Shown here one piece after another: positions 1 to 41,294 of a stretch of DNA of 41,294 nt. A program made the translations under genes and the position numbers. Source of the stretch: Candidatus Faecalibacterium gallistercoris. Its GTDB lineage: Bacteria > Bacillota > Clostridia > Oscillospirales > Ruminococcaceae. The DNA lies in NCBI GenBank assembly GCA_019116585.1, contig DXBJ01000034.1:1-41294 (forward strand), given 5' to 3'. Numbering within the stretch: position 1 is the first letter of the stretch; each line of letters begins with the position of its first letter. The notes beneath the pieces are model-generated. The model was not told where the DNA came from and searched no databases. It saw nothing but the letters and a program-made list of their open reading frames with translations.

Positions 1-1463
1 AATGATAAATACCCTTGGGCTTGTGCTTCGATCGACCGCATGATTGTTGGAGAAAATTCATCTTTATTATTAAATGCAGTTTTGTCTCCATTCCAATAGG
101 TGAATAGGCTTTGCTTTTCTTCAGCAGGACTAGCAGTCACTAAATATTTAAGAGCAAAGCGAACGATTGATGCTGTTTTTATTTTACCATTGTCAAGAGA
201 AGACATCTGAAACAAATTTTGAAAAATCCCTTCCTTATTTAACTTTTCAACAACAAATTGTGCTAGGCTCTCATCCGAAATAGGATCACCAATACGTTTG
301 ATCTGTAATAGTACATTTTGAGGTACCGACTTAGCATTCATATTAATATCCAAGAATATTTCACTTTGTATCCGAACGCGATCTGCATTTGGCATATTTT
401 CAGGGAATACTAGACCTGTAACAAGGAGATGTAGCTGCTTGCGTAATTTTGTTATTTCCTTTTCCTGCTTAGAGTTCGAACCACTTTCGTAATGAGCATA
501 AATTCTGTGTTGCCCATCAATGATACAAATTGAATTCATTTTTTTGGGTAAAATCAATTTGCAATCACCTTCAAGTCCAGAAATTTCATCTATTTTTTTA
601 TAGTTTCCAGCAGCATCTTTAACAACAACACCATTCGGGAGAGCAACAATTATATTATTATAAAAAGCCTCGCCTTTTTTCTCCAAGAAATCCCTTATGC
701 TTTTAATTTTTGATTTTTCTATCAAGCGCTGATATAACCATATCGATTCAGACCAATTATCTTTCCTCAACACATAACATGTGTTCAGCAAATCTTCTGC
801 ACACATCATAAAAGAAACCACTCGGATACCGTCCTTGTTTCCCGTGAATGCTTTAGGATATATAATAGGCGCAGATATAGTTGAGTTCTCACTCGAACTC
901 GAAATCAATCCAACATCCTTATCTTCAATTTCCAGGAATCTAAAAATCTCATTTCGTGCAGATAGTTTTATGCAAGAAACAATCCACTGAAAATAATTCA
1001 AAGTTTTTGGTTGCACGAATGTCAAATTATTGAAAAGCTTACCATCATCTGAAGCAAGAGGGACCTCTCGCTTCGATATATATAAGCCAATAATTTTAAT
1101 TCTATCTGTGGAGTATTCTGTAAACAACGATTCTTTATCTGGGAATAAGGCAACAAGCGTATTGACAAATTGAGGAAGATTATTTTTAATTTCTCCCACA
1201 GCCTCATTTTTAGTGCGTATATGGTCTCGAATCCCAGTAGACGTAACCGTATCTTCACAGACCAACCAAATATTTTTATAAACAAACATCGAGTCTATTT
1301 CTATTCTTCGAAGACCAATATGCATTTCCTTATCGTTTGTCGGGATATAAGTAAATCCAGCTCCCGAGAATACATTATAAACCCTCCGTTTAAACGCAGC
1401 TTTTTCCTTATTTAACTTTTTATTTTCAGAAGAAATAGCTTTTTTTGTTTTACTGTTCCCCAT
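1..1463 (-). CDS. DGQHR-domain protein, 3' end outside window
   Basis: The reading frame is open from the ATG at 1463 to the left edge (about 487 codons), so the C-terminus is missing. GGGAGG lies 7 nt before the ATG, and the start overlaps the end of the upstream methyltransferase gene by 14 nt, so it is the last visible gene of the operon. The signature IIDGQHRIYAHYE is at about residues 313-325. This is the DGQHR motif known from DndB and related proteins of DNA-modification and restriction loci. The N-terminal part (about residues 20-75) has IEIDSMF followed by LVCEDT, a spacing that recalls a PD-(D/E)xK nuclease core but without the usual catalytic lysine, so any nuclease role is doubtful. 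Function is unknown; a regulatory or DNA-sensing role in the restriction locus is inference. Confidence 0.8.
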   Translation of the reverse strand, partial: MGNSKTKKAISSENKKLNKEKAAFKRRVYNVFSGAGFTYIPTNDKEMHIGLRRIEIDSMFVYKNIWLVCEDTVTSTGIRDHIRTKNEAVGEIKNNLPQFVNTLVALFPDKESLFTEYSTDRIKIIGLYISKREVPLASDDGKLFNNLTFVQPKTLNYFQWIVSCIKLSARNEIFRFLEIEDKDVGLISSSSENSTISAPIIYPKAFTGNKDGIRVVSFMMCAEDLLNTCYVLRKDNWSESIWLYQRLIEKSKIKSIRDFLEKKGEAFYNNIIVALPNGVVVKDAAGNYKKIDEISGLEGDCKLILPKKMNSICIIDGQHRIYAHYESGSNSKQEKEITKLRKQLHLLVTGLVFPENMPNADRVRIQSEIFLDINMNAKSVPQNVLLQIKRIGDPISDESLAQFVVEKLNKEGIFQNLFQMSSLDNGKIKTASIVRFALKYLVTASPAEEKQSLFTYWNGDKTAFNNKDEFSPTIMRSIEAQAQGYLS

Positions 1464-2382
1464 TTTTTTCCTCCCTAATTTTTCGGAATTCTTCTGGCAA
1501 CTGCGCTACAGAGCTATTCACATTAGGCTCAATCGCAGGTACATCCTCTCGTATTTTTGCTTTTCCATTTATTGCATCCAATACACGGCTATACGAAATT
1601 TCATAATAGTCTTTTTGGATTTCAGCGCCTAAAAATCGTCTTCTGGCGACTATTGCAGCAACTCCTGTTGTTCCAGATCCCATAAACGGATCAAATACAA
1701 TGCCATCTTTCGGGCACAGTGCATTTATTAAGCGCAGTGGTAGGGCTACCGGATACTGACAGGGGTGTTCTGTCTTTTCAATATGATTTGCATTAACATT
1801 TGGAATATCCCATACATCTGACGGATTTTTTCCAAGAGGATTTCCACTCAGCTTTCCTTTATTAGGACCTCTATATGATCTTTTTCCTGGATATTTTTGA
1901 GGAACACGTACAGCATCAAGATCAAAATTAAAGCTATCACCTTTGGTGAACCAAAGTATTGTTTCGTGACGTCCACTAAAACGTTTTGTGCTATTCAATC
2001 CATGCCCAAATGTCCAAATAATACGATTTCTCAGAATCAAAGGGTACTTTAAATTCGCACTTTTTGAGGTAAATAATTCATACACGATATAATCCAAAGG
2101 AATCACACATTTTGCAGAAACATGATAACCTGTTTGCCAGCAAATACTACCTCCGGGCTTGAGAACGCGGTATATATCATCAAATATGCAGATATGCTGA
2201 TCTCTAAACGTTTTAATGTCATTATGAGGATCTTCATAGGCTTTTCCAATGCAATATGGTGGAGAAGTTATAATAAGATCAATTGAACTATCCGGAAGTT
2301 TTTTTAAAAGTTTAATACAGTCCCCGTTATATAATGTAATTTGGTTTGTTTCTTTGAACCTTTTATAAATATGTTGTTTCAT
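1450..2382 (-). CDS. Site-specific DNA methyltransferase (SPPY type)
   Basis: A 310-residue beta-class amino-methyltransferase. It should transfer a methyl group from S-adenosylmethionine to N4 of cytosine or N6 of adenine. The catalytic motif IV TSPPYCIG is at about residues 39-46, and the SAM-binding motif FDPFMGSGTTG is near residue 230, the IV-before-I order of the beta class. SPPY is commoner in N4-cytosine enzymes but does not settle the base. The gene starts 2 nt after the helicase-nuclease stop and overlaps the DGQHR gene by 14 nt, so translation is probably coupled. It is a second methyltransferase beside the Mod-like enzyme of the same operon and may protect or mark a different sequence. 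The target sequence cannot be read from the DNA. Confidence 0.92.
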   Translation of the reverse strand: MKQHIYKRFKETNQITLYNGDCIKLLKKLPDSSIDLIITSPPYCIGKAYEDPHNDIKTFRDQHICIFDDIYRVLKPGGSICWQTGYHVSAKCVIPLDYIVYELFTSKSANLKYPLILRNRIIWTFGHGLNSTKRFSGRHETILWFTKGDSFNFDLDAVRVPQKYPGKRSYRGPNKGKLSGNPLGKNPSDVWDIPNVNANHIEKTEHPCQYPVALPLRLINALCPKDGIVFDPFMGSGTTGVAAIVARRRFLGAEIQKDYYEISYSRVLDAINGKAKIREDVPAIEPNVNSSVAQLPEEFRKIREEKNGEQ

Positions 2383-2384
2383 AA

Positions 2385-5009
2385 CTACATCCCTTTTACG
2401 ATATCCATAAACCGTTCCAGGGAATATGCGCCTGGATAATCGGGCTGTTTGGTCTCAAACACCATATAGTACTTATACTGTTTTCCGGCTAACTTTGCCC
2501 ACTGGTCACCGATTTTGGCTTTCTCTTTGGATTCATCGTTATCTAAATGGTCGCCCTTAGTTTCCACCATTAGAATCTTTCCACTCTGCAGCATCACAAT
2601 CAGATCCGGATAGGCGTGTACCGGCCCATTGATCTGGAATCCCAGTCTAGAGATATTCCGATGCCACCATTTCACATTATCAAGGGAGGCCAGCTTCCAC
2701 ACAACCTTGAACTCATACTTATCCATATCTTCCTCGGCCGTGTAAAGAGACTTGGGAACCATCGTGGTAAAGGAGGTCGGAGAAATTACCGTTGGCAGCG
2801 CGTAGTTGGGCCGGCAGACAATCTTGTCTTGTTCCAGCCAACGTTCAAAGGTGCGGCAGCGATGCTGAGAAAGCAGATGTTTGACCTTCTCCTGAATCTT
2901 GACAACATAGGGATATGGAGACTGTTCCAGCTCTGAAAGCTGGTCTTCAGTCAATGTCCCAATGACACGGTTGATATATTCATCCAGTTCCCTGTCGTTG
3001 ATACAGTTCATCTTCGACAGTCTCCCCTTAATCATCCCCTTGCACAGAGAAAGTCGCTTTTCAGAAGGTTGAACATTAAACCATTCACGGAAATAAAAGC
3101 TATCGCTACCAGACAGTAGCCACGCTTTTGCAGCGCTGTCTTTACTGTCATCCACATCCACCCGGGCCATCTCGGCGCTTACGGTATTAAAGTCAATGTG
3201 TGCATCTTTGTCCCGTAAGGAAAATCCACCTTCCAGGTGTTCCTTTTCCAATATCTCATACGAATCGGAAAAGAGGCTTGGCATGGTTTCCAGTGTGAAC
3301 TGCGGGAATCGCAGAGTAGAAGCTTCTTCAGCAAATTCAGCATTCATCCGGAACTGATTCATTTTATCCCGCACCTCCAGAGGAGCTTGACTCAGAGCCG
3401 TGTTATCTGCCTGGTTAATTTCATCTTCGTATGCTTTGTTCTGCTCTAGAGCCTGGGCCAGCATTGGGTCAGACTGTACTGTTGTCTCGTCGTTGGATCT
3501 CTCTGCCTCCTGTTTGGCCACATCAAACCGAGTTTTCAGATCCGAACCGCTTACGTCTGGTATCTCCGGTTCCTTCTCCGGACTTTGGACCATCGACAAC
3601 TGCTCCGGCTCTGCAGTGGGAGCTGCCAAAACTGGTATTTCTATATCTTGAGCCCGATAATCTCTGCTGCTGAATCCAGCGCTGTTCAAACCATCGACGA
3701 CCTTCTCTACGGTCTGATGAAAGTCTGCAGAAGATGTAATCACATAGGAAAGATTCAGAACTTCACTCTTATTCTTCCGGGTATAAGGCAGCCGCAGCAC
3801 CCGGCCCAGAATCTGCTCCACATCTACCACCGAGGTGCGGTTTGCTACTGTGGCCAAAACATAAGCAAATGGACAATCCCAGCCTTCTTTCAGGGCATTG
3901 ACTGTAACAATGTACCGGATCGGGCAATCGGGAGACAACAGGTCCACATTCTTCAGCTCATCCTTATCCCCTGTTTTGATGGCGATTTCCTGTTCAGGAA
4001 TACCGCCATCCAGCAGAGTTTTCTTGATCTTTTCATAAGTGGTACTATCAGCCTTGGTGCGGGGTTGCGCCTGGAAAAGAACAATGGGACGAATGTAGCA
4101 CCCACTGATCTCCTGCTCTCGCTTGGCCTGCGCTTCCAGTTTGGCCCGAATAGCAATCGCATCGGCATATACATCAGCCTGTGATTTACGGTTATAAACG
4201 ATCACCGGCAGTTTGACCATATTGGCCCGTTTGAGCTGGGAGGCATCAACAAACGAAATAATATTGCTGTTCTTTTTGGGCGTGGCCGTTAGGTCCAGAA
4301 CAAAACAGGGGTTGAAGTTCTGCAGCATCTCCACACTCAATTCAGAAGTGGCATGATGGCTTTCATCCACAATCACCACCGGATTCAAAAACCGGATCAC
4401 CTGAATCAATGCGGTCTCGTCGGTATCTGCCAGCAAAGCCGATGGATCATTCATCCATTTTGCAAAGTCTGCCAGATAACCGTTTTGCTGATAGGCCTTG
4501 CGGCCATCCTTCTTACTGGTTCTGAAAGAGTCATAGCTAAGTACAAAAACTGATAGTTGTTCTGTGACAGAAGAAGGATTGATATTTTGCCCCATCAATG
4601 CCTGTTCCTTGGAGTAGACCTCCACCCGGCCCCCAAAATCCACATCCAACCGCTGGCGGTATGGATGGTTCGGATTTTGCAAAGCCCTGCTCGTCTGGGT
4701 CAAAATGGCATCCGACGGCACCAGCCAGACTACTGCTTTGGCCCGGCGCTGGGGCATGGCATCAAAAATTGTCCGAACGGCACTGGCCGCAATGTAGGTT
4801 TTCCCGCCGCCGGTGGGAACCTTGGCGCACACATGAGGGACGCCGGGCAATACATTGACATAATTGGGCATACCTCCCAGTCCCACCATCACATTTCGCT
4901 CATTCCAAAAAGCAGTATAAGCTTTGGCCGGGCTCTGCAGTTCTACCACCAACTCCAGATAGCGCGCAAGATCGGCAAGGACTTCTTTCTGATAAGACTT
5001 AAGTTCCAT
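2385..5009 (-). CDS. res: Type III restriction Res-like helicase-nuclease
   Basis: An 874-residue superfamily 2 helicase with a C-terminal nuclease, the usual plan of type III Res subunits. Visible motifs are Walker A VPTGGGKT (about residues 64-71), Walker B VIVDESHHAT (about 215), motif III LDLTATPKK, motif VI QILGRVLRLPY, and near the C-terminus a PD-(D/E)xK pattern, YPDLIVM then MVETKGD. Res uses ATP to communicate between recognition sites and cuts unmodified DNA together with Mod. I chose the ATG at 5009 because AGGTGA lies 8 nt upstream and it is 1 nt after the previous stop; an in-frame GTG at 5021 would add four residues but has no better ribosome site. All key motifs are present, so it looks functional. 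Confidence 0.92.
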   Translation of the reverse strand: MELKSYQKEVLADLARYLELVVELQSPAKAYTAFWNERNVMVGLGGMPNYVNVLPGVPHVCAKVPTGGGKTYIAASAVRTIFDAMPQRRAKAVVWLVPSDAILTQTSRALQNPNHPYRQRLDVDFGGRVEVYSKEQALMGQNINPSSVTEQLSVFVLSYDSFRTSKKDGRKAYQQNGYLADFAKWMNDPSALLADTDETALIQVIRFLNPVVIVDESHHATSELSVEMLQNFNPCFVLDLTATPKKNSNIISFVDASQLKRANMVKLPVIVYNRKSQADVYADAIAIRAKLEAQAKREQEISGCYIRPIVLFQAQPRTKADSTTYEKIKKTLLDGGIPEQEIAIKTGDKDELKNVDLLSPDCPIRYIVTVNALKEGWDCPFAYVLATVANRTSVVDVEQILGRVLRLPYTRKNKSEVLNLSYVITSSADFHQTVEKVVDGLNSAGFSSRDYRAQDIEIPVLAAPTAEPEQLSMVQSPEKEPEIPDVSGSDLKTRFDVAKQEAERSNDETTVQSDPMLAQALEQNKAYEDEINQADNTALSQAPLEVRDKMNQFRMNAEFAEEASTLRFPQFTLETMPSLFSDSYEILEKEHLEGGFSLRDKDAHIDFNTVSAEMARVDVDDSKDSAAKAWLLSGSDSFYFREWFNVQPSEKRLSLCKGMIKGRLSKMNCINDRELDEYINRVIGTLTEDQLSELEQSPYPYVVKIQEKVKHLLSQHRCRTFERWLEQDKIVCRPNYALPTVISPTSFTTMVPKSLYTAEEDMDKYEFKVVWKLASLDNVKWWHRNISRLGFQINGPVHAYPDLIVMLQSGKILMVETKGDHLDNDESKEKAKIGDQWAKLAGKQYKYYMVFETKQPDYPGAYSLERFMDIVKGM

Positions 5010-5010
5010 T

Positions 5011-5658
5011 TTATCTATCACCTACAGGCTCGGAAGAATCATCATATTGCATATCAAACACACTGCTTTCTTCGATTCTCGGTCCAAAATCAGTGTGAAT
5101 CATTCCAATATATATACTCTCTAGCGAAAACAGCGCAGCCAACGACAAAACCATATTTTTCAGATTAGCTTTTTCAAAATTAATTTGTCCATCTGAATTT
5201 CTAGAAGTTCTTTCGTGCTTCAATTTGTTGTAATCACTCCACCAACTAGGACTTTTGCAGTCCGAACGCAATCTATATCTTATATTGCCATTTTTATCGG
5301 AATATTGCTCATATCCAAACTTTTCCCAAGGCCTTACTACATAGTTCCTATCAAGATACACCTGTACCTCTGTGATTTGAGGGATGTTATTTGCTATAAA
5401 ATATCCCCAATGGATGATGGTCGGCTTCTTGATTTCGTCAAAACTTTGGTCAAAATGCCGTGCAATTTCTTTTGCTACAACATCAATTTCGCTGCACACC
5501 GCTTGGATAAGCTTTAAATACTCAACTGAATATGTTTTATCATTATGCTTATCAAAAGCAACATATTTTTGAGTTTGTTTAAAAGCTTCCTCAAGCTCGA
5601 GATAATAATTCCAATAACTTGATATAAAATTAGATAACTCAGAAGCTTCTCTTTCCAT
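5011..5658 (-). CDS. Small protein between mod and res, possibly HEPN-like
   Basis: A 215-residue protein of no family I can name with certainty. It is probably mainly alpha-helical, without a signal peptide or membrane segment. The block WWSDYNKLKHERTS (about residues 137-150), followed by a long hydrophobic helix NMVLSLAALFSLESI, resembles the N/D-x-x-K-H-x-R region of HEPN-type proteins, some of which are RNases in abortive-infection or toxin systems. That resemblance is by eye only. It starts 12 nt after the mod stop and ends 1 nt before the res start, so it is co-transcribed with a type III restriction system where an extra gene is not standard. The ribosome site is weak (AGAGAG), which fits translational coupling to mod. 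Confidence 0.75.
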   Translation of the reverse strand: MEREASELSNFISSYWNYYLELEEAFKQTQKYVAFDKHNDKTYSVEYLKLIQAVCSEIDVVAKEIARHFDQSFDEIKKPTIIHWGYFIANNIPQITEVQVYLDRNYVVRPWEKFGYEQYSDKNGNIRYRLRSDCKSPSWWSDYNKLKHERTSRNSDGQINFEKANLKNMVLSLAALFSLESIYIGMIHTDFGPRIEESSVFDMQYDDSSEPVGDR

Positions 5659-5672
5659 CTTTTTATTCTCTC

Positions 5673-7253
5673 TTATAGACGGGCGATATCCCGCGGAATC
5701 TTTTTAAAGGTGATATTATACTTGCGCAGAGTCTCCTGTGGAATGGCACACAGATCAGCATAAATGATATAACCTGAAGCTTTGGTCTGAATCGTCGATA
5801 GGAATTTATAATCCAGGGTAGTTACTTTCTGACGCTCGTAGTAAAAATAGTAAGCGGTATCACGGCAAACCCCCATCTGATAAGGTTCAGCCGGGTTCTG
5901 CTGGGTGGGAAGGGTCTCTTTGGTTTCCATATAATAGACATAGGCCCGAATTTTATCAGCACCCACTTCTTCGTTGAGATTTCCATCCGGTTGGAGCAGG
6001 ACTGGTCCCAGTTCGTAGTAGCTGAAATTTCCGCCGGTTCCTTCCACAGCTTTCTTGCCCTCTCCATAACCGTGAATAACCCGCTTGACGCGCTCCGCGG
6101 TGATACTGTCGGCATAATCCATCATTTCAATCAGGATGAATTTGCGGTGACCACCGTCTGCCTTGTTCATGTTCAGCACAGCATGGGCAGTGGTGCCGGA
6201 ACCGGCGAAAGAGTCGAGGATAATATCCCCGTCCGAGGATGCTATTTGAATAATGCGGCTAATCAATCGTACCGGTTTGGGATAATCAAATACAGCTTTT
6301 CCTAAAATGGCGGCCACTTCTTGCGTAGCCATCTGTGTGTAGCCCACTTCTGAATTTGTCCACCAAGTCCATATACCACGGCCTTCTCGTTCAGAAAGGT
6401 ATGTCTTTCTACGTGGTACTCCGTTTCCATCTGCACCAAACCACATTCGCCCCTCAGAAAGTAGTCGTTGATAAACTTCTTCAATATTGCACCAGCAACG
6501 ACCTTTGGGAGGCAATATAGTTTTTCCTGTGGGTGTAGTTATTTGATACATTTGGTTTGGGCGATAACCTGGGGCTGTAAAGGGAGAAGAAATCCACGGG
6601 CCCCTCGGATCGTTGTCGGGATTGGTATAAGCCTCCGCATCCTTCCCTTCTAAGGGCAGCAACTTGAGTCCTAAATTTTGGTCTGCACTTTTCGTATAGA
6701 TCAACACGTATTCATGACCACTACTGAGCTTTTTCCTCGCGTCAGGAGAGGTGCGTTTTTGCCATACAATTGTTTCAGCAAAGTTCTTGAAAATCTCATC
6801 ACAAATAAGTTTTAAATTGGCGTACTCCGTATCATCAATGCTGATAAAAATAACGCCATCATCCGCGAGGAGCTTTTGCAGCAGCTTCAGCCGCGGGTAC
6901 ATCATGCACAGCCACTTGTCGTGGCGGGAAAGGTCCTCTCCCTCTTTGCCAACCACTTCGCCCAGCCACTTTTTGATTTTGGGATCATTGACATTATCGT
7001 TGTACACCCAGCCCTCATTGCCGGTATTGTAGGGAGGATCAATGTAGATGCACTTGATTTTTCCTTCATATTGGGGCAGCAACGCCTTGAGCGCCTCCAG
7101 GTTATCCCCGTGGATAATCATGTTCTCGCTGCCATTATCCTCGCTATGCTGACCGGATTCATCAAAGCTGTACTGACGCTCCAAAACCCGATAGGGCACT
7201 TCCTGGTGATGGTTGATCACCTTATCTTTTCCAATCCATTCAAGGGTGGGCAT
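5673..7253 (-). CDS. mod: Type III Mod-like adenine-specific DNA methyltransferase
   Basis: A 526-residue beta-class N6-adenine methyltransferase, the specificity and modification subunit expected to pair with the Res-like protein. Motif IV IDPPYNTGN is at about residues 71-79 and the SAM-binding motif LDSFAGSGTTAHA at about 350; the sequence between them is probably the target-recognition region. I place the start at the ATG at 7253, 2 nt after the previous stop, because GGAGG is 8 nt upstream of it. The in-frame ATG at 7268 overlaps that ribosome site and is an unlikely start. Order in the operon is mod, unknown small gene, res, second methyltransferase, DGQHR gene. The length is a little short for Mod proteins but all motifs are present. 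Confidence 0.92.
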   Translation of the reverse strand: MPTLEWIGKDKVINHHQEVPYRVLERQYSFDESGQHSEDNGSENMIIHGDNLEALKALLPQYEGKIKCIYIDPPYNTGNEGWVYNDNVNDPKIKKWLGEVVGKEGEDLSRHDKWLCMMYPRLKLLQKLLADDGVIFISIDDTEYANLKLICDEIFKNFAETIVWQKRTSPDARKKLSSGHEYVLIYTKSADQNLGLKLLPLEGKDAEAYTNPDNDPRGPWISSPFTAPGYRPNQMYQITTPTGKTILPPKGRCWCNIEEVYQRLLSEGRMWFGADGNGVPRRKTYLSEREGRGIWTWWTNSEVGYTQMATQEVAAILGKAVFDYPKPVRLISRIIQIASSDGDIILDSFAGSGTTAHAVLNMNKADGGHRKFILIEMMDYADSITAERVKRVIHGYGEGKKAVEGTGGNFSYYELGPVLLQPDGNLNEEVGADKIRAYVYYMETKETLPTQQNPAEPYQMGVCRDTAYYFYYERQKVTTLDYKFLSTIQTKASGYIIYADLCAIPQETLRKYNITFKKIPRDIARL

Positions 7254-7255
7254 GG

Positions 7256-8203
7256 TTATTTCCTCCACAGGTGCAGAATACTATCTGCCTCTTTCTGCAC
7301 TTCGTTATCTATTTTCTCAAATATATCTCGTTTTTGTGCCAGCAATAGCCGATAAGAATTTTCATAAGCAGTGACCAGCTTTGCATTTACTCGCCCAATA
7401 TCTTGAGAAAAAATCTCATAACTGAGATTATCGGTATCTTGAAGTAGTTCGCGGCAAAAAGAAAGCTGTTCTTCCGGGAAGGACCCGGGGTATTTCGATT
7501 CAACATCAATTGTTTGCTGTGCTAATGTTCTTCCGTTAAAAGTTTGCAGTTTTCTATAGACAGCAATTTCTTCATCAGCAATTTGAATAAACTGCTTTGA
7601 AGAAATAGTTATTTGGTCAATTAAATCTTTCACTTTAAGGTAATCCGAGTGATCCAAATATGCAATCAGTTCATCGATGACTGTTTGGCAAGCCAAGCTA
7701 TATCTTTGAAATATAATAATTGCTTTAGAGGGTTCCACTTGTCCGTTGTCCATAGACTCTTTAAGAGGCAAAATTGGATTGATTGCTTTTAAAGTGGTAA
7801 TAAAAATATCCTCTATTTTTGACCAAGACTCTTTTCTATTTTTTAGATAAGATTCCCGCAGAAGTTGCTTTCGTGTAAAAAAGATTGTGACGGCGAGTGT
7901 TCCAACAGTAATAGAAGCCCCCAAAACAGCCCCATAATAGGAAAGGACATCTGCAGCAGACCATATAGTAACATAACCAGGATGCTTGTACAGTTCGTTG
8001 ATAATGAGAGGTACACCTACAATGAAAAAGAGTCCAATGCACAATAGCCAGATAGCTTTATACTTCCATAGCAAATGCATTCCGGTATGTACTAACTGAT
8101 GCCATACAGTAGTTCTGGACACAGGCATAGCTATATTGGCAGGAGCATTTCCGCCTTGTGACTCTTCTTGTGATGTTGTATCCTGGTTAGTTTGCTTGTC
8201 CAT
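7256..8203 (-). CDS. Two-helix membrane protein, first gene of the restriction operon
   Basis: A 315-residue protein with a hydrophilic N-terminus rich in Q, S and T, two predicted membrane helices (about residues 49-70, IWLLCIGLFFIVGVPLII, and 88-111, YYGAVLGASITVGTLAVTIFF), then a long, mostly helical, charged C-terminal domain presumably in the cytoplasm. No catalytic motif is recognised. The stop codon is 2 nt from the mod start, so it belongs to the operon and is its promoter-proximal gene. A membrane-anchored partner of a restriction system could be a sensor or effector, but that is inference from position. GGAGG lies 5 nt before the ATG. Confidence 0.8.
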   Translation of the reverse strand: MDKQTNQDTTSQEESQGGNAPANIAMPVSRTTVWHQLVHTGMHLLWKYKAIWLLCIGLFFIVGVPLIINELYKHPGYVTIWSAADVLSYYGAVLGASITVGTLAVTIFFTRKQLLRESYLKNRKESWSKIEDIFITTLKAINPILPLKESMDNGQVEPSKAIIIFQRYSLACQTVIDELIAYLDHSDYLKVKDLIDQITISSKQFIQIADEEIAVYRKLQTFNGRTLAQQTIDVESKYPGSFPEEQLSFCRELLQDTDNLSYEIFSQDIGRVNAKLVTAYENSYRLLLAQKRDIFEKIDNEVQKEADSILHLWRK

Positions 8204-8215
8204 AGGGCCTCCAAG

Positions 8216-8238
8216 TAAAAAGGGCGGTCTACCGCCCC
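8216..8238 (-). terminator. Terminator-like hairpin in the leader of the restriction operon
   Basis: On the minus strand GGGCGG, loop TAGA and CCGCCC are followed by TTTTT. It lies after the promoter at 8262-8290 and before the first gene at 8203, so it would stop part of the transcription into the operon. Confidence 0.6.
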
Positions 8239-8261
8239 AGATGCAGAATGACTTTTAATCT

Positions 8262-8290
8262 ATTATAGCAGAGTTGGCAGATACCATCAA
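8262..8290 (-). promoter_or_regulatory. Sigma-A-like promoter of the restriction operon
   Basis: Minus strand: -35 TTGATG (8285-8290), a 17-nt spacer and a perfect -10 TATAAT (8262-8267), placed 60 nt before the first operon gene. Confidence 0.7.
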
Positions 8291-8329
8291 GGAAAAAGGC
8301 ACCTGGTTTGATAGTTCGACTAATACAAA

Positions 8330-8363
8330 GTAAAAGGATGGGGCCGAAGCTCCATCCTTTACG
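8330..8363 (-). terminator. Hairpin at the end of the small XRE gene
   Basis: Inverted repeat GTAAAGGATGG / CCATCCTTTTAC around a GC-rich loop. The XRE stop codon lies inside the left arm. The U-run is poor, so termination is likely but not certain. Confidence 0.5.
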
Positions 8364-8568
8364 TTTGCTTATCTGGCAGATATATGATGATCTCATCCAG
8401 TGTACAGTCCAGTATTTTACACAGCGCATCCAATGTGTTGGTCGACACAGATTCGCCGGCTTTCAATCTTCGTATCGAGGAGCTGCTGATCCCGCCCTTG
8501 AACTCGAGCGTGTAGGTGGTGGCTCCGCGCTTTTTCATGGTCTCCCATAAAGGAGCGTATGAGATCAT
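8359..8568 (-). CDS. Small XRE/Cro-type DNA-binding regulator
   Basis: A 69-residue protein that is almost all one Cro/C1-type helix-turn-helix domain: the recognition region is ISSSSIRRLKAGESVSTNTL (about residues 22-41), followed by LDALCKILDCTLDEII, the typical end of this fold. I chose the ATG at 8568 because GGAGG is 8 nt upstream; an ATG at 8583 overlaps that site. It faces away from the SLOG gene, and the space between them carries three copies of an ATTGCCTATA half-site (8607-8651), so it probably represses both promoters including its own. It lies downstream of no other gene, so it looks like a stand-alone local repressor of the mobile region. Confidence 0.85.
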   Translation of the reverse strand: MISYAPLWETMKKRGATTYTLEFKGGISSSSIRRLKAGESVSTNTLDALCKILDCTLDEIIIYLPDKQT

Positions 8569-8606
8569 CCAGCTTCCCTCCATCCCGGTCTTGCTTTATC
8601 TTCATT

Positions 8607-8651
8607 ATTGCCTATAATGGAGATAAAGTGTTATAGGCAATATTGCCTATA
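8607..8651. promoter_or_regulatory. Symmetric divergent promoter/operator between XRE and SLOG genes
   Basis: ATTGCCTATA occurs at 8607-8616, and a perfect 20-bp palindrome with the same half-site lies at 8632-8651 (arms TATAGGCAAT and ATTGCCTATA). TTGCCT at 8609-8614 is spaced 17 nt from TATAGG at 8632-8637 on the plus strand, and the mirror arrangement exists on the minus strand. Operators and -35/-10 elements therefore overlap, which suggests repression by the adjacent XRE protein. Confidence 0.65.
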
Positions 8652-8680
8652 TAGGAAGCAGACCAAAAGGAGGCATCCAG

Positions 8681-9142
8681 ATGGATTCAAAGACGTGTTG
8701 TGTTACCGGACACCGTGACATACCTGCAAGCAAAATCGACGCCGTCAAGTACGGCCTGTACCGAGAAATCCAGACAGCGATTGCGGACGGCTATACCCGA
8801 TTCATTTCAGGTTTTGCGGATGGCTCTGACTTGCTGTTTGCAGCTATCGTTGTAGAGGAAAAGCAACGCAACCCGGCCTTGTCTCTGGAAGCAGCCATCC
8901 CCTACCGGGGTCGGATGCAAACTCCCAACAGGGAATTTCAATGCCTTCTTCTTGTTTGCAACCGGGTAACTGTAATCCGTGAAAGTTATATTCCATCCTG
9001 TTACATGGAACGGAACCGTTATATGGTGAATCATTCTCAGCGTGTGATTGCTGTTTATGATGGACGCAAGTATGGCGGCACCTTTTCTACCATACGGTAT
9101 GCCTCTGCCATCGGCAGAGATGTGCGGGCCATTTGGATTTAG
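8681..9142 (+). CDS. SLOG-family protein (YpsA/DUF1273-like)
   Basis: A 153-residue protein with a Rossmann-like SLOG fold. The N-terminus CCVTGHRDIP and the glycine-rich turn SGFADGSDLLFA (about residues 44-55) are the nucleotide-binding signatures of this group, which includes YpsA and DprA-related proteins. SLOG proteins are proposed to bind nucleotide-derived ligands and are frequent on mobile elements, so the exact role here is unknown. AAAAGGAGG lies 7 nt before the ATG. The divergent XRE gene and the shared operator at 8607-8651 indicate that it is repressed under some condition. A hairpin at 9157-9185 follows the stop codon. Confidence 0.85.
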   Translation: MDSKTCCVTGHRDIPASKIDAVKYGLYREIQTAIADGYTRFISGFADGSDLLFAAIVVEEKQRNPALSLEAAIPYRGRMQTPNREFQCLLLVCNRVTVIRESYIPSCYMERNRYMVNHSQRVIAVYDGRKYGGTFSTIRYASAIGRDVRAIWI

Positions 9143-9156
9143 CGCCCACACAAAAT

Positions 9157-9185
9157 AGCACCGGAAAAATACATTGACCGGTGCT
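9157..9185 (+). terminator. Hairpin after the SLOG gene
   Basis: Arms AGCACCGG (9157-9164) and CCGGTGCT (9178-9185) lie 15 nt after the stop codon. The following GGGGGCTTT is a poor U-run, so this is a possible rather than certain terminator. Confidence 0.45.
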
Positions 9186-9240
9186 GGGGGCTTTGCGTAT
9201 TCGATGCTTGATCTGGAATACGAAAAGGCCGGGGTGATTT

Positions 9241-9326
9241 CAAAGAGGGGTGTCCCCTCTTTGGCTCTGGGTTTCCAATAGGGGCGAGCAGCATCCCTGT
9301 TGGCACACGACTTTGGAACCAAAGTC
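9241..9326. repeat. Two short perfect palindromes in non-coding DNA
   Basis: A 10-bp-arm palindrome (CAAAGAGGGG / CCCCTCTTTG, 9241-9263) and an 8-bp-arm palindrome (GACTTTGG / CCAAAGTC, 9309-9326) lie between the SLOG gene and the structured element at 9335. No gene is seen in 9143-9540. Confidence 0.6.
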
Positions 9327-9334
9327 TAGTGTGT

Positions 9335-9495
9335 TATACCTTTGTGCAGCAGACAGCGGCTGAGTGGGGGTCCACCCTGCTTTCATGGCGCACAAGGAGC
9401 CCCTGCGGGGCAGCAGAAACGACAAGGAAAGGCTGACAGTTTGTGCCTAAAAGCACAGGCTGCCAGCCTTTTGCTGTCTGCGGAACAAAGGTATA
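9335..9495 (+). ncRNA. Candidate structured RNA (or small element with long inverted arms)
   Basis: Two 23-nt arms, 9335-9357 and 9473-9495, are complementary at 21 of 23 positions (outer part TATACCTTTGT). Inside are hairpins TGGGGGTCCACCC, GCCCCTGCGGGGC and a 16-bp stem at 9431-9446 / 9453-9468 with loop CTAAAA. The latter has two T-G oppositions that pair as U-G only in plus-strand RNA, which points to an RNA of that sense. There is no open reading frame of note. It does not match an RNA family I can name. A MITE with these arms as terminal repeats is the main alternative. Confidence 0.45.
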
Positions 9496-9540
9496 TAAGC
9501 CCCCGCCGCCGCGGATTTTCTTGTGTCCGGTACTCCCCTA

Positions 9541-10350
9541 TCACTTTCTTGGATGCTTTCCCCTCTGACTGGTCCCGCTTTTCAGGAGGCTCGATTTTCG
9601 GCTGATTTGAATCAGCCACTGCTTTTCGGTGTCGGTCAGTTTATTGTAAGGCAGGCGAATTTGCTTACAGAAAATCATAATCCATTTCTGGAAATCGCTG
9701 CCTTCTGTCCCGGAAATGGTTTCAATGTACTCTTTGAGAGAGGCGGCATCATCCGCGGCAGCACTCCCTTGGTCTCCACTGTGTGCCTGCTTCAGTTCCT
9801 TCAGAATGCGCTCCACATCGTCGCCGACCACCCGTGCAAAGTACTCATCCTCGTCAATTTGAGCAGCCTTTAAGGTCAATAGGGTGTTGTCCTCTTTGGG
9901 ATGGTACTTCTCCAGAATGGCAGAGCGGGCAGATTCCAACAAGCTATTCAGATTGCGGATCTGCATAGACACTATGCCATCCACGTAGATCTCCATATCG
10001 GCCATCAGCCGGGCAAATTCAGGGTGGGAGATCAGTTCCGACAGGAGCCGGTTATTAACCTTTCCGCTGCTCAATACGTCTACTGCGTCATCACTTAGAT
10101 GCAGGTCTGCAAGACCTGTCTTTGAGTGTTTTTTGTTTTCAGTCAATCCTAGCAGATAATCCAAGCCTACGCCGTAGAGCGCTGCCAGCTTCTCCAATGC
10201 CCCCAGGTTGATATCCGGCTTTTTGTCGTTTTCGTAGTTGCTCAGTGTTGACTTTACAATCCCGGTCTGCTCAGATACCTGTTCCAGAGTTAGGTTATGC
10301 TCCCGCCTCAGGTCGGTGAGTCGTTCTCCCGTGGTCAGTTTCGTCTGCAT
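9541..10350 (-). CDS. XRE-family transcriptional regulator with long C-terminal domain
   Basis: A 269-residue protein. Residues about 6-64 form a Cro/C1 helix-turn-helix (RLTDLRREHNLTLEQVSEQT, then KSTLSNYENDKKPDI and ALYGVGLDYLLG). The rest is helical with no catalytic motif seen and a basic tail. Regulators of this build are common on integrative and mobilisable elements of Firmicutes, where they control maintenance or transfer genes. It is transcribed away from the mobilisation region. Its upstream DNA carries two TCGA boxes spaced 11 nt (10389-10403), a possible operator. GGAGGTGA lies 6-7 nt before the ATG. Confidence 0.85.
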   Translation of the reverse strand: MQTKLTTGERLTDLRREHNLTLEQVSEQTGIVKSTLSNYENDKKPDINLGALEKLAALYGVGLDYLLGLTENKKHSKTGLADLHLSDDAVDVLSSGKVNNRLLSELISHPEFARLMADMEIYVDGIVSMQIRNLNSLLESARSAILEKYHPKEDNTLLTLKAAQIDEDEYFARVVGDDVERILKELKQAHSGDQGSAAADDAASLKEYIETISGTEGSDFQKWIMIFCKQIRLPYNKLTDTEKQWLIQISRKSSLLKSGTSQRGKHPRK

Positions 10351-10504
10351 TAATTCACCTCCATTGTTTTTATTTTACCATATCCGACCTGTCGAATAGG
10401 GTCGAGGGAACGAATCATCCTGATATTTTGAACACATATCCGTTTCGTCCATAATCGTGGAAAACGGCTGTCAGAGCGCCTTTATTTTAATTTATGGAAA
10501 AATC

Positions 10505-10785
10505 AGGAAATCAGAATTTTCCTGCTATAATAGCCTTCACAGATAAGTGAATGACCGTCCTCACCGCCAAAACCGCGACGACCTCCTCCCGGAGCGAGCG
10601 CCCGAAAGGGATGGCACAGCGCCCTCAGAAATGAGCGGTTGCCTGTCAGAAGCGATGAGGGAGACCGGCAGAAATTAACGAAAAGGAGGTATCTAACGAA
10701 ACATTACGCACCTGACAGGAGCGGCACAGCCCCCATCCAGACACAAAAGGAGGTGTACCTCGAATCAGGGTACACCTTCTCTTTT
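10505..10785 (+). promoter_or_regulatory. Promoter and leader with terminator but no gene behind it
   Basis: An extended -10 promoter (TGCTATAAT, -10 at 10526-10531) is followed by about 250 nt without a convincing gene. Two AAAGGAGGT-type ribosome sites occur (about 10682 and 10746), as well as an inverted pair CCTGTCAG / CTGACAGG and a strong terminator at 10751-10785. The layout is that of an attenuated leader, but after it come only repeats and the IS element, so its target gene is missing or was displaced. From 10351 to 10966 I see no protein-coding gene. Confidence 0.4.
10751..10785 (+). terminator. Intrinsic terminator in the orphan leader
   Basis: Arms AGGTGTACC (10751-10759) and GGTACACCT (10769-10777), loop of 9 nt, followed by TCTCTTTT. 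Confidence 0.75.
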
Positions 10786-10885
10786 CCGACGCCACAGTCA
10801 AATGGGCCGCCGCGTATGGAGCTATCTGATAATCGAAGTACCTGCCCGGCCTAAGCCTGCTCCCCCATCCCCGGGCCGATAATTA

Positions 10886-10950
10886 TGTATACGAGAGAAC
10901 TTGGCCTTTTCGCTATGTACAGGCCCGTACAGATCCATTCGGCGAAAGGC
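10886..10950 (+). repeat. Copy A of a repeated module left of the IS element
   Basis: Contains ATACGAGAGAACTTGGCC and TTTTCGCTATGTAC, which recur at 12537-12590 and 12731-12809. It ends in a second hairpin half GGCGAAAGG. The IS element separates this copy from the others. Confidence 0.6.
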
Positions 10951-10966
10951 TCTAAGGGGTGTCACG

Positions 10967-12465
10967 TTTCGGAGCTGTTGACAAAAGGGCTCCAAAAGAT
11001 CATCAGCCCCTTCAGAAGAAGGTTTTCACGCAAAAGAAAAAGGCCGGATTGCGGCCTTCACCAGTCGTATTAAGTTCATAGCGCATGCAGACAAGAGGCA
11101 TTGCTCGGTTACTCGTTCAATGCCTCGTTTGTATGTCCACCTTAAATTGTGCTCTGATTTCTGGTGGGAGAAATTGCCTTCGCACCAGATCTTCCGCAGT
11201 CTCAGTGCAGCAAAGTATTCTGGTGTGTTCAGATTTTTCATCTGCTCCTGCCTGGATTCTTCATGCATCAGGCGCTCAATGAGGCGGCTATTTTTGGAAT
11301 TACCCATGCACTGTTGTCGGCATGGACAGCTGCTGCAGTCTTTCTTTGCAGCCAGATATCTCTTCTTTTGGCTTTTCTTGCTATAACAAGAATATTCTAA
11401 TATTTTTCCTTGTGGACAGACATAGAAATCTTTTTCTGAATTGTAGTTGAACGCCTCCGGTTCAAAGCCAGTTGTGTGAGAAGAAGCATTGTTGGGCTTT
11501 CTCTTTTTGGGAATATATGTTCGAATCCCGCGCTTTAACATGGCATCATACACTTCGCTGTTGTCATAACCAGCATCCGCGCAGATGGCTTCTGTTTTAA
11601 AGCCAAACTTATCAATCTGTGTTTCCAGTCGACTGGTATGAGGTGTGCAGTCATTGACATTCCCGGGCGTAACGAAAACATCTGTAATAATACCACATTC
11701 AGCATCACTGGTCTGGTGGTTCAGATAACAGAAAGCGTTGGGTTTTCCTGGACGATTCATAAGTCCTGATTCCGGGTCAGTGGTACTCTTAATAATCGTT
11801 TTTGTCTTTTCTGGATATGTGACAGCTTCATCCAGCAGACCTGCTTCCAGTGCTTCCCGGTCCAGCTTTTTCACATATTCAGAAGGCGTATCTGGAACCG
11901 CGATGACCTCCCGTTTTTCCTTTGAAGCATTTGCAAGAATGTGTGTGGAATCTGTCAGCAGAAGCTTTCCTGATACCAGTCCAGCAGCCATACATTTGCG
12001 GACAACTTCATCAAAAATATCCTGAAACAGAGTTGTCTTCCCGAATTTTCGGCGGCGAAGCTGAGAAATGGTAGAATGATCCGGAACAGGCTCGTCAAAG
12101 TCAATTCCCAGAAACCAGCGGAAAGCGATATTTATTCGAACTTCCTGCTCCAGCTTCCGCTCAGAAGGAATGCCGTACAGGTATCCCAAAAGGAGCATTT
12201 TTACCAGAAGCACAGGATCAACGGAAGGCCGTCCCACTTTGGCGTATAGCGGTTCAACGATATCGTAAATGAAGCTGAAATCCACACACTGCTCCAAATT
12301 GCGAAGGAAATGACTTTCCGGCATCAGTTCCTCCAGCGTCAAAAAGGTCATTTTCAGTTGTTTGCTGCCGTCCCGTTTCATCATACGCTTCACACCCATT
12401 TTTCTTTATTGTACCATGGTTCAGATGATAAAGCGAGATTTCAGAGTTTGTCAACAGCTCCGAAG
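10967..12465 (-). mobile_element. IS1182-family insertion sequence, apparently complete
   Basis: Perfect 18-bp terminal inverted repeats lie at 10968-10985 and 12447-12464 (TTCGGAGCTGTTGACAAA, inward). Both ends are flanked by CACG (10963-10966 and 12466-12469), a likely 4-bp target duplication that sets the element at about 1499 bp. The single transposase gene lies inside on the minus strand. Outside the duplication, AAGGGGTGT and ACGCCCTT would form a hairpin in the uninterrupted target, so the element seems to have landed in a hairpin loop. Confidence 0.85.
11026..12399 (-). CDS. IS1182-family transposase
   Basis: A 457-residue DDE transposase. The N-terminal part carries the dimerisation and DNA-binding region typical of the family (LVKMLLLGYLYGIPSERKLE; FRWFLGIDFDEPVPDHSTIS), with the catalytic core after LLLTDSTHILANASKEKRE and CADAGYDN, and a cysteine group near the C-terminus (CSSCPCRQQC). 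Length is normal for IS1182 transposases and the frame is intact, so it may be active. There is no strong ribosome site before the ATG (AATAAAGAAAA), as is common for transposases kept at low expression. It lies entirely between the terminal repeats. Confidence 0.92.
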   Translation of the reverse strand: MGVKRMMKRDGSKQLKMTFLTLEELMPESHFLRNLEQCVDFSFIYDIVEPLYAKVGRPSVDPVLLVKMLLLGYLYGIPSERKLEQEVRINIAFRWFLGIDFDEPVPDHSTISQLRRRKFGKTTLFQDIFDEVVRKCMAAGLVSGKLLLTDSTHILANASKEKREVIAVPDTPSEYVKKLDREALEAGLLDEAVTYPEKTKTIIKSTTDPESGLMNRPGKPNAFCYLNHQTSDAECGIITDVFVTPGNVNDCTPHTSRLETQIDKFGFKTEAICADAGYDNSEVYDAMLKRGIRTYIPKKRKPNNASSHTTGFEPEAFNYNSEKDFYVCPQGKILEYSCYSKKSQKKRYLAAKKDCSSCPCRQQCMGNSKNSRLIERLMHEESRQEQMKNLNTPEYFAALRLRKIWCEGNFSHQKSEHNLRWTYKRGIERVTEQCLLSACAMNLIRLVKAAIRPFSFA

Positions 12466-12536
12466 CACGACGCCCTTACACTATCAACAAGGAGTCGGCG
12501 AGTCACCGCCCCCTTGATTTTACAGAGGATTTTCTC

Positions 12537-12590
12537 TATATACGAGAACTTGCCTTTTTCGCTGTGTACGTATGTACGAGAATCGTGCAG
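12537..12590 (+). repeat. Copy B of the repeated module
   Basis: TATACGAGAACTTGCC then TTTTTCGCTGTGTACGTATG, similar to copies A and C; it lies just right of the IS element. Confidence 0.55.
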
Positions 12591-12730
12591 CGGCATACAG
12601 CAAATGCCTTTCAAGCACATCGCTTTATTTGTCCAAAGTAGGTGTGTTCAAATTGAACACACCTATAAAATCCACTGCTTGGAATCCAAATCACGCAGTT
12701 AAAGTGGCTGTTCCCATTTTGGGAACGGCC

Positions 12731-12850
12731 AAAATCTTGTATAAGAGGAAACTTGGCCTTTTTGCTATGTACGTATGTACAAGTTCTGTACGCACGTACA
12801 TAGCGAAAACCCTAAAACGCACCCTATGCACAAATCCTTTATAAGGCTAA
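12731..12850 (+). repeat. Copy C of the repeated module with internal hairpin
   Basis: Holds ACTTGGCC and a hairpin TTTTTGCTATGTACGT (12759-12774) / CACGTACATAGCGAAAA (12793-12809), then a tail ending TCCTTTATA directly before the palindrome at 12852. The tail matches copy D (13202-13256) with few differences. Confidence 0.65.
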
Positions 12851-13178
12851 AGTGGTTGTGGACATTTTGTCCACAACCACACAGGTTTGACCAAGTTGTC
12901 ACGGTGACAACTTGATTTTAGTGGCACTGGACAAATTGTCCAGTGCCACCGCTTCTCTCAAGGAAACTTTAAAATTCTGAAGTAGATACGGATAAAATGT
13001 CCACATTTTTTATTGGATAATCTTTTGGGAAGTGCATTCGCTTTAATCCAATTTTTGTAATCAAGTGGTCAAAATGACCACTTGATCTTGCACAATAGAA
13101 GTTCGCGGCAGATGTGAGAAGATCAACGGACAGATTTTGTCCGTTGATTTTCTGGAATACCTAGATGTTCACCTTCCA

Positions 13179-13262
13179 CCGCTATGTACGCATCAACCTC
13201 CGTACGCACGTACATAGCGAAACGCCCAAAACGCGCTATATACGCAATCCTTTATAGTACTG
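13179..13262 (+). repeat. Copy D of the repeated module with internal hairpin
   Basis: CGCTATGTACG (13180-13190) pairs with CGTACATAGCG (13209-13219). The tail AAAACGC...TCCTTTATA again runs straight into a palindrome starting AGTGG (13264), as in copy C. Confidence 0.65.
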
Positions 13263-13708
13263 AAGTGGTCTGGGTCATTTTGACCCAGACCACTCGGTTC
13301 CGATCAAGTTCCCATTTTGAGAACTCGATTTCAGTTATCTCCTCTTCCTTTGTAAAAAAGCTCAGCACATTGTCGCCAATAAATATCAGTTGGTCATTTT
13401 GACCAACTGAAAAGCAGGTCATTTTATCTCAAGAGCAAATCAGTAAGTTAAAGTGGTCGGATTCAAAAAGAATCCGACTACTTTATTTTCTTAAAGTCTA
13501 GGTAAAAAACCACCCGTGCTGCACATTTTGGATCAAGTTACCAAAGTGGTAACTTGATTTTGGGACACGTTTGCCTCAGTTTGCAGACTTAAAATCAAGT
13601 GGTCATTTTGACCACTTGATTTTGGTTCAGTTGGTGCTGGACAAAATGTCCAGCACCACTTTTATAATCGAATCTCATCCACCTACCTAAAAGAAAGGAG
13701 TCTGTACT

Positions 13709-13831
13709 ATGCCCGTCATCAATACGATTGAATTGCCAAAAAGGAGGGCCGTCCTTGAGCCAACCACAATACGCCATCATGCGCTTCGCCAAGTACGAGG
13801 GGCCAGAGATCTCCAACATCGAGGCCCATAA
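13709..13831 (+). CDS. Possible 40-residue leader peptide overlapping the relaxase start
   Basis: ATG at 13709 with AAAGGAG 8 nt upstream opens a 40-codon frame (N-terminus MPVINTIELPKRR) that ends at 13831, overlapping the first 77 nt of the relaxase gene in another frame. The ribosome site is better placed than most in the window. It could couple translation to the relaxase or be chance; nothing in the peptide is recognised. Confidence 0.35.
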   Translation: MPVINTIELPKRRAVLEPTTIRHHALRQVRGARDLQHRGP

Positions 13832-14741
13832 CGAGCGCAGAAAAGAAAAGTATGCCAGCAACCCCGACATCGATCTTTCCCGCAGCAAGCAAAACTTCCA
13901 CCTGATTGAGCCGCCCCGGCGGTACCGGGCTGAGGCTGAGCGGCAGATTAGCGCCGCTGGATGCCGCACCCGGAAGGACAGCGTTCGGGTGGTGGAAGTC
14001 CTGTTCACCGCCACGCCGGAGTTCTTCAAGGGCAAGAAGCTGCCCGAAATCCGGCAGTATTTTGAGGAAACACTCCGTTTCTTTGATCAATACCAGTCCA
14101 GAGAAACAATCATCTCCGCCGTGGTGCATATGGACGAGAAAACAGCCCATATGCACCTTTCTTTTGTCCCCTTGACGCCAGACGGTCGGCTCAGTGCCAA
14201 GGAGATCGTAGGCAATAAAAAGAAACTGACCTGGTGGCAGGACAAGTTCTGGGAACACATGGTCCAAAAGTACCCCGACCTGGAGCGCGGCGAGAGCGCA
14301 AGCCAGACGGGCCGTGATCATATCCCGCCTCGTATCTTCAAGGAGATGACCCATCTCACCCAGCAGCGTCAGAAGCTGGACGAGCTACTGACCGGCATCG
14401 GCCCCTTGAACGGCAAGAAGCGGGCCGCTGAGATTTCCGAACTGCTGGACGGTTATATCCCGGCCGTGGAGAAGATGCGGTCTCAGCTCAAAAAGTACAG
14501 TACGGCCTTCACCAGCACCAAGGCTGAGAATGAAAAGCTCAAGAAGAAAAACAAAAAGCTCTCAGAGTCCCTGGATGAGGCGACCCATGAGAGCGTGCTG
14601 AAACAGCTGAAAGATGCCAAGCTCCAGCGGGAGTACCAGGAGGCTCTCGAGATTCTGGAGCGGATTCCCAAAGAGGTTCTGGATGCGTATACCCACAGGG
14701 GAACCACAGAACGACACCACCCCATGAAACAGGACTTATGA
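13755..14741 (+). CDS. mobV: MobV-family relaxase (Pre/Mob)
   Basis: A 328-residue plasmid-mobilisation relaxase that nicks one strand at an origin of transfer and leads it into a recipient. The N-terminus SQPQYAIMRFAKYEG is typical of MobV proteins, and the catalytic signature HMDEKTAHMHLSFVPLT is at about residues 125-141 (H125, D127, E128, H132, H134). The C-terminal third is coiled coil. I chose the TTG at 13755: AAGGAGGG is 7 nt upstream and the known MobV N-terminus begins there; an ATG at 13728 would add nine unrelated residues. The palindrome-rich DNA just upstream is where an origin of transfer would be expected. No type IV secretion genes are present, so the element would depend on a helper. 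Confidence 0.9.
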   Translation: MSQPQYAIMRFAKYEGPEISNIEAHNERRKEKYASNPDIDLSRSKQNFHLIEPPRRYRAEAERQISAAGCRTRKDSVRVVEVLFTATPEFFKGKKLPEIRQYFEETLRFFDQYQSRETIISAVVHMDEKTAHMHLSFVPLTPDGRLSAKEIVGNKKKLTWWQDKFWEHMVQKYPDLERGESASQTGRDHIPPRIFKEMTHLTQQRQKLDELLTGIGPLNGKKRAAEISELLDGYIPAVEKMRSQLKKYSTAFTSTKAENEKLKKKNKKLSESLDEATHESVLKQLKDAKLQREYQEALEILERIPKEVLDAYTHRGTTERHHPMKQDL

Positions 14742-14758
14742 GCATGGGAGGTAATCAT

Positions 14759-14944
14759 TTGGCAAAAAAGAAAGCGATCAATGATTACGGCACCGGCATT
14801 CCACAGCACGAAATGGAAGCGCTGGCTCGAGTCCTGCTGCCGGAAATTGAAAAATTTTATGCCAGCGAAGAAGGCCAGCGCCAGTTCGCTCAGTGGAAAG
14901 AGGAACAGCAGCTGAAGCAGCAAGGCCTCTCCATGACTGGATAA
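14759..14944 (+). CDS. Small hypothetical protein next to the relaxase
   Basis: A 61-residue, charged, probably helical protein (KKKAINDYGTGIPQHEMEAL near the N-terminus, QWKEEQQLKQQG near the C-terminus). I place the start at the TTG at 14759, with GGGAGG 7 nt upstream, rather than the ATG at 14738 that overlaps the relaxase stop. The 17-nt spacing to the relaxase gene indicates a two-gene operon, so it may help relaxase action, but no domain is recognised. Confidence 0.7.
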   Translation: MAKKKAINDYGTGIPQHEMEALARVLLPEIEKFYASEEGQRQFAQWKEEQQLKQQGLSMTG

Positions 14945-14959
14945 AACAACTGATTCTCC

Positions 14960-14985
14960 ATCAAGTGCCCAGCCGGGCACTTGAT
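14960..14985. repeat. Fifteenth palindrome of the ATCAAG class
   Basis: Arms ATCAAGTGCCC and GGGCACTTGAT with loop AGCC, 15 nt after the small gene. It has the same outer arms as palindromes in the 12640-13658 array. The rest of 14986-15184 shows no gene. Confidence 0.75.
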
Positions 14986-15184
14986 TTACATCATACAAAG
15001 TGTATTGTGTTATCTTCAGTCCAAAATAGTCCCATCTTGTCCTGAAGAAGATTTAACTTATATTGGTGCAGCATTTCACAAGCCCATAGAAGCCCTAGAA
15101 ATGTGGCATCCATGGATAACCAAAATTAGGTTGCAGACAGGCTTAAAAGCGTTTTTAGGGCCCTCAAAATCCATCTGGCAAGCA

Positions 15185-15230
15185 CAAGGCGGGCCCTCCT
15201 CTTTCATCAGAGGAAAGCCCGCCTTGTTTT
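15185..15230 (+). terminator. Intrinsic terminator at the right end of the accessory region
   Basis: Arms CAAGGCGGGC (15185-15194) and GCCCGCCTTG (15217-15226), then TTTT. Confidence 0.75.
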
Positions 15231-15261
15231 ACTTACCGGATTAAATCCAGATTGTCTGTAT

Positions 15262-15313
15262 AAACAAGAAATCCGAACCCATCTCCTATTCGGAAGATAA
15301 AGTTCGGATTTCT
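15262..15313 (-). terminator. Terminator of the tRNA-Pro gene
   Basis: Minus strand: 12-bp arms AGAAATCCGAAC (15302-15313) and GTTCGGATTTCT (15267-15278), followed by TGTTTA, beginning 7 nt after the tRNA 3' end. Confidence 0.75.
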
Positions 15314-15319
15314 ATCTTT

Positions 15320-15397
15320 TGGTCCGAGTGGCGAGAATCGAACTCACGGCCTCTTGAACCCCATTCAAGCGCGCTACCAAAACTGCGCTACACCCGG
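15320..15397 (-). tRNA. tRNA-Pro (anticodon GGG), CCA encoded
   Basis: On the minus strand a full cloverleaf reads CCGGGTG (acceptor), GCGC D-stem, CTTGA-ATGGGGT-TCAAG anticodon arm, GTGAG-TTCGATT-CTCGC T-arm, CACTCGG, A, CCA. The 7-nt anticodon loop places GGG at 34-36, decoding CCC and CCU. The 3' end points to the accessory region, as expected for a tRNA used as an integration site. Confidence 0.95.
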
Positions 15398-15432
15398 ATA
15401 AAACTGCGAGCGCTGCGGCTCACAGCTTCATC

Positions 15433-15461
15433 ATTATACCGGACGGGGCCGGTTTTGTCAA
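15433..15461 (-). promoter_or_regulatory. Consensus promoter of the tRNA-Pro gene
   Basis: Minus strand: TTGACA (15456-15461), 17-nt spacer, TATAAT (15433-15438), about 36 nt before the tRNA. Both boxes are perfect. Confidence 0.85.
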
Positions 15462-15476
15462 GGGTTTTTTCAAGTT

Positions 15477-15947
15477 TTATTGCGGCGTCAGCCGGACGAT
15501 GCCCCCGGCGCGCTCCACCGCGAAGGGGATGTTCTCCCCGTGGGTGAGCTTGGCGGGCAGGCTGCCGCCGGCGGCCCCGGCCAGGTCCACGTCGTAGCCC
15601 AGGCGGTCAGGGTCGGCGCAGACCGCCGCCGTCACCGCCCCCTCGTCCAGAAAGACCAGCTGCAGCATCCCTTCGCTGGCGGCCTCTTTCAGGTTGAAGC
15701 TGGTGGTACCGATAACTTCCTGTATTTCTTCCACGGAAGTATACGGCGCAAAGGTGTACACCTCGTCCCAGCTGAAGGGCACCGCCTGCTCCAGGGTGAT
15801 GGCGGTGTCGGTCAGGCCGGTGAGGGCGGCCTTGAGCTGGTGGTTGTGCCACAGCACCACCGGGCTGCCGATCAGCGACCACGCCAGCGCGATGACGGCC
15901 AGCAGGCCGGCCGCCGCAATGTAAAACCTCTGTTTTCTCGGGTTCAT
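15477..15947 (-). CDS. Small membrane-anchored hypothetical protein
   Basis: A 156-residue protein with one N-terminal membrane segment (about residues 9-27, YIAAAGLLAVIALAWSLIG) and a soluble, probably extracellular domain without cysteines in motif form. No family is recognised. The ATG at 15947 has GGAAGG 9 nt upstream; an ATG at 15956 is nearly adjacent to that site and less likely. It starts within 20 nt after the ComF-like gene stop, so the two are likely co-transcribed. Function unknown. Confidence 0.75.
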   Translation of the reverse strand: MNPRKQRFYIAAAGLLAVIALAWSLIGSPVVLWHNHQLKAALTGLTDTAITLEQAVPFSWDEVYTFAPYTSVEEIQEVIGTTSFNLKEAASEGMLQLVFLDEGAVTAAVCADPDRLGYDVDLAGAAGGSLPAKLTHGENIPFAVERAGGIVRLTPQ

Positions 15948-15964
15948 CCTGCCCATCCTTCCTC

Positions 15965-16783
15965 TCAGATAAAATCCTCGGCCTCGCCGGGGGCGTCGTC
16001 CAGGTCAAAGGGCTGCCCCGGCCGGGCCGGCAGGGACTGGTTCTGCCGGGAAGCCGCCAGCCCCGCCACCGCCACCCACTCGGCCCCGGCCGCGGTCAGG
16101 GCCCGGGCGCAGGCCGCCGCGGTGGCCCCGGTGGTGATGACGTCGTCCACCAGCAGCACCCGGCGCCCGGCGGCGCGGTCGGGGTCCGCACGGAACAGCC
16201 CGGCGGCGTTCACCAGCCGCTCCTCCCGGGTCAGGCCCGCCTGGGCCCTCCCCTTCCGGGTGCGCCGCAGGGCCGTTTCGTCCAGGGGGATGCCCAGGGC
16301 GTGGGCCAGGGGCAGCCCCATCAGGGCCGGCACGTTGCAGCTGCGCCCCCGCCCCGACGAGGGCACCGGCACGATCAGGTCGCAGTCCACCGGGGGCGCG
16401 GCCAGCGGGACGGGCACTTCCACCCCGGCCCGCACCCGGACCTCCGCCCCGAACAGCCGGCCGGCCAGGGCGCACCCCAGCTGGACGGCGGTCCAGGGCT
16501 GGCCGCCGTACTTGGCGCGGTGCACCGCGTCGCGGATGCCGCCGGCGTACCAGAAAGGCGCGGCCGCCCACGCCACGATGCCGCCGCCCAAAGCGGGCGG
16601 CGGCGCGCAAGGGCCCGGGCCCGGCCAGCGGGTCCGTATCTTCCATTCCAGGGCGCAGTCGGGGCAGTCCGGCACGCCGCCCAGCACCCGGCCGCACAGA
16701 GGGCACCGCCGGGGCAGCAGCAGCTGGCACGCCTGCCGGAACAGGATCGCGCCGGGGGTGTACCGCCCCAGACCGGGCCCCAC
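15965..16783 (-). CDS. comF: ComF-like amidophosphoribosyltransferase-family protein
   Basis: A 272-residue protein with an N-terminal zinc-ribbon (CPLCG...CPDC, about residues 27-44) and a C-terminal phosphoribosyltransferase fold marked by VLLVDDVITTGAT (about residues 205-217), the PRPP-binding loop. ComF proteins take part in DNA uptake during competence, probably in single-strand handling. The start is uncertain: no ribosome site is visible, and I take the GTG at 16783, 2 nt after the SLH gene stop, because an upstream extension would lie within that gene. Translational coupling to the SLH gene is likely. Very high GC. Confidence 0.85.
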   Translation of the reverse strand: MGPGLGRYTPGAILFRQACQLLLPRRCPLCGRVLGGVPDCPDCALEWKIRTRWPGPGPCAPPPALGGGIVAWAAAPFWYAGGIRDAVHRAKYGGQPWTAVQLGCALAGRLFGAEVRVRAGVEVPVPLAAPPVDCDLIVPVPSSGRGRSCNVPALMGLPLAHALGIPLDETALRRTRKGRAQAGLTREERLVNAAGLFRADPDRAAGRRVLLVDDVITTGATAAACARALTAAGAEWVAVAGLAASRQNQSLPARPGQPFDLDDAPGEAEDFI

Positions 16784-16785
16784 CG

Positions 16786-18825
16786 TCAGTTCTTGCGCAG
16801 GGCGGTCAGGACGCGGACCTGATGGCCTGCGGTGCAGGAGTCCACCCAGCCGATCAGGAAGTAATCTTCCGCGTTGATGGTGGGCAGCAGGGTGGGATAA
16901 TACACCCCCATGTGCCACAGGTAGACCTGCATGGCGTCCGCCGTCTCGTAGCGGGTGCCGTTGGCGGTGGTCACCGAGGCGGGGCCCAGGCTGTCGATCA
17001 GGATGGGCTGCAGCTGGACCATCCCCCGCACCTCGCCGTTGACCTCATGGCGCACGCCGATGCCGCCCGCCAGCACCGGGTACAGGACGCTGGTGGAGTC
17101 GGTGGTGTAGGAGGTGCCGTTCATGTAGGTGTAGTTGGCGCCGCCGGCGATGGTGCTCAGGACGGTGCTCATCAGGCCGCTGGTGTTGTTGGCCAGCAGG
17201 CCCAGGGCGATGCTGGTCCAGCGGCCGGTGCTGCCGGTCAGCTCGCCCCAGATGTCGTTGAGCAGCGAGCCGGTCAACAGGCCCGAGGCCATCTGCATCA
17301 GCACGTCGCTGGGCTGCAGGCTGGTCAGGTCGTCCAGGGTGGAGCTGTTGTTGTTCACGCTCCAGGACATCAGGCAGCCATAGGTCCAGATGTCGCCGGT
17401 GACGTCGTCCAGCAGCAGCCGGTCGATCTCGCCCTGGCTGTTCAGGGAGTAGTAGCGGACGTCGGAGTCCGACAGGGTCACCCCGTCCAGGCGGTCCAGC
17501 CGGACCGTCCCGGCGCTGCCGTCGGGCAAAGTGTCCAGGATCTCGATGTTGTTGGCCAGCTTGTAGTCCCCCAGGGTGCGGTTGGCGGCGCTGAACAGCC
17601 CGCTGACCGATTTTTCGCTGATGGACTGCAAGGTTTCGCCCTCCGGGGTGGTGGTGATGGACACCAGCCAGCCGGTGGGGATGTTCAGGTTCTTGTCCAC
17701 ACGCACGCTGCGCACGGTGCCGTCGGTGCACAGCACCCGCACCGTCTGCAGCACGTCGGCGCCGTTATCGGTGGTCAGGGAGCGGCTGGAGGACTGCACT
17801 ACGCCGTAGTAGCTTAGGTCCACCTCCTCGCCGGTGAGGATGCCCACGGCTACGTCTTCCATGCCCAGCAGCAGGGTGACCACCTGGCCCACGCCCCCGC
17901 CCGACAGGGAGGAGATGCGGTAGGCCACGTCGGTGCTGCCGATCTGGTAGGTCACGCCGGCCACCGTCACCGAGGTGGGGGCCGCCGCGTTGGGCGACAC
18001 CGCGGTGATCCGGCCGGAGGCCTTGGTGGTGTAGATCCACATCGAGTTGAGGCTCTCGCTGTAGTAGTAGACGTCGTTGACGTGCAGCTCGGGGGAGCTG
18101 GTCACCTCATCGTTGCGGTAGATGGTGGTGGGGCTGAAGGGCAGCATCTCGTTTTCCCCGGCAATGAAGGGGCCCTTGAGGCTGCGGGCCAGGATGGCGG
18201 AGGTGTCCACCTGCCCGTCCGAGACGGTGAGGCCGATGGTGTTGCCGTAGGTGGAGCCGCTCTTGGTGGTGGCGGTCAGGGTGTTGTACAGCAGCACCGC
18301 GCAGTCACTGCGGGTCATCGGCTGGCCCTGGGTGCGGGCCAGGCCGGCGCGCAGGCCCAGCTCGGTGGCCTTGTTCAGCTGCGCCGCCGGGAACGCGCCG
18401 GTCAGGTCGGTGGGGGCGTAGCCCAGCAGCCGCAGGGCCGAGGCGCAGGCCGCCTCCAGGCTGACCGGGTCGTTGGGGCGGAAGGTGCCGTCGGTGTAGC
18501 CGGTCAGCCAGTTTTGCTGGACCGCGATGCGGATGTAGGGCGCGTAGGGGGTGCTGCTGTTCACGTCGGTGAACAGGCTGCCCACCAGGATCTCCTGGTT
18601 GACCGTCTCCCGGTAGGAGGAGACCATGGTCAGCATCCGGGCAAACTCGCCCCGGGTGACCTGGGCGCCCAGCGCCTCGGGCGACTGGGCGGTGGCGGCA
18701 TCCAGCACGCCCATGGTGCGCACCGTCTGGATGGCGGTGTTGGCGTTGACCGCCGCGGCCGGCACCGCGAAAACGGGGATCAGGATGCAGACCGCCAGCA
18801 GGAGGGCCAAAAATCGTTTTTTCAT
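16786..18825 (-). CDS. S-layer homology domain protein, secreted
   Basis: A 679-residue secreted protein. The ATG at 18825 gives a clear signal peptide (KKRFLALLLAVCILIPVFA, cut near AAA), with GAGGAG 10 nt upstream; earlier in-frame starts give no signal peptide. Three S-layer homology repeats follow (about residues 30-195), including LFTDVNSSTPYAPYI and GYTDGTFRPNDPVS; these bind cell-wall polysaccharide. The remaining 480 residues are rich in S, T, G and D, probably beta-rich, without a known catalytic motif. It is likely a cell-surface protein. It is followed closely by the ComF-like gene and lies 50 nt after the efflux permease gene. Confidence 0.9.
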   Translation of the reverse strand: MKKRFLALLLAVCILIPVFAVPAAAVNANTAIQTVRTMGVLDAATAQSPEALGAQVTRGEFARMLTMVSSYRETVNQEILVGSLFTDVNSSTPYAPYIRIAVQQNWLTGYTDGTFRPNDPVSLEAACASALRLLGYAPTDLTGAFPAAQLNKATELGLRAGLARTQGQPMTRSDCAVLLYNTLTATTKSGSTYGNTIGLTVSDGQVDTSAILARSLKGPFIAGENEMLPFSPTTIYRNDEVTSSPELHVNDVYYYSESLNSMWIYTTKASGRITAVSPNAAAPTSVTVAGVTYQIGSTDVAYRISSLSGGGVGQVVTLLLGMEDVAVGILTGEEVDLSYYGVVQSSSRSLTTDNGADVLQTVRVLCTDGTVRSVRVDKNLNIPTGWLVSITTTPEGETLQSISEKSVSGLFSAANRTLGDYKLANNIEILDTLPDGSAGTVRLDRLDGVTLSDSDVRYYSLNSQGEIDRLLLDDVTGDIWTYGCLMSWSVNNNSSTLDDLTSLQPSDVLMQMASGLLTGSLLNDIWGELTGSTGRWTSIALGLLANNTSGLMSTVLSTIAGGANYTYMNGTSYTTDSTSVLYPVLAGGIGVRHEVNGEVRGMVQLQPILIDSLGPASVTTANGTRYETADAMQVYLWHMGVYYPTLLPTINAEDYFLIGWVDSCTAGHQVRVLTALRKN

Positions 18826-18875
18826 GTTCGCTTTTCTCCTCATAGTTCGTTCAGCATGGGGCGGCGCGCCGGGGG

Positions 18876-20087
18876 TCACTCGTAGCGCAGCGCCTCGATG
18901 GGGTTGAGCCGGGCCGCGCGGCGGGCGGGCAGGTAGCCGAACACCACGCCGATGCCCACCGAAATGCCAAAGGAGACCAGCACCGCGTTGGTGCCCGGGG
19001 AAATGGCCACCGACTCGCCCGGCATGAGGATGGGCACCATGGCCGTGGCCGCCGCCGACAGGGCGTAGCCCAGCAGGATGCCCAGCACCCCGCCCAGGGC
19101 CGAGGTGGTGCCCGCTTCGACCACGAACTGGAACAGGATGGTCCGCTCCCGTGCGCCCATGGCCTTGCGGATGCCGATCTCCCGTGTGCGCTCGCTGACC
19201 GACACCAGCATGATGTTCATGATGCCGATGCCGCCCACCAGCAGCGAGATGCCGGCGATCAGGGTCAGGACCATGACCACCATGCTGATGGTCTGGTTCA
19301 TCTGCTCCAGCAGCTCGCTCATGCTGTATACATAATACGTATCTTCGTCCTGATAAATTGCGAAGAGGGCCTCCTCGATGGTGGCCTTGGCCTGGTTGGC
19401 CACATTCTCGTTGGCCATGATGACGGTGTAGGTGTCCACCGTGTTGGTCTGGTTGATCTTCATGGCCACGGTGTAGGGGATGTAGATGCGGTCGTCCTCG
19501 CCGCCCTCCTGCAGCTCGGGGTCGCTGCCCTTGGCGGCCAGCACGCCCACGATCTCAAAGCGGTAGGGGCCCACCTTGATGTCCTCGCCTATGGCGTTGC
19601 CGTTGTAGGCCTCCCGGGCCAGGTAGTCGCCGATGACGCAGACATACTTGTTCTCCTTGATGTCCATGTACTGCAGGCCGCGGCCGTCGGCGATGGTGTA
19701 GTTGGCCATGGCGGTGTAGTCCTCGTTGACGCCGTAGACGCTGGTGTAGCGGTAGGTGTCCCGGCCCTCCTTGACGGTGTGGCCGCCGGTGAGCTGGATG
19801 TAGGGGGAGATGTCCCGCAGGTACTGGGGGTTGTCCTCCACCAGGCCGTACATATAGTCCACCGTGGCGTTGCGGGAGGACTTGCGCCCCCAGATGGACA
19901 CCGACATGCTGTTGATGCCCATGGCCGAAAAGCTCTGCCGCACCGACTCGGTCATGCCGTTGCCCAGGCCCACGATGACGATCACCGCCGTGACGCCGAT
20001 GATGATGCCCAGCATGGTGAGGATGGTGCGCATCTTGTTGCTCCAGATGTTTTTCAGCGCAAGGACAAAGGTATCCAGCAGAAGCAT
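18876..20087 (-). CDS. MacB-like ABC transporter permease
   Basis: A 403-residue permease of the MacB/FtsX type. One N-terminal membrane helix (about residues 22-45, TILTMLGIIIGVTAVIVIVG) is followed by an extracytoplasmic MacB_PCD domain and three C-terminal helices (about 275-300, 325-350, 365-385) with the conserved SERTREIGIRKAMGA before the second. It should couple ATP hydrolysis by the neighbouring ATPase to export of peptides, antibiotics or lipoproteins across the envelope. The ATG overlaps the ATPase stop by a single base and has GGAGG 9 nt upstream. Confidence 0.93.
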   Translation of the reverse strand: MLLLDTFVLALKNIWSNKMRTILTMLGIIIGVTAVIVIVGLGNGMTESVRQSFSAMGINSMSVSIWGRKSSRNATVDYMYGLVEDNPQYLRDISPYIQLTGGHTVKEGRDTYRYTSVYGVNEDYTAMANYTIADGRGLQYMDIKENKYVCVIGDYLAREAYNGNAIGEDIKVGPYRFEIVGVLAAKGSDPELQEGGEDDRIYIPYTVAMKINQTNTVDTYTVIMANENVANQAKATIEEALFAIYQDEDTYYVYSMSELLEQMNQTISMVVMVLTLIAGISLLVGGIGIMNIMLVSVSERTREIGIRKAMGARERTILFQFVVEAGTTSALGGVLGILLGYALSAAATAMVPILMPGESVAISPGTNAVLVSFGISVGIGVVFGYLPARRAARLNPIEALRYE

Positions 20088-20860
20088 CAGCCTGCGCCTC
20101 CTTCCTTTGCACGCATTTTCTGAAGCTCCTCCATCTGCGCTTCAAACAGCGGGCTGGCCACAAAAGCCTCGGGGGAGCGGGCGTCGCCGTCGTAGACGAT
20201 CCGCCCGTCCTCCAGCCGGATGATCCGGGGGGCCTGCATGGCGATGGTGTTGTCGTGGGTGATGAGGATGACGGTGTGGCCCTGGCGGTTGAGCTCCTGC
20301 AGCATGCCCAGCACTTCCCGGCCGGTGTGGGTGTCGAGGGCGCCGGTGGGCTCGTCGGCCAAAATCAGGGGCGGGTTGCGCACCAGCGCCCGGGCGATGG
20401 ACACACGCTGCTGCTGGCCGCCCGACAGCTGGTTGGGCTTGCTGCGCAGCTTGTCGCCCAGGCCCACCTGCTCCAGCACCGCCCTGGCGCGGGCCCGGCG
20501 CTGGCTGCGGGGCACCCGGGCGTAGATCAGGGGCACCTCCACGTTGCCCATCAGGTTGAGCTTGGGCAGCAGGTTGTATTGCTGGAACACGAAGCCCAGC
20601 ATCTCGTTGCGTATGGCGGCAAGCTCATTGCGGCGCATCCGGCCCACGTCCCGGCCGTTGAGCCGGTAGACGCCGGCGGTGGGCACGTCCAGGCAGCCAA
20701 TGATGTTCATGCAGGTGGATTTGCCCGAGCCGGACTGGCCCACGATGGCCACGAACTCCCCCGACTCGATCCGCATGGTGACATGATCCAGCGCCTTGAC
20801 GACGGTGTCGCCCATATGATAATACTTGCACACCTCGTTGAATTCGATCAATGCGCTCAT
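20087..20860 (-). CDS. MacB/LolD-like ABC transporter ATP-binding protein
   Basis: A 257-residue ABC ATPase with Walker A GQSGSGKST (about residues 39-47), signature LSGGQQQRVSIARAL (about 143-157), Walker B LILADEPTGALD and the H-loop ITHD. It powers the adjacent permease. Its ATG overlaps the TGA of the adaptor gene (ATGA), and its stop overlaps the permease start, so the three are translated as one unit: adaptor, ATPase, permease. Confidence 0.95.
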   Translation of the reverse strand: MSALIEFNEVCKYYHMGDTVVKALDHVTMRIESGEFVAIVGQSGSGKSTCMNIIGCLDVPTAGVYRLNGRDVGRMRRNELAAIRNEMLGFVFQQYNLLPKLNLMGNVEVPLIYARVPRSQRRARARAVLEQVGLGDKLRSKPNQLSGGQQQRVSIARALVRNPPLILADEPTGALDTHTGREVLGMLQELNRQGHTVILITHDNTIAMQAPRIIRLEDGRIVYDGDARSPEAFVASPLFEAQMEELQKMRAKEGGAG

Positions 20861-22524
20861 CCAATTCCTCCCAGAGCGGGGGCCATCATGCCCATGACCA
20901 TCAGGTCGCTGGTGCCGTACTCATCGTAGCTGAAGGTCGGCGTCGAAGCATAGCCGATGATGTCCCCTTCCTGCAGGCCGCTGGTGATCTCGGTGTAGTT
21001 GTTGTCGCTGACGCCGGTCTCCACCTGCACATAGACGTAGCCGTCGGGCGCGGTCATGTCCGCGATGGCGTTGGCCGCGCTGGGCGACTCGGTGGTCACC
21101 AGGACCACGTCGCCCCGCTCGACGGCGGCGTTGGGCACGGCGATGGCGTCAGTGGCCTGCTCCACCACGATCTCGGCGTTGACGTTCATGCCGGGGCGCA
21201 AAGCGCCGTACTCCTCCACCTGGACGGTGACGGGGTAGGTGGTGGTGCCGCCGTTGGTCTCGCCCACCATGGACACGCGGGTGACCTTGCCGTTGAAGGT
21301 GCCGTCCACCGAGTCGGCGGTGACCGTCACATCCTGCCCGACGCTGATCTGGTTGATGTCCAGCTCATCCACGTTGATGGTCATTTCCAGGTAGGCCATG
21401 TCGTAGATGATGCACATCTCCTTGCCGCTTTCCACCGTCTCGCCCTGCTGGTAGTTCTTCTGGATGACGGTGCCGCTGATGGGGGCGCTGATGGTGTAGT
21501 TGGCCAGGGTCTCCTCGGCGTTGCGCATCGAGATCTCGCGGCTGCGCAGGCTCTCGTAGGCGTTCTGGATGGTCTCCTCCAGGTCCTCGCCGGCCAGCTC
21601 CAGGACGATGCCGTCCTGGGTCACCGCGCCGCCCTCGGGCACATAGATGGAAGAGACGGTGCCTGCGGTGGAGGCGGTGAGGGTGCGCTGCTCGCGGTAG
21701 CTGAAGGTCGCGCTGTTGGTGGAGCTGATGCCGTTGACGGTGGCGGTGGCCGACTGGCTGGTGTTCAGGGTGCCGGCGTTGGGGGTGGTGATGGTCACGT
21801 TGCGCACCAGCACGTTGCCCGAGCTGAGCACGTCGCTGCCCGACACCTCGGTGATGGTGCCGTTCAGCACCTCAAAGGTGCCGTCCAGGGTGATCTGGGC
21901 GCTCTGCCCCACCTGGAAGGTGGCGGCGTCCGCCGAGGGGAAGGTCAGCTGCAGGACCATCTGGCTGGCGTCCTGCACCACGGCCACCTCCTGGCCGGAG
22001 GTGACCTCGTCCCCCACCTTGACGCTGAGGGTGTAGACGGTGCCCGCCACCGGCGAGCGGACGTAGCGGTAGTCGGCGATGGTGTCGTAGTTGCGCTGGG
22101 CCTGGTCCAGGTTGATCTGGGCCTGCTCCACGCTGGTGGACGCATCGCTGTTCTCGATCTGGTACAGCTGCTGGCCGGCGGCCACTTCCTGGCCCTCCTC
22201 AAAATCGGCGGCCAGGATCTCGCCCTCCACCAGGGTGCGGACGGTGTAGCTGTTGGCCGCCTTCAGGGTGCCGGTGGTGCTCAGGGTCTGGGCGATGGTG
22301 CGCCGTGTGACCGAGGTCTGGGTGTATTCGGGGGCCACCTCGGTGGTCTGGGCCTGGCCCGCCTGGCGGACGGCGATGGCGATCACAAGCACCACCACAA
22401 CGGCCAGCGGGATGGCCCACTTGAGGTGTTTTTTATACTTACCCAGGTCGAAACGGGCTGCTGCCCCGGCCTCTGCCTGGGGGTCCTGGCCGGCGGAGCC
22501 GCCTTGCTTTTTCTTCCAGGTCAT
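20857..22524 (-). CDS. Efflux periplasmic-adaptor/HlyD-like protein
   Basis: A 555-residue membrane-fusion-type protein. A cytoplasmic N-terminal stretch rich in K, Q and G is followed by a membrane anchor (about residues 36-54, WAIPLAVVVVLVIAIAV). After it come a biotinyl-lipoyl-like region (VRTLVEGEILAADFEEGQEV), a helical hairpin, another lipoyl half (SPVAGTVYTLSVKVGDEV), and a beta-barrel and C-terminal part containing a further YTISAPISGTVIQ block. Adaptors of Gram-positive MacAB-like sets work without an outer membrane and may shape the extracellular exit. GGAGGAG is 9 nt before the ATG, and a promoter is at 22605-22632. Confidence 0.9.
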   Translation of the reverse strand: MTWKKKQGGSAGQDPQAEAGAAARFDLGKYKKHLKWAIPLAVVVVLVIAIAVRQAGQAQTTEVAPEYTQTSVTRRTIAQTLSTTGTLKAANSYTVRTLVEGEILAADFEEGQEVAAGQQLYQIENSDASTSVEQAQINLDQAQRNYDTIADYRYVRSPVAGTVYTLSVKVGDEVTSGQEVAVVQDASQMVLQLTFPSADAATFQVGQSAQITLDGTFEVLNGTITEVSGSDVLSSGNVLVRNVTITTPNAGTLNTSQSATATVNGISSTNSATFSYREQRTLTASTAGTVSSIYVPEGGAVTQDGIVLELAGEDLEETIQNAYESLRSREISMRNAEETLANYTISAPISGTVIQKNYQQGETVESGKEMCIIYDMAYLEMTINVDELDINQISVGQDVTVTADSVDGTFNGKVTRVSMVGETNGGTTTYPVTVQVEEYGALRPGMNVNAEIVVEQATDAIAVPNAAVERGDVVLVTTESPSAANAIADMTAPDGYVYVQVETGVSDNNYTEITSGLQEGDIIGYASTPTFSYDEYGTSDLMVMGMMAPALGGIG

Positions 22525-22604
22525 GGTTATCTCTCCTCCTGCTATGCTCTCTGTCTCCTGCCGGCGGGTATACTGCCCCCACGTGTGCGGGAGATCGCTC
22601 TCCT

Positions 22605-22632
22605 ATTATAGCACACAAGGCGTCACTGACAA
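22605..22632 (-). promoter_or_regulatory. Promoter of the MacAB-like operon
   Basis: Minus strand: TTGTCA (22627-22632), 16-nt spacer, TATAAT (22605-22610), about 80 nt before the adaptor gene. The rest of 22525-22744 holds only AT-rich DNA and no gene. Confidence 0.7.
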
Positions 22633-22744
22633 TAAGAATTATTTTTCTTTCTTAAAATTTTCAAAAAGACATTCTTTTACATCGCAAATTTTTCATCGCG
22701 TTTTCACGTTTTGCCTGCAATCTTTGCAAGTGCGGGCCGCGGCG

Positions 22745-22790
22745 GGCAAAACAAAATCCCGCCCGGGCGCAGAGCGTCTCCGGGCGGGAT
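22745..22790 (-). terminator. Terminator of the flavoreductase operon
   Basis: Minus strand: ATCCCGCCCGG (from 22790) pairs with CCGGGCGGGAT (22756-22766), then TTTTGTTTTG. Confidence 0.85.
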
Positions 22791-22823
22791 CGCAGGCTGC
22801 GCGCCAGGCGCGGCAGCCCCGGG

Positions 22824-23192
22824 TCATGATTCAGCTTCTTCGATGGTGACAAAGACCCCGGCGGGGACGCAGCAGGCCCACTGGCCCGGCCGGCTCAGCC
22901 AGCCAAAGTCCTCGCAGACGTGGTCGGGGCACTGGCTGTCCAGAAAGGCGATGGCCCCGTCCCTGACCTGCAGGTGGACGACGTAGCCGCCCACCTCATA
23001 AAAATAGTCGTAGTCGGCGTCCAGGGGGATCTGTTCGATCACGCCCATCCCGAAATCCGCCGAGGCGTAGACGGCCGGGCCGTCCCTGCGGCCCAGCGCG
23101 AGCCACAGCCCCCCTGCCGCCAGCAGGACGGCGGCGGCGAAGGCCAGGTTCAGCAGCCAGCGGCGGGGCTGGGGCTTGGCGGGCTGGGTCAT
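22824..23192 (-). CDS. NusG domain II-containing membrane-anchored protein
   Basis: A 122-residue protein: one N-terminal membrane helix (about residues 14-33, LAFAAAVLLAAGGLWLALG), then a NusG_II domain with the family signature SQCPDHVCEDFGWLSRPGQW and the cysteine in WACCVPAG. The domain is a small beta-sandwich that is often exported. Its ATG overlaps the flavoreductase stop (ATGA), so the two are tightly co-expressed. In Firmicutes, NusG_II genes occur beside flavinylated or electron-transfer proteins, so a role in the maturation or electron supply of the reductase is plausible but not shown. Confidence 0.85.
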   Translation of the reverse strand: MTQPAKPQPRRWLLNLAFAAAVLLAAGGLWLALGRRDGPAVYASADFGMGVIEQIPLDADYDYFYEVGGYVVHLQVRDGAIAFLDSQCPDHVCEDFGWLSRPGQWACCVPAGVFVTIEEAES

Positions 23193-25105
23193 GCAGCGTA
23201 GGCAGCAGCCTGCTCGCCTGCGATGCGGCCAAACACCACGAAGTCGGCCACGGCGTTGCCGCCCAGGCGGTTGCCGCCGTGGACGCCGCCGGTCACCTCA
23301 CCCGCTGCGTACAGGCCGTCGATCACGGTGCCGTCGCCGGCCAGGACCTGGGTCTGGGGGTTGATGGTCAGGCCGCCCATGGTGTGGTGGATGCCTGCGG
23401 TGACCTTGATGGCGTAGTAGGGCGCGGTGTCCAGGGGGTTGGCGAAGCTGGTGCGGCCAAACTCCTCGTCCACGCCGGCGGCCACGGCCGCGTTCCACTT
23501 GTCCATGGTGGCGGCAAAGGCGGCGGCGTCCACGCCCATGGCCTCGGCCAGCTCCTCATAGGTCTCGCCGGTCACGGTGTAGCCGTTGTTGATGTAGCCC
23601 TGGATGACGCTGGATGCGTCGGCCATGGCCTGGTCGATGACCAGCCAGCTGTAGCTGCCGGTCTGGGCGATCTCGGCGGCCGAGACCACGTCGCGGGTGC
23701 CCACCTCGTCGGTGAAGCGGTTGCCCTCGGCGTTGACCAGGATGGCGCCGTCGCCGCGCAGGCCCTCGGTGATCAGGGCGGCGGTGTTGGCCTCCACGGT
23801 GGGGTGGATCTGGATCTGGTCCATGTCCACGGTGCCCGCGCCGATGGCCACGGCCATGTCGATGCCCTGGCCCTGGGCGCCGGGGGCGTTGGTGGTCATG
23901 AAGCCGGCCAGATCAGGCTTGTACTCCACCACCATGTCCAGGTTGGCGCCAAAGCCGCCGGTGGCCAGGATGACGGCCTTGGCGTTGACGGTGACGGCCG
24001 CGCCGTTCTTGTCGGTGGCGGCGATGCCCACGGCGGCGCCGTTGGCATCGGTCAGGATCTCGTTGGCGGTGGTGTTCATGATGAACTCGACGCCCAGCTC
24101 CTCACACTTGGCCTGGAGCAGGGGGATCATGTAGCTGCCCACCGAGATGGTCTTGCCCTCGCTGTCCACAGGGCGGTGGATGCGCTTGACCGAAGCGCCG
24201 CCAAAGCTGGAAACGCTGGTCAGCTCGATGCCCTGCTCGCTCAGCCAGGCGATGGCGTCGGCCGAGTTGGAGCACAGGGCCTCCACCAGGGCGGGGTCGT
24301 TGGTGCCGTGGCCGCCGATCAGGGTGTCCAGCTCCATCAGCTCCACCGAGTCAAAGTAGCCCACGGGGTTGGCCTGGTACTCGGCCCACTGCCCGGCCAC
24401 GGTGTCGGCCAGGGCGGTGATGGCCTCGTTGTCGGCCCACTCGCTGGCGGCGGTCTCCAGGGTCTTTTCGACGCCGGCAGACTCGGCAAACTCGTTCTCG
24501 TCCTGGGCGGGGGTCTTGGCGGCGTTCATGCCGCCGGTGGAGCGGACCGAGTTGCCGCCCACCATAGCCTGGCTCTCGACGATGACCACGTTCTTGCCCT
24601 CGTTGGCGGCGGCGATGGCGGCGGTCATGCCTGCGCCGCCCGCGCCCACGATGACGATGTCGGTATCCACCACGCGGTCCTCAGCGGCGGCGGCGTCCCC
24701 GCTGCCGGTGAAGTCGGCCGCATCCAGGCCGGCGGCGGCCAGAGCGGCGGCCAGGGCCTCGTTGACGGCGTTGGAGGTGATGGTGGCGCCCGAGACCACG
24801 TCGATGGCGCCCTTGTTGCCCGAGACGATCTCCTCGGGCGCGTTCTCGACGATCACCGAGCCGATGCCCTCGGTCTCGCTGTCGCCCACGATCTCACAGC
24901 CGGTGATGACGCCGTCGGTCAGGGTGATGGTGACGGACACCTCGCCCATGCCGGTGGCGGTGCCGGTGAACTCGCCCGACACGCCCCCCGCAGCGTCCCC
25001 GGAGCCGGCCGAAGCCGCCGTGGAAGAGGAGCTGCCCCCGCCGCAGGCGGTCAGGCCAAAGGCCATGACGGCTGCCAGCGCGAGCGCTGCAATGCGTTTT
25101 CTCAT
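23189..25105 (-). CDS. Flavinylated FAD-dependent reductase lipoprotein (fumarate/urocanate reductase-like)
   Basis: A 638-residue exported flavoprotein. The start at 25105 yields a lipoprotein signal (KRIAALALAAVMAFGLTAC, lipobox LTAC) with AAAGGAAG 7 nt upstream; the longer frame from 25213 does not. An FMN-binding domain follows (about residues 50-135) with SGATITSNAV, the threonine to which FMN is covalently attached by ApbE. Then comes a fumarate reductase-type FAD domain with DTDIVIVGAGGAGMTAAIA, HHTMGGLTINP and GEVTGGVHGGNRLGG. Proteins of this build reduce acceptors such as fumarate or urocanate outside the membrane, as part of flavin-based extracellular electron transfer. The acceptor here is not known. 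Confidence 0.93.
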   Translation of the reverse strand: MRKRIAALALAAVMAFGLTACGGGSSSSTAASAGSGDAAGGVSGEFTGTATGMGEVSVTITLTDGVITGCEIVGDSETEGIGSVIVENAPEEIVSGNKGAIDVVSGATITSNAVNEALAAALAAAGLDAADFTGSGDAAAAEDRVVDTDIVIVGAGGAGMTAAIAAANEGKNVVIVESQAMVGGNSVRSTGGMNAAKTPAQDENEFAESAGVEKTLETAASEWADNEAITALADTVAGQWAEYQANPVGYFDSVELMELDTLIGGHGTNDPALVEALCSNSADAIAWLSEQGIELTSVSSFGGASVKRIHRPVDSEGKTISVGSYMIPLLQAKCEELGVEFIMNTTANEILTDANGAAVGIAATDKNGAAVTVNAKAVILATGGFGANLDMVVEYKPDLAGFMTTNAPGAQGQGIDMAVAIGAGTVDMDQIQIHPTVEANTAALITEGLRGDGAILVNAEGNRFTDEVGTRDVVSAAEIAQTGSYSWLVIDQAMADASSVIQGYINNGYTVTGETYEELAEAMGVDAAAFAATMDKWNAAVAAGVDEEFGRTSFANPLDTAPYYAIKVTAGIHHTMGGLTINPQTQVLAGDGTVIDGLYAAGEVTGGVHGGNRLGGNAVADFVVFGRIAGEQAAAYAA

Positions 25106-25177
25106 GATGTTTCTTCCTTTCTTCGTTACCTGGTTGCCTGGTGCAGCAACGCCCGTCGGCCGGGCGTACCTGTATCC

Positions 25178-25206
25178 AGTGTACCGGATCGTTATCTGCT
25201 TGTCAA
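25178..25206 (-). promoter_or_regulatory. Promoter of the flavoreductase operon
   Basis: Minus strand: TTGACA (25201-25206), 17-nt spacer, TACACT (25178-25183), 72 nt before the gene. Confidence 0.75.
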
Positions 25207-25240
25207 GGTACATTTTTCTTTTGATTCTATTTTGTATCTT

Positions 25241-26440
25241 TTAGGGTTCTTTTTGTGTTTCGGGGGTCTTTGGGTCCGCCGGCTTTACAAACCAGATGCA
25301 GCCGAAACCCGCCGCCGCGGCCCCCAGCGCCACCCAGTGGCGCCCTGCCTCCAGCCCCAGGGCCCCCGCCGCCAGGGGGAACAGCAGGCTGCCCGCGCTC
25401 TGCCCCAGGGCCAAAAAGCCGTAGTTCACCCCTGCGTGGGGCAGGCCGAACAGGTCGGTGGAAAAGGCCGGCAGCACCGCCGACAGCCCCGAATAGCAGA
25501 AGGTCAGCCCCGCGTACACCCACGCCACCGCCCAGCCCCGGGCAAAGGCGAACCCCGCCGACAGCCCCGCCGACGCCGCGAACAGCAGCAGGTCGGTGGG
25601 GCGGCGGCCCAGCCGGTCGCTGAGCAGGGGCATCAGCAGCCGGCCCGCGGTGCTGCCCGCGCTGCCCAGCACCACCGCCCACACCGCCTGCCCTTCGGCC
25701 AGGCCCCGCTGGGCCCCCAGCTGCAGGATGATGGGGCTGAACAGCAGCACCGCCGGGGTGGACAGGCAGACCGCCCCGGCGCACAGCCAGTACTGCCGGG
25801 TGCGCAGCATCCGGGCGGGGGCATAGTCGGGCCCGCCGCCGGCGCCGGGGGCGGGCCGGGCGGAGGCGGGCGGGTCCTGCAAAAGGGCCGCCCCCGCCAG
25901 GCAGACCGGCCCGCTGAGGCCGCCCAGCGCCCCGAACACCCCCCGGACCCCCCACAGCGGGGCCAGGGTGCGGACGAACAGGGCCAGGAACGCCCCCGAC
26001 AGCCCCGCCGCCGCCCCGATCACCCCGGTGGCAAAGCCCTTGCGCCCCTGGTACCACTTCTGTGCGCAGGACTGGATGGCCGGGTAGAGGAAAGCCGTCC
26101 CCAGCCCCGCCGGCAGGCTGAAGGCCAGCGCCAGCGCCCAGCCCGCCCGCTGCGGCAGCAGCACGGCCCCCCACAGTCCGGCCTCCAGCAGCGCCGCGCC
26201 CCACAGGGCCGCGCACCGGGGGCCGCGCCGGTCCTGCAAAAAGCCCCCTGCCACGCACCCGGCGCCGTAGGCGGCGATCAGGACGCTGAACGCCGCGGTG
26301 GCCCCCATCTCCCCCAGGGCGTAGGCCTCCCGCACCGGCTGCTGGAACACCCCCCAGGCCGCCGGCAGCCCCGTCAGCAGCTGGATGCCCGCCCCTGCGG
26401 CCAGGATGGCCCGGGGCCGGGCGGCAGCGTTTTTCTCCAT
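25241..26440 (-). CDS. MFS transporter, OFA (oxalate/formate antiporter)-like
   Basis: A 399-residue membrane protein with about 12 hydrophobic helices. The early motifs (GIQLLTGLPAAWGVFQQPV, and FLQDRRGPRCAAL after helix 2) and the second-half repeat LLSDRLGRRPTDLLL mark the major facilitator superfamily; the N-terminus is like the oxalate/formate antiporter group, which exchanges small organic acids. The substrate cannot be assigned. AAAGGAGG lies 7 nt before the ATG. The gene ends near 25241, just before the promoter of the flavoreductase gene, and is divergent from the hisS-like gene. Confidence 0.88.
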   Translation of the reverse strand: MEKNAAARPRAILAAGAGIQLLTGLPAAWGVFQQPVREAYALGEMGATAAFSVLIAAYGAGCVAGGFLQDRRGPRCAALWGAALLEAGLWGAVLLPQRAGWALALAFSLPAGLGTAFLYPAIQSCAQKWYQGRKGFATGVIGAAAGLSGAFLALFVRTLAPLWGVRGVFGALGGLSGPVCLAGAALLQDPPASARPAPGAGGGPDYAPARMLRTRQYWLCAGAVCLSTPAVLLFSPIILQLGAQRGLAEGQAVWAVVLGSAGSTAGRLLMPLLSDRLGRRPTDLLLFAASAGLSAGFAFARGWAVAWVYAGLTFCYSGLSAVLPAFSTDLFGLPHAGVNYGFLALGQSAGSLLFPLAAGALGLEAGRHWVALGAAAAGFGCIWFVKPADPKTPETQKEP

Positions 26441-26528
26441 GGATGCGCCTCCTTTGCTCTGTCTTTCGTATGCCCTTTAGTATGCCGCGTTTTGCCGGCC
26501 CTGAAACACGGCGTTTCGGCCGCCGCCC

Positions 26529-26558
26529 GGTTGACAAGCCCGCCCTTTCTTTTATATA
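26529..26558 (+). promoter_or_regulatory. Promoter of the hisS-like gene
   Basis: TTGACA (26529-26534), 18-nt spacer, TATAAT (26553-26558), with start about 26565. The promoter for the divergent MFS gene is not clear. Confidence 0.8.
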
Positions 26559-26610
26559 ATGAAGGACACACGCCACCGACATCCACAGATAGAGAGAGGG
26601 AACCATCGTT

Positions 26611-27855
26611 ATGAAGATTCAACCGTTGAAAGGGATGCGGGACCTTCTGCCCGCCGAACAGACCCTGCGGGACTACATCCAGGGCCAGATCCTGGAGGTG
26701 TACCGCGCCGCCGGCTTTGAGCGGATCTCCACCCCCCTGCTGGAGGACCTGGAGAACCTGGACAAGTCCGAGGGCGGCGAGAACCTGAACCTGATCTTTA
26801 AGGTGCTCAAGCGGGGCGACAAGCTCACCGCCGCCCTGGCCGCCGGCCCGGAGGGCCAGCTGGCCGACATGGGCCTGCGCTACGACCTGACCTTGCCCCT
26901 GTCCCGCTACTACGCCGCCAACCGCAGCGCCCTGCCCACCCCCTTCAAGGTCATCCAGACCGACCGCGTGTTCCGGGCCGAGCGCCCCCAGAAGGGCCGC
27001 CTGCGCGAGTTTGTCCAGTGCGACATCGACATCCTGGGGGACGAGAGCCCCAATGCCGAGGTGGAGCTGATCGACGTCACCGCCCGGGCCCTGCTCAAGA
27101 TCGGCTTCGAGGATTTCACCGTCAACATCAACGACCGGCGCATCCTGCGGGGGATGCTGGAGAGCATGGGCTTTGCCCCCGACACCCTGGACTCGGTCTG
27201 CATCACCTTCGACAAGATGGACAAGGTGGGCCCCGAGGGGGTGCGGGCCGAGCTGACCGAAAAGCAGATGCCTCCCGCCGCCGTGGAGGCCCTGGCCGCC
27301 TTCCTGGCCGGGGGGGATATGTCCCTGGAGGCGGTGGCCGCCCGCTGCGCCGACCCCGCCATCGCCGGCGACCTGCAATACGTCCTCAAGACCGTCCGGC
27401 GCCTGGCCGGGGACAAATATAAGGTAGCCTACTGCCCCAGCCTGGTCCGCGGGCAGGGGTACTACACCGGCATGGTGTTCGAGGTGGTCTGCCCCCGGTT
27501 TGCCGGCGCGGTGGCCGGCGGCGGCCGCTACGACAACATGGTGGGCAAGTTCCTGGGCCAGCAGGTGCCGGCGGTGGGCTTTTCCATCGGGTTCGAGCGG
27601 GTGTGCGGCATCCTGCTGGAGCAGGGCTACCAGATCCCCGGCGCCAAGCCCAAGATCGCCCTGCTCTACCCTGCGGGGGCGGACTTTGCCGCCGTGCTGG
27701 CCCAGGCCGAGAGCCTGCGGGCCGGCCACACCGTCACCGTCCTGGCCCAGGGCAAAAAGCTGGGCAAGCAGCTGGCCGGCCTGGAGGCCGCCGGCTTTGC
27801 GGGGGCGGCCTTTGCCGGCAAGGATGAGATCAAATGGTTTGCGAGCCGGGGCTGA
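26611..27855 (+). CDS. hisS: Histidine-tRNA ligase-like protein (eukaryote-like HisRS/HisZ group)
   Basis: A 414-residue class II tRNA-synthetase-like protein. Motif 1 is near the N-terminus (KGMRDLLP...), motif 2 is VFRAERPQKGRLREFVQCDI (about residues 129-148) and the histidine-binding loop reads LVRGQGYYTG (about 279-288). The inner sequence NDRRILRGMLESMG and DKMDKVGPEGV resembles the eukaryote-like bacterial branch rather than the common bacterial form. The usual RGxDYY aspartate is glycine here, and the C-terminal anticodon domain is short, so a HisZ-like regulatory role in histidine biosynthesis remains possible. No other his genes are nearby. It overlaps the next gene by 22 nt. Confidence 0.82.
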   Translation: MKIQPLKGMRDLLPAEQTLRDYIQGQILEVYRAAGFERISTPLLEDLENLDKSEGGENLNLIFKVLKRGDKLTAALAAGPEGQLADMGLRYDLTLPLSRYYAANRSALPTPFKVIQTDRVFRAERPQKGRLREFVQCDIDILGDESPNAEVELIDVTARALLKIGFEDFTVNINDRRILRGMLESMGFAPDTLDSVCITFDKMDKVGPEGVRAELTEKQMPPAAVEALAAFLAGGDMSLEAVAARCADPAIAGDLQYVLKTVRRLAGDKYKVAYCPSLVRGQGYYTGMVFEVVCPRFAGAVAGGGRYDNMVGKFLGQQVPAVGFSIGFERVCGILLEQGYQIPGAKPKIALLYPAGADFAAVLAQAESLRAGHTVTVLAQGKKLGKQLAGLEAAGFAGAAFAGKDEIKWFASRG

Positions 27856-28463
27856 CCCCCTGCGCCCGGCCGCTGGTGCTGGCCCTGCAGGGCAGCATGG
27901 CGGTGGGCAAGACCAGCGCCGCCCGCTGGCTGGCCGCCCATGACCCGGCCCTCCACGTCTGCCTGGAGGACAACGCCGCCGTCCTGGCCGAGGTGCGCCG
28001 GCGGGGCCTGGACAAGACCCGCCTGCCCGACTACCTGGCCATCCAGCGCCTGTGGATCGGGCAGGAGGTCCGCCGCTGGCAGGCCGCCCAGGCGTACCCC
28101 TGCACCGTCCTGGACTTTGGCGCGGAGGAGATCGAGTTTTACGCCCTCCACTACCCCCGCACCATCGGCCGGGACTGGCCGGTGGAGGAGCTGCTGGCCC
28201 CCGAGCTGGCCGCCCTGCGGCAGTGCATGCCCCGGCGCATCCTCTTTCTGGACGCGCCGGACCCGGTGCTGCGCCGCCGCAAAGAGGGGGACGCCACACG
28301 GGACCGGGGCTTTTTCGAGCATTCCCTCACCGCCCTGCTGCCCCTCAAGCGGGCCTGGTTTGCCCAAAAGGACAACGTGGACGTCCTGGACACCGTCCGC
28401 CTGACCCCGGACGAGACCGGCGCCGCCGTTCTGGACTGGACCGTCCGGCAGCGCCGGGCGTAA
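27834..28463 (+). CDS. P-loop kinase-like protein
   Basis: A 209-residue AAA/nucleoside-kinase-like protein with Walker A GSMAVGKTS (about residues 20-28) and a LID-like arginine group (LRRRKEGDATRDRGF). The fold resembles small deoxynucleoside or nucleotide kinases, but the substrate is unknown. The start overlaps the synthetase gene by 22 nt with AAGGA upstream, so the pair are co-translated. GC-rich, no membrane segment. Confidence 0.8.
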   Translation: MVCEPGLTPCARPLVLALQGSMAVGKTSAARWLAAHDPALHVCLEDNAAVLAEVRRRGLDKTRLPDYLAIQRLWIGQEVRRWQAAQAYPCTVLDFGAEEIEFYALHYPRTIGRDWPVEELLAPELAALRQCMPRRILFLDAPDPVLRRRKEGDATRDRGFFEHSLTALLPLKRAWFAQKDNVDVLDTVRLTPDETGAAVLDWTVRQRRA

Positions 28464-28486
28464 CAGTAACGCCCCCAAATAAAAAC

Positions 28487-28536
28487 CGAGCCGCCTCCCA
28501 GTGTTTGCCGGGAAGCGGCTCGCTTTCTGTTTTTTA
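28487..28536 (+). terminator. Bidirectional terminator between the kinase and ribU genes
   Basis: Arms CGAGCCGCCTCCC and GGGAAGCGGCTCG (one mismatch) with TTTTTT to the right and AAAAA to the left, so it can serve both convergent genes. Confidence 0.85.
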
Positions 28537-28550
28537 TGGACGAAGTTCCC

Positions 28551-29183
28551 TCACCGCCGGCCGTGCAGGATGGGGGACAGGGGCTTGTAGATCAGCATGC
28601 ACAGCGCCGCGTCCAGCAGGCCCTTGGCCAGGGTCCAGGGCATATTGAAGATGACCAGGCACTCCAGCAGGCCGCCGGCCGAGGGCAGGATGGCCTGGTA
28701 CATCCCGATGATGGTTTCCAGGGGCATCCCGTAGATGACCACATAGGCCGGGTAGGTCAGGAAGTAGTTCAGGGGCACGCTGATGATGGCCATGGCCACC
28801 GCGCCCAGCACCGCGCCCAGCACGGCGGTGCGGCGGCTCTTATTGCGCTGGTAGACAAAGCCTGCCACCCAGGCGAACACCGCGCCGAACAAAAAGTTGC
28901 ACAGCTCGCCCACGCCGTTGGTGGAGCTGGCCAGCAGCAGGTGGATCAGGTTCTTGATGAGGCTGATCAGGACGCCGTACATCGGCCCCAGGGCGAAAGC
29001 GCCCAGCAGCTCGGGCAGGTCGGAAAAGTCCATCTTGACGAAGGACGGCATAATCATGGGGATGGGGAAATCCAGGAACATCAGCACGAAGGCCACCGCC
29101 GACAGCATGGCGGTGACGGTCAGTTTGCGCACCTGGTCGCGCCCGCCGGTGCGGACGGCTTTTGCTTCACTGTTTGCTTGCAT
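28551..29183 (-). CDS. ribU: ECF transporter riboflavin-binding S component (RibU-like)
   Basis: A 210-residue membrane protein with about six helices. The first helix and the loop after it (LTVTAMLSAVAFVLMFLDFP, then PSFVKMDFSDLPELLGAFA) match RibU-type substrate-binding subunits of energy-coupling factor transporters, which take up riboflavin with the shared EcfAA'T module (not in this window). The FMN riboswitch just upstream supports riboflavin as substrate. I chose the ATG at 29183, 8 nt after GGGAGG; an ATG at 29189 is too close to that site. Confidence 0.92.
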   Translation of the reverse strand: MQANSEAKAVRTGGRDQVRKLTVTAMLSAVAFVLMFLDFPIPMIMPSFVKMDFSDLPELLGAFALGPMYGVLISLIKNLIHLLLASSTNGVGELCNFLFGAVFAWVAGFVYQRNKSRRTAVLGAVLGAVAMAIISVPLNYFLTYPAYVVIYGMPLETIIGMYQAILPSAGGLLECLVIFNMPWTLAKGLLDAALCMLIYKPLSPILHGRR

Positions 29184-29270
29184 GGTCATTACCTCCCGGG
29201 GAGCTTTTGGCCCCCATCAAAAAAATGGTGTAAATGGTGCGGAAAGCTCTTTTCACCCGGAGACAAACAG

Positions 29271-29310
29271 AAAAACGCCCTGCCGCATCAAAAACCATGC
29301 AACAGGGCGC
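29271..29310 (-). terminator. Riboswitch-controlled terminator before ribU
   Basis: Minus strand: GCGCCCTG (from 29310), loop, CAGGGCG, then TTTTT. It lies between the FMN aptamer and the gene, so ligand binding probably favours it. Confidence 0.8.
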
Positions 29311-29333
29311 AACGATACAAAACGATCTGTCCG

Positions 29334-29446
29334 TCGTCTCTTCCATCCAGACTATACTGTCGGCCCCGGAGTCTCACCGGGTCAGCACCCTTGCGGGTGG
29401 TCGCGGGCTATACCGCCGGTGGGGAATCTCACCCCGCCCTGAAACG
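29334..29446 (-). promoter_or_regulatory. FMN riboswitch (RFN element)
   Basis: The minus strand carries the conserved RFN core: TTTCAGGGCGGGGTGAGATT, CCCCACCGGCGGT, AGCCCGCGA, CCGGTGAGACTCCGG, CCGACAGTATAGTC and GGATGGAAGAGAC. It binds FMN and lowers expression of the downstream riboflavin transporter, using the terminator at 29271-29310. Confidence 0.96.
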
Positions 29447-29516
29447 AACTTTCGTACCACCAGTATAGCAGATTTGCGCCAAAATGCAAGAGGCAAAATG
29501 GAACGCCCCCCGCCGA

Positions 29517-29545
29517 TTGCCAGCGGGGCGGTTCTGTGGTACAAT
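29517..29545 (+). promoter_or_regulatory. Promoter of the MscS gene
   Basis: TTGCCA (29517-29522), 17-nt spacer, TACAAT (29540-29545), 36 nt before the start codon. Confidence 0.7.
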
Positions 29546-29581
29546 GGGGCGGACCTACATCACCCAAAAAGGAGTAACGCC

Positions 29582-30682
29582 ATGCTGTTTGCGATCCAGG
29601 ACCTGCAATTCACCCTCGGGAGCCTGCTGCTGGAGGGCTATCCCGCCTTCGGGGCCCGGTGCGCCTGCGCGGGGCTGCTGCTGGCGGCGGGGCTGCTGCT
29701 GCGCCGCTGGCTGCAAAAGTGGCTGTTCCCCCACCTGGCCCGGCTCCCCCTGCCCTCCCACGCGGTGGGCATCCTGGTGGGCAGCTTTGCCCGGCCCGCC
29801 GCCCAGTTCGCGGCGCTGACCGGGCTGTACCTGGCCCTGGCCTCCCTGCCCTGGGCGGCCGCGGCGGCAAGGCCGTTCCTGCTCAAGCTGTACCGCGTCG
29901 CGGTCATCCTGCTGCTGAGCTGGGGGCTGTACGGCGCATCCGAGCTGACCGGCCTGCTGCTGGCCGGGGCCCGCGAGGAGGTGCGCACCAACAAGACCCT
30001 GCGCAGCGTGCTGGTCAAGGTGTACAAAGTGGTGGTGATCGTTTTGGGCGGCCTGATGGCGGCCCAGGAGCTGGGCCTGCCGGTCACCGGCATCCTCACC
30101 AGCGCCGGGCTGGTGGGCCTGACCCTCTCCCTGGCCGCCCAGGACACCGCCAGCAACCTCTTTGCCGGGATGATGATCCTGGTGGAGCGGCCCTTCCAGA
30201 TCGGGGACTGGGTGGTGATCGGCAGCGTGGAGGGCAGCGTGGAGGACATCACCTTCCGCTCCACCAAGGTGCGCGCCCTGGACAACTCCCTTTACATCCT
30301 GACCAACAGCGACGTCTGCGCCGCCACCATCAACAACGGCACCCAGCGCACCAAGCGGCTGTACCGCTTCACCCTGGGGGTGGAGTACGGGGCCACCCGC
30401 GCCCAGCTGGAAAAACTGACCGCCGACCTGCGGGCCATGCTGGCCGCCAGCCCCCACACCTACGAGGACTCGGTGGTGGTGGAGGTGAGCGGGTTCGGCG
30501 CGTCCAGCATCGACCTGCTGGTGTCGGCCTATGTGCGCACCCCCGACGCCAACACCTTTTACCGGATGCGCAACGATCTGAACCTGGACCTGATGGACAT
30601 CGTCCGGGCCGACGGGCTGGACTTCGCCTTCCCGTCCACCAGCGTGTATATCAAGGACGGCGCGGCCGAAACTAAGAAGTAA
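29582..30682 (+). CDS. MscS-family mechanosensitive channel
   Basis: A 366-residue protein. Several N-terminal hydrophobic helices lead to the pore-lining helix and start of the beta domain (GILTSAGLVGLTLSLAAQDT, then NLFAGMMILVERPFQIGDWV), which is the MscS signature. The soluble C-terminal domain (about residues 200-366) contains VEDITFRSTKVRALDN. It opens under membrane tension to release solutes. AAGGAG is 7 nt before the chosen ATG at 29582, which is preceded by its own promoter. It precedes the CYTH gene by 23 nt, so they are likely co-transcribed. Confidence 0.92.
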   Translation: MLFAIQDLQFTLGSLLLEGYPAFGARCACAGLLLAAGLLLRRWLQKWLFPHLARLPLPSHAVGILVGSFARPAAQFAALTGLYLALASLPWAAAAARPFLLKLYRVAVILLLSWGLYGASELTGLLLAGAREEVRTNKTLRSVLVKVYKVVVIVLGGLMAAQELGLPVTGILTSAGLVGLTLSLAAQDTASNLFAGMMILVERPFQIGDWVVIGSVEGSVEDITFRSTKVRALDNSLYILTNSDVCAATINNGTQRTKRLYRFTLGVEYGATRAQLEKLTADLRAMLAASPHTYEDSVVVEVSGFGASSIDLLVSAYVRTPDANTFYRMRNDLNLDLMDIVRADGLDFAFPSTSVYIKDGAAETKK

Positions 30683-30705
30683 AAAACCAAGGAGGTTTTG
30701 CTGCC

Positions 30706-31191
30706 ATGGAGATCGAACGCAAATGGCTTGTGGAGGGCTGGCCCGCCGGGCTGCCCCTGGTGGAAGAGTATACCATGCGGCAGGGCTACATCAGCGTGCG
30801 GCCCACCGTCCGCATCCGGGAGGAGGCCAAAACCGGCGGCCCCACCGCCTGGGTGCTCTGCTTCAAGTCCGCCGGGGGGCTGGCCCGGGAGGAGATCGAG
30901 CGCCCCATCGACCAGGCCCTCTTCGACGGCCTGGCCGCCAAGATCATCGCCAAGCCCCTGATCGAAAAAGTCCGCCGCACCTACCTGCTGCCCGACGGCT
31001 GCCAGCTGGAGGTCAACCATGTGGACGCGGGCCAGCCCGGCGCGTTCTGGTACGCCGAGATCGAATACCCCACCGTGGAGGCCGCCCGGGCCTGGGCCCC
31101 CTCCACCCCCGCCCTGGCGGGCTACCTGGCCTGCGAGGTGACCGGCCAGCCCGGCCAGAGCATGGGCGCCTACTGGGAAAAGACCCGCTGA
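30706..31191 (+). CDS. CYTH-domain protein (triphosphate-binding)
   Basis: A 161-residue protein opening with EIERKWLV, the EXEXK metal- and phosphate-binding motif of the CYTH superfamily (adenylate cyclase CyaB, thiamine triphosphatase, inorganic triphosphatase). Further acidic and basic strands (VRIREE, KVRRTYLLP, AEIEYP) fit the eight-strand tunnel fold. Bacterial single-domain members are often inorganic triphosphatases, but the substrate is not settled. AAGGAGG lies 10 nt before the ATG, and a GC-rich terminator follows at 31206-31240. Confidence 0.9.
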   Translation: MEIERKWLVEGWPAGLPLVEEYTMRQGYISVRPTVRIREEAKTGGPTAWVLCFKSAGGLAREEIERPIDQALFDGLAAKIIAKPLIEKVRRTYLLPDGCQLEVNHVDAGQPGAFWYAEIEYPTVEAARAWAPSTPALAGYLACEVTGQPGQSMGAYWEKTR

Positions 31192-31202
31192 CCGCCCCCC
31201 TG

Positions 31203-31245
31203 CCCCGCCTGCACGCGCTTTGCGTCCGGGCGGGGCGCGCTTTTT
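31203..31245 (+). terminator. Terminator after the CYTH gene
   Basis: CCCCGCC ... GGGCGGGG around a loop, followed shortly by CTTTTTG. Confidence 0.75.
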
Positions 31246-31333
31246 GCCCTCTGCCGCTGGAAAGGCCCGTCCAAGTGTGGTACAATAGGCCCACCGTCAT
31301 TCCACCTTCCCCACCCGAAAGGAGCTGGCCGCT

Positions 31334-31930
31334 ACGAAACGCGCACGATTCCACTTCAGCTTCCAGTACAACGCCCCGGTGGTGCTGACCTTTTTCCTGC
31401 TGTCCCTCGGGGTGCTGGCGCTGGACGGCGCCACCGCCGGCTGGACCACCAGCCACCTGTTCTGCGTCTACCGTTCCTCCCTGAAAGACCCGCTGTTCTA
31501 CATCCGGCTGTTCGGCCATGTGCTGGGCCACGCCGACCTGAGCCACTTTTTGAACAATATGCTGCTGTTCCTGGTCATCGGCCCGCCCATGGAGGAAAAA
31601 TACGGCAGCATCCCCCTGCTCAAGGCCATCGTGCTGACGGCCTTTGTCTCGGGGGTATTGCAGTGCCTGCTGTTCCCGGGGGTGGCCCTGCTGGGGGCCT
31701 CGGGCATCGTGTTCATGCTCATCATGCTGTCCTCCCTGTCGGGGGGCAGCGGGGGCATCCCCGTCACCATGCTGCTGGTGGCCGCCCTCTACCTGGGGGA
31801 CCAGGTCTACGCCATCCTCTTTGTGCAGGACAACGTGGCCAACTTTATGCACATCGTGGGGGGCGTGTGCGGCACGGCCTTCGGCTTTTACAGCGCCTGC
31901 ACCCGGCCAAGACGGAAACGCAGCCGTTGA
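31334..31930 (+). CDS. Rhomboid-family intramembrane serine protease, apparent ACG start
   Basis: A 199-residue membrane protein with about six helices. The catalytic serine lies in LLGASGIVF (GxSG), the catalytic histidine in NFMHIVGGVCG, and the family motif HLSHFLNNMLL-like segment reads SHFLNNMLLF. It cuts membrane proteins inside the bilayer. The first in-frame ATG/GTG is at 31379, but the typical rhomboid N-terminus (KRARFHFSFQYNAPVVLTF) begins upstream at an ACG at 31334, which has AAAGGAG 9 nt before it. Either ACG is used as a rare start, or it is a mutated ATG, or translation begins at GTG 31379 without a ribosome site. Confidence 0.82.
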   Translation, partial: TKRARFHFSFQYNAPVVLTFFLLSLGVLALDGATAGWTTSHLFCVYRSSLKDPLFYIRLFGHVLGHADLSHFLNNMLLFLVIGPPMEEKYGSIPLLKAIVLTAFVSGVLQCLLFPGVALLGASGIVFMLIMLSSLSGGSGGIPVTMLLVAALYLGDQVYAILFVQDNVANFMHIVGGVCGTAFGFYSACTRPRRKRSR

Positions 31931-31935
31931 AAACG

Positions 31936-31976
31936 CAAAAAGTCCGCCTTCCGGAAACGGAAAGCGGACATTTTTT
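31936..31976 (+). terminator. Terminator after the rhomboid gene
   Basis: AAAGTCCGC and GCGGAC with an inner CTTCC/GGAAAG stem, followed by TTTTTT. It lies just before the toxin remnant on the opposite strand. Confidence 0.85.
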
Positions 31977-31977
31977 G

Positions 31978-32072
31978 TCAGAATAAGTCGCTGTGCGTCC
32001 CTGTGCGGGTCAGGTACAAAAACAGCTCCCCGCCGTCGATCTCATAGATCAGCAGCCAGTCGGGGGGGATGC
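31978..32072 (-). pseudogene. YafQ-type toxin remnant, only C-terminal part
   Basis: In the frame ending at 31978 the minus strand encodes IPPDWLLIYEIDGGELFLYL and TRTGTHSDLF before the stop, which is the C-terminus of RelE/YafQ ribosome-dependent mRNA interferases. About 60 residues of the toxin, including most catalytic positions, are missing: the sequence joins directly to the antitoxin coding end. The toxin cannot be active. Confidence 0.8.
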
Positions 32073-32342
32073 AAGCAGGTCCTCCATCATCTGGTCCACG
32101 CTGGCGTAGGTCTTGCCTGCGGACGGGTCGGCCTTCATCCGTTTGACCTCCTCCATCGCCTCCAGGGTCTGTGCGCGGGGGGTCTCGGCCCCCACTTCAA
32201 AGGGGATGCGGTACTCACGCACCGCTTTTTTGGCAAAAATGGTGAACGCCGTGGTCATCGACATCCCCATATCTGCGCAGAACGATTCAAACTGACGCTT
32301 CAGGTCGGCGTCCATGCGGATGTTGATATTCGTGCTGGCCAT
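32049..32342 (-). CDS. dinJ: DinJ/RelB-family antitoxin, tail altered by deletion
   Basis: A 97-residue protein with the ribbon-helix-helix N-terminus TNINIRMDADLKRQFESFCA and the following GMSMTTAFTIFAKKAVRE of DinJ antitoxins. The natural end is near MEDLLA; the last few residues (SPPTGC) are read from the partner toxin's DNA in the wrong frame, because an internal deletion removed the toxin's first part. Antitoxin may still bind its operator. GGAGCACC/AAGGAG-like site lies before the ATG (rc of CTCCTTTCC, 32351-32359). Confidence 0.88.
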   Translation of the reverse strand: MASTNINIRMDADLKRQFESFCADMGMSMTTAFTIFAKKAVREYRIPFEVGAETPRAQTLEAMEEVKRMKADPSAGKTYASVDQMMEDLLASPPTGC

Positions 32343-32543
32343 AGCTGGTGCTCCTTTCCCTGTTTGTTGGTTTTAGTATACAGCATTTTATGCGCATTGT
32401 CAACACATCGCTTGCAGCCGGTTCCCGCAGCCCGGCCGCAGAAGTCATACTTATCTGCGCCGGGGCGCGGTTTCCCGGTGGAATTCGGGCCCTTTGGCCG
32501 AAATTTGCGGGCCCGGCCCCCGGCAAAATCGTAAATTTGTCTA

Positions 32544-32572
32544 TTGCGTTTTTGGCCCCGGGCCGGTATAAT
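32544..32572 (+). promoter_or_regulatory. Promoter of glnN
   Basis: TTGCGT (32544-32549), 17-nt spacer, TATAAT (32567-32572); start expected near 32579. The rest of 32343-32543 shows no gene. Confidence 0.75.
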
Positions 32573-32590
32573 GCAACTATCGGCAGCAAC

Positions 32591-32626
32591 GGCGCTGTGA
32601 GTCACCTCCGACTCGCAGCGCCTTTT
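32591..32626 (+). terminator. Terminator in the glnN leader (probable attenuator)
   Basis: A 13-bp stem GGCGCTGTGAGTC / GACTCGCAGCGCC (one T-G pair) with a six-base loop ACCTCC, followed by TTTTGTGTG. It sits about 12 nt after the expected transcription start and 84 nt before the gene, so transcripts must pass it to make glutamine synthetase. Confidence 0.75.
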
Positions 32627-32709
32627 GTGTGTGTTCGACACCCGTACCCCCCGGTGGGCCTGCAAGCGCCGGCGCACCCAGGGCTGATTGTGAGTAAGGA
32701 GTAGGATTT

Positions 32710-34802
<2,093 letters not shown>

Positions 34803-34803
<1 letters not shown>

Positions 34804-35032
34804 GCCCTCTCCGTCACAGTCCGCGCGGCTTTGCCTTACCACTCGTTTGCCGGGTTTGACGGCGGTACACTTGGCTCCCCCTTCGGGGGCGCGAACAGCG
34901 ACCGCTGCCAGCGGCAGAAACAGGGAGCTGTGAGTGGCGCAGCGCTCCGGTTTTTGCAAGGGCATTCATGCCCGCAGCAAAAAGCGGCCAAGCGCAAGAG
35001 GAGCTGGCGAGCGAAGCGAGACTGAGAGGGCT
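34803..35032. repeat. MITE-like repeat element inserted at the glnN stop codon
   Basis: Imperfect terminal inverted repeats (AGCCCTCTC at 34803-34811, GAGAGGGCT at 35024-35032) enclose hairpins (GGCTCCCCCTTCGGGGGC, CCGCTGCCAGCGG). There is no gene inside. Elements of this look are, from memory, frequent in GC-rich Oscillospiraceae genomes. It lies between glnN and glnA. Confidence 0.55.
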
Positions 35033-35043
35033 CATCAACCACC

Positions 35044-35084
35044 GGCCCGGACCTGCTGCGCAAGCGCGGGCCCCGGGCCTTTTT
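35044..35084 (+). terminator. Terminator in the glnA leader (probable attenuator)
   Basis: GGCCCGG (35044-35050) pairs with CCGGGCC (35073-35079), then TTTTT, 18 nt before glnA. A competing pairing GGCCCG / CGGGCC (35067-35072) is possible, so a switch between two structures can be imagined. Confidence 0.7.
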
Positions 35085-35102
35085 GGATGAGAGGACCTGC
35101 CT

Positions 35103-36428
35103 ATGAACTACGCCACCCAGCAGGATGTGCTCGACTTTGTGGAGGACAACAACGTCAAGTTCGTCCGGTTTGCCTTTACCGATATTTTTGGCGCCCAGAA
35201 AAACATCGCCGTGCTGGCCGGCGACCTGCCCAAGGCCCTGGAGGACGGGGTCTGCTTCGACGGCAGCGCCGTGCCGGGCTTTATGCAGGTGGAAGAGAGC
35301 GACCTGGTCCTCCGGCCCGACCTGTCCACCCTGACCATCCTGCCCTGGCGCCCCGCCGAGGGCCGGGTGATGCAGTTCTTCTGCGACATCGAGCAGCCCG
35401 GGGGCCGGCCCTTTGGGGGCAACTGCCGGGGGTTTCTGCGGCAGATCGCCCGCCGTTTCCGCCAGATGGGCCTTGTCTGCAACGTGGGCGCCGAGTGCGA
35501 GTTCTATCTCTTTGAGACCGACGAGCGGGGCCGCCCCACCCGGGTGCCCCTGGACCAGGGCGGCTACCTGGACGTGTACCCCCTGGACGCCGCCGAAAAC
35601 CTGCGCCGGGACATCTGCCTGACCATGGAGCAGATGGGCCTGGCCCCCCAGCACAGCCACCACGAGAGCGGCCACGGCCAGAACGAGATCGACTTCCACC
35701 ACGCAAGCCCCCTCAAGACGGCCGACAACGTCATGATGTTCAAGCAGATCGCCCGGGCGGTGGCGGGGCGCAGCGGCCTGCACGCCAGCTTTATGCCAAA
35801 GCCCCTGGCCGGCCAGGCCGGCAGCGGCCTGCACGTCAACCTGTCCCTCTACCGGGACCGGCGCAACCTCTTTGAGGGCGACATCGCACCCGACAGCCCC
35901 GCCGGCAGCTTTATGGCCGGGGTGCTGGCCCACAGCCGGGAGCTGACCGCCTTCACCAACCCCCTGCCCAACAGCTACCTGCGCTTTGGCTGCGACGAGG
36001 CCCCCCGCTTTGTCAGCTGGAGCCGCCAGAACCGCAGCCAGCTGGTGCGCATCCCCGCCGTGGAGGGGGACAACTGCCGCATGGAGCTGCGCAGCCCCGA
36101 CCCCGCCTGCAACCCCTACCTTGCCATCGGGCTGATCCTGGCGGCCGGGCTGGACGGCCTGGAGCACCGGATGCAGCTGTGCGCCCCCGTCAACCGCAAC
36201 CTGTTCGAGCTGGACCCCCAGGCCGCCGGGGCCCTGGGCCTGGAGATGCTGCCCGCCACCCTGGAAGAGGCGGTGGAGGAGGCCCAGGCCAGCCCCTTCC
36301 TGGCCAAATACCTGCCCGAGGGGCTGGCCCAGCGCTACTACCAGCAGCAGCTGCGCCGCTGCGCCGAGCTGCGCACCGCCGCCGACCCCGCCGAGTTTGA
36401 GCGGGAGCGCTATTTCTGCGCCATCTGA
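35103..36428 (+). CDS. glnA: Type I glutamine synthetase
   Basis: A 441-residue GSI enzyme. Visible family motifs are FTDIFGAQKNIAV in the N-terminal beta-grasp domain, CFDGSAVPGF, GAECEFYLFE (metal-binding), SHHESGHGQNEIDFHHASPL, FMPKPLAGQAGSGLHVNLS and the adenylylation-region-like SWSRQNRSQLVRIP. The lack of the adenylylation tyrosine motif and the length fit the alpha (Firmicute) form, which is feedback-inhibited rather than adenylylated. The ribosome site is GAGAGGA (GAGAGGACCTGCCT). It is preceded by a leader terminator and followed after 33 nt by the ANTAR regulator gene. Confidence 0.97.
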   Translation: MNYATQQDVLDFVEDNNVKFVRFAFTDIFGAQKNIAVLAGDLPKALEDGVCFDGSAVPGFMQVEESDLVLRPDLSTLTILPWRPAEGRVMQFFCDIEQPGGRPFGGNCRGFLRQIARRFRQMGLVCNVGAECEFYLFETDERGRPTRVPLDQGGYLDVYPLDAAENLRRDICLTMEQMGLAPQHSHHESGHGQNEIDFHHASPLKTADNVMMFKQIARAVAGRSGLHASFMPKPLAGQAGSGLHVNLSLYRDRRNLFEGDIAPDSPAGSFMAGVLAHSRELTAFTNPLPNSYLRFGCDEAPRFVSWSRQNRSQLVRIPAVEGDNCRMELRSPDPACNPYLAIGLILAAGLDGLEHRMQLCAPVNRNLFELDPQAAGALGLEMLPATLEEAVEEAQASPFLAKYLPEGLAQRYYQQQLRRCAELRTAADPAEFERERYFCAI

Positions 36429-36461
36429 CCGGCCGGGCGCATGTGAGAAAGGAGGGGTACC

Positions 36462-37049
36462 ATGGCACGCGCCATGATCGTCAGCGCGGGGGCCGCCGCC
36501 AACGAATACCTGTCCGCACGGCTGGCCGAGCTGGGGTATCTGCGGCCGGTGATCGTGCCCAGCGGCACCGAGGCCCGCCGCCGGATGCTGGCCGAGAGCT
36601 TTGAGCTGATCCTGGTCAACGCGCCGCTGCCCGACGAGTTTGGCCACGAGCTGTGCGCCGACGCCGCCGGGCAGACCGACGCCGGGGTGATGCTGCTGGC
36701 CAAGGCCGCCGCCGTCGAGCAGCTGCTGGCCCCCCTGAACGGCGAGGGGGTGCTGGTGGTGCCCAAGCCCTTTTCGGCGGCGCTGTTTTTGCAGGCGGTG
36801 CACATGGCGGCCGCCAGCAACCACCGGCTGCAGCGCCTGCGGGCCGAAAACGACCGCCTGCAGCAGAAGATGGCCGAGCTGCGGCTGACCGGCCGGGCCA
36901 AGTGCCTGCTGGTGCAGCACCGGGGCATGACCGAGGCCGAGGCCCACCGCTACCTGGAAAAAACCGCCATGGACACCCGCCGCAGCCGGGCCCAGGTGGC
37001 CCAGGATGTGCTGGACTCCCTTGACCCGGACGCCGTGGATGGTGTATAA
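36462..37049 (+). CDS. ANTAR-domain response-regulator-like antiterminator
   Basis: A 195-residue protein. The N-terminal receiver-like domain (about residues 1-115) has the usual Asp site replaced by Asn (FELILVNAPLPDEFG), while the late lysine is kept (VVPKPFS), so phosphorylation at the normal site is unlikely. A coiled-coil linker (RLRAENDRLQQKMAELRL) leads to an ANTAR domain (about 140-195: KCLLVQHRGMTEAEAHRYLE, MDTRRSRAQVAQDVLDSL). ANTAR domains bind paired RNA hairpins and stop terminators from forming. Its position 33 nt after glnA, behind two leader terminators, suggests that it controls the glutamine synthetase genes. Confidence 0.9.
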   Translation: MARAMIVSAGAAANEYLSARLAELGYLRPVIVPSGTEARRRMLAESFELILVNAPLPDEFGHELCADAAGQTDAGVMLLAKAAAVEQLLAPLNGEGVLVVPKPFSAALFLQAVHMAAASNHRLQRLRAENDRLQQKMAELRLTGRAKCLLVQHRGMTEAEAHRYLEKTAMDTRRSRAQVAQDVLDSLDPDAVDGV

Positions 37050-37050
37050 T
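37021..37050 (+). promoter_or_regulatory. Promoter of pyrG inside the ANTAR gene end
   Basis: TTGACC (37021-37026), 18-nt spacer, TATAAT (37045-37050). The leader then has a hairpin GAAGGCG / CGCCTTC at 37071-37104. Confidence 0.7.
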
Positions 37051-37153
37051 AGAAGCTGTATGATTCTTGACGGAAGGCGTGCGGGGGTCACCGCGCGCCT
37101 TCTGTATGTTCTGTGACGGCCCCGACTGACCAGAGGGGCAGATGGAGGAAACT

Positions 37154-38818
37154 ATGGCGACGAAATACATCTTTGTGACCGGCGGCGTGGTCTCGGGCCT
37201 GGGCAAGGGGATCACCGCGGCCAGCCTGGGGCGGCTGCTCAAATGCCGCGGCCTCAAGGTGGCCAGCCAGAAGCTGGACCCCTATGTGAACGTGGACCCC
37301 GGCACCATGAGCCCCCTGCAGCACGGCGAGGTGTTCGTCACCGACGACGGCACCGAGACCGACCTGGACCTGGGGCACTACGAGCGCTTTATCGACGAGA
37401 ACCTGAACAAATACTCCAACCTGACCACCGGCAAGGTCTATTGGAACGTGCTGAACAAGGAGCGCCAGGGGGCGTATCTGGGCCAGACCGTCCAGATCAT
37501 CCCCCACATCACCAACGAGATCAAGAGCTACATCTACAACCTGGCCGCCTCCACCGAGGCCGACGTGGTCATCACCGAGATCGGCGGCACCACCGGCGAC
37601 ATCGAGAGCCAGCCGTTCCTGGAGGCCATCCGCCAGGTGGGCATCGAGCAGGGCCACGAGAACTGCTGCTACATCCACGTGGTGCTGGTGCCCTACATCT
37701 CCGGCTCCAACGAGTACAAGTCCAAGCCCGCCCAGCACTCGGTCAAGGAGCTGCAGGGCATGGGCATCAGCCCCGACATCATCATCCTGCGGGCCGACGG
37801 CAGCGTGGGCAGCGACATCCGCCGCAAGATCAGCACCTTCTGCAACGTCAAGCCCGAGTGCGTCATCGAAAACCTGACCATGCCCAGCCTGTACCAGTGC
37901 CCCCTGATGCTGCACTCGAACGGGCTGGACGACGTGGTGGTGGAAAAGCTCAGCCTGGACGTGCCCGCCGCCGACCTGACCGAGTGGAAGGACGTGGTGG
38001 CCCGCATCGCGTCCCGGTCCCGCACCTGCACCATCGCCCTGGTGGGCAAATACGTCAAGCTGCACGACGCCTACCTGTCGGTGATGGAAAGCCTGTACCA
38101 CGCCGGCTTTGAAAACGACAGCCAGGTGGAGATCAAGTGGGTGGACAGCGAGGAGCTGCGCACCGGCGCCGACTGCGCCGCCGCCTTCTGCGATGTGGAC
38201 GGCATCATCGTGCCCGGCGGCTTTGGCGACCGCGGCATCGAGGGGATGGTGGCCGCCGCCCGCTGGGCCCGGGAGCACGAGGTGCCCTACTTTGGCATCT
38301 GCCTGGGGATGCAGATCATGGTGATCGAGTTTGCCCGGGGGGTGCTGGGCTACGCCGACGCCAACTCCAGCGAGTTCACCCCCGAGGGGGCCCACAACGT
38401 CATCGCCCTGATGGCCGACCAGCAGGGCAACATCCCCAAGGGCGGCACCATGCGCCTGGGCAAGTACCCCTGCAAGGTGGCCCCCGGCACCCGGATGGCC
38501 GCCTGCTACGGCCAGGACCTGATCTGGGAGCGCCACCGCCACCGCTACGAGTTCAACAACGAGTTCCGCGCCGAGATGGAGGCCGCGGGCCTGGTGATCT
38601 CGGGCACCAGCCCCGACGGCCGCCTGGTGGAGACGGTGGAGCTGCCCGGCCGGGCCTTCCACCTGGGGGCGCAGTTCCACCCCGAGTTCAAGAGCCGCCC
38701 CAACCGGGCCCACCCGCTGTTCAAGGCGTTCATCGCCGCCAGCCTCTCCAACCGCCGGTCGGCCGGCCGCAGCAGCATGGACCCCTACCTGGCCGCCGAC
38801 AAAAAAGTGAACCGCTGA
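37154..38818 (+). CDS. pyrG: CTP synthase
   Basis: A 554-residue enzyme that makes CTP from UTP, ATP and glutamine. The N-terminal synthase part carries [20 protein letters not shown] and [15 protein letters not shown]; the C-terminal class I glutaminase has the nucleophile cysteine in FGICLGMQ and the His-Glu pair in QFHPEFKS. I chose the ATG at 37154 with GGAGG 7 nt upstream; the ATG at 37142 overlaps that site. It is transcribed from its own promoter and converges on eno with a shared terminator. Confidence 0.97.
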
Positions 38819-38837
38819 CGTTTAGCGCAAACCAAAA

Positions 38838-38874
38838 AGCCCGCCGCAGCAAAACACTGCGGCAGGCTTTTTTT
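38838..38874. terminator. Bidirectional terminator between pyrG and eno
   Basis: AGCCCGCCGCAG / CTGCGGCAGGCT with one mismatch, followed by TTTTTTT on the plus strand and AAAAA on the other side. Confidence 0.9.
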
Positions 38875-38902
38875 GCGTCAGGTCAGAACGGACGGGGCCG
38901 TC

Positions 38903-40261
<1,359 letters not shown>

Positions 40262-40269
40262 TTAGTTAT

Positions 40270-40298
40270 AGTTTACCACATTTCGGCGGGTTCTACAA
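40270..40298 (-). promoter_or_regulatory. Promoter of eno
   Basis: Minus strand: TTGTAG (40293-40298), 17-nt spacer, TAAACT (40270-40275), about 66 nt before the gene. Confidence 0.6.
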
Positions 40299-40331
40299 GT
40301 ATAAGTTTGCCAAGTTTGCCGCTCCGCTGGG

Positions 40332-40380
40332 CCAGAGGGGGAGGGAGGGGGTTTCGATTCCCCCTCCCTACCCCCTCTGG
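40332..40380. repeat. Long G-rich hairpin upstream of eno
   Basis: A near-perfect 20-bp stem, CCAGAGGGGGAGGGAGGGGG against its complement, loop about 9 nt. The G-runs could also form a four-stranded structure. No T-run follows; function unknown. A shorter hairpin (CCAGGGGATGTCCCCCTGG) follows at 40405-40423. Confidence 0.7.
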
Positions 40381-40633
40381 ACACCCTACCCTCCCCTAAA
40401 CGACCAGGGGATGTCCCCCTGGACCCAAATGCGGAAGGTCGCTCCGGGCGTCTGGCTGAAAAAGCTCTTTACCGCGCATCAGATGTATTGCGCATCGCTT
40501 TTTCCGGGCGCCATCCGCCCTGCGCTCCGATTTGTATGCGCGCCCGCTTTGGCGGGCGCGCCTGCAACCGCCAGGCGCGGCGTGACCGAGAGCGCAACCC
40601 ATCCACCCACCGATCTACAAGAAAGGAGACCAC

Positions 40634-40780
40634 ATGACCACAAACGACTACTTTGACCAGGAGATGCGGGTGATGACGCCCGACAAGGTGTTGCAGCCGC
40701 GGGCCTTTGCCCTGTGCTGGGGCACCGCCGGCCGGCTGTACATCTTCCGCACCGCAGCCCCCTCCCTCCCTCCTGCATGA
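40634..40780 (+). CDS. Possible small protein of 48 residues, perhaps truncated
   Basis: ATG at 40634 with AAAGGAG 7 nt upstream opens a frame MTTNDYFDQEMRVMTPDKV ending at a TGA at 40778-40780. The sequence begins like a small folded protein but the last codons run into the minisatellite at 40774, so the original 3' end may have been replaced by the repeat. No family is recognised. Confidence 0.4.
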   Translation: MTTNDYFDQEMRVMTPDKVLQPRAFALCWGTAGRLYIFRTAAPSLPPA

Positions 40781-40920
40781 TCTGCATGATTTGCATGCTT
40801 TCTATATCCTGCATGGTCTGAACGTTCTGCATGGTTTGCATGGTTTGCATGATAGCCCCGAAAGACGGCTTCCTGCAAACCATGCACAGCCGAAAAATCA
40901 TGCAAATCATGCATTTCATT
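40774..40920. repeat. 9-bp minisatellite with inverted copies
   Basis: Nine consecutive 9-bp units, consensus TGCATGRTT, run 40774-40854 (two units degenerate). A second set in the opposite orientation lies at 40876-40920, so the DNA could fold into a long imperfect hairpin. No gene is supported in either strand. Confidence 0.8.
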
Positions 40921-40953
40921 CCTTCCGCCTAAAGCGTGGCGCTTTTGCGACAC

Positions 40954-40990
40954 GCAAAAAACCCCCGAGGTTCACACCTCAGGGGTTTCG
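40954..40990 (-). terminator. Terminator of the rRNA operon
   Basis: Minus strand: CCCCTGAGG, loop TGTGAA, CCTCGGGGG, then TTTTTT, 11-12 nt after the 5S end. Confidence 0.85.
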
Positions 40991-41001
40991 TTTTGCGAGA
41001 A

Positions 41002-41117
<116 letters not shown>

Positions 41118-41252
41118 CGTTCAAGCATTGCATTTCACAGCGACTGTTTCATGCATTTCTTGAACGTCTCTCTTATTTTGTTTTAGAAGGACGTGCCTTC
41201 AGAACTGAATAATAATCTGCTTTGCAATCAGAGTACAAGTGCTTTCTTACCT

Positions 41253-41294
41253 GGTCAAGCCCTCGATCGATTAGTACACGCCTGCTGAATGGAT
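41253..41294 (-). rRNA. rrl: 23S ribosomal RNA, 3' end only
   Basis: On the minus strand CGTGTACTAATCGATCGAGG and CTTGACC form the conserved 3' terminus of 23S rRNA. The rest lies beyond the right edge. A 135-bp spacer separates it from the 5S gene. Confidence 0.9.

Follow-up and report, generated by a model that had tools for sequence, protein, structure and literature searches.

The window, that is, the whole stretch of 41,294 nucleotides of Candidatus Faecalibacterium gallistercoris DNA analysed here (contig DXBJ01000034.1), contains at 12639-13658 an array of 14 palindromes, downstream of which lies a gene for a relaxase of the MobV family. An insertion sequence separates the array from the left remnant of the element (10501 or further left, to 10969), the homology blocks being broken at 10969/12462 in a comparison whose query began at 10501. 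The features are as follows, the L numbers designating our loci.

11026..12399, minus strand: insertion sequence transposase gene (Pfam DUF772, DDE_Tnp_1_6)
12639..12665, unstranded: palindrome 1, inner arm GTTCA; closest gene-embedded palindrome in L285, with 2 of 12 arm positions differing
12705..12731, unstranded: palindrome 2, inner arm TCCCA; nearest gene-embedded arm at 4 mismatches (L149), or at 3 in a larger library (L315)
12759..12809, unstranded: separate imperfect palindrome GCTATGTACGTATGTAC..GTACGCACGTACATAGC, of a second repeat family of the element
12852..12880, unstranded: palindrome 3, inner arm GGACA; L285 at 2 arm mismatches
12890..12916, unstranded: palindrome 4, arm CCAAGTTGTCA; one arm equal to the site inside ParB-like genes L080/L127
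12921..12949, unstranded: palindrome 5, inner arm GGACA; L106 at 2 arm mismatches
13060..13086, unstranded: palindrome 6, ATCAAGTGGTCA; full 27-mer equal to the site inside ParB-like gene L303
13117..13153, unstranded: palindrome 7, ATCAACGGACA; 5-nt centre; L300 at 2 arm mismatches
13180..13219, unstranded: second copy of the GTACGCACGTACATAGCG repeat
13264..13294, unstranded: palindrome 8, TGGTCTGGGTCA; L144/L128 at 1 arm mismatch
13303..13329, unstranded: palindrome 9, ATCAAGTTCCCA; two mismatches; left arm equal to L256
13384..13412, unstranded: palindrome 10, ATCAGTTGGTCA; one arm equal to L122
13449..13485, unstranded: palindrome 11, TGGTCGGATTC; 5-nt centre; L144/L128 at 2 arm mismatches
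13532..13558, unstranded: palindrome 12, ATCAAGTTACCA; arms equal to L132/L133, with a different centre
13591..13623, unstranded: palindrome 13, ATCAAGTGGTCA; arms equal to L303; centre complementary to that of palindrome 6
13632..13658, unstranded: palindrome 14, TGGTGCTGGACA; closest to the relaxase gene; full 27-mer equal to the site inside ParB-like gene L106
13728..14741, plus strand: MobV family relaxase gene (Pfam Mob_Pre 1.6e-49, NCBIfam MobV 1.1e-45); start perhaps the TTG at 13755
14759..14945, plus strand: small ORF 3' of mobV, without a family match
14960..14985, unstranded: 26-bp palindrome 3' of the mob genes, in a different register

The second repeat family, with the core GTACGTATGTAC / GTACGTGCGTAC, occurs in the window at 10886-10920, 12539-12580, 12759-12809 and 13180-13219, and elsewhere at L085 3900, L096 4086, L118 3819 and L155 8307; these repeats adjoin palindromes in several mobilizable elements and are perhaps an oriT or primase-origin motif. 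Another frame at 13709-13831 holds a small leader ORF that begins ATGCCCGTCATC, has a ribosome-binding site of its own and overlaps the mobV start; among five aligned loci the beginning of this ORF is conserved, L033 and L038 each showing a single change.

Geometry of the palindrome array

A strict scan of 12601-13700 (arm of at least 10, centre of at most 5, at most one mismatch) returned 13 palindromes, whereas 200 dinucleotide-preserving shuffles yielded 0.02 on average and never more than 1. From 43 distinct 27-mers of seven loci a common geometry could be read, consisting of 12-nt arms around a 3-nt centre, usually CA-NNN-TG, to which the palindromes at 13117 and 13449, each with a 5-nt centre, are exceptions; over the 14 sites the array displays 13 different arms. 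Our rescan agreed with the coordinates and sequences that an earlier note, made from the letters alone, had given for the array, and reproduced exactly the pair at 13060-13086 and 13594-13620, whose arms are identical and whose centres are exactly complementary. The description of the palindromes in that note as mostly perfect holds loosely, in that 8 of the 14 are free of mismatches, but 5 of the 14 have one and 1 of the 14 has two (13303-13329). What had been called a fifteenth copy, at 14960-14985, is indeed a palindrome, of 26 bp, but its 4-nt centre places it outside the 12+3+12 register, and its membership is uncertain. The mixing and matching of inner and outer arms is real, a candidate explanation being that the inner arm varies with the recognition helix of a ParB-like protein.

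When a covariance model of the 27-mers was run on the 2.34-Mb assembly, 12 distinct sites were obtained at E ≤ 0.05, all of them inside the array (150 of the 211 candidates being scored). A genome-dispersed repeat of the RPE/REP kind was accordingly rejected, the same scoring having given zero model matches outside the array in the window genome.

Relatives of the array and their carrier elements

The same layout upstream of MobV genes in related genomes, for which the earlier note had proposed to search, was found in other Faecalibacterium genomes at mobV identities of at least 79%, in arrays whose order is partly conserved and in which blocks have been gained or lost. At 76% identity (L040, L041) a few palindromes are left; in MobV loci from other genera the stretch covered contains 0-2, frequently including one near -613. 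The array is absent from three distinct loci whose MobV is at least 90% identical (L036 = L181, L037 = L183, and L182), of which L036 keeps one imperfect palindrome, at -93.

With at most 150 candidates scored per genome, the palindrome model matched in at least 24 of the 31 genomes of the genus. Among 39 loci with palindrome matches two contexts emerged, namely clusters, often near relaxases, and single in-frame palindromes inside genes. The clusters hold from 1 to about 15-19 sites, according to the stringency of the scan, and often lie upstream of one of three relaxase types: a MobV of 337 aa, a MobV of 428 aa, or a 451-aa protein with the motif HLDESTPHIH. Some sites depart from this pattern: none of the relaxases tested was matched in L087 or L098, and L101 has its palindromes ahead of the primase. 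The fuller elements (L033, L038, L085, L095, L097) comprise a P4-type primase, palindromes, a relaxase and a tyrosine integrase, a VapE-type gene standing in place of that primase in L119. The window element yielded neither a primase nor an integrase of these types, and it reads as a remnant of a Faecalibacterium mobilizable element composed of primase, palindromes, relaxase and integrase. A plasmid search with 12420-14990 matched the mobV part and not the array; when phages were searched with mobV, 3 records came up.

ParB-like genes with an embedded palindrome

Most of the genes with an in-frame palindrome belong to one family, whose products have an N-terminal ParB-like domain, a linker and a helix-turn-helix (HTH). 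By protein search this family occurs in 22 of the 31 genomes of the genus, with up to 9 matches each, and elsewhere in 6 of 148 genomes of the taxonomic family and in 32 phage records; the protein search of the window's own assembly, which is 93% complete, found no ParB-like gene. The linker carries a palindrome before the HTH in 78 of 86 distinct gene regions, a few being broken or misregistered, in a set that includes some loci fetched for a palindrome as well as genus members also found in the protein search (not every row of which was fetched), and that excludes matches stopping before the end of the N-terminal query and regions of less than 150 nt. Other windows of the same genes, used as controls, had a palindrome in 2 of 86 and 3 of 86 instances, and codon shuffles in 18 of 1720. 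Among relatives on viral contigs that were chosen by protein profile alone (67 of the 80 returned loci being examined), the palindrome was present in 33 of 67, with 0 and 2 in the control windows; it is missing in 34 of 67, a divergent group being without it, and also in 4 of the 5 family loci read (L171-L174).

A second site of the gene's own type was seen in 1 of 32 gene loci of at least 5 kb, with flanks of a few kb, and that site was a tandem copy in the same gene. The distant ParB-like gene of L376, which lies on a viral contig, contains its palindrome twice in tandem (4342-4410).

As to the proteins, weak PHROG ParB-like matches were obtained for L113, L106 and L107, and a Pfam scan gave no meaningful match for the ParB-like proteins. 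In the AlphaFold model of L256 (mean pLDDT 82) the residues encoded by the palindrome fall within a low-confidence linker, 118-134, before the first HTH helix; with that model Foldseek gave as top folds Spo0J/ParB 1vz0 (E 1.4e-4) and the pNOB8-like ParB-N 5k5d, at modest TM-scores of 0.27-0.36, which predicted fold places the cognate proteins in the ParB superfamily. If the embedded palindromes are binding sites, a reason would be at hand for the recurrence of a motif such as QN in the disordered linker, in that the DNA, and not the protein, would be under constraint there. An integrase or serine recombinase gene lies near the ParB-like gene in 11 of the 15 loci with sampled neighbours, an IstB-like ATPase gene also being present in the neighbourhood of L107; in L157 a VirD2-type relaxase gene, pieces of which occur in L155 and L156, is directly upstream of the ParB-like gene; and none of the 30 sampled neighbour proteins was named as ParA. 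From these sequences we infer that the embedded palindrome is probably the cognate parS-like site of the ParB-like protein.

Correspondence between array sites and gene-embedded sites

In the window array, 7 of the 14 palindromes have a 12-nt arm identical to a gene-embedded one (mean of 0.07 under a null in which arms were resampled from the array's own columns, with 0 of 1000 runs reaching the observed value), and 13 of the 14 lie within 2 arm mismatches of such a site (null mean 3.98, 0 of 1000); at 3 mismatches the contrast fades, to 13 versus a null of 9.58 (41 of 1000). This matching was run without L174, L291, L297 and L298, and took in odd-length palindromes that scored 6 or more and had 13 nt on either side. 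For the remaining 7 of the 14 no identical arm occurs among the genes compared, one of them being at 3-4 mismatches. When 11 regions with arrays or sites were pooled, 35 of their 108 distinct 27-mers proved identical to gene-embedded ones and 58 of 108 were within 1 mismatch; in a comparison set of 22 palindromes from elsewhere 1 was identical and 3 were within one mismatch, which three look like sites of the same kind.

No array locus figured in the list of ParB-like genes, among the loci then compared, in stretches of 8-14 kb that are not always whole elements. In the 12 genomes with both sites and genes, a near-matching site existed in the own genome for, on average, 24.7% of the resident gene copies versus 18.2% in the others, that is, without enrichment of matching pairs by co-residence (0.247 vs 0.182, permutation 0.21), and therefore the panel matches the population and not the present residents. 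An exact match in the same genome was found for 2 of the 41 resident copies, and one within 1 mismatch for 8 of the 41 (permutation 0.79 for depletion).

Association of the palindrome arm with the recognition helix

Partial Mantel tests on 45 genes (those left of 61 rows once these had been parsed, filtered by length and cleared of duplicates) gave r = 0.37 and p = 0.0002 for the arm with the HTH, given the N-terminus and the downstream part, as against r = -0.08 and p = 0.90 for the arm with the N-terminus and r = 0.10 and p = 0.055 for the arm with the part downstream of the HTH. In a set of helix-arm pairs (56 of 68 kept, de-duplicated), those distant pairs, with N-termini below 65% identity, that had at least 7 of 9 recognition residues equal differed in their inner arms at 0.93 of 5 positions versus 1.94 when permuted (41 pairs, p = 0.0002), the outer arm of the same 41 pairs being not significant (p = 0.057); with at least 6 of 9 residues equal, the inner arm differed at 1.31 versus 1.95 (127 pairs) and the outer arm reached p = 0.0016. 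When helices were grouped into classes after the fact, KNT/KNS/RNS went with the inner arm xCCCA in 8 of 8 instances, DSF/DSY/DAF/ESF with GG[T/C]CA in 6 of 6, EKY/EKT with GGACA in 3 of 4, EGY with GA[T/C]CA in 3 of 3, PIF with GCTCA in 2 of 2 (two distant members) and RNT/RST with TACCA in 2 of 2, the classes ESY, RAS and RTY being mixed. Several of these helix-linked inner arms are those that had earlier been seen to recombine in the array (GGACA, GGTCA, TTCCCA, TTACC). By these tests the palindrome sequence appears to follow the HTH and not the N-terminal domain; the covariation could in part be linkage, both lying close together in the gene, and the N-terminal side, which is also nearby, shows none.

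Pairing between orthologous arrays

Orthologous arrays were grouped and typed manually, and 570 of their 600 arm positions are paired. Of the 432 pair positions compared, 400 were unchanged and 9 showed changes in both arms that preserved the pair; a one-sided change had broken the pair at 14 positions and created one at 7, and the remaining 2 were of other kinds. In 8 of 36 orthologous comparisons the centre had turned into its exact reverse complement, AAA becoming TTT, for example in window 13060 versus L032 and L033, as hairpin-mediated inversion would give.

The earlier note had read the arms as being under selection on pairing or symmetry rather than on sequence, and had called for a covariance test. 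In that test compensation proved weak, with 9 both-sided changes versus 14 one-sided changes to unpaired, and at most the sequences would lend weak support to selection on pairing as such; moreover, the sequence itself matters, 7 of the 14 palindromes sharing an arm with a specific gene-embedded site, and therefore the reading in that note is unsupported. Selection for a hairpin or an RNA was likewise rejected, the array region having no Rfam match at gathering thresholds and compensation between orthologous arrays being weak.

Other families with in-gene palindromes

Genes for RhuM (PF13310) carry, immediately downstream of the segment that encodes the N-terminal HTH, an in-gene palindrome of varied sequence, in 27 of 27 distinct gene regions, with 0 of 27 and 0 of 27 in the control windows (loci L387-L397, L401-L403 and L405; the L199-type loci downstream of mobV; and L406-L412). 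In phage or satellite-phage copies the palindrome is at the same place in 5 of the 7 checked, one being weak, and in several other genera a RhuM gene with the palindrome lies downstream of mobV. A BRO-N gene at L083 3344-4231 and its counterpart at L084 3857-4765 contain the perfect palindrome CTACCTGGGGACA.. in the coding sequence (the family scan having covered L083), and BRO-N genes are possibly a third family with an in-gene target.

Interpretation

From the comparisons above, the palindromes are very probably sites at which different ParB-like proteins bind. The earlier note had listed protein-binding sites among the candidate roles, and the comparison supports that candidate, but the binders would be ParB-like proteins acting in trans, and not the adjacent MobV. 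We propose that the array may be a panel of sites for diversified ParB_N plus HTH proteins encoded by other integrated elements and by phages. Each ParB-like protein would bind the parS-like palindrome embedded in the linker of its own gene, so that specificity module and target, contained in one gene, would move together; the window element, devoid of ParB-like genes, would carry copies of many such sites upstream of its relaxase; and the ParB-like protein of a co-resident element, on binding the array, would partition, regulate or help to mobilize the carrier, or alternatively the carrier would become incompatible with the element encoding that protein. We regard this explanation as a whole, a panel of sites that lets the ParB-like proteins of other elements serve or regulate the carrier or else cause incompatibility, as likely. 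That its function is the exploitation of other elements, which is argued by analogy, stands at roughly even chances. The broader notion of a "ring of keys", by which elements collect the parS-like sites of a hypervariable ParB-like population and the genes carry their own target, seems to us a little short of evenly balanced; if it were true, RhuM might follow the same own-gene target logic, which extension we would judge marginally more doubtful than not.

Mobile palindromic repeats are familiar as the Rickettsia palindromic elements and as REP/MITE sequences, and repeats of this sort, inserting in intergenic DNA and, in frame, in the one tolerant ParB-like linker, would account for the same 27-bp sequences being found both in intergenic arrays and in the disordered linker of coding genes, as well as for the gain or loss of blocks between orthologous arrays; but the palindrome follows the recognition helix across distant homologues and not the N-terminus, a second own-type site is absent in 31 of the 32 gene loci of at least 5 kb (few-kb flanks), and RhuM, an unrelated DNA-binding family, has its own in-gene palindromes (27 of 27), all of which makes such an origin quite improbable. 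Hairpins of the element's own origin of transfer, of replication or of single-strand synthesis, recognised by MobV or by the P4-type primase, would fit the strong stems and the location of the array between the primase and relaxase genes in fuller elements (L033, L038), but we consider them unlikely: palindromes identical to those of the array sit in ParB-like genes, the same site type occurs upstream of three different relaxases, and orthologous arms change uncompensated at least as often as compensated. Furthermore, the array is missing beside three MobV relatives at least 90% identical, which kind of absence the earlier note had itself named as a refutation, so that an origin function needed by MobV is disfavoured. 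That the arms are perfect through template-switch (quasipalindrome) mutation only, free of any function, would agree with the exact reverse-complement centre flips in 8 of 36 orthologous comparisons, which hairpin inversion predicts, but would leave unexplained both the identity to gene-embedded sites and the association of helix with arm, and we find it highly improbable.

Another reading draws on the same binding-site evidence as the panel that we prefer, and takes the array as decoys or incompatibility determinants titrating the ParB-like proteins of competitors, with destabilisation or derepression of the competing elements. An exact same-genome site for just 2 of the 41 resident gene copies in the 12 genomes would accord with such titration, as would the parS copies of SGI1, which both stabilise SGI1 and destabilise its IncC helper (PMC10954446); near matches in the same genome are, however, not depleted (8 of the 41 copies within 1 mismatch, permutation 0.79), and we hold the decoy explanation to be conceivable and on balance rather unlikely. 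Whether such sites serve to hijack a helper, for stability or for transfer, or act as decoys or incompatibility determinants, the signature left in sequence would be the same.

If the panel interpretation is true, mobile elements would maintain a key-and-lock economy around ParB-like proteins, in which some elements carry locks for many keys, one element could be served by any one of a large number of others, or could exclude it, and the action of one element on another could be predicted allele by allele. Every such gene would then be a self-labelled protein-DNA recognition pair, with a code readable from sequence, and the in-gene targets would provide a natural set of matched helices and sites (56 de-duplicated pairs, and probably many more in databases) in which the evolution of the HTH code, a long-standing question, would become directly testable.

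Comparison with known systems

Among the titles listed by term searches of an open library there was no paper on multi-specificity arrays of ParB sites or on binding sites inside rhuM genes. ParB/parS, KorB/O_B and SopB/sopC each combine a ParB_N plus HTH protein with palindromic centromere or operator sites that are repeated, and a parS site within the chromosomal spo0J/parB gene is known. The present system shares with them that type of protein and the palindromic, repeated sites. To our knowledge, the known arrays of ParB-type sites repeat one site, whereas the sites of the present array are almost all different and have their counterparts within the coding sequence of a hypervariable protein.

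The closest likeness is to SGI1, also a mobilizable element with copies of a palindrome bound by the ParB of another element. SGI1 carries the parS of its IncC helper in two copies, owes stability to the helper ParABS and in turn destabilises that helper (PMC10954446). As in that example, our sites occur without a cognate parB in the element, in the stretches searched; co-residence of a helper with the element was not enriched in the 12 genomes. SGI1 differs in having two copies of a single helper specificity, with binding shown (PMC10954446), as against 14 putative sites with 13 different arms here. In plasmid NAH7 ParB activates transfer genes through a parS beside them, so that a ParB site likewise adjoins transfer genes, but with a single specificity that the same plasmid encodes (PMC12421886). 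Finally, the study of the ParB/Noc specificity switch deals with two specificities (PMC7383237), as compared with the dozens of putative natural helix-palindrome pairs of the present families.
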